From: Heliopora coerulea
Lineage: Eukaryota; Cnidaria; Anthozoa; Scleralcyonacea; Helioporidae
Direction of reading: 5' to 3'
DNA: 64,000 bases
NCBI GenBank assembly: GCA_030142905.1
Contig: JASJOG010000028.1
Coordinates: 2,108,001 to 2,172,000 of the forward strand
Part shown: positions 1 through 64,000 of the stretch, in pieces
Layout: every line of letters starts with the position of its first letter
Numbering within the stretch: position 1 is the stretch's first letter
Made by a program: the position numbers and the translations under genes
Notes under the pieces: model-generated
The model's database searches: none
What the model saw: the letters and a program-made list of their open reading frames with translations, nothing else
Told to the model about the DNA's origin: nothing

Positions 1-366
1 AGGGGCTTAGCCCCCCAAAATATTTACTAGAAAAATATAAAATTACAAAATAGACAATATAACAGACATTGTGATTCATTGAAGACTTGACTAAGCAAAA
101 AGTGTATTTAATTTGATTCTTTTTACGTATCTTTACCTTTAAATCTTAAGCATTGATAAAAAGTTCATGAGTTAAGATGGTTAAGATTGTCTCACATCTC
201 GAAATTTCCGACCGCCATCTTGCATAAGTTGCATTCGTTTATTTGGAGTGAATACTTCATGTAAAACTGAAACTCAGAGATCTAAGGACAACAATAAATT
301 TCGTTACCGATCTAAAGCAAGCCATAATCCTTCTAAACAAATCCATGATCATAAGCAGCTTATAAT
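1..366. other. AT-rich flank, no gene recognised
   Basis: I see no convincing coding sequence here. The first bases (a short G/C run followed by A/T-rich DNA) resemble the GC-rich ends of hAT-type transposons, and a similar string occurs near 2115-2145, but no terminal repeat or target duplication can be paired. The reverse transcriptase of the next element becomes readable at about 367. Confidence 0.3.
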
Positions 367-1762
367 CAGTTGCATAAATTTCTATCTGATAATAACCTTT
401 TGTCAACCAAGCAGTGTGGCTTTAGACAGAAGCTCTCAACTGGAACAGCGATTCTACATTTTACTGATCATGTTTTAAAAAATATGGACTCCGGTCAACT
501 AACAGCGGCAGTATCTTTAGATCTGCCAAGGCTTTCGACACGGTAAATCATGAACTTTTAGTGAAAAAATTGTCATCATTCGGCTTAGCTAAGGAGTCAA
601 TCATATGGTTCCCATCGTACCTCTCAAATCGTCAGCAAATTGTAGTAATGGAGAATAAGCACTCAAAACTTCAATCAATATCTATCGGAGTACCTCAGAG
701 GAGTATTCTCGGACCGCTGCTGTTCTTAATATTTATAAATGATCTCCCTCGATGCCTCCAGTCATGCGAAGCTACTCTTTATGCTGACGACACGGTCATT
801 TATTATTCATCTACGTCAATTACTGATATGGAGGATAAGATCAATCAGGACCTATTTAACGTGGCTGCTTGGCTTGACAATAACTTTCTAACACTTAATT
901 TAGATAAGTCGGAATTTATTATTATTGGAAGTCCTCATAAACTAAAGTCATATGGCAATGTAAAAATTACAATTAATAATTGTGCAGTTAAACTTACCAC
1001 TTCACTCAAATATCTTGGTGTAAAAATTAATCGTCATCAAACGTGGTGCGATCACATCAATGAAATTATCAGTAAGTGTAACCAACGTATCGGAATCCTG
1101 AGACGCGTACACGATCTTCTTCCACTTAGCACTCGGACACGTTATATGAATCACTGGTCTTACCATTGTTAGACTATGCTGATATCATATGGGGGGATAA
1201 AGATAATATGTCATTGATGAGTGATCTGCAAATTCTACAAAACAAAGCGGCTAAAGCAATTCTTGGCTGGCCTGTTTACACATCTGCAAGTAGCGCATTG
1301 AACACATTACAATGGAAACCACTGTCTTTGAGAAGAAAGTACCATCGTGCTCTCTTCACTTATAAATGCATCAATGATCTCATAAACTTTGATCTAAATT
1401 TAACATCAAACGAATCTGTTCACACTTACAACACACGGAGAAAAAGTGACTTTCGTCTGCCAATTGTTAAAACGAAATGGGGGCAGCAAAGATTCATATA
1501 CTAAGCAATCAAGGAATGGAACGATTTATATTTAGAAATAAAAACTCAGACAATGTCTCTAGTTTTAAAAGGAATTTTTTTAATTTAAATATAATATAAC
1601 TTTTATTCCTTTGTAATATCTTTTTTTTCTTTTAATTTGGTAATTCACTTTTACTTTTATTTGTATGAAAATATACTGTAATCTATGTAATTTGTTTTTT
1701 TAATTTATACAGAGCCTCATTGAAAACCACCTATCGGTGAATGAGTACCCTGTTTAAAATAT
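367..1762 (+). pseudogene. 5'-truncated LINE (CR1/L2-like) reverse transcriptase
   Basis: This is the 3' part of a non-LTR retrotransposon ORF2. It begins in the RT fingers (an NNLLS...CGFRQ-type stretch from 367), changes frame near 525 inside the block that normally reads D-x-x-KAFDTV, and continues with GVPQ (the next residue is R instead of G), LGPLLFLIFINDLP and the catalytic YADD at about 780-791. A second frame change near 1150-1170 leads into the thumb and C-terminal region (1166-1504). The 3' end (about 1713-1762) has the short stem-like tail and A/T repeat typical of L2/CR1 elements. No endonuclease domain is left. It is a dead 5'-truncated copy, of a different family from the LINE at 2.1-6.7 kb. 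Confidence 0.85.
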
Positions 1763-1805
1763 TAAATTCAAATTTAACAATTTTAATAAAAGTAAATAGT
1801 GATCA

Positions 1806-1943
1806 ATGGAGCAGTCAAAACTGTTTAAGTTCTTTTCACCTCTTCCACGGAAGCGGCAAAAGGGTGAAGAAAACCAAAATTCTGAATACAGGCAAAACGA
1901 AGTATTAACTGTAGAAAGTGAAAGTGGTCTTACATTTGAATAA
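1806..1943 (+). pseudogene. Possible hAT/ZMYM-type transposase N-terminus
   Basis: A 45-codon ORF starts MEQSKLFKFFSPLPRKRQK and stops soon after. A short leader with a K-x-x-KFF-type patch and basic residues is typical of the N-terminus of hAT transposases that carry a TTF/ZMYM zinc finger, but no zinc finger follows. The surrounding 1763-2128 holds nothing else I recognise. This is resemblance only and could be chance. Confidence 0.25.
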
Positions 1944-2170
1944 ATGTTTTCATTTGGCTTATGCTAATATATCTTGTTAATGATTTCTGAATCCAAAGAA
2001 AAATCCATTTAGACTTTATGTATACGAAACAACCGGGCACTACTTTTATGTTCGGATGCGCATGAAGAAATGTTTCATAGCTAATATCCCAAACTCAATT
2101 AAAATTTTTCTTTGGCTTAGCTGAAAATTTGTCCCCCCAAAATAAATGTTGTTCCGCCGCTCCTGCTAAG

Positions 2171-3558
2171 ATGGACGGTTGTGAAAGCGAGACATCCGTA
2201 ATCCCGTCACCGAGCAGTTCGAATAGGCGAGGAAACGAATGTATTTCTCTGTTATCGTTTTTGGCAGCGGAGATAATACAAAATAAGGCCAAATTTAAGT
2301 GGTTGGGAGATTTGGAACCCCTGAAAACGTTCGTCGACGAAGAACTTTCTTATGTGGAACCTGGTCATTCGTCACAACCAATGGTGGATTTGATGTCTTT
2401 AAGAGCAGTACTGCCACCTTGTGTTTTTATCGAGGAACTAAAACAATAACTGTTCAGGGTGCTAAGCAAGATTTAATTCGGAAGAACTTGCTCAAAATTG
2501 TCGAGAGTCAAAATAAAAGCGACCACGTGGTTAACGAAAATGGCGACCGAATTAATCATCAAGAAGAACCCGAAGCCCATGAAGAAGACAGTAATGAGCG
2601 TATGTCTTGCGTCGATACCGACTTCCCTTCCCAGGATATGGAGTGCTCAGGTTGCTGCAAAAATTCGAAAGACATTTCCGATCTGTGGAACAAAATCGAG
2701 GATTTGGAGTCTCGAATACTACCGGAGTCTGAGAATAAATCAAAACACTGTAAATCCTGTGAAAGTCTAAGGTCTAAAGTTAAAGCGCTAGAAAGAGGAA
2801 CGTGACAGTTTACTGACCGCGATCAAACTGCTTCAGCAAGACGGCCAGACTACGGGCAACAAAGATCAACAGTCAACAAACAGTCCGACGAGGAAAGTAA
2901 CAACTGGACCGACGTTGAACGAAAGAAAAAACCTCAAACACGAAAAAAGGCACCTTCCACCTCAAAGCAGCATGATGATGGCCATCCAACACACCGTACG
3001 AGAAGACAAAGTGTGAATAATAATAATGATTCTCCTCAGCATAGAAATCATCAACAAATGCCTGGTAAACCACATGTAGCTGTGATTGGCGACTGTATGA
3101 CAAAGAACATTAAAAGCAGAAAATTATCAAAGTCAAAGAGAGTAACTTGCCATTCGTTTCCCGGTGCTACCGTCGATGGCTTTGAAGATTATACCAAACC
3201 AGTTACTCGACGTGAACCAAACCATATTGTTATTCGTTGTGGAACGAACAATTTAAAACGTGACAATCCGAAACAAATTAAAGAGAAGATTTCAACGGTT
3301 GTAAAGGATATAAAGAAAGAACTTCCAACAGTTCAAGTAGCAGTGTCTTCAATTATTAAAAGGAAGGATGACAAGTTATTGAACAGCAAATTCGAACAGG
3401 TGAATAATCTAGTAAAAGATTATTGTATGAACAATAACTTTAGCTTTATTGATAACTCAAATGTTTCTGAAGACTGCTTGAACATTGGTGGATTGCATTT
3501 AAATCCACATGGTATCCACAAACTTGCTGCTAATTTTAGATCTCATATTAATTTCTGA
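2171..3558 (+). pseudogene. LINE ORF1 with SGNH esterase domain (frame-disrupted)
   Basis: The start is taken at ATG 2171 (MDGCESETS). After a frame change at about 2300-2330, the peptide contains TWSFVTTNGGF and the TKTITVQGAKQ block seen in cnidarian CR1-like ORF1 proteins. An acidic linker and a heptad-like stretch follow (about 2640-2800), then further frame changes at 2806-3010, then an SGNH-type hydrolase domain (3073-3558). In that domain the GDS block reads GDCMTK, so the nucleophile Ser is a Cys codon at 3094-3096; the GTNNL block and the distal GGLHLNPHG block are present. In CR1 elements this domain is thought to help ORF1 protein function with RNA or membranes. The copy cannot make a full protein. 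Confidence 0.8.
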
Positions 3559-3594
3559 GACTTAGTTGTCAATGCAGATAAACCCACTGAAACA

Positions 3595-6489
3595 TTGAAT
3601 TTAAATGCATATTCTCAAAATAATGATGGCATATCTCCATCAACCAGTCTTTCGAATGCCCATGGATTCAAAATGGGCTGCTTGAACATAAATAGCCTTA
3701 CCAAACATATTGATGAGGTTAGGATAATAATGAATGGTGGTATTTTCGATATTTTAGCTTTAAATGAAACCATATTGGATCAATTTGATGAAGATTCACA
3801 AATAGGCATTCCAGGGTATTTATATGTTCGACAATATTGAAACAAATCTGGTGGCAGTGTTTGCATTTATGTCAGAGATACAATCAATTTTACAAGAAAG
3901 CAAAAATTTTGAATCTTCTGACTTGGAAATGATTTCAATTGAGATTGCCAAACCTAACTCTAGCCCATTTCCTTTCACTACATGGTATTGACCCCCTAAA
4001 TCACCAATTGAGAACTTCAACAAATTTGAGAAATTTCTAAAAAAAGTAGATTCTTGTTATATAGAATACTATATTTTAGGTGATCTTAACTGTGATCTCC
4101 TAACATCTCGTGTTGATCACCATACTTTAAAACTAAAAAACTTATTGGATACCTTTCAACTGTTTCAACTAACTAAACAACCAACCAGAGTTACCCAAAA
4201 CTCTGAAACATTAATTGACCTCATTATCACCAATAGTAAAGGCAACACTACTGACTATGGTTCACTTTTAACATCACTGAGTGATCATAATGTAATTTAT
4301 ACTATCAGAAAGATTGGCATACCAAGAGGCTTGCCAAAATATATTAAATTTAGAAGTTTTAATAACTTCAAACAAGAAGACTTTCTAAAGGATATTAGAA
4401 ATACCTTCAGAGAAACAAATACCAATGAAAGTGATGTTAATCTAGCCTGGACAGCATGGAAATCTAAAATGCTAACAATTCTAGATAAACATGCCCCAAG
4501 CAGAACAAGAAAGGTTCGTAATAGACCATCTCCTTGGGTCACAAAGGAAATCAAACAAGAAATGTATGCCAGAGATTTGCTGAAGAAAAAAGCAATCAAA
4601 TCTAATGCCTCTTTTGATTGGCTGTGTTTCAAGAAAAAAAGGAACACAGTCAATAATTTGATTCAAAAGGCAAAGAAAAACTACTATAAAGATGAAGTAA
4701 ACAAGAACATTGGTAATCCCAAGGGTACATGGAAAGTACTAAATGATATCATGTGTAAAAGTCAAAAAGCACTGAAATCACTCAATTGAATCCAACATCC
4801 TCAGATCCTATCACAGGAACGGAGCAAATTGCCAACTCACTTAAAATGCACTTTACTCAAATTGGTCCAAAGCTTTCATTGAAAATACCATCACTACCTA
4901 ACACCAATTTTAAAGACTACATCAGAAAGGCAGACTCTGCCTTTTGTTTTAACAAAATCTTACCAGGTCAAGTGTTAAAGTTACTAAAAGGGTGCAACAT
5001 TAAAAAGGCTGTTGGAATTGATAATATTTCAAATAAAATACTCAAAATTGCAGCCCCATTTATATATGAATCCCTAACAAAATTTTTTAATTTATCCATT
5101 GAATCAAACACTTTTCCAGATGACTGGTAATTAGCTAAAGTTACACCAATCTACAAAAATGGTGACCATGAAAATCCTAACAACTATAGACCTATTTCAG
5201 TTATCTCTGCAGTAGGTTGCATATTTGAGAAACTCGTCTATGACCAGTTGGAATATTATATTACTAAAACCAACTTGATTAACCCCAGGCAGTCAAGATT
5301 CAGATCATTGTACTCTACTACAACTGCAATGTGAGACCTGACTAATGAATGGTGCTTTAATATAGACAGAAAGCTATTGAATGGAGCATTATTTCTTGAT
5401 TTAAAGAAGGCCTTTGATATTGTCAACTACGACATTCTCTTATGTAAACTGCAGTACATTGGCCTCGATAAGCATGCAATTAGCTGGTTTAAATCTTATC
5501 TAAGAAATTGTAAGCAGATGTGCTCAGTCAATGGTGTTCTGTCTGAAGCAGAATCACTTTCATGTGGAGTTCCACAAGGAACTATACTAGAACCACTTCT
5601 TTTCCTAATCTATGTCAATGACCTACCACAATGCGTAAAATACGGCACTACAAGAATGTATGCTGATGATACAAACCTAACAGTTTCTGGCACTGAAATT
5701 AAAGAAATTCAAAAAATGCTACAATATGACATTCATTGCATTGCACAATGGCTAAATGCTAATATACTTAGTCTCAATGTTATTAAATCAGAATATATGT
5801 TAATTGGGTCTTGGCAGAGATTATCTACTCATAATGAAACTTTTAATTTATCAGTCAATGATATCCAGTTAAAACATGTGACAGAGGCCAAATGCCTTGG
5901 CCTGCTTGTTGATGAAAACCTAAACAGGAAAAGTCACATAAACAACATTATAAAGACGGTTAACAAAGGAGTGCATACAATGAAAAAAGCTAAACCTTTT
6001 TTAACACAAGAACTCTTAGTGAATATTTATCATGCTATTGTTGAGCTCTACTTTCTCTACTGTAGCTCTGTATGGGACAGCATTGATGAAACTCAAACTC
6101 AGAGACTGCAAAAACTACAAAATCGTGCAGCTCAAATTATAACTGGTGCATCCTACACAACACATACCTGTAATATTTTCAACCAACTAAATTGGTCAAC
6201 ACTTGCTGACCAAAGAAAATAGCACAAAGCTTTGTTGATGCACAAAATTATTTATGGCAAAGCCCTATCCTATTTAACTGAAATGTTTGAAAAGCATCTG
6301 GATACATCCTTGTATAATTTACAATCTGGAACTGCAAATAACCTTCAAATACCTAAAATAAGAACTGAACAACACAAAAAAAGTTTTGCTATAAGTGGTG
6401 CTTTTCTTTGGAACTCATTACCAAACACCTTAAAAGAAGAAAAATCCCAGGGAAAATTTGTTGTGAAACTGAAAGATTTTCTGCATTGA
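3595..6489 (+). pseudogene. LINE ORF2: endonuclease plus reverse transcriptase (several stops)
   Basis: The N-terminal APE-like endonuclease shows CLNINSL, LALNETILD (catalytic Glu region), ILGDLN near 4075 and SDH near 4280. In-frame stops fall at 3838, about 3919, 3988 and 4786, and one frame of the linker ends at 4789. The RT runs from about 4990 (GIDNIS) through TPIYKNGD, NYRPIS, KAFDIV and GVPQG to the catalytic YADD at about 5660, then a thumb and C-terminal region to 6489. Further stops occur at 5128, 5332 and 6220. Most stops are single-base changes of conserved codons (for example at the W-KTAKV-type motif and at the M-x-DLTNEW motif), so this is a recently dead copy. Confidence 0.88.
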
Positions 6490-6833
6490 CAACTAAATTT
6501 CCTCTATTAATACCTAAACAATGTACATAGATACTTAAACAAAAAATAACAACAAAAAACATGTATATTATTGTAAATATTGTTAAGTTACCCTAGTCAC
6601 GGCTTCTAGGTAGACCAGATTTGAAATTTTTGCAATTTTACAATCTGATAGAATTACCGTGAATAAATAAAAAAACAGTCAATCCATCCATCCATCCATC
6701 ATATGTATATAATAAGCGTATCATTTACAATCTGGCATGGCTTAGATGCACTCTGGCATGGCTTAGATGTACCACAAGTGTGGGACATTTGAGTTGCCTA
6801 TATAATATAGGCTTCTCCATCCTGCTCGTCAGC

Positions 6834-6879
6834 ACTACACTGATGAGGCCTAGTAGGCCGAAACGGTTCCGTCTGTAGT
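6834..6879 (+). ncRNA. Hammerhead ribozyme, type I, canonical core
   Basis: All parts of a type I hammerhead are readable. Stem I is ACTACA (6834-6839) paired with TGTAGT (6874-6879). The core is CTGATGA (6840-6846). Stem II is GGCC (6847-6850) paired with GGCC (6856-6859) around TAGTA. Then GAAA (6860-6863), and stem III ACGG (6863-6866) paired with CCGT (6869-6872) with a two-base loop. The predicted cleavage is after C6873. Short stem III hairpins of this kind are known from hammerheads in Penelope-like elements and in metazoan non-autonomous retrotransposons. It lies between the LINE tail and a TA microsatellite, on the strand opposite to the PLE at 6.94-7.47 kb, so it belongs to a separate short element. 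A 17-base direct repeat (about 6731 and 6753) lies upstream. Confidence 0.88.
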
Positions 6880-6880
6880 T

Positions 6881-6881
6881 A

Positions 6882-6929
<48 letters not shown>
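6881..6929. repeat. (TA)n microsatellite
   Basis: A run of alternating T and A, about 45 bases, between the hammerhead-bearing fragment and the 3' end of a minus-strand PLE. Confidence 0.95.
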
Positions 6930-6932
<3 letters not shown>

Positions 6933-6934
6933 CT

Positions 6935-7475
6935 TCTTGAGTTTAATGACCTTTTTAAAAAACATATATAATATTTCGGGATACAGCCCCTTCCTCAGAT
7001 TAACCTACTACCAACAACGGGAGTCTTTTTATATGTTTGCAAAAGTCATTTGCATGTTACCAGTCTCTCACATTAAGCCCCGAAGGGACAAAGCTATTAA
7101 TTTTTTCTACCCAAAAGCTTTCCCTTTTCGTAGGGGCTCTCTTGTCCGTGACATCTATTATTTGAACTTCCAAATCCTCCAATCCCAAATGACCTTCTTC
7201 AAAAAACTGTGCATATAAATGTTCTCCACAAATACCTCTCTGTCCCTTACCATATCGTTTCATCGAGCTCTTATGATTGTTAAATCTTTTCCTAAATTCC
7301 GTTATCGTAGTTCCCACATATTGTTTGGCACACCTCTTGCATTTAATCAAATAAACCACCCCACTTGAATCACAATCAAAGGAATGGTAGTCTCCTACAT
7401 CTAGGGAAAGAGATTTTCCACAATAGAATTTCCTTCCTATCGTTGTTAATTCGAAGATTGCCATATTAAATACCG
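6935..7475 (-). mobile_element. Penelope-like element fragment with GIY-YIG endonuclease
   Basis: The minus-strand ORF 7464-7057 (about 130 aa) is the C-terminal GIY-YIG endonuclease of a PLE. It has VVYLIKC (GIY position), KQYVG (YIG position), FRKRFNNH (catalytic Arg region), ESFW (catalytic Glu) and the family end motif SFVPSGLN. The upstream RT is missing, so the element is 5'-truncated near 7475. Its 3' untranslated end (minus, about 7050-6935) holds a hammerhead-like string: a CUGAGGA core, a GGG/CCC stem and GAAA. The same family, with the same end motif, recurs at 54, 61-62.6 and 63.7-64 kb. Confidence 0.85.
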
Positions 7476-8164
7476 TAGTCCCGCCAAGATCAAATATTCA
7501 AAAATCTTTTTGTCACGTGGTTACATTCCTCTCTGTTAGGCTTGCTATTGGTGCGTCGTTTTTTAATGCGTGACGAGCAGTCTTCTGATTTTGGCAGTAT
7601 TGTGTCAAATTGAAGTTTTCAAAAAACCTCACCTGCTCAGCAACGAAAGACTTGGCAAGGAAGCCAATTTATATGAAGAATATTCGGGCTACGTTGAACG
7701 AAAGTTAGGTCAAACCTAACCAAATAACAACCTTCTACTAACGTTGTGTTTACATTGTGTGCTAGCTGGGTTACATTTTCCGTGATGAATTCAACATAAA
7801 CTGTATTTATCGACGAAAACTGTCGTAAAAAGTCTTATTTGGTGGCTTCTTTATCTCTCAGGGGATGGGTGGTGGTCTAGTAGTCCGCAAAGTCGTCTAT
7901 ACTGCTATAAATTTTAAAATTTTTTTTTCGATTTTTCATTTTCGCATTTTGGTTATGAGTCAGATTTAATGTTCAGGTCAGGCCATGTGCCACAAAATAA
8001 AGAGGTAAGAAGATGGAGTATTGTTGCCTTTTTGCAACAAATTATTGTTTACATTGAAGAGAAGTCTTAGGCTCCATTATTCGCACTAGCAACCGTGAAA
8101 AGGATGAACCAAAGTTTACATTTTTAACTTAAAACAGCAATTTTGTCGTGCTAACAAATTTAAA
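7476..8164. other. No gene seen
   Basis: AT-rich sequence with no coding sequence or structured repeat that I recognise. Confidence 0.4.
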
Positions 8165-8718
8165 CACGGTTTTCAAATACGTTGATACCATGGTGATTGG
8201 TAATTCACGATATAGTAAGAGAAAATGAAAATGAAATATGCGCACTGAAGAGGTATATACAGTTACCAAAGACTGTTGGACTGTTTAGTTTTTAAAAGAA
8301 CTGTGTGAAACTGAACGAAAGGTAAAATACTACGTAAAGGGTAGGCCTAAAGAATTAAGAAAGAACACGATGCATTTCGGCAGACCACTTATCAAGTGGT
8401 CTTGGTCCGCATACCTTTGGGTCGATGTCATCAGTTTTTTAGACTATATAAGCAGGTGATTTGTTTCTTTACTTAGCAGACGTATAGCACTTGATAAGTG
8501 GTCTGCCGAGATGCATCGTGCTCTTTCTTAATTCTTTAGGCCTACTCTTTACGTAGTATTTTACCTCTCTTTACGTTTCATACAGTTCTTTTAAGAACTA
8601 AACGGCCCAACTGTCTTTGGTAACTGTGTATACCTCTTTAGTGCGTATATTTCATTTTCATTTTCTCTTACTTTATCGTAAATTACCAATGGTATCAACG
8701 TATTTCAAAACGATTTTT
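8165..8718. repeat. ~550-bp inverted-repeat (MITE or foldback-like) element
   Basis: The left arm (8165 to about 8400) and right arm (about 8480-8718) are long imperfect reverse complements: for example ATACGTTGATACCATGGT near 8180 against ACCAATGGTATCAACGTAT near 8684, and the segment with GTAGGCCTAAAGAATTAAG near 8340 against CTTAATTCTTTAGGCCTAC near 8526. The spacer of about 80 bp includes a TATATAAG string. No ORF is present. It looks like a non-autonomous palindromic transposon; I could not pair target duplications with confidence. Confidence 0.75.
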
Positions 8719-9884
8719 AACATATTAAGTTTTAATTAATGCTTTCACAAGATGTCATTTACTATTTAGGTTACCAAGCATAACTTTGAGGATTTAGTCG
8801 TTACATTTTTACTATTCTAAAAGGCAACCAGTATTTGAACATCTCTTTGACTGTCTAATTTTTCCATGTGAACTAAATACGTCACTAACATTTCCTCGTT
8901 GTTTTGATTTAGGTAAGTATTGTATGCAGGTGAATACGACATCAGAGTACATAGGTAAAGGTGTACCTCAACCAAAATCAATAAGTCCTACTCCTGTTAT
9001 GTCAACAACAACCTCCTTGTTACCATCGGCGAACTCAAGCATAGTTTCACTAACACAGGCCAGTTGAGATGCCATTAATGACCAAATGCACCAACCGGCG
9101 TAAAAGAACTATGAGTTTAGCACGCAACATTTCAGGTAGAACAGGTGATGAATGTAATAAATATCTTTCATATTGGTCAACCGAATCACTGCAGTAGTTC
9201 TCTCCTTGATGAACAAAATTGCCTGGTGTTAGCCAAAGTAAAATAATAGAAGTCTTTATCCCGCTGGGAAAGAGTTAAAACTTTAGACTCTTTCCCGGCT
9301 ATATAAGGTCTCTGACATTTTATTCTGGCTAACTTCAGACGATTTTACTCGAAAAGGGGAGAACTCGAGCAGTGAAAAAGTTAATGGGCCGATCTCTTCT
9401 TTTGATTTCTTTGATCACTAAGAATAAATAGACAGCTATAAAAGCTGAGAAATATCTGTAAAAAGAAGGCGTGTTTTGTCATACCACTTTAGTGGTCATG
9501 CGACTAGTTTCTCGTGTGTAAGATTGTAACTCTGTTCCAAAGTTTCTTCTTTGTTTTTGTTTGGTTTTCCTCGTAAGCAATATTGACCACCAAAGGCAAA
9601 GCGTTCCTAAGCATGTAATTACCGAGCATTTTCTCTTGCGCAGACAGACTGGAAACAACCTTCCAACAGAAGGCTAGACTGCAGTTTAGCGGCCGAAAAT
9701 TGGAGAGAAACTGAACATCACCATTTTCAGTAAATTGGGCGACAAATTTTTCTTCTCCAGGACATTTCCCGTCTGTTCGTAAACCTCGAGGTCAAACAAA
9801 TGAAGTTTAGGGAAAGATGTATTTTAGCGCTACTCCAAGTGAAAAAACCCATACCGGAGAAGTAGAGTTTTTCTTTTCTTGAGC
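8719..9884. other. No gene seen
   Basis: Non-coding, with short diffuse repeats. A GACTCTTTCCCGG palindrome-like pair and a TATATAAGG string occur near 9265-9305. The segment about 9750-9810 resembles 18480-18540, so part of it is a diverged interspersed repeat. No ORF with recognisable homology. Confidence 0.35.
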
Positions 9885-9955
9885 TCACCTGGGATTCGAA
9901 TCTGCGACCTTCAGTTCACTAATCCGACGCTCTGCCAACTAAGCTACCAGGCCAA
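9885..9955 (-). repeat. tRNA-derived SINE head or tRNA pseudogene
   Basis: Read on the minus strand, there is an A-box-like TAGCTTAGTTGG (plus 9935-9946) and a B-box-like GATTCGAATC, about 40 bases apart, with a loop that would place an AGU (Thr-like) anticodon. The T-stem closing pair and the acceptor stem do not pair properly, so I do not call a functional tRNA. Internal pol III promoter boxes of this type usually mark SINEs. Confidence 0.5.
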
Positions 9956-10204
9956 GTCGGGAGCAGGCCGTAGGGTGGTAGTATTTCTATTTGATATTTT
10001 GAAACCAACTGGTTTCCTCCATATCAACACAGACTGTACGCCTGTTATGCTTCTAAAGTTAAGTAATTATAAAAGTAGACGCGATTGAAACACCAGGCGG
10101 GAATCGTAGCCTTGTCATGAATATTATTGCCCCGCATATTATTCTTAGTAGCGGCATTGTCGAACTAACAAAACAAAACGAAGCAGTTGATAATCCAAAT
10201 CATT

Positions 10205-12190
10205 TATAATCACTAACGTTTTGTTACATGACCTGTAACATCATCAGAGTAAGTGATAACTATACACACTTGTCAGAAATATTTAAAGCTGAACGATTAC
10301 AAAAATAGAGCGGAGTAATGAGTGTAGCTAAGGTATGATGAAAGATGTGGCAGGGAATTAGTGAGAGGATAACTGAGGAATGACGAAAGAGGTGTTAGTA
10401 AGTACGAGATGGTGAAATTAAAATAAGGAGTGTGGGAAGGATCGAATGTTCTTATTTAAGGAAGGTTTTAGTTTGGAAATTAATAAACTTTCACGGATTA
10501 GAACATGAAATTGTGAAGTGCCGCGGGCCAAAATCGAAAAATCATCATATGAAATGGGATGTCCTGTATATTTGCTGTGCGTGAGTACACTAGAGAGACC
10601 CGTCTGAGAGATTTTATTGCCAGTATAGGCCGAAATGCCCATATGATCTGAGATTCTAATATGCAGTTGACGGCAGGTTTCGCCCAAATACAACGCGTCG
10701 CAGCGTTGGCACTGAAATTTGTAAGTTATGCAAGATCTTAATTTCATGGGAATTCGATCTTTAAACCGAAAAAAATTTGATAAACGGAAAGTGGGTCAAA
10801 AAATGATACGGAGACTAATATGCGGATAGACCGATGACATCAGTTTGATTAATTAGGAGCTGTGCTTTGTTTCACCGGAGGATTGAAAGTTTTATCTAAA
10901 AAGTCGCAAAAGCATTTTTCAACAAATCTACTGGGGTATCCATTTTGGTTGAGTAAAGTTCGGAAACGTTGGAGTTCTTCGTGAAAGGTTGCATAGGATG
11001 AACATAAATTGAAATATTGAAATAATAAAGTGAAGATAAAACCTTTCTTGTAAACAGAAATAAGAAAACTTTCGAAATTTGTGAATAACCCCGTGAAGAA
11101 GGGCTTACGGTAAACTGAGGAGCTAAAACCACCACTTGAACGTGAAAGTTAAAATCAAGAAAGGCCAATGTTTTGTTCGATTCAACTTCGTGTGTAAACT
11201 TAATTCTGTGATGCTTTGAGTTTAAATAATTCAAAAACGGGATGACATGATCCCGTGACTTGAAAAGTATAAAACAATCATCGGCGTAGCGTTTGTAATA
11301 AATTGGTTTAAATTATTTAGGGCAATCGTCAATCCATGTCTTCTCATGAAAAGATAGGAATATGTTGGCAAACAGAGGGCCGAGGGGGGAGCCCATGGCC
11401 ACCCCATCTATTTGATCATAAAAATTTCCGTTAAACAAAAAATGAGTCTTTAACTGCTGTTTTAAGAAATTGAGTAAATTCATGTCTAGTAAATCCATTA
11501 AAGTATTGAGAGGTGAAAAATAACTGGTTAATAATAATATCTATGGTTTCGTTAATGGGGATATTAGTAAAGAGGGAGGTAACATCAAAACTGGCCATAA
11601 CAAGGTTATCACTGTTGACATTTAAAGAAAATAATTATTGAATGAAAGAATAAGGGTCGATAATTAAGTAGGAACCAAGAGAGAGAGGGCGAAGTTAATG
11701 AACCAGAAACTTAGCTAATTTATACGAGTGTGTCCCGATAGCAGATGAAATAGGCCTAATAGGTATGATAGGTTTGTGAATCTTCGGTAAACCATATAGG
11801 ATACCTGGACGGAAGCCAGTTGGAGAAAGGTCTTGATATTGTTTATCAGTAAGAGCTCCTGATTTCTTCAAATCTCTGAGAAAGGACCGTACCTGTTTTC
11901 ACGTTTTAGTGTAGTTTTTACTGGGTCATCGTTCATTGGTGAGAACTTTGTTCGATCATCGAGGATAGACTCGACTTTCTTCTGGTAATCAGCTTTGTCC
12001 TGTTTTTCTACGCCATTGCCTTTGTCTGGTTTCATAATGACAATCCGGTGATCTTCTTTTAGATTCTTTATGATCTTAAATTCTTCTTTGGAAAGCGCAG
12101 ACAAAGGTGGTGTGTACGATCGTAAACCAGTCAAGGCTATGAGCCTAATAATACTACATAATCCACCAATAAACTCACCACTCAACTGCC
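10205..12190 (-). pseudogene. Penelope-like element: RT plus GIY-YIG (decayed)
   Basis: Read on the minus strand. The N-terminal RT region (12185-11868) includes LSKEEFKIIKNL and IVIMKPDKGNG. After frame changes and an unread stretch come the palm motifs GVAMGSPLGPLFANIF (about 11390) and RYADDCF (about 11290, the catalytic aspartates), then FLDF (about 11130). The C-terminal endonuclease piece (10747-10418) reads YKFQCQRCDALYLGET, RISDHMG and ends KLKPSLNKNIRS. PLEs prime at exposed DNA ends and carry this RT plus GIY-YIG arrangement. Several frame changes and at least one stop in the palm make it inactive. The 3' end near 10205-10260 carries the hammerhead-like motif annotated separately. 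Confidence 0.85.
10211..10252 (-). ncRNA. Degenerate hammerhead-like motif at PLE 3' end
   Basis: On the minus strand the order is CTGATGA (plus 10247-10241), a GTTAC/GTAAC stem, then AAAACGTT where an active core needs GAAA, so the conserved G12 is changed. Flanking TTACT/AGTGA could form stem I with one wobble. The layout matches the copy at 60965, whose core does have GAAA. Probably inactive. Confidence 0.5.
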
Positions 12191-12424
12191 TTATGCGTGG
12201 TGGGCACTAGAAAGTACCCACTGAGGTTAGATAACTGTGTAGAGACTGGGACAGGAAAATCACAGGGCTACCGAGAGAAATTTTGGGCCCTGGTCAAGAC
12301 GAAATGTGTGGGCCCCTCCTACCAAAGATTTGTCGTATTTTACCAAACACATATAAAAGAAAGCAAATTCCGAAAAAACAAGGTCATCTTTTAACTTAAG
12401 ATTTAAGTTAACAAAAGATGAAAA

Positions 12425-12838
12425 CTGTGAAGTGGTGATATTTCGATTTTATCACAAAATCATCTTCAGACCAAGTGAACTAGATAAGAGAACCTAAGGT
12501 TTATATATACATGAAAGAAGATTACATTATCGATAAAGAATTGAGAGAACGCCTACTCTATTTACAAATGATTGATGCGTCAGTGATAAGTGTTGACGCA
12601 GTGTGGTGATATCAGGATGAAATATCACGATGTCGATAGATAAACTATCGATAAACTATGCAGAGAGGGAACTAAATAGAGTGAGAGTTCTTTGCTCCGT
12701 TTAAGACCGGAGTTTAGTTGTGGTTTATGATACTTAATATGTAGAGCTTCCACAAATAGAAGTTGATAAGAATTAGTAGAAAAATTAGAGTAAAGGATCT
12801 TATAGTTGTTAAAGATGAGATCGTGCGTGGATGAAGTA
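12425..12838 (-). pseudogene. PLE C-terminal GIY-YIG remnant, interrupted by the pogo-like element
   Basis: Read on the minus strand, 12836 to about 12640 encodes HDLIFNNYK, FVEALHIKYHKPQLNSG and LKRSKELSLY, the end of a GIY-YIG endonuclease found in retroelements. It is followed by an untranslated 3' end with a hammerhead-like motif. The part upstream of 12836 is replaced by the pogo-like element, and a possible continuation lies beyond that element at 15561-15675. Confidence 0.6.
12432..12473 (-). ncRNA. Hammerhead-like motif with intact core strings
   Basis: On the minus strand: CTGAAGA (plus 12469-12463), one unpaired U, a 6-bp stem GATTTT/AAAATC, then GAAA, then ATAT-C that could give a minimal stem III (or pair in trans with a second copy). 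TGGT/ACCA flanks can form a 4-bp stem I. The extra U between the core and stem II departs from the textbook fold but recurs in the other PLE ends of this window. Confidence 0.5.
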
Positions 12839-15558
12839 CCGTAAATGCTTGTTTTAGCGCCGCTCCCGGTTAAGCGCCGCACTCAGGATCAGAAAAATTT
12901 AATAAGGGCCGCTCCCGATTAAGCGCCGCACCTGTGCAACTTTAGTGCGGCGCTTAATCGGAAGTAATAGAGAGTTAATAAGCTTGACGTTTACCGCAAT
13001 CGGCTAGCGGCGTTAACTTGACAAGATACACAAATAATCGGCACTAAATAAGCCATTTCAGTTTTCCTGCAAACATCATCATCATACAGAAATTTTAGAG
13101 TTTGAAAACAAGTCTTAATCATACAGTTTGCTATACCGTGCTATTGACTAGCAATGAAACTATCCCAACTAAAAACGAATATTTGAATAGACTTTAATAC
13201 ATAACAGGCAATCGTTTTCTTTCATACATAACAGAGCAGGAATTGTTTTCTTTAATACATAAGTGGAAATTGTTTAAATGCTTTTTCTATATGCGTTATC
13301 TCAATGTGTGTGTACTTGTCTTTGCGAGTGCTAAGTTCGTCGTCCAGTATTTCTGCCAGTCTGTGCTCTTTTGTCAATGCCGTGAACTACGCATGTCTTT
13401 CATACAACTTAATGTATCTCCATTGTACGGTTTCCAAACCGATTTGTAAACATGGTGGCCACGAATGACTGTTTCAAAATCTACTTTGTAAAACATTTCA
13501 AACTTTGCAGGGACACAACGCGCCATGTTTTCCAATTCGATATTTATTCGATAGAAAATATCCTCTTTAATTTCTATAGGTTTGTTACCGCGTTTGCGAG
13601 TCCTCACTTATTACCGCGGCGCTTTCGTCAGTCATCACTCGTTAAAACAGGTATAGACTTTGTTGCGGCTTTGTGAGTCATCGTTCATTGTTAAAAAGCG
13701 TTAATTTATAGGCTTTTTTATCGCTTTCGTTAGTCATCACTCGTTGTTAAAAAGGCATTGATAGACTTTGTTTCCGCTTTTGTGCGTCCTAAGCTGAGCA
13801 CTCAGGGTTCTTTTGTATAGTTTTATCGCTTCTGTTGCCTTGCTTTGATTATGCTACGATTATGGCAAATGCTAGTAGCGCTGAAGTAAACGATAGCTTG
13901 TCTCATAAAGGAAAACGTGTAGGAGCATACAGTGCAGCATTCAAGCTTGATGTTCTGGCTTACGCTCAGGACAACAGTAACAGTGCTGTTGCGCGTAAAT
14001 TTGACGTAGATGAGAGGAGAGTCCGAGAGTGGAAGAAAAATAAGATTGAGATTACAGCTCTAGCCAACCGTAAGAATGGAAAGACAAGAAAAAGATTGGA
14101 TGGTGCTGGACCGAAACCTTTAAGTACAGAGCTTGAAGAAATAATCCTGAACTGGATTCATAATCGCCGTTCACAAGGGCTAAGAGTATCGAGAAAACTT
14201 ATCAAAAAAAAAGGCTCAGATCACTTACCGTGGGATGAACGGAATAGAAATTGCCGAAGCTGACGAGTTTAAGGCCTCTGACGGTTGGCTTACGCGGTTT
14301 ATGCGACGAAATGGTCTCTCACTTAGACGGAAAACATCGGTTGCTCAAAAAGACCCGGACAGGCTTATTGGAAAACTCGTATCGTATGTACTGCAAGTTA
14401 GACGATTATCAGAAAAGAACAATTATGCACCTTCACAAATAATAGCAATGGACGAAACACCTGTTTGGTCCGACATGGTGTCTGAAACCACAATTGATTC
14501 GATCGGCAAAAAAACTATCACAATGAAAACAACTGGTCATGAAAAAAGTCGGGTGTCAGTGTGTTTAGCTGCGAGAGCCGATGGTACTAAGCTCAAGCCA
14601 ATGGTCGTGTTCAAAGGCGCAAAGCGTGAAACAACTGCAATGAACAAGGAATTTAGACGACATGCCGTTGTTGCAACTTCGGCAAATGCTTGGATGAACA
14701 CTGAACTGACTCACGTTTGGGTTGAATCAGTCCTTGGATCAATTGCTTTTGCCCGTCGCCTCTTAGCTTGGGATTCGTTTGAATGCCATATGGATGAAAG
14801 TGTCGCACGTTCATTGAAGTCAAAGAGAATTGACGTAGCGATTATTCCAGGCGGATGCACTAAGTACATACAGGCACCTGATGTGAGCTGGAACAAACCG
14901 TTTAAAGCAGCATGCACGGAAAAATACGACGAATGGCTAGCTACGGTTGGAATTCACGAGGAAACAGAAGCAGGAAATTTGAAAGCTCCACCTAGGAGAA
15001 CAATTTTAAAATGGATCATTGATTCGTGGGAAGAATTGCCAACCGACTTGATAACGAAATCGTTTAAATCGTGTGCATTGAATCTTCCCACTGACGGTTC
15101 AGCTGACGACACAATTCGTTGTTTTAAGGAAGGTGAGCCCTGTCGACAGGGTCGTGAAGTACTCCGATCACAGCAATCCATTTTAGATGAGCCCGATACA
15201 AATCCATTTGAACTAACTAATTCGGATATCGAAGATGCTTCTGGTCCTGATTTATGGGTAGATAGCGATCAAGATGACGATGATGACGAGGATATTGATA
15301 TTCTATAATTTGAGTTTGAGATAAAAGGCTATAATTGACCTTATGTTCTTGTTATATGCACCTAAGTGACATTATATTCGTTGACACTGTATATCATGTA
15401 AACAGTTTTTGTTAACTCGTTAGGTTTTTGGGCAATAAAAATATTTGTGGTGAACCTTTAGTTGAAAATTATTTAATAAGCGCCGCTCCCGATTAAGCGC
15501 CGCACTCAGGATCGGAAAAATTTAATAAGCGCCGCGGCGCTAAAACGAGCAAATACGG
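12839..15558 (+). mobile_element. Complete pogo/Tigger-like DNA transposon
   Basis: A 2720-bp element bounded by TA target duplications (12837-12838 and 15559-15560). The ends are inverted repeats of about 27 bp: CCGTAAATGCTTGTTTTAG on the left, and CCGTATTTGCTCGTTTTAG as the right end read on the minus strand. Each end continues into repeated copies of a GCGCCGC-rich subterminal unit (12850-12965 and 15478-15545) that may bind transposase. It encloses one transposase gene. It sits inside a PLE remnant, so it is younger than that PLE. Structure, TSD and a nearly open transposase suggest recent activity. Confidence 0.88.
13862..15308 (+). CDS. pogo/Tigger-like DDE transposase (one frame slip)
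   Basis: The start is taken at ATG 13862 (MANASSAEVNDS). Residues about 15-60 form a psq/HTH DNA-binding region (SAAFKLDVLAYA, SNSAVARKFDVDERRVREW). A CENP-B-type helix region follows (LSTELEEIILNWI ... FKASDGWLTRFMRRNGLS). The DDE_1 catalytic domain shows IIAMDET (first Asp, about 14450), LLAWDSFECH (second Asp, about 14770) and GGCTKYIQAPDVSWNKPFK (third Asp, about 14878). The C-terminus is very acidic. The frame changes once, in a run of nine A (about 14206-14214): the 5' frame runs off to 14263, while the 3' frame reads on to 15308. One base fewer would leave one frame. This could be a real mutation or a homopolymer error. The family cuts and pastes at TA. Confidence 0.88.
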
Positions 15559-15560
15559 TA

Positions 15561-15675
15561 ACGAGTTCATTGACAACATATTAATATAACTTAAAATATT
15601 CTGATTAATTGATGCACCCGCGAGCCGAATCTTGAAGTGGCTAAGGCTCAGATTTCTGTTATCATTATCTTTCAT
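15561..15675 (-). pseudogene. Possible continuation of the interrupted PLE remnant
   Basis: Immediately outside the right end of the pogo-like element, the minus strand reads KIRLAGASINQN and IN-rich sequence up to the insertion point, in a position that could precede the HDLIF segment left of the element. Similarity to GIY-YIG interdomain sequence is weak. Confidence 0.3.
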
Positions 15676-15679
15676 GAAT

Positions 15680-16069
15680 TACTCATGGTTGTACTTATAA
15701 CTAATGTCATAAGCTCGCAATATAACTCTGGCGCTACTCCTCTAGAGAAGTTCTTTAGCTTATTGATACTACAGTGATAAAGCCATAAAGGGCCCAGGTG
15801 GCCCAATAGCATTAAAAATGGTCTCCATGACATTGAAAAAGCAATAAAAGGTCCCCGGGGCAGGGATAAAGACATTAAGGGGCCCCACGACAATGATAAA
15901 GCCAAATGCAATGTAATTAATAATGCTAACACTTCAGCTGTCGAATGTTATAGAGCCGAACTTATCGATAATGCATAAAATATTCTTTTGCTTCCTAAAA
16001 CATGAGGCCCCCTTTGGCCGTGGGCCCCTGGTCAACGACCAGGCTGACTTCCCCTCTCGTCAGGCCTGC
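15680..16069. other. No gene seen; GGCCCC-rich spacers
   Basis: Contains several GGGCCC, GGTCCCC and GGGGCCCC clusters (15788-15885 and 16012-16045) separated by A/T stretches of about 30-40 bp, like a decayed minisatellite. A related GGGCCC stretch occurs near 12285-12312. No coding sequence. Confidence 0.4.
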
Positions 16070-16980
16070 AAAATTAAGAACTTTGTTTATCGGATAATTA
16101 ATATCAAGGTTATCCGAACCGATCAACCAATAAAGGAGTTTCAGCAAGCGAACAAGAAAGACAAATTCGTTTACCGTGTTTTAATTGAAAAGTATTTGTT
16201 CCTCTGTGGTCATATTTGTGGACAAAATGGCCTTTTTGTTCAATAAGTATTTTACCTCTTTAAAAACGATAGAAATGTACGTGAGTAGGTAACAGATGTT
16301 TTGCAATCTACACGTCTGCGACATCCACTGACATTTAAATATTGTACTTCAACATTCCGAGAGTTAGGTAGAACGTATTTAACTAGTCCGACATCCACTG
16401 AGGTCAGGCACAGTATATTTTAATAGTTCATCATCCACTGAGGCTAGGTAGTGTGTATTTAAATACTTCAACATCCACTGAGGTTAGAGAGTGTTTTCAG
16501 ATGGTTCAACATCTACTGAAGTTAGGAAGAGAGCATTTGTTAAACTATTCAAATACACTTTGCCTAACCTGCATGGATGTTGAACTATCTAAATACACAC
16601 TCCCTAACCTCAGTGGATGATGAACTATTAAAATATACACTGCCTGACCTCAGTGAATGTTGAACAAGTTAAATTCATTCTGCCTAAGCTTACGGAATGT
16701 GGAAGCACATTATTTAAATGTTAAAGGATATTGCAGACTTGCAGAAGATCTGTTACCAACTCACACACATCTATATCGTTTTTTAAGAGGTAAAATACTT
16801 ATTGAACAAAAAGGACCATTTTGCCCACAAATATGACCATACAGAGGAACAAATAATTTTCAAATAAATCTCGGTGAACGAATTTGTCTTTTTCGTTCGC
16901 TTGCTGAAACGTCTTTACTACTTGATCGGTTCGGATAATTTTGATATTAATTATCCGATAAACAAAGTTCTTAATTTTCC
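16070..16980. mobile_element. Foldback element with minisatellite arms
   Basis: A large palindrome. The outer arms (16070 to about 16320 and about 16735-16980) are reverse complements: AAGAACTTTGTTTATCGGAT near 16077 matches ATCCGATAAACAAAGTTCTT near 16953, and the GGTAAAATACTTATTGAACA string near 16791 matches its complement near 16235. The inner arms carry about five ~40-bp units each. On the left the units contain CATCCACTGAGGTTAGGTAG and TATTTAAATA (16320-16545); on the right the same units are in reverse complement (16550-16720). No ORF is conserved. Arms of tandem repeats around a palindromic centre are the hallmark of foldback-type transposons. Confidence 0.8.
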
Positions 16981-18230
16981 TATCACAGTCTGTACACGGT
17001 TACCTAACCTCAGTGAATACTTTCTCGGGTGCCCCAACTCAAATTACCAATGTAATTTGTACCGTTATGGAATGTACACAATCCACTGGAAGTTGGTGTG
17101 TGAAGCATTATAACAAATGTGTCAGATCCATCACATGGGGAATACCTGGTACAGAATATTTACAGTTTAAAAACAGCATGGGGAATCCCTCGAAGGCATC
17201 TCTCGTGAAAATTGACGCTGTTCAAATTCAATTTAATTCAGTTATTCATAGGTATCAGTTATTGCTATTGCAAAAATAACAGTCTAGTCCAGATCAAGTC
17301 AGTTAGCCTAAGAATGTTATTCATAGGTTTGGAATGTACTTTGTTTTTTTTCTGGGTTTCTTTCATACACTATCCAAGTGCAGAGTTTCAAAATATCATG
17401 TAGCGGTAGCCTTATTTGAAGCTTATACTGTACGCTACACCTTTGTCACATTCCATGAGCGACTTGCCTTATGCATTAATAAAAGAGAGTCCCGCTCCTA
17501 GACTGTTCTTGTTGTCATAGTGAGAATACTGTTTAGCTATAAAATGCTCTATTCTCTTTCACCGAGTGAATTGAGGGAAATTGGTTTTACGTTTGAAGCT
17601 TAAGCCCTGTTCAGAATTGGTACCCTGGCACCGTGCCCTGTGTGGCGGTCTGAAATTGCCTTGTGCTGAGATTGATTTGCTCATGCGTACTTGCTTTTTG
17701 CGCTGCCAGTAATATCAGCGGTAGATATACCCCGCTGAGATTGCACAACACTAGCGTACCACGTTGGCTACGGTAGATCGGACTACTTCTCGCTTTACCC
17801 GTAGCTTTAATTAACATTTAACCAGTCCATAAATTAATCTACTAAACAACCAGTTTGATTGTGACATACTTTTAAGACTTGGGCGAGTATGATTTTTTTA
17901 TTATATTTAATAAATTTTTTGCCACCAACTCAACGCCGTGCGTGTGTTCGATTCGAAGAGAACTTTACAGTAATTATATTCAAGTGATTGATATGGCTAA
18001 CTTCCTAATGCTTTGGCACTTGTCATATTATAATTTTCCGTGTATACTGCTATGAAAACGAACGTACATTAACTCAAAATGTATATATTCTCCAGATTAC
18101 TGAGATAATTTCCATCCTCAACGTTGAAATACATTCTCATACTGCGACAAACTTGGACCGTTTCGACCCACGCTGAGATTGCACCTTCTGTTTCGAGTAT
18201 ACGCACTAGTTTTAAATACAATCTCACCAC
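16981..18230. other. No gene seen
   Basis: Starts with one more diverged copy of the foldback unit (TAACCTCAGTGAAT near 17006). The rest is AT-rich with no recognisable coding sequence. The stretch 17610-17800 shares CTGGCACCG- and TGAGATTGCAC-type strings with 18165-18330, hinting at an older duplication. Confidence 0.35.
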
Positions 18231-19375
18231 GGTGACCATCTCAGACCACCACTCCGGGCACGGGCACTGATGTCAACGCTGCATTTCCTCAGATACCGCG
18301 ATCGCAGTGCCGGGAACGAGCATTGGGTGGCAGAATTGTACCAAAATATCATATCTAATATCAAATTCTCTAATTATATCAGCTTGTTAGTCGCTAGAAA
18401 TGCAAATATCACGATATTTTCTTGCATAAGACGTTTTATCTAATCTTGGGAAAAACCCTGCAGACGCGCATATAAACATTCCAGGCCCTTTTCCGTCTTT
18501 TCGAGAACCTCAATGTCGAACAACTGCCGTTTTGTGTTTGTAGTCTTAACGGTACAGCAGAAAAACTGCTTCTCTGGTCATTAGTCGGTTGTTTTTACCT
18601 CAAATGTTTTACATTCTTTTCTTTTAAGAAAAGAGCTAAAAATGAAGTGGCATTTGACCATGACTTTTGAGGTTTTCATCCGGGTTTTGTTTGGTTTGCC
18701 ACCCCCTCAATTTGTCCAACATGGCAGCCTTCACTCAGTCGCCTGCGGTTGAGTTACATTCAGCTTCAATGCACCGTCTAGTTAATAAATTATTTCTTAC
18801 TAGTTATTTTATTATTTCTCTCAGCTGGTACATGTTTTCAAGGCCCAAACTCCTCAATATTACTTATATTTTAACTTAATTTATTGTTACGCTTGGGTCA
18901 AAACACTAGGGCAGGACTAACCAACCTCCTGTCAAAAGTTGATTCATACCCAACAAAACTGTACCTTTGAAACATCAACGAACATGAAGAAAATTACACT
19001 TCAGATGGCAGTTTTCAAATAGCAGGAAGAAAAACTTTGAAAGTATATTATACACTTGAATAACTATAGTTGATCATTCTTCATCTTTATATGCTTTAAA
19101 TATAATTTATTGAAGACTGTTGTTTATGGAAAATTCGTAGCACCAAGAAAAAGATTAACGACGAGAACCTACAGACGCACTGAGCCATGAGGTGAGCATA
19201 AAAGACATTAAAATCTCCACTGACTGGTCTCTTGTGTCTTAAGCGAAGAATGACGTTTTGAATAATTACTACTTATTGAGCAAGCGTAAGGCCTGCACTA
19301 GTGAGATATCGGACCGATGTTTTACACTTCACCTTATTTAAAACAGTGTTGGTACCTTTCATCCAACGGTCTAGT

Positions 19376-19550
19376 TACGAGTCGAGTCGAGGCACAAAGG
19401 CGTCGAGTCTCCAGTCGAGTTGGGTCATTTAGGTATCCAATCGAGTCGAGTCAAGTCAAGTCGAGTCAAGTCAAGTCGAGTCAAGTCAAGTCGAGTCAAT
19501 GAGCTGGATAGAGTCGAGTGAAGTCACACAACAGGGTCGAGTCTACTCGG
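19376..19550 (+). repeat. GTCGAGTCAAG minisatellite
   Basis: Tandem array built on GAGTCAAGTC/GAGTCGAGTC 5-10-mers, purest at about 19440-19500, with scattered single units to about 19825 (for example near 19730-19770 and 19815). Confidence 0.9.
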
Positions 19551-20447
19551 GTTAGGTTAGAAAGTTACCATTAGCCCCAGATATTTGTTATGTGGAGTGT
19601 AAAAACGATTAAAATCGTTTAGCGTTAGCCAGAGTGATATCGACGAGCGTCAACAAGAGTAAAATAACAAAAATCGGGTCCGAACCAAAAAGGGTTAATA
19701 ATTAATAGCGTGGAACCTGATAATAGCTTCCAGTCGAGGTTAAGTCAGAATTGACTCGAGTCGTTCAAGTAGGGATGTACCGAGCAGAGTGATTTTGGGT
19801 ATCTGACATGAGTACAGTCGAGTGATATTTTACAAACGATTCAAGTCGTTACAACGAGGATTTGAAATACCAAAATCTGCAAGAATATCAAGTAAGCTTA
19901 GACCGGTCTCACTCATTTCGGATGCTGGACCAACTCTAATGAGTTCAGACCATTTCGAACTTGGACCGGTATGAAATTTTCTTCTTGAAAACACAAAATC
20001 TCTACAGGTCAACCACTGATTTGATGAACAAGAAAAGCATTGTTGCTGGGATTTAACGGAAACTCGGAATTTAGTTAGAAATATTTGCACTGGCTTTAGT
20101 TTCATTCTGGTCTCATGTAAACACTTCGGGAAATTCTCTCTTTGGTTGCGATTTGAATTCATGCCGGTCTCATGTAATCAGTCCCTTAGTTAAGGTATTT
20201 AGCAAATATTAAGGCATTCATTAAAAAAATACAGAAAATAGGACTGAATCGAAAATCAATAAAAATATAACAATGACGTCATTAAGAATATACCCCTAGA
20301 AATTCCAAGTGAAGATCTGTGCGTGGATACTGTGATCCAAACACGTGAATTATTGAGAGACCTGAGAAAAGGGTAAAAGAACACAAGCCGCTTGGCATGT
20401 GCTTTTAGCTTTTTGGACAAGCTGAGCTGTCAATAAATCATATAATG

Positions 20448-20640
20448 TGACCCCATATAATTTTTATGCTGTTTATATTATGAGTGGTGACCCCATATAG
20501 TTTTATAACGTTTTGCTTCTTGGGGAGATACCCACTTTCTGTGGTGACCCCATGGAATTTTCATACTAATACACTTTATGTGTCGATCCCATACAATTTT
20601 TATACTAATTCTATGTGATGACCCCATACACAATTTTAGC
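20448..20640 (+). repeat. GTGACCCCATA tandem repeat
   Basis: Five imperfect units begin GTGACCCCATATAATTTTTA or a close variant, at about 20448, 20487, 20541, 20581 and 20616. The spacing is irregular (35-55 bp). It is embedded in sequence where I see no gene; 20650-21190 likewise holds nothing recognisable. Confidence 0.7.
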
Positions 20641-22829
20641 CTTTGTTGACTATGCCTATAGTATGTGACTTCTTTGGAGTCTTATATCTGTAACCAGAGT
20701 AGCACTCTACTTTATGCTAAAGTCATCATTTTTTGAAAAGAAATAAATTCTATTTCGTAATTAAGCCATGAAATTTGAGTTAAAGTTTCATGATCTAAGT
20801 TCCTCAAAATCCTCAGACCTTTCATTATTTCAATTAGAGTTTTCAAAAAGTTAAAGAAATATATTCCAACACCTCGAGAGATACCATTTAACCATGAGAA
20901 CCCGCGCAAGGGGACGCAAGTGAGTCACTTGTCTCCACCGGATCTGTTCAACTTTCTTTAGCTTATTTTTATTAATGCATACCTTATAACATCATCAATT
21001 CAACGACCTTCTCGTACCTTTTACTAAGAAAAAAACTTACACTAGACCCATGTTACTGATAATAGTAAAAGCTCAAAATGTGAATGACATTCAGTTTCAT
21101 GTCTCACGGATCTCAAATAAAATCACCACTCAATCGCCCAGTCCTGCTGTTTAACTCAATTTACCATTAACTTTATGTTAGAGGCTTTGGCATCATTCGG
21201 GCTTGGTACCCTGGGCACTGGCAGTCGGACACAGATGTGAACATAGCTTGTGTCCTGGTGCTCGAGTCGCAGTGCCAGAGTGTAGAGTGACAGAGAAGTA
21301 CTGGAATATCGTATTTAATATCAAATTCTCTAATTATATATCTATTTATCACTCGGGATGCGAGTATGACGACATTTTGTTCGTTAAGAATTTTTGTCTA
21401 CACTTAGACAAAATCTTGCAAACGCTGTTTACACTCAACCCAAAAGAAATAGATAAAGAGATATTCTAGTGTTTATCGTGCCAACTTTCGGCTGGAATAA
21501 TGAAAGTTTACTTTAAGCAGTGTAGGCTAATCATGAAACTTTTTATTCGTATTAAATATAAGATCTATTTCCACCATGTTGGATGACATGAATTTGTATC
21601 ATCCGACATGGCGTCCAAAAACATAATGTCTTTTATTTTGTTTTACTTTTGTTTTGTCCTTTTATTTTGTTAATGTCCTTTAGTTTCTTCCAAGAGGTAC
21701 CTTGTACACAGCCGCTGTTTACCTGACTGGTAAGAGAGCCTGTGCACTGAAATTCATAATCTTATGTTCGGTCGCGTGGACTTTCGCAATTTGAACGTTG
21801 CCGTTTTCAAGTTTGGAACAAAAAATGAGGATAGGAATGATCAGCGTTCTGTCAAAAATTTGATTTATCAGTTACAGACATGCTTGTTTGAAACCTGAAC
21901 GAACATGAATGGGAACGCACTTCGAGCTGTATTGTACAAAGAGCAGGAAGGGAATTTTGAAAAGATTACACTCATGAACAACTGCTCCATTGAAAAGTCT
22001 TATAATTGATTATTCTTCCAGTTAATATCATTTTGTCATTACAGTTTATGCAAAATTCACACGAAGCAGCCAGAGCATAATTAGCAACGAAGCTCACTGT
22101 CGCTTTCATCATTGTGCATGGTAAGCAACGGTTGTGCACAGAGTAACATGAAGAAGCATGAACTAAATCTCTACTTACTGTTTTTTTGTGGTGTGAGTGC
22201 AGAAATGACTAGACACGCGTTTCTTTAAGCTAATGCAAATTTTGAGGACCCAAACTCCCTCACTATTACTTAATTGTTTCACCCTTTAAGTCATTAATCT
22301 GTTCTCACGCTGGGATCAAAAGATAAGGGCGTGACCAACCAAACTCCAAATAAAAGGTGATCAATTCCCAAGAAAACTGTACGTTTGAAATATGGACAAA
22401 CATGGAATTAAAAAATAGCACTTTAAATGGTAACATACAAATAGTAAAAAAAGAGCTTTGAAAGTATAATGCTCACTTGATAAACTATAATTGATAATTC
22501 TTCATCTTAACATGTTTTAGGTATTATAATTTATGGAAGATAGTAGTTAATGGAAAATTCATATGTCCCAGAAAAAGATTAGCGACGGGAACCCACAGTC
22601 ACACAGACTCATAAGGTGAGCAAGAATAACATTAAAATTTCTCCGTATATATCTCTCGTGTTTTCAGTGGAGAGTTTGATAATTAGAGATTTTACTCACG
22701 GAAAAAAAATGTTCCTCCTTGTCAAGTTACCAACCACAATATCTCCTATTCTTCTGAGCTAATGCATGTTTTGAAGACCCAAACTTCACATTATTTAAAG
22801 CTTCAACATCTTTGCAGTTGCTCAATTTA

Positions 22830-23560
22830 TAATTCCATTCCAGCAGCAGTGTTGCCAGATGACCAGTGACTTAAAATGCAAAATCGACCGCCAAAAAGGC
22901 CAAATCACGCAAAAAATGGCCAGATTTTTTTAATGTCACTAAGTTGTGTATCCACCTTGGACTTATGTGTTCGATTGTCTTCTATACAAACCTAAATTTT
23001 CGCCGAGGTTGTAGAGAATTTTATATAGTCCTGTGACCAGTTGAGTGCTCAGGACCACTTTAATACTGCTACGATTCAGCGGGACTCGTAATGCTGGCGC
23101 CAAAAGGCTCACGTGGGTGGTGGTTGGGTGATGGTGTGTTCCTATAGTTGGACTGTTGAAGTGCTGCGTTGGTTGGTAAGCGGATACAGTCCTTAAAATT
23201 TCCAAATTTTAAGTAGTAATGGATTTAAAAAGTTCTACAGTCATTTTAAGACGCTACCTATATTACAAAACACCACGACATACAATGTTAACAACATAAT
23301 TTATTACATAAGATGAAAGCAAACTTAAACTCAGTGAGCTAACATGCATTTTTGTGAAACGTGCTAGATGACCAATCATGATCATTATATAAAATATTTT
23401 ATACAACATAATACATTCCATATAAAAATTAACTTACTCGGTACCAGAGACGTAGATAGTGAGGGTGTGAAGGGTGGCAGACCTCCACAATATAGATAAC
23501 ACACATACACATAAACACACATGCCAAGCTAGAAAATTCTCTGTCTATTAATTTTCAACG
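22830..23560. other. No gene seen
   Basis: Non-coding AT-rich sequence. A CAGAGACGTAGATAGTGAGG string near 23445-23465, directly before the truncated gene-family copy, resembles a hAT element end but has no partner. Confidence 0.3.
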
Positions 23561-23566
23561 TAACTG

Positions 23567-24113
23567 CAAGACAAAACTACCAGAAGAATATCTTGGTCAG
23601 TATGCTTTAAGTCACAATTTCTATATGCGATTTATTAAAACGGATGTGGACTCTTGACAGTTTGTTGAAGAAACCACCTCAATGATTCACAATGCTTTAA
23701 AGGAGAAACTGCATATTAAACAAGGTTTTGCAATAATGAATTCATTTAATGCTAAAGAGATTTGTAATGAGTTTAATCTGGCGTCCGGTTCCGAAATTAT
23801 AATGCGTATGTCACCATGTAACTTTTTTTCCAATATGAATTCCTTTGATGTTGGTGAACAACAGCATTACAAATACGACATGTATGAATGTCTCTTCACT
23901 GGTGTAATCGGAAAATCAGCTGGTACGTTTTATCATGCAATTTCAACCATAAATAATAATTTATCTTGTGTCATGGGGTCTAGAGTACAGGAGGATAAAG
24001 CACAACAGTTTGTAAACCTCTGTTTTAACTCTTTCAATGACCGGCAGTGTAGAAGTTCAGAGTTTATCAAGTCCTCATTCCATGTCAGAGGATGCTTGAG
24101 CGCTTCAGAGTAG
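23567..24113 (+). pseudogene. HxxxDG acyltransferase-like family, C-terminal fragment
   Basis: Contains only the C-terminal third of the family. The homology begins abruptly at 23567 with a PEEYLGQYALSHNF-type block. A stop falls at 23656, where other copies have Trp in FWQF. The sequence continues with TSMIHNALKEKLHIKQGFAI, IIMRMSPCN, the YECLFTGVIGKSAG block and EDKAQQFVNLCFNSF, ending at 24113 with a tail differing from its relatives. The acyl-CoA/acceptor half with the HxxxDG motif is absent. It shares DNA similarity with 32.0-32.5, 38.2-38.7 and 52.5-53.0 kb. Not functional. Confidence 0.75.
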
Positions 24114-25246
24114 AGATTTATTCAGTGTAATAAAGTAGACTTCATGGCTCAATCAAAGAAAAAGAGTTATAAAACGTATTATTGGAGTAAAAAGTTCCCA
24201 AACAAACGCCCCTGAATACTAACGAGAGAAATAAAGGATTTAACGCTTCTGTTAAAACAAACAATGAATACAGTGTGTGTCATCGTATAAATCGTTTGCT
24301 TCAACTGTATTTTCCCTGTGCTTCAAAGCCTACACCTCTTGACCATTTCAAGCACCAGGGAATAATGAACACTAAAATGCTCGATCAGGATTTGCTCAGT
24401 GGGTGCAACCGTTTTCTAACTATGCTGTGAGTACTATTTCCCACACAACACTTTTGTTCGTTGACAAACCCTTAATTACCAAAACGCACTTCAGATAGCA
24501 GCTTACAGGAAAAGAACTTTAAAAGTGTTGCACAATTGAACAATTGTTCAATAAAAGTCCAATACAATCGACAACTCTTCACATTCATATGCCTGCGATA
24601 TTATGATTTATGGAAAGCTCACGACCCAAAAAATGATAAGCGACGAGAACACACACACACTCACTCGTGAGATGAGCAATGGCTGTGCACGGGATATTAA
24701 GAACTACCAAATGAAAATCCCGCCTTAATTGTTTCTCTTGGTTTGAGTGCAGAAATGTCCATGCACAATATTGACTATTTTTCAAAGGTAGTGGAAGGTT
24801 TGATCGCCCAAACTCCACAGAATTATTTAACTTATTAATTAATTAAGTCAGTAATATTCAAACTTTGTTGTTCTCATGGTGGGGTCAAACGAGCGTGGGT
24901 ACGATTTATCAATTTTCTGCCTAAGAGTTTATTCCGAGCAAACGTTCACGTTTTAAGCACGACAAGCGTGAAGAAAATCGTACATCAGACTATAATTTAC
25001 AAATAGCAGGAAAAAAACTTTGAAGTTGTCACACATTCGAGTAACTACTCGGTAAAGATCTGCTATAACTGATAATTCATCATGTTAATATTAATTTGGT
25101 ATTTTAGTCGACGTAAAATTCATATAAGCCAGAATATGATTAGCGACAGCAACTCAGAGACGCTGTTTATTAAGGTTGATATGAATAATATAAAAATCTT
25201 TGAGATGTATATATTTGGGAAATGCGGGAGCTTGGAGATATCTCGA

Positions 25247-25296
25247 TTGATAGATGGATGTTCGTCAAGCTCTATCCTCAGAAAAACTCCCACATT
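25247..25296 (-). repeat. SINE tail fragment
   Basis: Read on the minus strand it matches the segment following the tRNA-like head at 28385-28428 (shared CTTGACGAAC and CATCTATCAATC strings). It lies just outside the left arm of the PLE inverted duplication, with its head missing. Confidence 0.5.
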
Positions 25297-25314
25297 TCCA
25301 AAATGTTTGTTAAT

Positions 25315-25316
<2 letters not shown>

Positions 25317-25359
<43 letters not shown>
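25317..25359. repeat. (TA)n microsatellite
   Basis: About 43 bases of alternating T and A, close to the outer edge of the left arm of the inverted PLE duplication. A matching TA run lies at 28189-28214, outside the right arm. Confidence 0.95.
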
Positions 25360-25423
25360 CTGAGATGATAATGTTTACGATGAATCCAAGAGTGCTGGAT
25401 ACCATATGGGGCAGAGCTTAAAT

Positions 25424-26762
25424 GTAGTGAGATTGCTTATATGGTTGCTACTCCGAGTTTCACGCGGATGCGATCTTCAGGCAACTGAAACAGCGTCGAT
25501 TCATTGTCTCCTTTTTCTCTGGTCATTGACGTCATGGTTTGCGATGGTTGGATGACTCATCGCTATTGTCCTCGTGTGGCTTGTCTTTGAGAAATCCGTT
25601 CCAGTGTCTGCACTTTGAGACGATCTCCGATCTTTTGTTGAGAAGGTTCTTTAGGTGTTTTTTTAGGTGTGCTTTCATGATGCAAAGCTTTTCCTCCAGG
25701 CAAAGGTTACATCTTTTTGCTCCGCTTGTGTAGGCCGCGGCTCTTTTCACGATCGCCCATTTTATATTGAAAGATTGGCTATTTGATTTTAGATCCCATA
25801 CGTATTTTGATAGTACAGTCTCATTGGAGTACTTGCTATCTTTGAAGGATTTGATGTGGTCTCTGTGTCGTTCTTTAAAGCTGTTTGCTATCATTCCTAT
25901 GTACTGTTTTATCTCTCCGGTGTCTGTCGTGGTTACGTCGGGTCTATAAACGATGTTGTCAGTTAAGCAGTTACCTTGAAGCGGGCACTGTCCTTTTGTT
26001 CTGCAGTTGCAATTATCTGTTCTCTGAAGCTTTCTATTTTCATATTTATTTAGGATTCGGGAGTTATATTTGGTGATCATAGTCTTCATGTTGTCCATGC
26101 AGCTGTAGCTAATTTTGACTGTGTTCCGGTTGAAGATTTTGTGCAGAGTGCATGACTCAGGAAAATGCTTGTCAATTAGTTTTAGAAAGTTATGGCCAAT
26201 TTTTGATCTGATTTTCTTGCTATATGGTGGGTTGAACCATATAATGTTTCTGCGTCTACGTTTTTGGGACGATGTAGATTCGGGCGTCTTGTCGCTGTCG
26301 GAGATATATTGGAGTTTGGTGTTAAAGTGGCTACGTCTTAGTGCGTCTTCGTATATAGGTGCTGCAGAGTCGAAGGTTGATTGGTTTGATGATAATTGTG
26401 AAATGCGAGAATTGATGGAGGCTGGAAGATGTTTGATTATTGATGGGGGATGGTTGGAGTGGCTGATGATGTACAGTGGGTCGTCGTTCGGTTTTCTGTA
26501 CGGTCGGTAGTCACCGTTCATCAGGTTGAACGTGATGTCGAGGAAGTTTACACTCTTCAGATTAGTTTGGGCTGTGATTTTTAGGCCAAGTTGGTCGAAA
26601 ATCTTGATTAGCTCTTTCCTTGTTTTATCAGCCGATCGACCGGTGGTGTTCTTTAGAAGTGCTAGCCCGTCGTCTCGGTAAAGGCCCACGTTGTTTTTCC
26701 CAAATTTACTGGTTAGCACATTGAGAATAAACAGGCCGACTAATTCGCATACTTCGGCGCCG
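25424..26762 (-). mobile_element. Penelope-like RT/GIY-YIG 3' half, left arm of inverted duplication
   Basis: The minus-strand ORF 26719-25532 (395 codons, open) starts within the RT. GLYRDDG contains the catalytic aspartates near 26665, followed by NFLDITFNL. A region with IIWFNPPYSKK, LIDKHFPES and IFNRNTVKISYSCM follows, then a Cys-rich cluster (CNCRTKGQCPLQGNC) and a GIY-YIG-like endonuclease (IVYRPDV, QYIG, FKERHRDH, ETVLSKYVW), and a C-terminal CNLCLEEK zinc-knuckle-like motif. RT fingers and N-terminus are missing, so it cannot work alone. Its 3' end carries a hammerhead-like motif. It is almost identical to 26842-28192 in reverse orientation. Confidence 0.85.
25444..25485 (-). ncRNA. 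Hammerhead-like ribozyme motif in PLE 3' end
   Basis: On the minus strand: stem I GTTGC (plus 25485-25481) pairs with GCAAC (plus 25448-25444). The core is CTGAAGA (plus 25480-25474). Stem II is CGC/GCG around ATCC, with a U-U apposition at its base. Then GAAA (plus 25461-25458), and stem III ACTC/GAGT with a one-base loop, followed by A at the cleavage position. The homologous motif at 62823-62866 has compensated changes in stem III, which supports the fold. Confidence 0.68.
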
Positions 26763-26841
26763 AGGTATGCGATGTTGCAATGGGCGGTTACAATGGGGGG
26801 TTACGACGGGGGAGTTACGATGTTGCAATGGGGAGTTACGA
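26763..26841. repeat. Spacer of the PLE palindrome, short tandem repeats
   Basis: A 79-bp spacer between arms, made of repeated TTGCAATGGG, GGGAGTTACGA and GGTTAC strings. In the plus direction it reads in frame into the right-arm RT as glycine- and tyrosine-rich peptide (MGSYDGAEVCE), which looks like the RT motif preceding YRDD, so the repeats probably arose by slippage within RT sequence. Confidence 0.7.
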
Positions 26842-28192
26842 CGGCGCCGAGGTATGCGAATTATTCGGCCTGTTTATTCTCAATGAGCTAACCAGTAAAT
26901 TTGGGAAAAACAACGTGGGCCTTTACCGAGACGACGGGCTAGCACTTCTAAAGAACACCACCGGTCGATCGGCTGATAAAACAAGGAAAGAGCTAATCAA
27001 GATTTTCGACCAACTTGGCCTAAAAATTACAGCCCAAACTAATCTGAAGAGTGTAAACTTCCTCGACATCACGTTCAACCTGATGAACGGTGACTACCGA
27101 CCGTACAGAAAACCGAACGACGACCCACTGTACATCATCAGCCACTCCAACCATCCCCCATCAATAATCAAACATCTTCCAGCCTCCATCAATTCTCGCA
27201 TTTCACAATTATCATCAAACCAATCAACCTTCGACTCTGCAGCACCTATATACGAAGACGCACTAAGACGTAGCCACTTTAACACCAAACTCCAATATAT
27301 CTCCGACAGCGACAAGACGCCCGAATCTACATCGTCCCAAAAACGTAGACGCAGAAACATTATATGGTTCAACCCACCATATAGCAAGAAAATCAGATCA
27401 AAAATTGGCCATAACTTTCTAAAACTAATTGACAAGCATTTTCCTGAGTCATGCACTCTGCACAAAATCTTCAACCGGAACACAGTCAAAATTAGCTACA
27501 GCTGCATGGACAACATGAAGACTATGATCACCAAATATAACTCCCGAATCCTAAATAAATATGAAAATAGAAAGCTTCAGAGAACAGATAATTGCAACTG
27601 CAGAACAAAAGGACAGTGCCCGCTTCAAGGTAACTGCTTAACTGACAACATCGTTTATAGACCCGACGTAACCACGACAGACACCGGAGAGATAAAACAG
27701 TACATAGGAATGATAGCAAACAGCTTTAAAGAACGACACAGAGACCACATCAAATCCTTCAAAGATAGCAAGTACTCCAATGAGACTGTACTATCAAAAT
27801 ACGTATGGGATCTAAAATCAAATAGCCAATCTTTCAATATAAAATGGGCGATCGTGAAAAGAGCCGCGGCCTACACAAGCGGAGCAAAAAGATGTAACCT
27901 TTGCCTGGAGGAAAAGCTTTGCATCATGAAAGCACACCTAAAAAAACACCTAAAGAACCTTCTCAACAAAAGATCGGAGATCGTCTCAAAGTGCAGACAC
28001 CGGAACAGATTTCTCATCTCAAAGACAAGCCACACGAGGACAATAGCGATGAGTCATCCAACCATCGCAAACCATGACGTCAATGACCAGAGAAAAAGGA
28101 GACAATGAATCGACGCTGTTTCAGTTGCCTGAAGATCGCATCCGCATGAAACTCGGAGTAGCAACCATATACTCTTAAGCGAAATCTCACTA
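26842..28192 (+). mobile_element. Penelope-like RT/GIY-YIG 3' half, right arm of inverted duplication
   Basis: The plus-strand ORF 26780-28108 (through the spacer) encodes the same protein as the left arm: CELFGLFILNELTSKFG, GLYRDDG, the NPPYSKK block, Cys cluster, GIY-YIG and the C-terminal zinc-knuckle-like motif. The two arms differ only at a few sites. The main ones are a small insertion near 28015, which changes the last residues, and some 10 bases near 28175. Such identity over about 1.34 kb points to a very recent inverted duplication or to gene conversion between the arms. Confidence 0.85.
28124..28165 (+). ncRNA. Hammerhead-like motif, mutated copy
   Basis: The same motif as at 25444-25485, on the plus strand: GTTGC (28124-28128), CTGAAGA (28129-28135), GAAA, ACTC/GAGT, GCAAC (28161-28165). 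The stem II partner reads GCA where the other arm has GCG, so one stem II pair is lost here. Confidence 0.55.
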
Positions 28193-28302
28193 TATATATA
28201 TATATATATATATATCATTATAACATTATTAAGTAGAGTGGCTCCCTCTTAGGTTGCACATATGTCGAACTTGCAAACTTGCACCTTAGCTCACCATCTG
28301 AG

Positions 28303-28428
28303 TCTTGGTAGCTCAATGGTTAGAGTGTCTAAGCGATCATCAGAAGGTTGCGGGTTCGATCCTTGTCTAGGGCCCAGAAATCGTTTTTCTGAGGCTAGAG
28401 CTTGACGAACGTTCATCTATCAATCAAA
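28303..28428 (+). repeat. tRNA-derived SINE
   Basis: A-box-like TAGCTCAATGGT (28309-28320) and B-box GGGTTCGATCC (about 28352-28362), then a short body with a CTTGACGAACGTTCATC string. The spacing fits a pol III internal promoter. The head is tRNA-like but stems are imperfect, and a related tail lies at 25247-25296. SINE is the likeliest reading. Confidence 0.6.
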
Positions 28429-28832
28429 AAAATTCTTTCCTTACTTTCTTTTGGTTTGAATAAAAATTTGCATTTAAAAGACACTTTTCATGTACCCCAA
28501 AAGAAAGTCTTCCTCATTTAGTGATGAGGTTAAAAAATTTCTACTCAAAGCTAATCCATGTTTTGAAAATTCAAACTTCAAATTATTACTTGGAATATCA
28601 ATCTTATGCGTTTGGTTACAATAGTTTATAATTCCTTTCCTGCTGAATGGCTGGCGTTTTAAAGAAAACCGAAGTCTCATAAATTTGAATTCTGAGTAGC
28701 TTCGGATCACGTGCTTGACATTATAGCGCAAGTGGCCTCTTCAAAGCGTATGGTTTATTTTGCCAATACTAAACGACACACATCGCCTTAAGAAAAGGAA
28801 GCGTTTACATCAATCTCGAATTCATCTGTAAA

Positions 28833-29000
28833 ATGATGTTGAGTTGTGCATTTCTTCCAGTATGTTTTGTTTTCATTTGTACTATCCTAATTTACAAGCT
28901 GATGAAAAACCCGACCAGATCAACAAAAATTACTGGCAACCGACGCCATAAAACCACGCGACCTCTCGATAAATTAGAGTTAATTTTGGTTAATTTCCTA
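28833..29000 (+). pseudogene. HxxxDG acyltransferase-like family, N-terminal fragment
   Basis: Begins at ATG 28833 with the family's membrane anchor (FLPVCFVFICTILIYKLM), a basic stretch (RSTKITGNRRHKTTRPLDK) and LELI. Homology stops near 28995 and the frame closes at 29027. The 20 bases before the ATG are shared with the other copies. Only the anchor survives. Confidence 0.7.
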
Positions 29001-29062
29001 AGTCCAAACTTACTCACCTCACTTTGAGAGAAGTAACAGTTCACACCAGGTTCCAAGAGATC

Positions 29063-29395
29063 TGTAAAATTTCGTTGAATTCTGGATTTCTTCCAATTTG
29101 TTTTGTTTTCATTTGTGCTATCCTAATTTACAAGCTCATGAAAGCCCTGACCAATCAAACAAATTGACCAGCCACAAACGTAACAAAGCAAAGCGACCTC
29201 TCTACAAAGTGTGGTCGATGTCGTAGCTGATGAAAGAACGTGATGGTTCTGGTAATGAATGTTTGGTTATCTCACTTAAATCTGAGCAGCGACTTGTCAA
29301 AGAGCATGTGAACGACGCTCTCGTCATTTTAACCAAACGACAACCTATGCTCCGAGCAATTATTGCTTCATCACAAACCACATTACGAAAAGCAC
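29063..29395 (+). pseudogene. HxxxDG acyltransferase-like family, second N-terminal fragment
   Basis: Follows the previous fragment directly. The start codon is ATT in place of ATG. The membrane anchor region (SGFLPICFVFICAILIYKLM) is readable, stops follow, and the ORF 29230-29472 recovers CLVISLKSEQRLVKEHV and VILTKRQPMLRAIIAS. That is the helix preceding the catalytic motif in condensation-type acyltransferases. Homology ends near 29385. 29400-29715 shows nothing recognisable. Confidence 0.7.
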
Positions 29396-29715
29396 AAAAA
29401 CTAAAGCCGGAAAATGACTTCCAAAAATCTGCGGCACTTCAAGTACTAGGTTCGGGTCAGATCTTGCTTTAATTTGCCAAATATCTCGTTCTCCAATCCA
29501 TTTTCGTCCCTAACTCTCCAGATGAATGACTTACTGGTATAACACGTGCTGGTTTTGTGTTTATGTGTTCTGAGACAATTGAGTATGTGGAAATTGATAA
29601 TATTCTCGTCGGCCACCGTTCGCTGCTTTCGACACTTCGAACGTGCATGGCGTCCTAAATTGGCTCAAACTTTGGCTTCAGGGGATCATGCGGCTGAGCT
29701 TATGCAGTTATTGAT

Positions 29716-30285
29716 TCAGTCTTTAAGGTATTCCTCATAAATGTAAATATCAATTCGTTCTTCGATCCGTATATCTGGTGGCTCCCTCTTCGATGAATAT
29801 AAGGCAATTTTAATTGCTTTGCTCAGGTGGTAAAAGAAGGCTGAAGCCCTGTCAGGCAAGAAATCAAGGCTTGGCTCAAATCGTTGCACTACACGACCAA
29901 TTTGGCTAGATTTCTCACCGTTTACTTTTCCGTCTCCACCTCTCCATTCGTCAAAATTACTGGAGAATCCTACAAAGTGAATTTTCACATTGTTTGAGGC
30001 TTTGTCTCGATCAATAATCTACAAAATAAAGATAAAAACGAAGATTCATCAATCAATATATTTAAATTAAATGCGCCAAGATTGCTTAATGCTCGATAAA
30101 ATTCGCACACAAATGAATCCTGTTTACGAAATCTGCTTACCTCGATAGGATATATCTTTTCTGTACTGAATTTCTCTTGTTTTGAACATAATTTATTTGC
30201 TCGAAAACATACAGCACGCTCCACGTTTCGATACAATCCCCAGTGAGAATCTCTTCTCAGGACGCACACGCTTTTCTGTCGCCAT
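29716..30285 (-). CDS. Chromo-barrel/MBT-like protein, two exons (possibly fragmentary)
   Basis: Exon 2 (30018-29716) reads IIDRDKASNNVKIHFVGFSS, then NFDEWR, the pattern of chromo-barrel/tudor-knot domains (strand, HF-x-G-x-S-x-x-x-DEW). An Arg/Glu-rich tail follows with FFYHLSKAIKIALYSSKR and stops at 29716. Exon 1 (30285-30141) ends STEKIYPIE. It is followed by GTAAGC (donor at 30140), and TTTTGTAG precedes exon 2 (acceptor 30020-30019), giving a 122-bp intron in phase 0 that joins the two halves of the barrel. The only upstream ATG (30285) is in a different frame from the exon 1 coding frame, so the start is unresolved. Such domains bind methylated histone tails, but whether this piece is expressed is unknown. 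It may be a gene fragment carried by a repeat. Confidence 0.5.
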
Positions 30286-30289
30286 GTTT

Positions 30290-31030
30290 ACTTTCTAACT
30301 CTATCTCCTCTAGGGCGGAGCCTGGAACCTAATTTAGCAAGTCTCCGCTCTTATAGGGGAGATTTATTGGCTTGTTTATAGTTTACAATGGCATAAACAT
30401 TGACCTATTTAATACAGTGGCCATAAATGGAGTTTACTGGGTTGCGGTGCATTCGGAGTCCCTGTGGATGACTGGCAGGGATTGGAGCCAACATTCGTGG
30501 GTGTGTGACCAGACGAGGTAATTTAAATTACTTTTGATAATTTTTCGTCCTTTTGGTAATTATAAAATTTCAGGTAATTATTTTGGTAAATTTTTGAAAT
30601 TTTGGTATAATTGTTAATTAATTTGGAAATACTTTATTTTATCCATTTCTAAAACTTAACTTTTTAAATTTCCTATCTGACATTCTATCATTATTGAATG
30701 GGTGAAACTTACAAGAATTAGGAACTGCAGTTGTGCGTTTGTAATGCAGTTATTTTCACAATTATGACAAAGAGATCTCATGGCTATCCAAATCGGGTGG
30801 TGGTGGTGCGGCTTCTGATTGTGATTTAGTAATTTTTTGCCAGTATTGGTAATTTTTGCCACCTGATTTGGTAGCTGCCTTTGTAAAAACCTGGTCACAG
30901 ATTCGGGGGAGCGAAGGAGAGCGCTAAGGTAAATACGTGGGTAAAAGCGTCGAGTAGATGTCTAATCCAAGCCTGTTCACATTGTCTTGAGAAGACTGAG
31001 ATTTATCTTCAGGTTTCAAGAGATTCGTAC
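30290..31030. other. No gene seen; possible promoter of the minus-strand gene
   Basis: The first 70 bases upstream of the chromo-barrel-like ORF include a GCTCTTATAGGG string. The remainder is AT-rich with TTTTGGTAATT repeats at 30525-30610. Near 31010 begins the 5' flank of the next gene-family copy. Confidence 0.3.
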
Positions 31031-31031
31031 A

Positions 31032-32505
31032 ATGTTTTTGGATTGTGGACTTCTTCAGACATTCTTTGCTTTCATTTGTGCGGCCTAATGTTCAAGCTGG
31101 TCGAAAACCTGACCAGATCAACGGACGCAGTCCCTAAACGATGCGAGAAAACGACTCGACCTCTGGACCAAGTAGAATTGATTATAGAACTGATGAGAGG
31201 ACGATATGATTGTACGAATATATGCTTGGTTATCTCGCTTAAATCTAAGCAGCAACTTTTGAAGGAGTATGTCTACGATGCTTTCGTCCTCTTGACCAAA
31301 CGGCAACCTATGCTCCAAGCAATTATTGCTCCATCATCAACCTCAGTTGCAGATAAACATTTTGAAGTCATTAATGGCTTTAATATGGAATTCACAACCT
31401 CTGATTGTAAAGCTCGTCAATGGCAGGACGTGTGGTATAGTTTTACGTCGTCTTCTTGTGGATCTGGTCTATTGTGGCGCGCTATGCTGCTTCAGGAAGA
31501 ATACATTCCGGATTCTGAGGTTTACATGAATACGTTGGTGATTAAATTTAGCCATTCCAGCATTGACGGCGTTTCGTACATGAAAGGAGTCAAATGGGGA
31601 GTTCAAATGTAGGGAAATTCAATTTGATACCAAGCCTCTGTGAGGTCATTCACCTGAGACCTTGGCCGGCTTGGCAGAAATATTTACGCGTTCCACTATT
31701 ATGGAACGCAATAGTGAAAATTTTTGTTCGTGTGTTCAAGAAATATAAGCCAAAGTGCCCGCTATACGAGCGTTCCCCCCCAACATTTTCGTTGAAGGAT
31801 GATCAGAGACAAAGAATTTTTGTGAAAGTTTTCTGTGAGGATAAAACGTTGAAACTAGTGAAGAGTTGCCGTTCAAAGAGGTGTACTGTGACTGGTGCAT
31901 TGATGGCTGTTGTTCACATAGCTTTTTGCCGACTTCTTGGTCAAGATTTTCCAGTACCTACCCGGTTAGAAAATACTCTGGCTATCAATGGTCAAAGGAA
32001 TTGCAAACCAAAACCACCAGAAGAATATCTTGGTCAATATGCTTTAAGTCACAATTTCCTTATGCCATTTATTAAAAGGGATGTTGACTTTTGGCAGTTT
32101 GCTAAAGAAGCCACTTCAATGATTCACAATGCTTTGAAGCAGGAATTGCATATTAAACAAGGTTTTGCAATAATGAATGCATTTAGTACTGAAGAGATCT
32201 GCAATGAGTTTTGTTTGTCATCTGATCCTGAAACTATAATGCGATTGTCACCATGTAACACTCTTTCCAATGTGGGTTCCTTTGATTTTTGTAAACTACA
32301 GGATTATAAGTACAATGTGCAGGAATGTCTATTCACTGCTATAACGGGAAAATTAGCTGGTACATCTTCCAATAACATTACAACTGTAAATGATAAATTG
32401 TCTTGGATAATCTCAATCAATAGGTCTAGGGTACAAGAGAATAAAGTACAACAGTTTGCAAACTTCTGTTTTAACACATTGAATGTAATTAGTGAAATGA
32501 ACTGA
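31032..32505 (+). pseudogene. HxxxDG acyltransferase-like protein, best-preserved C-terminal half
   Basis: The family start is ATG 31032 (MFLDCGLLQTFFAFICA). A frame change near 31083 moves into 31084-31612: NLTRSTDAVPKR, ECVYD-type helix, LTKRQPMLQAIIAP, and HSSIDG (about 31555), the HxxxDG catalytic motif of CoA-dependent acyltransferases and condensation domains. A deletion relative to the 51.5-kb copy follows at about 31580-31605 and causes a stop at 31612. The ORF 31594-32505 then runs uninterrupted: PWPAWQKYL, KPKCPLYERSPP, TVTGALMAVVHIAFCRLLG, PEEYLGQYALSH, VDFWQFAKEA and the C-terminal domain. The N-terminal anchor suggests a membrane-bound enzyme facing the cytosol or ER lumen. Substrate unknown. 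Confidence 0.68.
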
Positions 32506-32876
32506 CTGGCAAAGCTTATGTTCAGGGTCTATGAAATCCATGTTTCAAGTTCCTGCCAAATCAAGTTGTGATAACTTGTTCCTATTCAAAGTATGTGTCC
32601 CAGTAGTTTAATTGTATTATTATAGGCAAAAATGACCCTAATGAATGTAAAATGTAAAAATAATTGCTCTTAGAAAGTTTCATCCAATTGACATGATAGT
32701 GAATTCTCACAAGTTTCAACTTGGTTTTTCTTCTTAAAATATAAGCAAGTATCTGGGGCTTAGCTTCTGGAAGCATTTATAAGTAGTGAATGTCCTGTGT
32801 CATACAGCATAGTGTTTTGCCCTTGGGAGAATTTAATTATAATACTAAAGATGACAGATATGGCATGGTATCTCTA
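32506..32876. other. No gene seen; start of family 3' flank
   Basis: The first ~60 bases resemble the 3' flanks at 38.7 and 53.0 kb (shared ATGAAATCCA-GTTTCAA), then the similarity ends. No ORF of note. Confidence 0.4.
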
Positions 32877-32938
32877 TGTGTATCTCTATATCTGTATCTA
32901 CATATCTACATATCTATATCTACAACACAACAAACAAC

Positions 32939-32969
<31 letters not shown>

Positions 32970-33066
32970 TATCTATATATCTATATATCTATATATATAT
33001 ATATAGATACCTACCTACCTACCTGCCTACCTACCTACCTACCTACCTACCTACCTACCTACCTAT
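32877..33066. repeat. Compound microsatellite (TATC)n/(TA)n/(CTAC)n
   Basis: Degenerate CTATATCTA units pass into alternating TA, then eleven or more CTAC units (about 33008-33063). Open frames through it are repeat peptides, not genes. Confidence 0.95.
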
Positions 33067-34595
33067 CTGTATGTACACTCCATGTTGTGATCTGTGAAGG
33101 TGTCACCTTATCAACATGCAAAATATGTATCTGTAACAAAATACAATATGTACATTGCTCAAACAACACCAGTTATCTTTTAACTAAAATATTTTGGGTG
33201 TGCTGCTTCTATTGGACACATGCAGTCCAAAAATGGCATGAGTCTGGATATCTGGACAACTGCAGCCTCCAGAACCCTTGGAAGATATTGATTATATCAG
33301 TTATGAAGCTCTTATTAATCAATTGAAATGCAATTTGCAACTGCAGTGCATTGGTTGTATTCAAACTTTAACATTTTAAATATGGAATGAAACAGGGAAT
33401 AAGGCATTTGGTAATTTGGTAAAGGGGAGTATAGCATACATCTTTTTGCTCTGTTTGGCCTTTGGGGGTGGGGGGTAATTTGCCCTCTCCTACTGGCTTT
33501 TTATAAAAATTGTAAGGGAAAAATAATGAATTTCCCAAAATTTTGTGTCCAATGTTTTCACTCACACTCTCTGGACAGCATGCTTATGGAGTTGCCATGG
33601 CAACTCAGTATTTTTTCCTTGGTTTTGAATCATGTAATTTTTTGTTGATTTTAGAGTTGCAAATGAATGAATTATTACTTTTGTCAATTATAATTAGAGT
33701 GAACTGCTACTGTTGTCGAAATCAAGTCTGTTTTCAGAAATTGTCAAAAAATTACCTTTCAGTGGTAGTGTTTTACTTGATACAATATAGTGCCAGTTTC
33801 ACTCTAATTTTGCTTGCGTGCTGTCTTATTTGCGTGCAACTATTTTATTGTGGCTATGGGAACAGCATGACAACATATTTACCTTTATTCCTAGTGACAA
33901 TAAATAAGTAAAACAGGTATCTCTAAAAAGTCATGATATGGTGTTTGAATAAATCAATAAGAAAGTGATATGGTGACGTTAATTACAAGGTTTATGACGT
34001 TATTCTTGCGAAACGATGACATCGCCTAATGCATACTAAAAGATGACTGTATGAAACTATTTAAAATGTTTTTTTCAGAGAATTAAGGAAGTAAAGAACA
34101 AAAGTGAAGCACTAAAAATTGGACGTTATAATTTCGCCATAGTTCAGCTTGTCCTAATTCAATGGGTTTATTTTAACTATTTGAGTCTTGTCAAATGAAA
34201 AAGAAGGCACTAGTTAAGGTCTTTAAGAAAAACTAAAGATGTCAGAAACAATTCAAAAAAACAGGACGGAAACACAATGACAATGAGGTCATTGCATCAT
34301 TCTATACACAAAATGACGTCACAATGACGTTATTATGAATGACGTCATTTCAACCAGAAAAATGCCCAGAACGAGCGATCTGTGGTCCTGTTGCCCTCTC
34401 ATCAGAAGTCAAATTTTGGCAGTCGTTTACACAGTTCAGACTATTCAGTACAAGTACATATGGCTTCTTAATTTAAATTGGAACACTTGTATTGCCTTAA
34501 AAAGTGGGGGAAAACGCATACTCTGGCCCCTACCAACAAATATTGGGGGCCAAGGTTCCCCACCTCCTGCTTCCTTCGCGCGTGGCTTCAGACAG
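33067..34595. other. No recognisable gene
   Basis: Mostly AT-rich. An ORF of 122 codons at 33543-33911 is hydrophobic and cysteine-rich and has no motif I know. A GTCATTATGACGTC-like cluster (TGACGTC repeated at about 34310-34350) is notable as a run of CRE-like half sites. 34500-34590 contains GC-rich TGGGGG strings like a transposon end. Confidence 0.3.
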
Positions 34596-34599
34596 TAGT

Positions 34600-35300
34600 T
34601 TAGAAATGGAGTAGTAAAAGAACTTTTCAAGTATTACACACGTGAATAACTGCTCCATGAAAATCATTATAATCGGTGATTCTTCGTGTCCATTGTCTTC
34701 GATTGTACAATTTATGCACAATTCATTTGATCCACGGGATACCAAACTTGCGACTGTCAAAAAGTTGATCGATTCCTGGGAGACGTTTACATTTTAAGCA
34801 TGACTAATGCAAAACAAACCGCATTTCAGACTACAGTTTACAAATAGCAGGAAAAGACCTTTGAATGTATTACACTTTTGACTAACTTCTCCGTAGAAGT
34901 CAGCTGTAGTTCATAATGTTAATATGATTTTTGACGTCTTTATTTTTTCAAAATTCATATGAGCCAAAACATGAGAAGCGGCGGAAACTCACAAACTCTT
35001 TAACCCTCGCGGTAAACATGAACAACAAAAATCTCCAAGCTTTCTTGTGATTTGAATGAAAAATTTGCTTTTGATAAAGGTGAGCAAAGATCAGAGCAAA
35101 AATCACAGCAAAAATCTCCCCTTGCATGGTTTCTGGTGATTTGAGTGTAAAATTTGCTTCTCAGACACACTTTTGCCATATGTAAAAATGTTGTTACGTC
35201 ACCGTCGTCACGTCACCATGCAAAATAATGTCCATTCCTTTGGACAAATGTGAATTTTGAAAATCCAAACTTCATATTATTACTTAAAATATTAACATTT
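34600..35300 (+). repeat. 5' flank repeat of the acyltransferase-like family
   Basis: Two partial copies in tandem (34600-34745 and 34790-35300) of the flank unit seen at 18.9-25.2 and 50.8-51.3 kb, here upstream of the copy starting at 36284. The second includes a TTTTGAAAATCCAAACTTCA string shared with 28555 and 51230. 35300-36250 holds no gene I recognise. Confidence 0.6.
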
Positions 35301-36626
35301 ATGCGTTTGCTAAAGCCTAGTTTATAAGATCAGTGTGTCGTTGCAAGTCGTGCTAGTGCTGGCACGGCTAGGCACAGCTTATAAACTTGTAGTTTAACCA
35401 CACCGTGCCAAGCCATTTTCATAATGGCTGACTGGCTGAAATCAGAAACTTGGATGCGTCCATTACACTAGTCGTTATGAGCACCAGACTCAGATAGAGT
35501 GCTTGTCAGCTTATCTTATTTCCATGGAATGCAGCAGGGCTTGCATCTGAGTCTTGTGGATGAAGGATCTCATTGAATACGATATTATGTTCGCATCTTT
35601 GGTTTCTTTGTTGATAAAAACGTAACATTTGAAGACAAACATAGATAACGCAGAGTTGAATATGACACGATATGCTTAGCATGATGCACATAAAACTGAT
35701 AAAATAAAGTCTTGTTTATACCCTATCTCATTTTTGCTGAAGTGTTTGGGTAGAGAAAGTTAGATAAGACAGGTTTTCACCGTTTGCGAAAGTTTCCCGA
35801 CAATCTTGGCCCTCTACCGTACCGTGGGGCAAAACGTGACAACGTTAAGTCCGTTCGTAGCTACATATGTAACCGACCATGACAGCGGTGACCTGACCTT
35901 ACTTCTCGTTCTTGTCCATCTTGTCAATCATCTCCGCTAACATTTCTTATGAGCAAGTATGGAATCCAAGTGTGGACAGCAACAAGTCCCTCAAAAGCGC
36001 CAATTCTTATTGGTGACACCTATCCTTAGTTGCAAAATAAATCATTGCGCAATGCTTGTCCGAGTTTTCTAATTTACATACTCTTGGCACGGATATCATT
36101 CCTGCTGAATGTCTACAACCTGAGAACTGAGGTCACATTAACTCTTGGCAGCTGGGGTTTACGCGACATCTTTGCGCAATTGACCTCTTCTGAGAGCACG
36201 GTTGATTTCACATATTGCAAGCAGCTGGAATCGCCTTAAGAAAATCAAGCAAGAATTTATGTAAGTTCCAAGAGATCTGTGAAATGCCGTTTAATTGTGC
36301 ATTTCTTCCAATATGCTTTGTTTTAATTTGTGCTATCTTGATTTACAAATTCATGAAAAACCTGGCTAGTTCAAGAAAAGTGACCCGCAACAGACGTAAT
36401 AAAACGATGGGACCTCTCGATAAAGCAGAGTCGCTGCTTCCACTGTTGAAAGAACGGGAGGTTCAGGGAATTTATGCTTGGTCCTCTCACTTAAATCTGA
36501 GCAGCGGCTTTTGAAAAAGCACGTCCACGAGGCTCTCGTCCTCTTAACCAAAGGACAACCCATGCTGAGGGCAACTATTGCTTCACTATCAACCTCAAAT
36601 GCAGTTAAATATTTCGAAGTCCTTAA

Positions 36627-37591
36627 ACACGGAGCGACGCTATAAAAGAGTAAGCTCCTCCCACATTTCTGGCTTCTTATGGCGGTTGCATGTTTCTAAA
36701 TGGCGGATACTTTGAAGCGTGACTAAACTGGACAGCGTAGAGCTCCACAAGCGTGTCCTAGAGCCTAAAGCTTACGGAAATACTTTTAAAATGTGTTTTT
36801 AAAATACAGTTAAACAATATATAAAGCAATAAATGGCTGAACATGCCACATTTACTAATTTTCCTGGTTGTTATACGTCGTATTATAATTATTCGAGACG
36901 TCCTGCGAATCTTCATTCACTTATAGTCATCCTACCCGCGCAGTGTTTGGGTACGATTTACATTTTATTACGTCCGCGATGTGTCATAGCCATCTGTATT
37001 CTCTTTGGCGCATTCTTGAAGCTTGTAATAATATAAATATAAACAAAAACTGGCGCCACTTTCAAATTCATTTGTGGCAAATATGCGCGGTTGCTCTCAT
37101 CCAACAGCTCGGACTTCTACCTCTGCGCAAAGCACAACTCCGCTTTCTGCGGGGCTTAGCAAGTATGATCGCAATAAAGCCTACTACCAGAAGAATAAAA
37201 GTGCAATTAAAGAGAGCAAGGCCTACTACGGCTTCAAAATTGAAGTGAAACGCGATGAGGAAGGGCGCTTGGTAGAAGTACGTAAAAAGATCAACACCGT
37301 GAGGAATCAGTTGCTGTCCAACGGAAAACCGGCAGGAAATATTAAAGTGATGGAATTGCTCTTGGATTGTTGGCTCAATCAAAACAGTTCAAATAGCCAA
37401 CAGGCGCAAAATACTATCCAGGCAGCAACGTCGTTGCAAACAAATTCATCTCCTATGTTCTCCTCAATTGAACGTGATATTCGTCCACCGGAAATTAGTC
37501 TGAATTCAATTGACCAATAACATGCGACCTTTCCTCAATCATAATTGACAGGCTGAGAAACTCAGCCTCTTCTTATGCGATCGCTCCGTGT
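36627..37591 (+). mobile_element. 965-bp DNA transposon with TTAA target duplication
   Basis: It sits inside the gene-family pseudogene, so the empty site can be deduced from the paralogues. The ends are ACACGGAGCGA on both strands (left 36627-36637; right, read on minus, 37591-37581), extending imperfectly to about 25 bp. TTAA flanks both sides (36623-36626 and 37592-37595), and removing the element plus one TTAA restores the paralogue reading. A perfect hairpin AGGCTGAG-AAA-CTCAGCCT lies about 25 bp inside the right end, and a TATAAAAG string 13 bp inside the left end. TTAA duplication fits Kolobok- or piggyBac-type transposition; the ends do not begin CCC as in piggyBac. No DDE domain is visible, so it is probably non-autonomous. 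Confidence 0.8.
37083..37520 (+). CDS. Unrecognised ORF within the TTAA element
   Basis: About 145 codons from ATG 37083 (MRGCSHPTARTSTSAQS). The middle is a basic, tyrosine-rich helix-like region (SKYDRNKAYYQKNKSAIKES), then an acidic/basic charged segment (VKRDEEGRLVEVRKKINTVR) and a Gln/Asn/Ser-rich tail. An upstream ORF, 36833-37036 (67 codons), ends hydrophobic and could be a separate exon. I recognise no transposase fold. The charged segment could bind DNA or another protein. It is open throughout in an element that interrupts a pseudogene, so it may be a genuine element-encoded protein or a captured exon. Confidence 0.45.
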   Translation: MRGCSHPTARTSTSAQSTTPLSAGLSKYDRNKAYYQKNKSAIKESKAYYGFKIEVKRDEEGRLVEVRKKINTVRNQLLSNGKPAGNIKVMELLLDCWLNQNSSNSQQAQNTIQAATSLQTNSSPMFSSIERDIRPPEISLNSIDQ

Positions 37592-38689
37592 TTAAAGACG
37601 TTAACATTGAATTCACAACGTCTGATGTTCAGGGACGTCAATGGCAAGATATCTGGTATGACTTTACGTCCTATCTGGTCTATTGTGGCGTGCTGTGTTG
37701 CTGCAAGAAGAATATATTCCCGATACTGAGATTTATATTAATACATTAATGTTTAAACTAAGTCATTTGTGATTTGACGGAGTTTCTCTCATGAAGTTTG
37801 GTTAGCAGTTACTTTATCATCTTAACAGTGTCACTGGTGCAATTTTAACTAGGGAGTCAAACATAGCAAATTTTGATTTGATGCCAAGCCTCCATGATGT
37901 CATTCACCAAAGAACATGGTCGGCTTGGCAGAAATATTTAGGCCTTCTTGAAACACGGAACGTGTTACTAAAGAATTTTGTTCGTGTGCTCATGAAATTT
38001 AAGCGAAAGTGCCCGATATACGAGCGTTTTCCTCCATCATTTTCTTCGAGGAACAATGAGAGCAAGAATTATCGTGAAAGTTTTCAGTCAGTACGAAACG
38101 TTACAATTCCTAAGTATTTGCCGCTGTTCACATAGCTTTTTGTCGACTTCTTGGTGAAGATTTTCTAGCGCTTGCCCAGTTGGAAAATGCTCTGGGTATC
38201 AGTGGTCAACGGAATTGCAAGCGAAAACCACCAGAAGAATATCTTGGTCTGTATGCTTTAGATCACGGTTTCTTTATGCAGATTATTAAGATCGGGGGGA
38301 TGTGGACTTATGGCAGTTTGCTTACGAAACCACCACACTGATTCACAACGCGCTAAATCAGGAGTTGCACATCAAACAAGGCCTTGCAATAATGAATGCG
38401 TTTAGTGGTGAAGAGTTGTATAATGAGTTGTATTCGTCATCCCATCCTGGAACTATAATACGTTTGTCGCCATGTAAAGTTCTTTCCAATTTGGGTTTGT
38501 TTGATTTTGGTCAAGAACAACATTATCAATATGATGTTCGTGAATGTCTGTTTACTAGGGTCGTTGGAAAATTCACTGGTACATTCATCCATACCATTAC
38601 AACTGTAAATGATAAATTATCTTGGATAATATCGAACAGTAAGTCTAGGGTAGAAGAGGACTAGTCACAACAGTTTGTAAACTTCTGTT

Positions 38690-39790
38690 TTAACACTTTG
38701 AATGAAATTATTGAAGCGAACTGAACGGCACTGTTGGTATTCAGAGTCCATGAAATCCACGTTTCAATTGGAAGCAATTGAACTTGAAGCGACTGTGCAC
38801 TGTTCCAACTCCATGTTGATGTACTTTTGTGATTACGGTCAAAATAACACTTGAGTGTAAGATGCAAAAACAGCATTTATTGAAAAATGTGAAGCAAATG
38901 AAGCAAATGTCGTACACTTACAGAAATTTTACAAATAACTTCACATATGACAATAATATTTCAGATGAGAATTTTCCATATATGAAATAAAAATTTCAAA
39001 TGTGAGATTAATTTTCGTATGTAAATGTTCCATTTCATTAGTGAAATAGTTGTTCGGACACAACCATTTCTCGTGTAATATTTTGAAGCAGTTCATTTCA
39101 CATGTGAATTAGGTGTTTCATATGTCAAAATTTTCTAATTTAATGTGTGGAGTGAAAATTTCATAAGTGAAAATTTTCCAATTTCATATGCTTTTCCCAA
39201 GTGAAATGAAGTGAAATTTTTGTGTGGGTAGTCGATATTATTCACTAGTAAGAACTTGCTTTTTGTACTTGAAATATAAGAACACATGGGTATCATTTTG
39301 TCAAGTTTAAAGGGTGAATTTTTTTCTATCATTGAGGGTTTCCATTCTGAAGTTGTTTAAAAAATTAAACTTACAGCAGTAACACATTGGTTCTTTGTGG
39401 TTAAGTCTGTCAGATACGTAATTTAAATATTAAGGCGTCGTAACGTTGTGCGAGTAAACGCGGAATAAGGCATACATAATCATAGCTACCCTGATGAGTG
39501 ATTCGTACCCCGACTTGGTTTTTTTTAAATTTCTTTAAATGATGATAATCTACCAAAATGTGGAGATTTTTCCTAAAATTTCAAGGCGGATATTTTGACG
39601 AGTCCACCATGGATACGTTGTTGTTGTGGCAACTCGAGTTTTCAATAGTACTTTACTTGTTTTTTAATAATGTTGTTTTGTTTGTAGATTTGAGGGTTGG
39701 CAACGCGATAAGAATTGCTTTCATAAGTTTGAAATTGTAATCTGTTGCTACGTTATTTTGTTGAAAGTGAGTTTGCTTTTAATTATCAGA
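38690..39790 (+). repeat. 3' flank of acyltransferase-like family, copy 1
   Basis: Aligns along most of its length with 52990-53995 (shared AAGATGCAAAA, GTGAAGCAAATGAAGCAAAT and CAACTCGAGTTTTCAAT strings). It contains, at 38930-39210, a dense cluster of near-palindromic ATTTCATATGTGAAAT-type motifs. Together with the 5' flank this defines a gene-sized duplication unit. 39790-40500 shows no gene. Confidence 0.8.
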
Positions 39791-40507
39791 ATCAATTAAC
39801 TTGTACCCTTATAACAGCAAGTACATAAAACTGATGATGCTAGAAATATGTTGATATTGTATTTTATGAACAAATATGTCTGTGATATGGTAAGAATGAA
39901 ATATGAGAAGAATATTTTTAATGTAGTTAAAAAACTCATTAAGAATTCATGAGGAAAATACAATAGAAAATCATAACCGTGTCGTGTCTTTTTATGTGGC
40001 AAAGACGCATGTGACTTTATCTTGAATTTCTCTAGAAATTTTCCTCAGTATTTTTAGTCTTAGAAAACAGAAATTGCCAAACTTACGTAAAGAATTCGCG
40101 TATAAAACGTTTCGTTTTTTAAGCCGTTCAAATAACTCGCAGTACGTACATTATCGGACCCAAAACACTCGGCTTCCGCCTCGTGTTTTATATCCGATAA
40201 AGCACTCCTGCTTGTCTTTTGAACATTACTTATGAACTCATTCTTACGTAATGTTGACGTCGCCTTATGGGTACTAAAAGATGTCTGCATCAGGTTATCT
40301 ATAAACGATGATAAGAGGAAAATAGATTGTAAAAATGTGCATTTGAAGCAGTAAAAGAGCCAGAAGAGAAAAGTAAAAATAGAACTAATAATGACTTTAT
40401 AATCCGCTCGCCTACCACGCGAAGGGTGGTGCGAGGGTACGAATCTCCACGCACGTGCAGTCCTGTTACACGCATGGTTGCTAGGGAGAAAAATTTTCGC
40501 ATTGTGT

Positions 40508-40650
40508 ATCTACCTACATATCTACCTATCTACCTATCTACCTACCTACCTACCTATCTACCTGTCTGTCGTTCTGTCTATCTATGTATCTATGTGTCTA
40601 TCTGTCTGTCTATCTGTCTGTCTATCTATCTATCTATCTATCTATCTTGA
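40508..40650. repeat. (CTAC)n/(CTAT)n/(CTGT)n microsatellite
   Basis: Tetranucleotide repeats directly abutting the truncated 5' end of the LINE at 40651. They are the same unit types as at 32.9-33.07 kb. Confidence 0.95.
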
Positions 40651-43250
40651 CTTTAAAGATAAAGATCTAGAAATGATAACAATTGAAATCAAAAAACCAA
40701 ATTCTAATCCCTTTTTGGTTACATCATGGTACAGACCACCTAAATCTCCTTTTGAACTATTTGACAAGTTTGAAGAAATTTTAAGAAAAGCAGATTCAAC
40801 ATACAAAGAATATTATATTTTAGGAGATTTAAACTATGATTTAATTTCATCTAAAATTTCTTCACATACCTCAAAATTAATGGATTTATTAAATAATTAC
40901 CAGTTGTTTCAGTTAATTGACCAACCAACCAACCAGGGTAACTGACAGAACTGAAACTCTAATAGATCTTGTTATCACAAATAATAAGGAAAGCCTTACT
41001 CACTGGGGTGTTGTAACTAGCACAATCAGTGACCATACCTTAATTTATGTTGTCCGTAAAGTCGGCATTCGTAGAGGGTCTCCTCGATTTGTTGACACAA
41101 GAAATTTCAAAAATTTCAATGAGGCAAAATTCATAGATGATGTTAAAAACACCATATGGCCTACTCCTACCACAGATAATGATGACATCAATACTCTGTG
41201 GAGTGAGTGGAAATTTACTATGCAAGATATCCTTGATAGACATGCACCATGTCGAAACAAAAGAATTCGAAACAAACCATCTCCTTGGATCAATCCTGAA
41301 GTCAAACGTGAAATGTATACTAGGAATTTATTAAAGAAAAAAGCCATCAAGTCTAATGATCCAGCTGGCTGGCTGTACTTCAGGGCAAACAGAAATGCAG
41401 TCAATCAGTTGATTAAAAAGACTAAAAAATCTTATTATCAAAATGAACTTAAAAACAATTTAGGAAACCCAAAGGGTACATGGAAAGCACTGAACAACCT
41501 TATGGGTAAAAAAGCTAAGGATACTCAACTAAATAAAATAAACATTACTCCATCTGAATCGGTTACCAAGGCCAAGGACATTGCAAACACCCTTAATACT
41601 CATTTCACTGAAATTGATCGCAGACTAGCATCAAAAATACCGTCACCACCTGACAACAAATCATTCAAAAACTATCTGACAAAAGTTGATTCAGTTTTCA
41701 GTTTTGATAAAATTTTTCCCACTCAAGTTCTTACATTTCTCAAAACCAGTGATGTAAAAAAGGCAATTGGAGTAGATAAAATCTCTAGCAAGATTTTAAA
41801 TAGGGCTGCTCCACACATATATGAGTCACTGGCCAACCTGTTTAACCTTTCATTGAAAACTAGTCATGTTCCCAATGACTGGAAGACAGCAAAGGTTACT
41901 CCTATATTCAAAACAGGCGATTGATGTGATGCAAATAATTATCAACCAATATCAATCATTTCAACAGTTGCACATATATTTGAAAAAGTGATATTTTATC
42001 AATTGGAGAATTATGTGACTAAATACAAGTTGGTAAATCCAAGACAATCTGGTTTCCGATCTTTGTTTTCAACAGCAACTGCAATGTTGGACCTCACTAA
42101 TGAATGGTGTTTCAACATTGACAGGAATCTCATAAATGGGGCCCTATTTTTAGACCTAAAAAGGCTTTTGATACTGTTGACCATGTTATTTTATGGCAAA
42201 AATTACAGTACCTTGGGCTGGATCAACCAAAAATTGCCTGGTTTGAGTCCTACCTTAGCGGTCGGACACAAGTATGCACTATTAATGGCATTTTATCTGA
42301 TGCCCAACAGCTTTCCTGTGGTATTCCACAAGGAACCATCTTAGGACCTCTCCTATTCCTCATATACATTAATGATTTACCAGCTTGTGTCACATATAGT
42401 TCAACAAGAATGTATTGCAACATCACAGAAATTAATCCAATGTTGGAAAAGGATATTCAATGTGTTATTGAATGGCTAAGTGCCAACAAACCAGTCTTAA
42501 TATTGTTAAATCTGAATTTATGGTGATTGGCTCACGACAAAGGTTAGCCTGTCTCTCTGAAAATTTAGATTTATCTACTAATGGTATTACATTAAAACAA
42601 GCCCATGAAGTTACATGTTTAGGCCTTAAAATTGATGCAAATCTTACTTGGAAAGGTCAGATTAAGAACATCAAAAAGAAAGTTGCAACAAATCTTCTTG
42701 TCATAAAAAAAGCCAAAGAAGTTCTTAAACGAGAACGTCTCATTAACATTTATAATTCAATTGTTGAACCTTATTTTAATTACTGCAGTGTTGTGCGGGA
42801 CACTTGCAGATCAGTTACAGAAATTGCAAAACCGTGGAGCTCACATCATTACTGGTTTACCATGCACAGTGCACACCAGTGATGTCCTGAATAATCTGGG
42901 GTGGTCCTTGTTGGCACACAATAGAAAATGTCTGAAGGCAATAATGATGCACAAAATTATTAATAGCTGTGCTCCATCCTATTTGTTGGAAATGTTTAGT
43001 AAACAATTTGGTTCAACTATTTACAACTTAAGATCATTGGATAAAAATATTCAGATACCAAATGTTAGAACTGAATGCTACAAAAAAAGTTTTGCAGTTT
43101 CTGGGGCCATACTGTGGAATTCCCAACCAAATTCTCTGAAATATGAGAAATCCTAAACAAAATTTAAAAAAAGGATCAAACATCACATTTTCTGCATTGA
43201 CAACATATAACTCCATTTATTAATTACTCGTACATAGCGTAAATATTGTA
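40651..43250 (+). pseudogene. 5'-truncated CR1/L2-type LINE, same family as 2.1-6.7 kb
   Basis: Opens within the endonuclease (WYRPPKSP, ILGDLN near 40820, SDHTLIY near 41025), with a frame change near 40930. A long open stretch (40917-41924) carries the linker and RT start (IGVDKISSKIL, TPIFKTGD). A stop follows at 41923, then NYQPIS, QSGFRS and ALFLDLK with a frame loss near 42165, and a GIPQG-type block near 42325. At about 42410-42425, the YADD segment that the sister LINE has at 5660 is deleted (about 12 codons missing or shortened), so catalysis is impossible. The C-terminal region runs to 43156. The 3' tail is truncated near 43250 relative to the other copy. Confidence 0.87.
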
Positions 43251-43254
43251 AATA

Positions 43255-43954
43255 CTTTTAGTTCATTTTCCAATACCAGAAATTGCCGACAAAATGGCGG
43301 ACAGGAATTCCATCGGTGCTTTAAAGATGGCTGCTTATATAATAGTAAAATGTATGGAGTAAAAAAGAAAAAGCCAAAATTTCCATACTTTAATAGTTCG
43401 CCAACTACTTGCCGACCTCTCAATGGAAAGAACATTTACTGCAGTATTCATAAGTCATTTTTATATAAATTTGAGCATCACACGGTCTGCCAACTCCGCG
43501 TTTATAGAGGTCATAAAACAGCTCCTTAAACTCTATAATTTCCTCACAAACGGGACGAATTGCTAACCTTCTCGACCGTCCTATAGACTTTGTTTACGTC
43601 GGTTCCCTGGTGCCGACCTCGCAAAAGATTGCCAGATGTTTACACTTTCCAAGGTTAAAAATATCCGGTTGTATAAGCTTTCCGCCGTTCTGCCAAATTT
43701 ACTTGAAAAGACCACAAATTCAAGATTACTGTCTTTATCCAAGGTGAACGGAAACCGCCATTTCTGCTTGGAAATCGTCGCCATAAACAAGGCTTTCTCT
43801 TCGATTTTCAATGATTTCGGCCGCCATTTTTGGCTGATAACCTGGCTTTTTTATTGGAAGAACGCTGGATAGCTGTAACGTGGACTCCTTAATTATAACC
43901 CGGTGCTGTCCGCGCTGCAAAAATTATATTTTCCACGTGTTTCCTTAAAGGAAA
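43255..43954. other. No gene seen
   Basis: Contains several AATGGCGG, GCCGCCATTT and CGCCATTTC strings, which often occur near animal promoters. It lies immediately upstream of the ORF at 43955, so part may be its leader, but no motif is decisive. Confidence 0.3.
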
Positions 43955-44632
43955 ATGTCTTCTTTCCTTAGTGAGTATGAAAAGCTAACGATCGACCAAA
44001 AATTAAATGTCGTTAATCCTCCGCTTTCTTACATAAGACAGCAAAATGTTGATCGCTTTTCAATAGCTTTAGCAGTGGAGATTCCCTACCCTTTGCTACA
44101 GCTATGGTATAACATAGTCAGTCACGAAACCGAAGCTGATCAGGGTACTTCTGCAGATTACCTTGATCTGTTGAATTGTTGGATCCCAAACAAATGGTTC
44201 CAGATTAGCAGGGAGACAGGATTTCGGATCCAGGGAAGACTCCAACGCGAGGCAAGCTCAGTTGTCTCAAAATGTAAGAGAGCAACTGGTAGTAGGAGAA
44301 AGCAAGAGCTCAGTAACTGTGTCTTCACACTGAGCATTTTAGTTAGTGAGTTAGTGTCTATTGGAAAGATGGAGGATGATTTACAACAAGCTAATTTAGC
44401 TTTAGAATAGTAGCCTAAGAAGTGTAGAGATTTACAGCAAGAGAAAGAGAGTCTGTTAAAGGAAATGAATGACACCAAAGAAAAGAAAGATGCAGAGATA
44501 GATAGTCTTAACAGAGAGCTATCAGAATACATCCAGCAAATAGAAGAATTAAATGAGACTAGCACACCAAATTATGGAAAAACAATTGCACAGCTATCCG
44601 AAAGGCAGAGGCTAAGAAGAATTAAGAACCCT
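43955..44632 (+). pseudogene. Coiled-coil repetitive protein fragment, fused to DIRS-like RT
   Basis: From ATG 43955 (MSSFLSEYEKLTIDQKLNVV) the ORF is open to 44410, where two stops interrupt it. The same frame then continues through a strong coiled coil (KESLLKEMNDTKEKKDAEID ... LNRELSEYIQQIEELNE) to SERQRLRRIK at 44628. Directly after, the same frame enters DIRS RT sequence. The N-terminal half has alternating hydrophobic helices (LLQLWYNIV, YLDLLNCWI). I do not recognise the family with certainty. It may be ORF1 of the DIRS-like element or an unrelated repetitive gene broken by it. Confidence 0.5.
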
Positions 44633-47004
44633 TCAAAATGTGGCAAATTCCTCTTGATACCAGGCGATTTCATGACGAAAATAGACTTGAAAGATGCATA
44701 TTATTCAATGCCCGTTCATCGAAGTTCGCAGATACCTTCGCTTCAAGTTCAACAATTCGACCTTCGAGTTCCAATGCCCACCGTTAGACCTCTCCTCTGC
44801 CCCTCGAGACTTCACGAAGATTTTGAAAGCAGTCGTAGCACGAATACGTTCCATGGGTATTTGGATCGTTATTTTTCTGGACGACATTGTGAATATGCAT
44901 CAAGACAAGGCCAGTCTTCAGAATATCTTGAACCAAATAGAGACTTTCCTGACAAACGGGGGCTTTATCATGATACAGATGATGAGCTCACCTTGCCCCA
45001 CCCAACACATTGTCTTTCTAGAAGTTGTTCTGAATTCTACCTACATGTCAATTTCGCTTCCAGAAGAAAACTTGACAGCAATCGATCAGAGCAATCATCA
45101 GATTTTACTGACTGGCCGAACCTCTTTGCGAGAGCTCACAACTCCCCTGGGGAGAATGAGCTACGCTTCCCAGACGGGAATTTGTACCGCTTCTCTACAA
45201 TACCAGTCTCTACAGAAGAATCGCATAGATTCTCTTCACCACTGGGGCTTCAATGGCATGACCAGATCAATTGAGCTCCCGAGCAAAGCCCTACAAGACC
45301 TGCAGTGGTGATCACAGCGCGGGAAAACCACTCCAATGGTCAAGCAATCAACCTCTCCTTTACGACCTAATGATAAGGACGGATAGATCTTTCAGAGGCT
45401 GGGGAACAACTTGCGAAGGGCAGGGAGCCAGAGGAAGCTGGGATTCGACAGAGTCCAAACAACACATCGCTGTCTCAGAACTGAAATCTGGCTACCTTTC
45501 CCTACAGTCCTTCTTCAGCCAGAGGAATCAAGCACCAAAACACTACTAGAGATAGACAACACCACAGCAGTGGCTTATGTCAACAAACGGGGGGAACACA
45601 CTCTCCAGCTCTCTCGAGTTTAAACATTCAAATATGAGATTATGTCCTGAAAAAATACTCTTGGATGACTGCCCCGTCACATCCCGGGGGTTCTCAACAT
45701 AGAAGCGGACGCTGCCCCGAGAGAGTTCAATCTCCGCACAGAATGGATGTTGGACAGGACTAACATCTTCAAAGAGATAGCTTGACCCCTTCGGGTTCCA
45801 GAAATAGACCTATTCGCTTCCCGCCTGAACCGCCAAGTACCGACCTACATATCACGTGTTCCTGATCCGGGAGCATTAACAATTGACGCTTTCCAGCAGA
45901 AATGAAACGAGCGGAAGAGCAACATCCACCAGCCAGTGATACTCTTATCCCGTGTTCTCCAGAAAGTGATTTGACTGCTCAACCAGGAGTCTCTGCTGAC
46001 CTTGCCAGTCGAGAAAGAAACGGCACACCCACTGTGGCGATAACTCAATTTAACGGCATGGTCAATATCAGGCAACGTTACCAAACGGCAGGCTTTCCAT
46101 CCCAAGTTGTCAGAATCCCACGGTCATCCTGGACAGAATCATTTCAAAAACGATCCAGTAACCCATGGTGCCAGTGGTGCGTTGGTCATGGACTGTGTCC
46201 AATTTCGGCACCTGTAACAGAGGAGCTGTTTTCTAGCTGAGTTAGCGAGCAGGGGACTTGAATTGAGGGCTATTGCCGTATGCAAATCAGCTATATCGTA
46301 GACATATGACCACATCGGTCAGCCCTCCCTTGGGGATTTACCAATCGTATCTCGTTTCATGAAAGGTATCTTTCACGACAACCCTCCACAGCCTAGGCTC
46401 TGCTCAACATGGAAAGTAAAGAATGCTCTTGAATTTGCCTGTTTCTGAACACCTGTCGAATCTCTATCCCGAAAACAGGTATCATTGAAACTCACGCTGT
46501 TACTAGCCTTAACTTCAGCAGCTAGGGCGAATGAACTAGTAAAACTGAACTTGGACTTTGTTACAGAAATGGAAGAATCTTTGGAATTTATAATCCCATC
46601 ACATGTTAAGACAGCTAGACCGGGTCACCCTCCCCGGAGAATCCTCCCCATTTACCCCAGCAACCCAGGCATCTTTGTTGTATGAACCTTGGGGTCTACA
46701 GAGATACAACACAAACCATACGCAAATCTTGCAAATTGCTGTTCTTATATCAATCTTCACGAAGAAATCTATAGGCTCTCGGTGGCTAAGAACTGCTTTA
46801 TCGTTAGCTGGTATTGATGTTCATTTTGCCGGCCATTCCACGAAGAGAGCTTCAATAACCTCAATCGCAGAAGCAGGACTCCTTCTCGAAAAAATTATGG
46901 AAGCGGCCGACTGGGCCTCTTCCATAACATTTAAACAATTCTATTATAAACTATCTTCTCAAGGCGACTCCGCGAGGATGGTTTTGAACAATTTAACGAC
47001 TTAA
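44633..47004 (+). pseudogene. DIRS-like retrotransposon: RT, RNase H, tyrosine recombinase
   Basis: RT (44663-45311, one frame change near 44700): DFMTKIDLKDAYYSMPVH, YLRFKF, FQCPPLDLSSAPRDFTKI, VIFLDDIV (catalytic Asp pair near 44880) and LPEENL. RNase H-like region (45370-45640): TDRSFRGWG, WDSTESKQHI and EIDNTTAVAYVNKRG. A connection region with DLFASRLN-type sequence (about 45810) contains stops. The tyrosine recombinase (46470-47004) shows TSAARANELVKL (first catalytic Arg), then after a frame change GHSTKRASI (His box, with Lys at the usual Arg position) and FKQFYYK (Tyr). DIRS elements integrate with this recombinase in place of an integrase. Several stops and shifts make it dead. Confidence 0.82.
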
Positions 47005-47040
47005 ATTACTCGGTGTAAGACATATCTACACAGGTATCTT

Positions 47041-47530
47041 TCATGTTTGTATTGTTCGTGTTAAAGGCTTTGTATTAAAGAGATTAAACTGATGAAATAC
47101 TCGTGCCAGTAACTCTTTGTAATCTGTATTCGTATTGTGAGTATCAGTCAGAGAAGGAGTGAGGGAGAACTTATATTTCCCCCGAAGATTATCTACTAAC
47201 CTGAAAGGTAGATTTAGTTCTTCGAACTCCTTCGGAGACTGATGTGAGCAAAACATTCCCCACCTGATTGTTACTCATATCTTTCATACAATTTTTACTT
47301 TCTATTCCTATCACTCCAATCCCTACTAGCTACTGATTACTCGTATTTACATAATCTCAGCTTCACTCATTCAGAGGAACTCAGCACATGCGTACAGTCT
47401 TTTCTTAAAAAGTGGTTCCCAGACCTTACGTCGCTCGAGTCTGCATTAGTATTGTTCGTATCAGTCACCGAAAGAGTTCGGAGAAATAAATCTCCCTATT
47501 AAGGTAAATATAGATAACCTTCCAGAGAAA
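47041..47530. repeat. DIRS-like 3' terminal region with inverted internal repeat
   Basis: Two related strings in opposite orientation: minus-strand CGAAGAACTAAATCTACCTT (plus about 47206-47225) and plus-strand GGAGAAATAAATCTCCCT (about 47480-47497). Each is preceded in its own direction by a cluster of TATTGTTCGTATCAGTCA-type sequence. DIRS elements carry inverted terminal and internal complementary repeats used to circularise cDNA, so this fits. Exact limits are not resolved. 47530-47640 shows nothing further. Confidence 0.45.
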
Positions 47531-47639
47531 TAAAATTTGCTGATATCTTATTAGTATTTTCTATTTGCAAAACACTAGGAAGACGAAAAAAGACCTTATG
47601 AGCCATATTCCCAAGAAAAAATAAGACATATTAAGCGAA

Positions 47640-50600
47640 GATATGTTAAGATGAGATATACTAAACATTCGCTCACTAAGAAATGTTGTTCACCTTACTA
47701 AAGTAAGGGAACTTATAAACTTAAACAAAAAAGATGTCCTCACAATTTCCGAAACATGGTTAAATTCAACAGTATAAATGGAGAAATCACCATAGAAGAT
47801 TATAAGATTCTTAGACTTGATCGATTCCATAAAAAGGCAGTAGCGTCTGTGTAAAAAGGAAGAATGATATTAAAAGCCCGTTTTAAAAGATCTATCACAA
47901 ATGTCCGAATCTAATTTCCATCAACTCTGGTTAAGTCTCCAAAGTAAGAAAAACAAGTCCATCATTCTTTGCGTGACACACCGAGCAAATGACTGTCCTC
48001 TGAATTGTTTGGAGGATTTCTTTAAGCCCAACTATGTTCAGGCTTTAACTATGAACAAATCGATTTTCGTGTTCGCAGACGTAAATTGCAATATACTGAA
48101 GGATGACCCTGATTATAAAGCAGTAGCAGAGGTCTCTACCGAATTAAATCTCAAACACAACATTAAAACCCCAACTAGAATAATAGATACCTCTCAATCA
48201 CTTATTGATATTATCCTAGTCTCAAATACAGCTTTTGTACTGGAGGGTGGTGTCCTCAATACAATAATCAGTGATCACCTAGCAGTATACGCCTTAATTG
48301 AATTGAAAGCTCCAAAGATGCCACCCCGTTATATTAGAGCGAAGAGTTATAAAAACTATAATCCTTGATTATTTCCTTTGGCCTCACCAACATATCAAAC
48401 TGCGTGTTATCGATATTTTAAGACACGGACATTAACATGAAACTAGAAATCTTTAATGATGTTCTTAACCCACCTCTTGATGTATATGCACCAGTAAGAA
48501 CTTGTAAGGTACGTGGTCGACCATGTCCATATATCTCGAATGAAATAAAAGAACTTATGAAATCCAGGGGCTTACTTCACCGCCGGTTTCGGCAGACACA
48601 TGATAAAAGAGACTGGAAGTTTATAAGGAAGTTCGCAATATGATAAAAACCAAAATCAAGAATGCAGCGAGAAACCACAACTTTAATGAAGTAAAAGAAC
48701 ATAAGAATAGCTCAGGTTCTCTTTGAAACATAATCAATAACATTATCCCTTCAACAGAAAAGGAAACACATGTCTATAATAAAGATCAAAAGTCAGTTGC
48801 AGAAGATTTCAATGAGTTCTTCACTTCTGTGGGAAGGAATGCTGCCGTGAAGGCAGCAACCTTAGCCAAAGACTACGACAACGTACTATCAAATCCTCTT
48901 TCAGATTTAATTACTTATTAGCCGGATCAACAGTTGAATTTCGGACCTGTGTCTTGTACTGAAGCTCAATATATTCTGACTATGCCAAGCAATAAATCAT
49001 CTGGTCCGGATTAAATAAACATGCGCGTTGTCAAAGATTGTCTTCCAGTCATTTTGGATCCTCTTACGCACATAATAAACTGTTCTTTTATCACGAGCAA
49101 GTTCCCTGACTTATAGAAGATATCTAGCACTGGTAAAGGATGGAGACCATGAGGTTGCTTCAAAGAATCAACTCCTTTTGCTTCTTATAATTATATCAAA
49201 AGTCAGCGAAAAAGTTATTCTGGATCAATTCAGTTTATGTCTAACAGAGTACCATCGTGTATCAGCACATCAAAGCGGTAATAAAAGACTCTATTCTACA
49301 GAAACTCTAAACATCCTGGTTAGCGACACCATGTTGGATGCCGTTGATAAAAAGATGGTAACAGGGCTCATCTTACTAGATTTGCTCAGAGCTTTTGACA
49401 GTGTTAGCCACTCAATTTTATTAAAAAATTGAATTGTGTTGGCGCATCTCCTGAATCTGTCAAATGGTTTATGAGCTATCTGTCAGGGAGATCTCAGTAC
49501 GTGCTCATTGGATCAGCTAGGACTTCAGCTCTTCCTATTACTCATGGCGTACCGCAAGGCAAAATATCACCGCTTTTGTACTGCATTTACGTAAATGATC
49601 TACAATCTACCACACAATCAAGTAATCTTGACTCATATGTAGACGACTCAAAACTTTATCAAACGTTTTCTATAAAAGACATGGAACAGACAACTATCAA
49701 TCTTGAGGAAGACCTTCACAAAGCCGCTAATTGGGGATTAGAACACCAATTATTAATCAATCCTGATAAAACTGAATTTCCTCTTGTTGGTTCCAGGCCC
49801 ACGTTACAGAATTCACCAATAGAAATGATAATAGACTTTTTGGGAAAGGTCATAAAACCCGTTCTGTCAGCCAAAGATTTGGGACTTAATTTCGATTCAT
49901 ACCTATCGTATGACGAACACATTCCTAAATTGGCCTCGTGGTGCATGAATAAGCTATGCCAGATTAACCTCGTCAAGGATAGTCTCGATAATGAAACCTT
50001 ATTATTAGTCATCGAAACATTTGTAATCAATTAACTTTTGTATTGCTCCACAGTTTGATCGAACACTTCAACTAAGAACATAAAGAAACTTTAAGCAGTA
50101 CAGGACTGTGTTTGTAGGATCATTACACATACCAGAAAGTTTGATCGCGTTACACCAGCCTTGCGTGAGCCTAATTGGCTGCTTGTTGAACAATTGTTAT
50201 TGTACGGGGATACTGTAATGGCCTATAAATGTTTCAACGCTCTAGCACCAAATTATTTGGTAAACAAGTTTACCAAGCGTTCGGACATACATAATTTCCC
50301 GACAAGAAACCATCATATTTTGGATATTCTATTTTAAAAGCATTTTCAGGGCAAAGAACATTCTATTACAGAGCAGTGAAAATATGACATGATTGAGATG
50401 ACGATCTCAAAAAGACCACAAAGCTTACCAAATTTAAGAGAAAACTCAAAGAACAATTATTAAGGAAATCTTATGGTACGTTGTAACTATTTTAGAGTAT
50501 ATTATCTTTTTACTTACTTGACCTAAAAATACAATTTCTTAGATACATTCGATGTAAGTAGTTCAGGACCTTTTTAACATTTTAGGCATTGTAATTGTGT

Positions 50601-50731
50601 GTTGAAAAGGCCTGAGTTTCCATGTTTATGGAAGTTTGTTTATACCCGTTATCAACACGAAATATAGTATTAATGAATGAATGAATGAATGAATGAATGA
50701 ATGAATGAATGAATGAATGAATGAATGAATA
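47640..50731 (+). pseudogene. CR1/L2-type LINE of a third family, decayed, with (GAAT)n tail
   Basis: The endonuclease begins near 47660 (NIRSL-type), with LTISETWLNS near 47735 (catalytic Glu). The ORF 47901-48368 holds ADVNCNIL and SDHLAVYALI. A linker with stops includes VRGRPCPYIS (about 48510). RT: SSGPD (about 48990), ISKVSEKVI, LLDLLRAFDSV, GVPQGKISPLLYCIYVNDL and YVDDSKLY (catalytic site near 49640; Val in place of Ala), then a thumb region to 50034. A decayed C-terminus follows, with a 3' end at about 50580-50670 and a pure GAAT/AATG tail at 50672-50730. Many stops; 5' truncated. Confidence 0.85.
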
Positions 50732-50769
50732 TATGGGGATAAGTCATATTTAAATTGTTGTTTTTGTCA

Positions 50770-51310
50770 CCCCTGGATGAAAAGTTAATGGCGGGAATAA
50801 ACAAACTCCTGTCAGAAAAGTGGTTGATACCACAGGCAAACGTGCACGTTTGAAACCTGCACAAAGGTGAAGAAAATTGCACTTCAGACGATAATTTACA
50901 GATAGCAGGAAAAGATCTTTGAACGTGTTACACTTTTAACTAACTACTCCGTAAAAATCAGTTATAATTGACACTTTATCATGTTAGAGTAATTTTGTTA
51001 TATTTTATTAATTTATGCAAAATTGATATGACCCAGAACAAGATTAGCGATGGGAATCCACAGAGGCCCTTACCCGTGAAGTGACCACGAATAACTTAAG
51101 AATCTGTCCGTCGTGTCTTTTAGTTGGAGTGCAGAATTTGGTTATAAAAGATACTTCTAACATACTTAAAAATTTTCTTCGTAGTCACATGACGAGGCAT
51201 GAATACGCCCATCCTGCTAAGTTAATGCAAGTTTTGAACATCCAAACTTCATACTGTTACTTCAAACATCAACATTCATACGTTTTCTTTATTCATTATT
51301 CTCTGCTGGC
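50770..51310 (+). repeat. 5' flank repeat of the acyltransferase-like family
   Basis: Same unit as at 34.79-35.3 kb and at 18.9-25.2 kb (CAGATAGCAGGAAAAGATCT, AACAAGATTAGCGATGGGAA, then a CATCCAAACTTCATACTGTTAC string), ending about 170 bp before the start codon at 51481. Confidence 0.65.
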
Positions 51311-51480
51311 CGAATGTCTTAGTTTTTAAGAGAACTGAGTTCATATGAATTCTTAGGAGTTTGGTATCACATGACTTCTTTGTGCAAGCGACTTCTTCCT
51401 CTTCAGATTACACCGTTGATTTCACCATTTCCAACGCGCTCATAAGCAAGTGCTATTACTTGGCGCAAGAGATTTGTAAA

Positions 51481-52986
51481 ATGTCCTTCAATAATGGATT
51501 CTTTCCCATATGTTTTGTTTTGGTTTGTGCTATTCTACTTTATAAGCTCATGAAAAAGATGACCAGATCCACAAAAGTGGCCCGCAAAAGACGACATAAA
51601 ACGATGCGACCTCTCGATAAATCAGAGACGACGATGGAGCTGTTGAAAGAACAGGATGGTCCAGTGAATTTATGTTTGATTTTCTCGCTTAAATCGGAGC
51701 CGCTGCTGTTGAAAAAGTACGTCTACGATGTCCTTGTCCTCATATCGAAGCGACAGCCCATGCTCAGGGCAATTATTACTTCATTATCAACTTCAGTTGC
51801 CGATAAATATTTCGAAGTCGTTAACGACATTAATATTGATTTCACAACCTCTGATGTTAAAGGTCGTGAATGGCAAGATGTGTCGTATGATTTTACGTCC
51901 TCTCCCCATGGATCTGGTGTATTGTGGCGCGCTGTGCTGCTACAAAAAGAATACATTCCCGATATTAATATTTATATTAACACAATATTGTTTAAATTTA
52001 GTCATTCGTGCATTGATGGAGTTTCTCTGATGAAATTTGGTAAGCAGTTACTTTATTATCTTAACGGTGTCGCTGATGGAACTTTAGGTACGGAGTCAAG
52101 CATAGAAAGTTTCGATCTGATGCTAAGCCTCCATGAAGTCATTCAGCAGAGACCATGGCGGGCTTGGCAGAAATATTTAGGAATTCCTGAAATATGGAAC
52201 GTGTTACTGAAGAATTTTGTTTGTATGTTCATGGAATTTAAGCGAAAGTGCCCGATATACGAGCGTTTTCCTCCATCATTTTTCCACGAAAGGTGACAAG
52301 AGAACAACAATTATCGTGAAAGTTTTCAGTGAGGATCAAACGTTAAAATTGGCAAACATTAGTAAACAAAGTGGTGTACTGTGACTGGAGCATTGATGGC
52401 TGCTGTTCACATATCTTTTTGCTGACTTGTTGGTGAAGATTTTCCATTGCCTGCCCAGTTAGAAAATGGTCTGGCTATCAATGGTCAATGGAATTGCGAG
52501 CCAAAACCACCAGAAGAATATCTTAGTCTGTATGCTTTAGGTCACATTGTCTTTATGCCATTTATTAAAAGGGATGTTGACTTTTGGCAGTTTGCTGAAG
52601 AAACTACCACAATGATTCACAACGCATTGAATAAGGAGTTACATATTGAACAAGCTCTTGCTATAATAAATGCATTTCGTGCTGAAGAGATGTGTAATGA
52701 ATTATATTCGTCATCCGATCCAGAATCTATAATGCGTTTGTCGACATGTAATGCTGTTTCCAATTTGGATTCGTTTAATTTTGGTAAAGGACAACATTAT
52801 AAATATGATGTTCATGAATGTCTGTTTACTGGTGTCATGGGAAAATCAGTTGGTGCATTTATCCATGCCATGACAACTGTAAATGACAAATTATCTTGGA
52901 TCATCTCGAGTTGTAGGTCTAGGGTAGAAGAGGATAAAGCACAACAGCTTGCAAAACTCTGTTTTAACTCTTTTAAAAAAAATTAA
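51481..52986 (+). pseudogene. HxxxDG acyltransferase-like protein, most complete copy
   Basis: Start at ATG 51481 (MSFNNGFFPICFVLVCAILL), matching the other copies and preceded by the shared AAGAGAT-TGTAAA leader. Domains in order: a signal-anchor (residues about 5-25), a basic segment, the N-terminal condensation-like subdomain (VNLCLIFSLKSEPLLLKKYV, ISKRQPMLRAII), HSCIDG (about 52003-52020), then a connecting helix (RPWRAWQKYL) and KRKCPIYERFPPSF. The frame is lost at about 52290-52450: two shifts and at least one stop where the 31.6-kb copy reads through. The C-terminal domain is open at 52447-52986 (PEEYLSLYALGH, VDFWQFAEE, ECLFTGVMGKS). The full-length protein would be about 490 aa. HxxxDG acyl transfer to an alcohol or amine is the likely ancestral activity; substrate unknown. 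Confidence 0.72.
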
Positions 52987-52989
52987 TTA

Positions 52990-53997
52990 AGTGGACTGAA
53001 CGGCAGTGTTGATGTCCAGAGTCCATCAAATCCTCATGTCAATTCAATGCTACTGAGCTTGAAGTGATTGAGTGCTATTCCAACTCGATGTTGATATACT
53101 TTTGCCATTATGACCAAAATACCACTTGTAAGTGTAAGATGCAAAAGTGGAATTTATTGAAAAATGTGAAGCAAATGAAGCAAATGTCGTACACTTACAG
53201 AAATTTTATATGCAATGTCATGTACGAAAAATAATATTTCATATGAGTATTTTTCATATATGAAACGAAAATTTTATATGTGAAGTTAATTTGGATTTGG
53301 GACTGTTCCATTTGATGTGTGAAATAGCTGCTTCGGAGACTAAGAATTGCATTTGAAAGCAATTCATTTGACATTTGAATTAGATGTTTCATATGTCAAA
53401 ATTTTCTGATTTCATGTGTTAAATAAAAGTTTCATACGTAAGAATTTTCCAGCTTCACATGTTTTTCCCAAGGGAAACGACATATGAAATTTTTGTGTGG
53501 ATAGTGTAAATTATTCACTAGTAAGAACTTGCTTTTCGTACTTAAATATAAGAACATATGAGTATCATTTAGTCATAGATTAAAAAGGGAAATTATTTTT
53601 GCGGGTTTCCATTCTGAAGTTGTTAAAAAAATTAAACTTACAGTAGTAACACATTGGTTCTTCGTGGTTAAGTCTCCCAGATACGTCATGTTAATATCAA
53701 GGCGTCGTAACATTCTGGGAGTAAATTCGGAATAAAACATACATAGTCATAGCTGCCCCGATGGGTGATTTTTTGATTGATGGGTGTACTTGTATAATTT
53801 CTCTTAATAAAGATTATCTAGCAAAATGTGCAGATTTTTCCTACAATTTCATGGCAGATATTTTGACGAGTACACCGTGGATACATTGCTGTTGCTGTGG
53901 CAACTCGAGTTTTCAATCGTACTTTACTTGTTTTGGAAATGCGAGAGGAATTGCTTTGATAAGTTTAAAGTTGTAATGCGTTGCTACGCTATTTTGA
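52990..53997 (+). repeat. 3' flank of acyltransferase-like family, copy 2
   Basis: Aligned with 38690-39790, including the cluster of TTTCATATGTGAAA-like motifs (53215-53500). The match ends at about 53997, exactly where PLE sequence begins, so the PLE fragment joined a pre-existing flank. Confidence 0.8.
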
Positions 53998-54290
53998 CGG
54001 ATATAAGGGAATTGAAGATATTCAAGTTAAGATAAAAGATGGAACGGATGTTGATGACCGTACGTTTAGAGAAGGGTTTTGGACTTATAAATTAGATACC
54101 TTTGTTCCGAAAGGTTTGAAGCTTAGGGATATCTTTTTATACCATGTTAATTGTAAAAATTGTTTTTGGTATAAATAGGGGCTCCTCACCTTGTAATTTG
54201 TATCCTTGATGAAAGTGCAGCACCCCGAAACGTTGGAGACGATGGAATAAAGATTTTAATCTGCGAGGTTTTATTAATTTCTTTAATACC
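53998..54290 (+). pseudogene. PLE 3' end fragment (GIY-YIG C-terminus plus 3' UTR)
   Basis: Encodes GIEDIQVKIKDGTDVDD, FREGFWTYKLDTFVPKG and LKLRDIF, the end of the GIY-YIG endonuclease, with the Glu in REGFW. The 3' untranslated part has the degenerate hammerhead-like string (TTGATGA, GTGCAGCAC stem region, CCCGAAACGTTGG) at about 54207-54236. It closely matches 62450-62760. Confidence 0.8.
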
Positions 54291-54299
54291 TGGAAGCTG

Positions 54300-55680
54300 G
54301 AGGTGTTTGATTTTTTTATGTTTTTACCTTACCTATTGTAATGGAAAACAGTGATGGAGTACAACGTGGGGAACACTTCGAATTTAAATTTTATTCCATA
54401 ATTAACATAAAAGAAAAGATTTTAAAGTTGGAATACCATGAAGAGGTCTACAAATGGAGCTTTCAAAGTGGTCTAACGCCAAAAGACCTTCGTTTGAAGA
54501 ACATTACTTGTTTAGGAAAGGTTTCGGAGGAATTTGAAAAGGATTGGTCGGGTATTTTGAGAAAAGCGAGGGTCTAGCTGGTGGAACTGTTGCGGGATGA
54601 AGCTAAGAGGAAGAAGAAAGATTTGAAGAAACAATATGAAAGGAAATGGCAGTTTTTGGCTTCACCGAATGGAACGGAGACACAGGTTTGGCAAAAGCGG
54701 GATAATGAGAAGGAATGGTTAGTCAGACCAAAACTGGAATAAAGGAGAGCGGTCAAGTGGACGAGATTAAGGGATGATGCAATTGAAAAGTTTCACGCGG
54801 TATTGACTGATGCGGCAACTTGTAACAGAACAGTCGAAGCAAGTCGGGTTGTTGAGATAAGAGTTGGGGAGAAAGAGGAGGTGGGCAGAGGGCTACGAGT
54901 GCGAGAAGAATTAATCCAGGAAGAAAAACTGAGGTAAAAACGCGAAGAAAGATTTGAAGAAGTTATTCAAGATGAGATCGAGAAGCAGCAAGGACAAACA
55001 GGACAAGAGTCAAAAGAACTGACACAAACTAGAGAGGAAGGAGTGAACAAGAACGTAGGATTTGTATCGGAGAATCTAGTAAATTTATCGGAGCGTATCC
55101 TTAATAGTTTTGAAATCAGTGTTTTGTCAAGGGGCCTTAATTTCTGTCCTATTCCTAAGGAGATAAATAGGTTTGAATTGATTAAGGATATACGGGAATT
55201 TCTGAGAAAATTGAAATGTTGGGCCATTTTCTATCATGAGAGTGAACAAAAGGATGTTGATTTGGACAAAAGAAATAGTTTTAAACCAAAATCTAATTGG
55301 ACCCCTGAGGTAACAAACCCGGCATTGGATTTGTTCCTGAGGAGGTTATAAGAGTAGGTTTTTGTCTGTTAAAGAACAAGGTCGGAATTATAGTAATCTT
55401 AGTAGGGAAGAAATTAAGGCGCTTCGTGATCTAAAAAATTATAGGGATGTTGTGATTAAACAGGCGGATTAAGGTTCGGCAGTAGTGATCTGGTGTTTTA
55501 AGGAATATAGGGAAAAGGCTTATGCTCAATTAGGGGAGCTAGAAGTATATGAAAGTATGGATAATAACCCAGTGAAGGAACTAAAGAAATTAAAGGATTT
55601 AAAAGATAAGGGTGTGATTTCGGATGAGAATTGTGTATATTTAAAGGCAGAAAAGGAAGCTAAAATTGGTAGATTTTACG
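54300..55680 (+). pseudogene. PLE 5' end: N-terminal RT region, decayed
   Basis: Begins directly after the previous 3' end. The ATG at 54341 (MENSDGVQRGEHFEFKFYS) opens an N-terminal region rich in Lys/Glu (LRDEAKRKKKDLKKQYERKW), with stops at 54576, 54740 and 54936. The RT N-terminus is recognisable: FCPIPKEINRFELIKDI (55140), LSREEIKALRDLKNYRDVVI (about 55400) and QAD-stop-GSAVV (about 55460). It ends at 55680 before the RT palm. With the preceding fragment it forms the head-to-tail arrangement typical of PLE insertions. Confidence 0.78.
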
Positions 55681-56187
55681 TGACAGTCACGCTCTGAGAA
55701 CAATCTGGAACATTTGACAATGTCAAACTTTTCGTACTTATTTCTTAGTCATATTACTTACTCATGCTGACATAGTAATTGTGCTGACTCCAGTTGCATG
55801 TAAGAACTCTCTTGATTACTTTAGTCATAAACACTGTCATGATTGTTACTAAATATAGTATATTAAGCTATTTTAGAAATTATATGATTTACGTCATTGT
55901 TTACGGACAGATTATATGAGCACGACTCGCTCCGACTCTTGGTGTGTGCTAAGACTGTTACGTGTATTCAAGTCTCGTTGGTGTAAAATAAGGAGTTAAC
56001 AATTGTTGTTGGAACGCTTTACTAGTGGAGCTTTCATCTTTTGTCACCCCTGGGTTGTCGGAGTCGCAAGCTTTAAAGTGTCAAGAAGACAGAAAAGCTT
56101 TGAGCGTTTTTGGTTGATATCTTAACTCTTTAGTTTCTTTTCTTGTTTGTAAATAAATTTTTGATTTCTTGTTACACTTCAGTAACA
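55681..56187 (+). repeat. Putative LTR of a Gypsy-like retrotransposon
   Basis: Runs from TGACAGTCACGC at 55681 to AGTAACA at 56187. It contains an AATAAA signal near 56152. It is followed by a G-rich string at 56191-56206 (GGGGGCTGAGGTGGGA) that resembles a primer-binding site of the tRNA-Pro type with several mismatches, and then by gag. The second LTR is not in the window, so the limits rest on this context only. Confidence 0.45.
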
Positions 56188-56269
56188 ATAGGGGGCTGAG
56201 GTGGGAAACCTAGCTTTTGTTGTATTAAATTAAGCAGTATATTAACATTTCTCAGTTTAAACCAGAGCA

Positions 56270-56915
56270 GTTTTTGTTGGAAGCCGATCAGGAAATATTT
56301 TATGTATTAAGGAAGGATGACCTCATCTCTTCAGGAAAACACTTAGAATTGGATGTTAAGGGTTCTATGCATGAAAACGAAATTCGAAATGTCATTATGA
56401 GCTATTTAGTTAGTACTGAGGTATTTAAGGAATCTGCTGTAAAAAAATAATCCTATAACGAACACGGAAATTAGGAAATTTCAGTTGGAGTTAGAGTTTA
56501 AAGAAAGAGAAAAAGAGAGGGAACGTGAAGAAACAGAAAGAGAAAGAGAAAGTGAAGAAAGAGAAAGAGAAAGGGATCGTGAGCGAGAGATGAAAGAGAG
56601 ATTAGAAAAATAAAGGTTAGAATACGAGTTACACTTAAAGAAGTTAGAATTAGAACAACTGAGGTCTAGTCATCCGGAATCCAATCTAAATGCCAGTTTT
56701 GATGTTACTAAGCACATTAGATTGGTTCCTCCTTTCCAGGAACAGGATTTTGATAAATATTTTTTGCATTTTGAAAAGGTCGCGGAGAATCTTCAGTGGC
56801 CAAAAGAGCAATGGCCATTGTTGTTGCAAAATGTTTTAATAGGTAAAGTTCGTGAGATTTACACCCAATTGTCAGTAGAACAGGCTTCGAGTTATGATTC
56901 CATCAAGGAGTTGAT
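56270..56915 (+). pseudogene. Gypsy-like gag, N-terminal part, cut by a hAT insertion
   Basis: Frame-disrupted gag. A starting block has EADQEIFYVLRKDDLI and ENEIRNVIMSYLV. A long Arg/Glu-rich helix (56490-56620) follows, then FDVTKHIRLVPPFQEQDFDK (56700) and the capsid-like YFLHFEKVAENLQWPKEQWP, to SYDSIKEL at 56910. There the reading is interrupted by hAT copy A. Stops at about 56448 and 56610 show it is dead. The continuation of the same gag is on the other strand at 58372-58237 (see inversion). Confidence 0.8.
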
Positions 56916-57798
56916 CAGGGCCGTTGCGAAGGAAGTTGAATTGGGGGGGTGTGAGCGTTAATTTTACCGACATGGGCGTGGTCATTGGGCGTGGCAAATC
57001 AAAAAGTGAAAATCTTAATACGTTTATTGTATTTAGGATTATCAAAGATTGATGGAAGTTTATTATCTATTTTGGGTACCACTATCAGTAATATATAACT
57101 ACATAAGTACAGCATGATACCAATTTTTTAATAAATGTCCTTACGAGTTACGAATTTAGTACAGAAAGACATTCTGCATATTAAAATGTAAATGTTCTGT
57201 TCTGCAGTGCCAGTAAGGCATGCGATGACTCAACGAGCACTGATTCTTCGAGTCTTAAGCTCAATCCATCTAGCAGAAATGGCATCAATGTTAATAGAGT
57301 CTGTTAAATCCTTCTCGCAGGACAACAACATCAATGACTCTAAACGTGTATCTGTCATGGTCGTTTTCAGGTACGTTTTGATTATTTTAAGCCTGCTGAA
57401 TGTCCTCTCATCTTTTGCAACTGTCACGGGAGCCGTCATAAGCAGTCTAAACGCTTTGTTCGTGAGCGGAAAGGCTGATTTGCAATCTTCTGAAAATTTA
57501 GCTGCTTCAGCTAGGGATTCGAGCTTTTTCTTTGTCAGGTCAACGTGGCTTATAACTGCAATACTGTGAAAGATAGCAGAAGTGATATTTTTACCTATAC
57601 TAGTTTTGCTCAGTGTGCTGAGTATATACTAACTATGATGTATTCTATTGCGGTGCCGGTGAATTGTTTATTTATAGAGATCTCTCCAAAGGCCGAAGCA
57701 GTGAAACAGTTTTGGCGACAAACTATTCATTTGCCGACAACGGCAGTTTTATAGGGGGTGTCACACCCCCGACACCCCCCCCATTCGCGACGCCCCTG
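56916..57798 (-). mobile_element. hAT element copy A (deleted, C-terminal transposase only)
   Basis: 883 bp, with ends CAGGGCCGTTGCGAAGGAAG at 56916 and, on the minus strand, CAGGGGCGTCGCGAATGG starting at 57798. The minus-strand frame at about 57634-57230 encodes the hAT C-terminal dimerisation region: VISHVDLTKKKLESLAEAAK, then TVAKDERTFSRLKIIKTYLK and RLESLMLLSCEK. No catalytic N-terminal domain is present, so it needs a helper transposase. Left flank GAGTTGAT (56908-56915) is one half of an 8-bp target duplication whose partner is at 58365-58372 on the opposite strand. Confidence 0.88.
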
Positions 57799-58247
57799 AC
57801 AGAAGTTGAAAACCCGTTCGAGCGATCGATCAGGATGTTCAGAAAAGGGAGAGTTGAATTATTCTCAAATTCGCAAGTGAAGGAAATGTTGGGATGTTGT
57901 GAGTTTAGGTATTCATGAAAAGGTCGAACGTGGTCAGGAGAACTAAAAATAGCAAAACAATCATCTACATAACGGCGGAAGAAAAGCGGTTTGAACTCTG
58001 GTGGACAGTTGGCTATCCAATTACGCTCATGAAAGGATAGGAAAGTGTTAGCAAAAAGTGGACCTAGTGGAAAGCCCATGGCCACACCATCAATCTGTTC
58101 GTAAAGACGGTTATTAAATAAGAAAAAACAATTTTTAACTGAAAGGCATAAGAGTTTACGAAATTGCGATGCAGAGAAACCATTGTATAGTGCGGAATTG
58201 TTAAAAACCTTGTTAACTATGATGTCTATTGTTTCGAAAAGCGCCAA
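57799..58247 (-). pseudogene. PLE reverse transcriptase palm, inside inverted segment
   Basis: The minus-strand ORF reads ETIDIIVNKVFN, SVKNCFFLFNNRLYEQIDGV, AMGFPLGPLFANTFLSFHE, RRYVDDCFAIF (catalytic Asp pair) and LPFLNILIDRSNGFSTS. It stops at the hAT copy A boundary (57798). It continues in the plus orientation at 59270. 5' of it (58248-58236) lies the junction with gag sequence, so the PLE is 5'-truncated and had inserted into gag. Confidence 0.85.
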
Positions 58248-58372
58248 CGATCAAATAACTGTTCTTTCGTTCTAGCAAATTCGACATACGTCTGATTACT
58301 TTCTCTATCGCATGTTCGAAATTTTTGGCGGTACGCTTCCGGGACCAACTTAAAACTCCGAAGAATCAACTC
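58237..58372 (-). pseudogene. Gypsy-like gag, continuation on the opposite strand
   Basis: Minus-strand reading ELILRSFKLVPEAYRQKF and TYVEFARTKEQLFDRW, the part of gag that directly follows the segment ending at 56915. It starts at the edge of hAT copy B and ends at the PLE junction. Confidence 0.82.
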
Positions 58373-59269
58373 CAGGGGCGTCGCGAATGGGGGGGTGTCG
58401 GGGGTGTGACACCCCCCTATAAAACTGCCGTTGTCGGCAAATGAATAGTTTGTCGCCAAAACTGTTTCACTGCTTCGGCCTTTGGAGAGATCTCTATAAA
58501 TAAACAATTCACCGGCACCGCAATAGAATACATCATAGTTAGTATATACTCAGCACACTGAGCAAAACTAGTATAGGTAAAAATATCACTTCTGCTATCT
58601 TTCACAGTATTGCTGTTATAAGCCACGTTGACCTGACAAAGAAAAAGCTCGAATCCCTAGCTGAAGCAGCTAAATTTTCAGAAGATTGCAAATCAGCCTT
58701 TCCGCTCACGAACAAAGCGTTTAGACTGCTTATGACGGCTCCCGTGACAGTTGCAAAAGATGAGAGGACATTCAGCAGGCTTAAAATAATCAAAACGTAC
58801 CTGAAAACGACCATGACAGATACACGTTTAGAGTCATTGATGTTGTTGTCCTGCGAGAAGGATTTAACAGACTCTATTAACATTGATGCCATTTCTGCTA
58901 GATGGATTGAGCTTAAGACTCGAAGAATCAGTGCTCGTTGAGTCATCGCATGCCTTACTGGCACTGCAGAACAGAACATTTACATTTTAATATGCAGAAT
59001 GTCTTTCTGTACTAAATTCGTAACTCGTAAGGACATTTATTAAAAAATTGGTATCATGCTGTACTTATGTAGTTATATATTACTGATAGTGGTACCCAAA
59101 ATAGATAATAAACTTCCACAACTCTTTGATAATCCTAAATACAATAAACGTATTAAGATTTTCACTTTTTGATTTGCCACGCCCAATGACCATGCCCAAT
59201 GACCACGTCCATGTCGGTAAAATTAACGCTCACACCCCCCCCAGTTCAACTTCCTTCGCGACGGCCCTG
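58373..59269 (+). mobile_element. hAT element copy B, inverted relative to copy A
   Basis: 897 bp, from CAGGGGCGTCGCGAATGG at 58373 to the reverse complement of CAGGGCCGTCGCGAAGG ending at 59269. The transposase C-terminus is read on plus at about 58537-58941. Positions mirror copy A with a constant coordinate sum over at least 570 bp, and the translated antisense frames are identical except for one residue, so the copies are almost identical. The right flank ACTTCTGT (59270-59277) is half of a target duplication whose partner lies beside copy A (57799-57806, minus). Confidence 0.88.
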
Positions 59270-59483
59270 ACTTCTGTTTACCGAAAGCCCAGTTTCACCG
59301 GTTTATTCACGCATTTTGGCAGTTTCATTCCCATTTCCTACAAACGTGGCCTAGTTTATACTCTAGTTAATCGTTATTTTAAAATCTGTTCCTCCTACCA
59401 ACTCTTTCATTCCGAGTTACTAAACCTCAAAAAACTTTTACTCAACAATGGATATCCTAACACTTTCCTTGACAGCTGCATTA
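59270..59483 (+). pseudogene. PLE RT, continuation after hAT copy B
   Basis: Reads YRKPSFTGLFTHFGSFIPIS, YKRGLVYTLVNRYFKICSS and LLLNNGYPNTFLDSC, the RT thumb-side region that follows the FSTSV motif in PLEs. It is cut at 59483 by a Harbinger-like insertion and resumes at 60219. Confidence 0.82.
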
Positions 59484-59885
59484 TGTTGATGAACGTTGAT
59501 GAAGGTTGATGAGCGTTGATGAACGACAGCTGGTCGAAGGTGAAGATTCCAAGGACTGTGTTGTGCCCACATTTGTAGTTGTTTGCCGACTCTCTATGTG
59601 TGTCTGTAGCCAGTCTAAATTCACAAACTCTACTGGCATTTGGATGGCGTCTCTGCCCGAACCGGACGGAGTGTTCTTCCTCTTCTTCAACCATCGTCCG
59701 TACGCCGTTCTAACATTTTTAAATTTGACTTCGGCTGTCGATTGTTCCAAACCAAATTTGTCGCTTACGGCCTTCCAAGCGTTGAGTTTTTTGAACTTGT
59801 CTTTATACTCTTTACAGTATCGATTGTATAAATATTCATATTTGTGAATTTCTTCCATGAACTCTTCTGTGGAAAAACTCGCCAT
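59481..59885 (-). CDS. MADF/Myb-SANT-like DNA-binding protein of a Harbinger-like element
   Basis: 134 codons from ATG at 59885 (MASFSTEEFMEEIHKYEYLY). Residues about 8-85 form a MADF-type helix-turn-helix: EIHKYEYLYNR, the conserved Trp in LNAWKAVSDKF, AEVKFKNVRTAYGRWLKKRK. A Ser/Thr-rich tail follows. The stop codon is made by the TTA target-site bases (59483-59481), so the natural C-terminus may be lost. Such proteins accompany PIF/Harbinger transposases, guiding them to DNA; host MADF proteins also exist. The nearby GATCGCT-rich element end supports a transposon origin. Confidence 0.65.
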   Translation of the reverse strand: MASFSTEEFMEEIHKYEYLYNRYCKEYKDKFKKLNAWKAVSDKFGLEQSTAEVKFKNVRTAYGRWLKKRKNTPSGSGRDAIQMPVEFVNLDWLQTHIESRQTTTNVGTTQSLESSPSTSCRSSTLINLHQRSST

Positions 59886-60215
59886 GTTCTATCTTCGAAG
59901 CACCTGGTCAATTGAAGACAAATGCCTGAACGTCACAATTTCAACAGAAAATGATGCATTTTGGGACCGTTTCGATCGCTGGATCGATGAATTTTGTTTC
60001 CATATAATCACTGATGATCGCTGTGGATCGCTGACAATCGCTCACGATCGCTGAGATAGAACATTTTCTATCTCAGCGATCGTCAGCGATCGCGATCGCC
60101 GGGGATCGCTCACGATCGCTGGATCCCTGAAAAGTGTTTCCATATAATCGCTGTCGATCGCTCATGATCGCTGGCGATCAACAGCGATCGTCAGCGATTA
60201 TATGGAAACTAGCCT
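59484..60215 (-). mobile_element. Harbinger-like element remnant inserted in a PLE
   Basis: Flanked by TTA on both sides (59481-59483 and 60216-60218), the target length of PIF/Harbinger elements, and located exactly where PLE coding sequence breaks and resumes. It contains the MADF ORF and, at 59960-60210, a terminal array of GATCGCT palindromic units ending in ATATGGAAACTAGCC. The other end (TGTTGATGAACG repeats, 59484-59525) does not match as a terminal inverted repeat, so the left end is truncated or replaced by tandem repeats. No transposase gene remains. Confidence 0.6.
59960..60210. repeat. GATCGCT palindromic array
   Basis: About 18 copies of CGATCGCT/GATCGCTGA-type 7-9-mers in both orientations, with a central inverted repeat (GATAGAACATTTTCTATC, 60054-60071) and outer matching strings TTCCATATAATCGCTG (60140) and its complement (60196). 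Forms strong hairpins, presumably the transposase-binding end of the Harbinger-like element. Confidence 0.8.
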
Positions 60216-60218
60216 TTA

Positions 60219-60776
60219 GAGTCTTTCTCGATAAACTGTTCAGTCCGCCCACATGAAACTCAAACACACCTGACAAAACTGTTCTCAACTTTTCTCTCCT
60301 TTTCACAGGTCCACACTCTTTACAAATCCGAACTCAAATTGCTAAACTATGTTCCTCTGCTTTTCCACACGTTACTGTGCGTTTCATCTTCCAGTTAGGC
60401 AGACGACTGTCAAGTTTCTTTTCCTTCAAAGACCGAATTCCCAAGCTGATGAGGTCGCGTATTATTTATAAATACTCGTGTCAATGCTGCAGAGCGTTGT
60501 ATTTCGGCCAAACGCGTCCGCATTTTCATACGCGAATCTCAGAGCATATGGGGTTTCGCCTCTGACGGGAAGGAAACTTGCAAACGAATTCCCTTTCAAG
60601 CGTTCTTGCCCGCGCACATCAATCTCTTCACCACATCTCTCCTGATGATTTCACTATCATCTCTTCCTGTCGTTCGAACTCCAACTTTGAGCTCCTCCAT
60701 CGAGAGAGCTTACTTATGTCGAAATTTAGACCCTCTCTCAACGAAAACATCTCATCCATATCCCTTTCTTTATTTT
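60219..60776 (+). pseudogene. PLE C-terminal region with GIY-YIG endonuclease
   Basis: Continues the RT after the Harbinger-like insertion: FLDKLF, LLFTGPHSLQIRTQIAKLC, the SFFSFKDRIP motif, then the endonuclease YKYSCQCCRALYFGQT (GIY-YIG core), RISEHMG (catalytic Arg region), a frame change near 60563, and SPDDFTIIS...RESLLMSKFRPSLNENIS (catalytic Glu). The same type as the PLE at 10.2-12.2 kb. Dead through insertions and frame changes. Confidence 0.82.
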
Positions 60777-60964
60777 AGTTCTACGCGGTCCTCATTTCAC
60801 TTCATTTCATTTCATCTCTATTTTCCTGTCACCCTACATCTTGTCGCCCCACGTCTTGTCACCCTACTTCTTGTCACTTTTATCCTATTGTTTAGCTCTC
60901 ATTTAACTTATCATCACGTGTAAATAGATATATAGGATTTAATCACATTTGTAAATTAGTCACT

Positions 60965-61000
60965 CTGAAGATGTTGCACGTCCGCAACGAAACGTTAGTA
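60965..61000 (+). ncRNA. Hammerhead-like motif at PLE 3' end
   Basis: CTGAAGA (60965-60971), one unpaired U, stem II GTTGC/GCAAC (60973-60977 and 60984-60988), GAAA (60989-60992), then the self-complementary ACGT that could form stem III between two copies. Stem I is only ACT/AGT. The core strings are intact; cleavage would need dimers or tertiary help. Confidence 0.5.
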
Positions 61001-61017
61001 AAGTTGTTTTAAATACT

Positions 61018-62760
61018 TTGTGTTTTATTTCTGTCATTATGCCTCTCCACATAAAAATCATGAGCTGGGCTCTCATTTTTATATTACGTTTAGACGATGT
61101 ATTCATAGTGATATCCGGTTATTTATGAATGAACAAAAAGTGGAAATTTTGGCCGCTGCGGCTCGTCTAGCTGATGATTATTCTCTCACTCATAAGGTTT
61201 CTTTCGTAGATAAGCCAAACCAGTCTTTTTCTTTTAGTTCAAAACAACGAAATTTATCTTTTTATGACGGTTTGGAAGGTATGTGGTCGGGTTTAAGTGA
61301 ATATAATAGGAATATAGGAATTGATGGGGAATTGCCAGTGGAGGATTTGATAGATTTGGCGGAATTGATTTTAAAAAATAATTTTGAATTTGAGGATAAA
61401 ATATCTGACCAGAAATTGGGTACGGCTATAGGCACCAAGTTTACACCTTCCTTCGCTAATATTTTTATGTCGAGGTTGGAAGAGAGAATGTTAAGTGAAC
61501 ATCACCTGGATCCTTTGGTCTGGTGGCGTTTTTTGGATGATATTGTTCTCATAGTGTTTTTTACTTGAATTTGTGAATTTTTTAAATCTTTACGTTCCTT
61601 GTGTAAAGTATACTTGGGAGGCTTTCGTACTTAGATGTTAGGATTTTGGTTAAAGATGGAAGGATTTTTACAGATGTACAGTATTCCAAGCCAAAGGATA
61701 CACATCTGTATTTCCATTATGGATTGGATCATGTCATCCGACGCATGTTAAGAAAGGGAATTTCCTATTTTCAAGCTCTTAGGGTAAAACTTATATGTAG
61801 TACGGAGGAGACTTATAATAGGAGAATTGAGATGCTCCGAGGGAATTTTGAAAAAAGGGGTTTTAACAAAGGTTTCGTTTATACCCAACTTAATAAGGCC
61901 AAAGGAATCTCTAGCGATAGTTTCCTTTGTCAAGAAGAGAGACGAGGAAAAAAGAGGGATATGACTTCACTGGTTATGACTTTTCATCCAGCTTTATCGG
62001 GGGTAGGAAAAATTGTGGATTCACTTTGGCCGATTTTACAGACGTCGGCAGGGACGGCAAAAATATTTAACATAAAACCTAGGATAGTATACCGGAGGCC
62101 TAGAAATTTGAAAGATAGTTTGTTGAGAGCAAGGGTTCGGATGGATGGTATAGGAGATAAAGGGATGAGAAAATGTGGTAAATCATGCTACCAGATTTAC
62201 AACTTTGTTGAAAAGGGAAGTAGTTTTGGGGATGGTCGGGGGCATATGTATTATATTAATTACGGTTTTGATTGCGATTCGTCAGGGGTGATTTACTTAT
62301 TAACTTGTAAAAGTGTTCAAAAATATGCGAGGGGAGTACAGTTACATCCTTTTGAAAGAGATTTAATTATCATAGGTGTAGCTTTATACGATTTAGAAAA
62401 GGTCAAAGGAGTATTGCATGTGAGCAATTGTATGCTCATTTTTTATGAAGGACATCAGGGAATTAAAGATATTCAAGTTAAGATAATAGGTCGAACGGAT
62501 GTGAATGACCTTACGTTTAGAGAAGGCTTTTGGACTTATAAATTAGATATCTTTGTTCCAAAAGGTTTGAACCTTGACAATTTCTTTTCATAAGTTGTTA
62601 ATTGTAAAAATTGTTTTTGGTATAAATAGGGGCTCCTCACCTTGCAATTTGGATTCTTGATAATGGGGCAGCGCCTCGAAACTTTGGAGACGATGCAATA
62701 GAGATTTTAATCTGTGAGGTTTTATAAATGTTTTTAAGATATGGAAGCTGGAGGTGTTTC
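61018..62760 (+). pseudogene. Penelope-like element, RT to 3' end (frame-disrupted)
   Basis: RT: FNFKSS-like Ser-rich block, NLSFYDGLEGMWSGL, LGTAIGTKFTPSFANIFMSR and RFLDDIVLI (catalytic Asp pair, about 61535). A frame change near 61560-61640 leads into 61646-62593: DGRIFTDVQYSKPKDTH, LHYG-type and GFVYTQLNKAKGIS, FHPALSGV, a CGKSCYQIC-type cluster and GIY-YIG (GVIYLLTC; the YIG part is degenerate, KYARG), REGFWTYKLDIFVPKG. The 3' end (62640-62700) has a degenerate hammerhead-like string. RT and linker are long and open, so the copy is fairly young. The N-terminal part (as at 54.3-55.7 kb) is missing. Confidence 0.85.
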
Positions 62761-62765
62761 ATTAA

Positions 62766-62792
62766 AATATATATATATATATATATATATAC
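62766..62792. repeat. (TA)n microsatellite
   Basis: Alternating T and A at the junction between the plus-strand PLE and the minus-strand PLE fragment. Confidence 0.9.
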
Positions 62793-62805
62793 ATACTCGG
62801 TTTCT

Positions 62806-63723
62806 AATGATGTGAAATATTTATTGCTACTTTAAGTTTCACGCATTTCAGCGATCATCAGGCAACTAATACAAAACCGTTTCAACTAGACCTATATATA
62901 TATATGTGACTCTAAAATATTTAAGTTATTTAAGTTATCCGGTTACGTAAGTTCTTTGTGCGGGAGGTTCTGAACGAAAAATTTTCTTTTGTGGCGGCAT
63001 TTAGAAATAAGTTCTGATCTTTTGTTCAGGAGAGATTCTTTGTTTAACTTAATAATCCACAGCTTTTCTTCGAGACAAAGGGGGCATCTTTTTGATCCAT
63101 TCTGGAACGAGGAGGTTTTTTTTAGGATTGATCATTTCATGTTAGATGGTTTTTTGCTATTTTTCAGATTCCAAACATAATTAGCTAGTTCAGTTTCGTT
63201 GGCATATTTCTCTTCCCGGGAATGACTTCTGGTGGTTGCAGAATCTTTCTTTAAATTCGTTTGCTGTCGTTCCCACGTAGCACTTGGTGTTGTTGTCATC
63301 CGTCGATGTGACCTCAGCTTTATAAACGACGCACGACGTGCGGCACTGGCCATCTAGCGGGCACTGACTTTTTGTTCTGCAGTTGCAGGCGGCGTTGTCG
63401 TTAGATAGTTGCGTCGTGTTGTTTCTCATTATTTGGGCGTTGTGTTTATTGATTTCCGCTCTAATGTTAGGCATGCAGCTGTAACTTATTTTCACAGTGT
63501 TGCGGTTGAAAATTTGATGTAGAGGGTGGCCTTCAGGGAAATGCTTGTTGATAAGGACAATAAACTTTCTTCCGATGCTGGTTTTCACGTTTTTGCTGAA
63601 CGGTGGGTTGAACCAGATAATGTTCCTACGGCGGTTTCTTCGTTGGCTAGATCTTGGGTTGTCGTCCGTGTAAGTGAGTTTGTGGTTGTGGTTACTGCGT
63701 GTTGTCCCAAGTTTTAAAACCAT
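62806..63723 (-). pseudogene. PLE fragment related to the 25-28 kb family
   Basis: The minus-strand ORF 63723-63190 reads IIWFNPPFSKNVKTSIG, LINKHFPEG, IFNRNTVKISYSCMPN, CNCRTKSQCPLDGQC and VVYKAEV...CYVGTTANEFKERF (GIY-YIG core with catalytic Arg region). A frame change near 63210 leads into NETELANYVWNLK and a C-terminal CPLC-type zinc knuckle. It lacks the RT. The 3' end carries the hammerhead-like motif with compensated stem III. It is the same family as the palindrome arms but clearly diverged. Confidence 0.82.
62823..62866 (-). ncRNA. Hammerhead-like ribozyme motif in PLE 3' end
   Basis: On the minus strand: stem I GTTGC (plus 62866-62862) with GCAAT (plus 62827-62823, one G-U pair). 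CTGATGA (plus 62861-62855). Stem II CGC/GCG with a 6-base loop and U-U at its base. GAAA, then stem III ACTT/AAGT with a one-base loop, then A at the cleavage position. Compared with 25444-25485, stem III has changed on both strands and still pairs. Confidence 0.7.
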
Positions 63724-63734
63724 TTATAACTGAC

Positions 63735-64000
63735 AAGATAAAACTTTTAAAAAACTTTATTTCAACGTTTCGGGGTGCTGCCCCTTTGTCAAGAATAAGA
63801 ACTACAAGATAGAAGATGCTCCTTATATACATAGCATTACTTAATAATTAAAAAATCCGTTAAAAAAATACTCAAAAGAAGTCCCTAAGGTTCAAACCTT
63901 TAGGTACAAAAGAATCCAATTTATATGCCCAAAAACCTTCCCTTTTAGTTGAGTCTGTTACATCCGTCCTATCAATGATTTTTACTAGCATATAATTAAG
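63735..64000 (-). pseudogene. PLE 3' end, cut by the window edge
   Basis: On the minus strand: IIDRTDVTDSTKREGFWAYK, SFVPKGLNLRDFF, a stop, then a 3' untranslated end with CTTGACAAAGGGGCAGCACC followed by CCGAAACGTTG. This is the degenerate hammerhead-like string in which the CUGANGA box is lost. Same family as 6.9-7.5, 54.0-54.3 and 61.0-62.8 kb. It continues beyond 64000. Confidence 0.8.

Follow-up and report, generated by a model that had tools for sequence, protein, structure and literature searches.

Exchanged target duplications at two sister hAT copies flanking an inverted 574-bp segment in the genome assembly of Heliopora coerulea

Introduction

Inversions at hAT elements are already known from maize and Atlantic cod (PMC8225341, PMC12368964). 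In the account of alternative transposition in maize, Ac/fAc elements with 8-bp target duplications are found at each inversion breakpoint (PMC8225341). In Atlantic cod, arrays of hAT-derived MITEs lie at the breakpoints of large chromosomal inversions for which ectopic recombination was inferred, in a paper that also refers to previous studies of fruit fly, maize and yeast (PMC12368964). A cut-and-paste element of the P superfamily, Galileo, is involved in the chromosomal inversion 2z3 of Drosophila buzzatii, where inverted copies with exchanged 7-bp duplications and intact flanks are located at the breakpoints; the authors see strong evidence of ectopic recombination in the fact that the two copies are chimeras (Delprat et al. 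2009, PMC2775673). The part of that study dealing with mechanism uses the chimerism of the flanking copies to separate ectopic recombination from hybrid-element insertion.

The locus described here belongs to the same class of event, which is of an ordinary kind and cleanly recorded. It is situated in a window of 64,000 nucleotides from the blue coral Heliopora coerulea (contig JASJOG010000028.1, positions 2,108,001 to 2,172,000) and is a new, small and clean case when set beside the inversions at hAT elements described in these sources.

Structure of the locus

Two hAT copies, A and B, are arranged on either side of a 574-bp spacer, and the copies, the spacer and four flanking 8-mers occupy to the base the positions assigned to them in a first-pass annotation of the window (Table 1). 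The same annotation called the copies inverted and almost identical, which agrees with an identity of 97.4% with gaps counted (BLAST) and with an inverted arm of 786 bp that is 99% complementary. Its observation that the duplications pair only when the spacer is flipped also holds, as GAGTTGAT and ATCAACTC are reverse complements of each other, and so are ACAGAAGT and ACTTCTGT. The chance of two 8-mers matching in the exchanged order only is about 4^-16, by arithmetic that assumes equal base use.

Two further repeat arrangements are present in the window. Just to the right of the locus (59970-60210), short repeats of the GATCGCT type are densely packed and contain overlapping inverted repeats, and at 25532-28108 another inverted pair is formed by long open frames, one on each strand, whose encoded proteins are nearly the same.

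Table 1. Features of the locus in window coordinates
Feature	Coordinates	Strand	Remarks
Gag-like piece left of A	56614-56915	+	Pfam: no family
Target duplication x, copy 1 (GAGTTGAT)	56908-56915	+	Left of hAT A; once in 3/3 gag loci
hAT copy A, 883 bp	56916-57798	+	Non-autonomous deletion derivative
hAT transposase C-terminal remnant in A	57230-57544	-	Coordinates derived from B; PF05699 scored in B only
Internal-deletion junction private to A and B	A 57548-57550; B 58621-58623	+ (A)	GCT microhomology
Inverted spacer, 574 bp	57799-58372	-	
Target duplication y, copy 1, inverted (ACAGAAGT)	57799-57806	-	Once in 10/11 PLE loci
Reverse-transcriptase fragment in spacer (PLE RT of the first-pass annotation)	57799-58243	-	RVT_1, E 0.0006, under curated cut-off
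Gag-like frame continued in spacer, 48 codons	58229-58372	-	SCAN, E 0.0014, under curated cut-off
Target duplication x, copy 2, inverted (ATCAACTC)	58365-58372	-	Reverse complement of GAGTTGAT
hAT copy B, 897 bp	58373-59269	-	
hAT transposase C-terminal dimerisation remnant in B	58627-58941	+	PF05699, E 6.4e-08, over curated cut-off
Target duplication y, copy 2 (ACTTCTGT)	59270-59277	+	Reverse complement of ACAGAAGT
RT (PLE) piece right of B	59270-59483	+	Pfam: no family

The hAT family

Both copies end in terminal inverted repeats of the form CAGGGCC...CGCCCCTG, which are shared by 16 of 18 other copies, while C163 and C750 show a single-base deviation at one end or at both. Such short CAGGG-type inverted repeats are hAT-like. 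Homology to hAT transposases is confined to a remnant in B that matches PF05699 (Dimer_Tnp_hAT) above the curated cut-off, and A carries the same frame. Both copies are missing about 1.85 kb which is found in longer copies, and their remaining parts are joined at a GCT microhomology. The extra sequence sits between the stretches retained by A and B and is colinear among C265, C105 and C63a, with about 1.5 kb of it present in C394. Judged from these sequence features, A and B are non-autonomous members of the hAT superfamily. The family has 32 protein relatives, the best of which is 86% identical, and no DNA relative outside the source genome was confirmed in viral_contigs and genome_contigs (63 + 13 pattern-matching stretches, none encoding a relative).

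A search of the 430-Mb assembly listed 45 matches, which resolve into A, B and a further 21 copies, one of which (C63b) has no right end and was left out of the duplication count. Target duplications of 8 bp, as expected of the hAT superfamily, are direct in all 20 of the other two-ended copies (16 at 8/8 bases and four at 7/8) and exchanged at A and B, and the exchanged arrangement is therefore exceptional in this family. About 16 of these 20 control insertions are independent, since four copies on C323 share one target and two, on C87 and C107, share another. The C323 copies (L018-L021, at about 639, 696, 748 and 811 kb) have the common target AATACACG and are spaced by approximately 52-63 kb; from their sequence, they seem to be one insertion copied within a large segmental array. 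The other two are 397-bp copies with the same target ACAGTGGT (C87:622560-622964, L017, and C107:615761-616165, L022), and reflect either the duplication of a region or the retention of a second haplotype in the assembly.

Ancestral order of the interrupted sequences

The left flank of the locus is a gag-like piece that is continued by the reverse complement of the spacer, which then enters a reverse transcriptase (RT) sequence continued in turn by the right flank. The labels gag and PLE rest on the first-pass annotation because Pfam gives only sub-threshold matches to SCAN and RVT_1 in the spacer, and assigns neither the left gag piece nor the right PLE piece to a family. It had been proposed that flipping the spacer restores both reading frames, and related proteins and loci bear this out. 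Among the 120 gag relatives listed of 309 found, 71 match both pieces, all with the overlap of 2 residues that the duplicated bases should produce, and among 86 RT relatives 30 match both pieces, 27 with exactly this overlap and three with overlaps of -9, -3 and -1; these positions were extrapolated from BLAST ends, the pieces being kept separate throughout the comparison.

At the DNA level, all three gag loci and 10 of 11 PLE loci run uninterrupted through the insertion site and contain the respective 8-mer once. In the eleventh PLE locus (L039) the pieces are adjacent without a hAT, and about 15 bases at the join, including the 8-mer, are replaced by a different sequence. These loci are a subset of the matches (48 from the left-flank search and 44 from the spacer search), and they are not all independent since L040 and L041 are overlapping loci made of neighbouring PLE copies. 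The match of the spacer gag DNA to the three gag loci extends to 58241, 58244 and 58228, respectively. The exchanged duplications, together with the unflipped and uninterrupted order of the related loci, make the inversion of the 574-bp segment in this assembly well supported.

Inverted pairs of the RT (PLE) repeat recur in the genome. At C139:447740-449442 (L040/L041), RT (PLE) fragments lie in opposite orientation about 0.8 kb apart, and C766, C61 and C15 are likewise listed.

Relationship between the two copies

In a comparison of A and B with 20 other copies anchored on B, the two share nine substitutions, at B positions 52, 175, 177, 216, 268, 465, 725, 802 and 814, which are absent from every other copy that covers the sites (5 to 20 copies each); C35, the 21st of the other copies, lacks them at the seven sites it covers. 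Six more sites carry a minority state in both A and B, which also occurs in one to five other copies and is hence not private. In both of two unrooted trees, calculated without C35 and without copies that have fewer than 280 sites in the left part or 200 in the right, A and B stand apart from the rest with ultrafast bootstrap values of 99 for the left part (10 sequences) and 98 for the right part (21 sequences). A search of the 430-Mb assembly that allowed up to three mismatches located their deletion junction at two places only, A and B themselves. Because the private substitutions, the trees and the junction all single out the pair, A and B derive from one element and are not visibly chimeric: no chimerism with other copies of the family was seen, the two being sisters in both their left and right parts, in a test whose power is low in the case of twin parents.

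The substitutions that distinguish the sisters are tip changes, five specific to A (10, 26, 148, 150 and 656) and two specific to B (62 and 151). At each of these sites the unchanged partner has the state of the other copies, apart from two copies at position 10, one with T as in A and one with G, and one copy at position 62, which lies in a repeat where the alignment is uncertain. A 13-bp repeat unit also distinguishes the two, as do the lengths of some homopolymers, and the changes at 148-151 may be one complex change.

The differences are crowded into the outer 151 bp, and the inner 746 bp contains one substitution (656) in addition to homopolymer differences. A scan over any 142-bp window returns P values of 0.0007 (8 events) or 0.013 (6 events), and when the repeat is left out and the segments are weighted by their mutability in other copies the values are 0.001 (5 events) or 0.007 (4 events); the clustering rests on 4 to 8 events, a total that varies with the way of counting, in a test framed after the data had been seen. 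Such a distribution suggests arm-to-arm conversion of the inner part. If this conversion is real, the two arms recombine.

Origin of the inversion

The first-pass annotation considered the exchanged duplications a record of inversion by recombination between transposon copies. The inversion stands; the proof of recombination does not, because exchanged duplications also fit the insertion of a hybrid element, whose outcome is strikingly similar in the relevant part of the published comparison (Delprat et al. 2009).

The explanation preferred here, tentatively and at somewhat less than even confidence, is that twin copies of one element underwent a crossover accompanied by arm-to-arm conversion. 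One hAT deletion derivative would have produced two copies in opposite orientation, separated by a few hundred bases, one inserted in a gag fragment and the other in the RT (PLE) fragment that adjoins it. Homologous exchange between the twin inverted copies, by ectopic recombination, NAHR or template switching, would then have flipped the 574-bp spacer and with it swapped the target duplications, while conversion would keep the inner stretch of approximately 746 bp nearly identical in both arms. Such an account would imply that two unflipped copies came first and that a crossover, not a transposase, turned the spacer. The exchanged duplications and the opposite orientation are those expected of ectopic recombination, and the chimerism expected of both flanking copies is not seen, although the power to see it is low with twin parents.

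A quite plausible alternative is that a single aberrant jump over 574 bp, a natural case of hybrid-element transposition between sister chromatids, copied the element and inverted the segment in one step. A single hAT at site x would have been replicated, upon which the transposase would have joined the 3' end of one sister to the 5' end of the other, and insertion of this hybrid into site y, 574 bp away, would yield x A y' ... x' B y, with two inverted copies and a flipped spacer. Hybrid-element insertion produces the same pattern of duplications in the part of the Drosophila study that describes it (Delprat et al. 2009, PMC2775673), and the lack of chimerism, judged by the criterion of that study, favours it over recombination. 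It predicts copies that are identical at birth, in keeping with A and B as exclusive sisters with tip changes only and with a deletion junction at two places only, although twin copies arising locally would show the same features. Nearness, opposite orientation and sisterhood are all covered by the one step, and recombination between twins needs one step more. In turn, hybrid-element insertion requires an active transposase late in the life of the element and leaves the clustering in the outer 151 bp unpredicted unless a later conversion is added. Recombination between twins is kept slightly ahead because of this clustering and because inverted repeats close to each other generally flip readily, a weighting that is a matter of judgement.

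Inverted repeats that lie close together are well known to undergo conversion. Two different members of the family could have inserted independently, recombined and then been homogenised by gene conversion, deletion included, which would fit both this behaviour and the observed clustering. Since A and B are sisters, recombination between unrelated insertions is disfavoured unless conversion replaced nearly the whole element, and the private substitutions do span B 52 to 814 of 897. The probability that two unrelated insertions would fall so near each other is approximately 4e-4 to 5e-4 (153 or 171 pairs, 574 bp either side and 430 Mb, with random placement assumed), and this origin is very unlikely.

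Short-read assemblies can flip segments at inverted repeats of about 0.9 kb, the size of A and B. If the spacer were misoriented, both copies would have direct duplications on the real chromosome, and no second copy of the locus among the listed matches confirms either order: the next best place for the left flank is 85% identical, and among 44 listed spacer matches (40/438 candidates scored) the window alone covers the whole spacer. However, the contig of the window has 2,446,705 bases and many others exceed 1 Mb, which suggests long reads that would span the 2.4 kb, and an assembly artefact is the least probable of the readings weighed. Reversed-ends transposition of two elements, as outlined for maize, would lose the segment between the ends and leave one new matching duplication (PMC8225341), and is set aside because two duplications are exchanged here and no host sequence is missing at either join. 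A fold-back read chimera is rejected, the outer flanks and the spacer being different sequences.

Comparison with known systems

At this locus a transposon-flanked inversion is recorded compactly and to the exact base, and for each of the two insertion sites the same genome contains related loci that are uninterrupted. Exchanged duplications are often taken as proof of ectopic recombination and need to be accompanied by the chimerism test, which in this case gives no indication that unrelated copies recombined. Like 2z3, the locus combines inverted cut-and-paste copies at the breakpoints with exchanged duplications and intact flanks, but its copies are exclusive sisters in place of chimeras, and its element (a hAT), its 8-bp duplications and its 574-bp spacer set it apart from the chromosomal inversion of D. 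buzzatii as characterised in that account (PMC2775673). The Atlantic cod arrays resemble it in having non-autonomous hAT copies of high mutual similarity at the breakpoints, there of large chromosomal inversions, in a paper whose main text does not use the terms TSD or target site duplication (PMC12368964). With maize it shares hAT elements, 8-bp duplications and an element at each breakpoint, whereas the loss of a fragment and the single new duplication given there for reversed ends contrast with the intact sequence and two exchanged duplications here; the sister-chromatid variant in the same paper comes closer to the hybrid-element insertion considered for this locus (PMC8225341).
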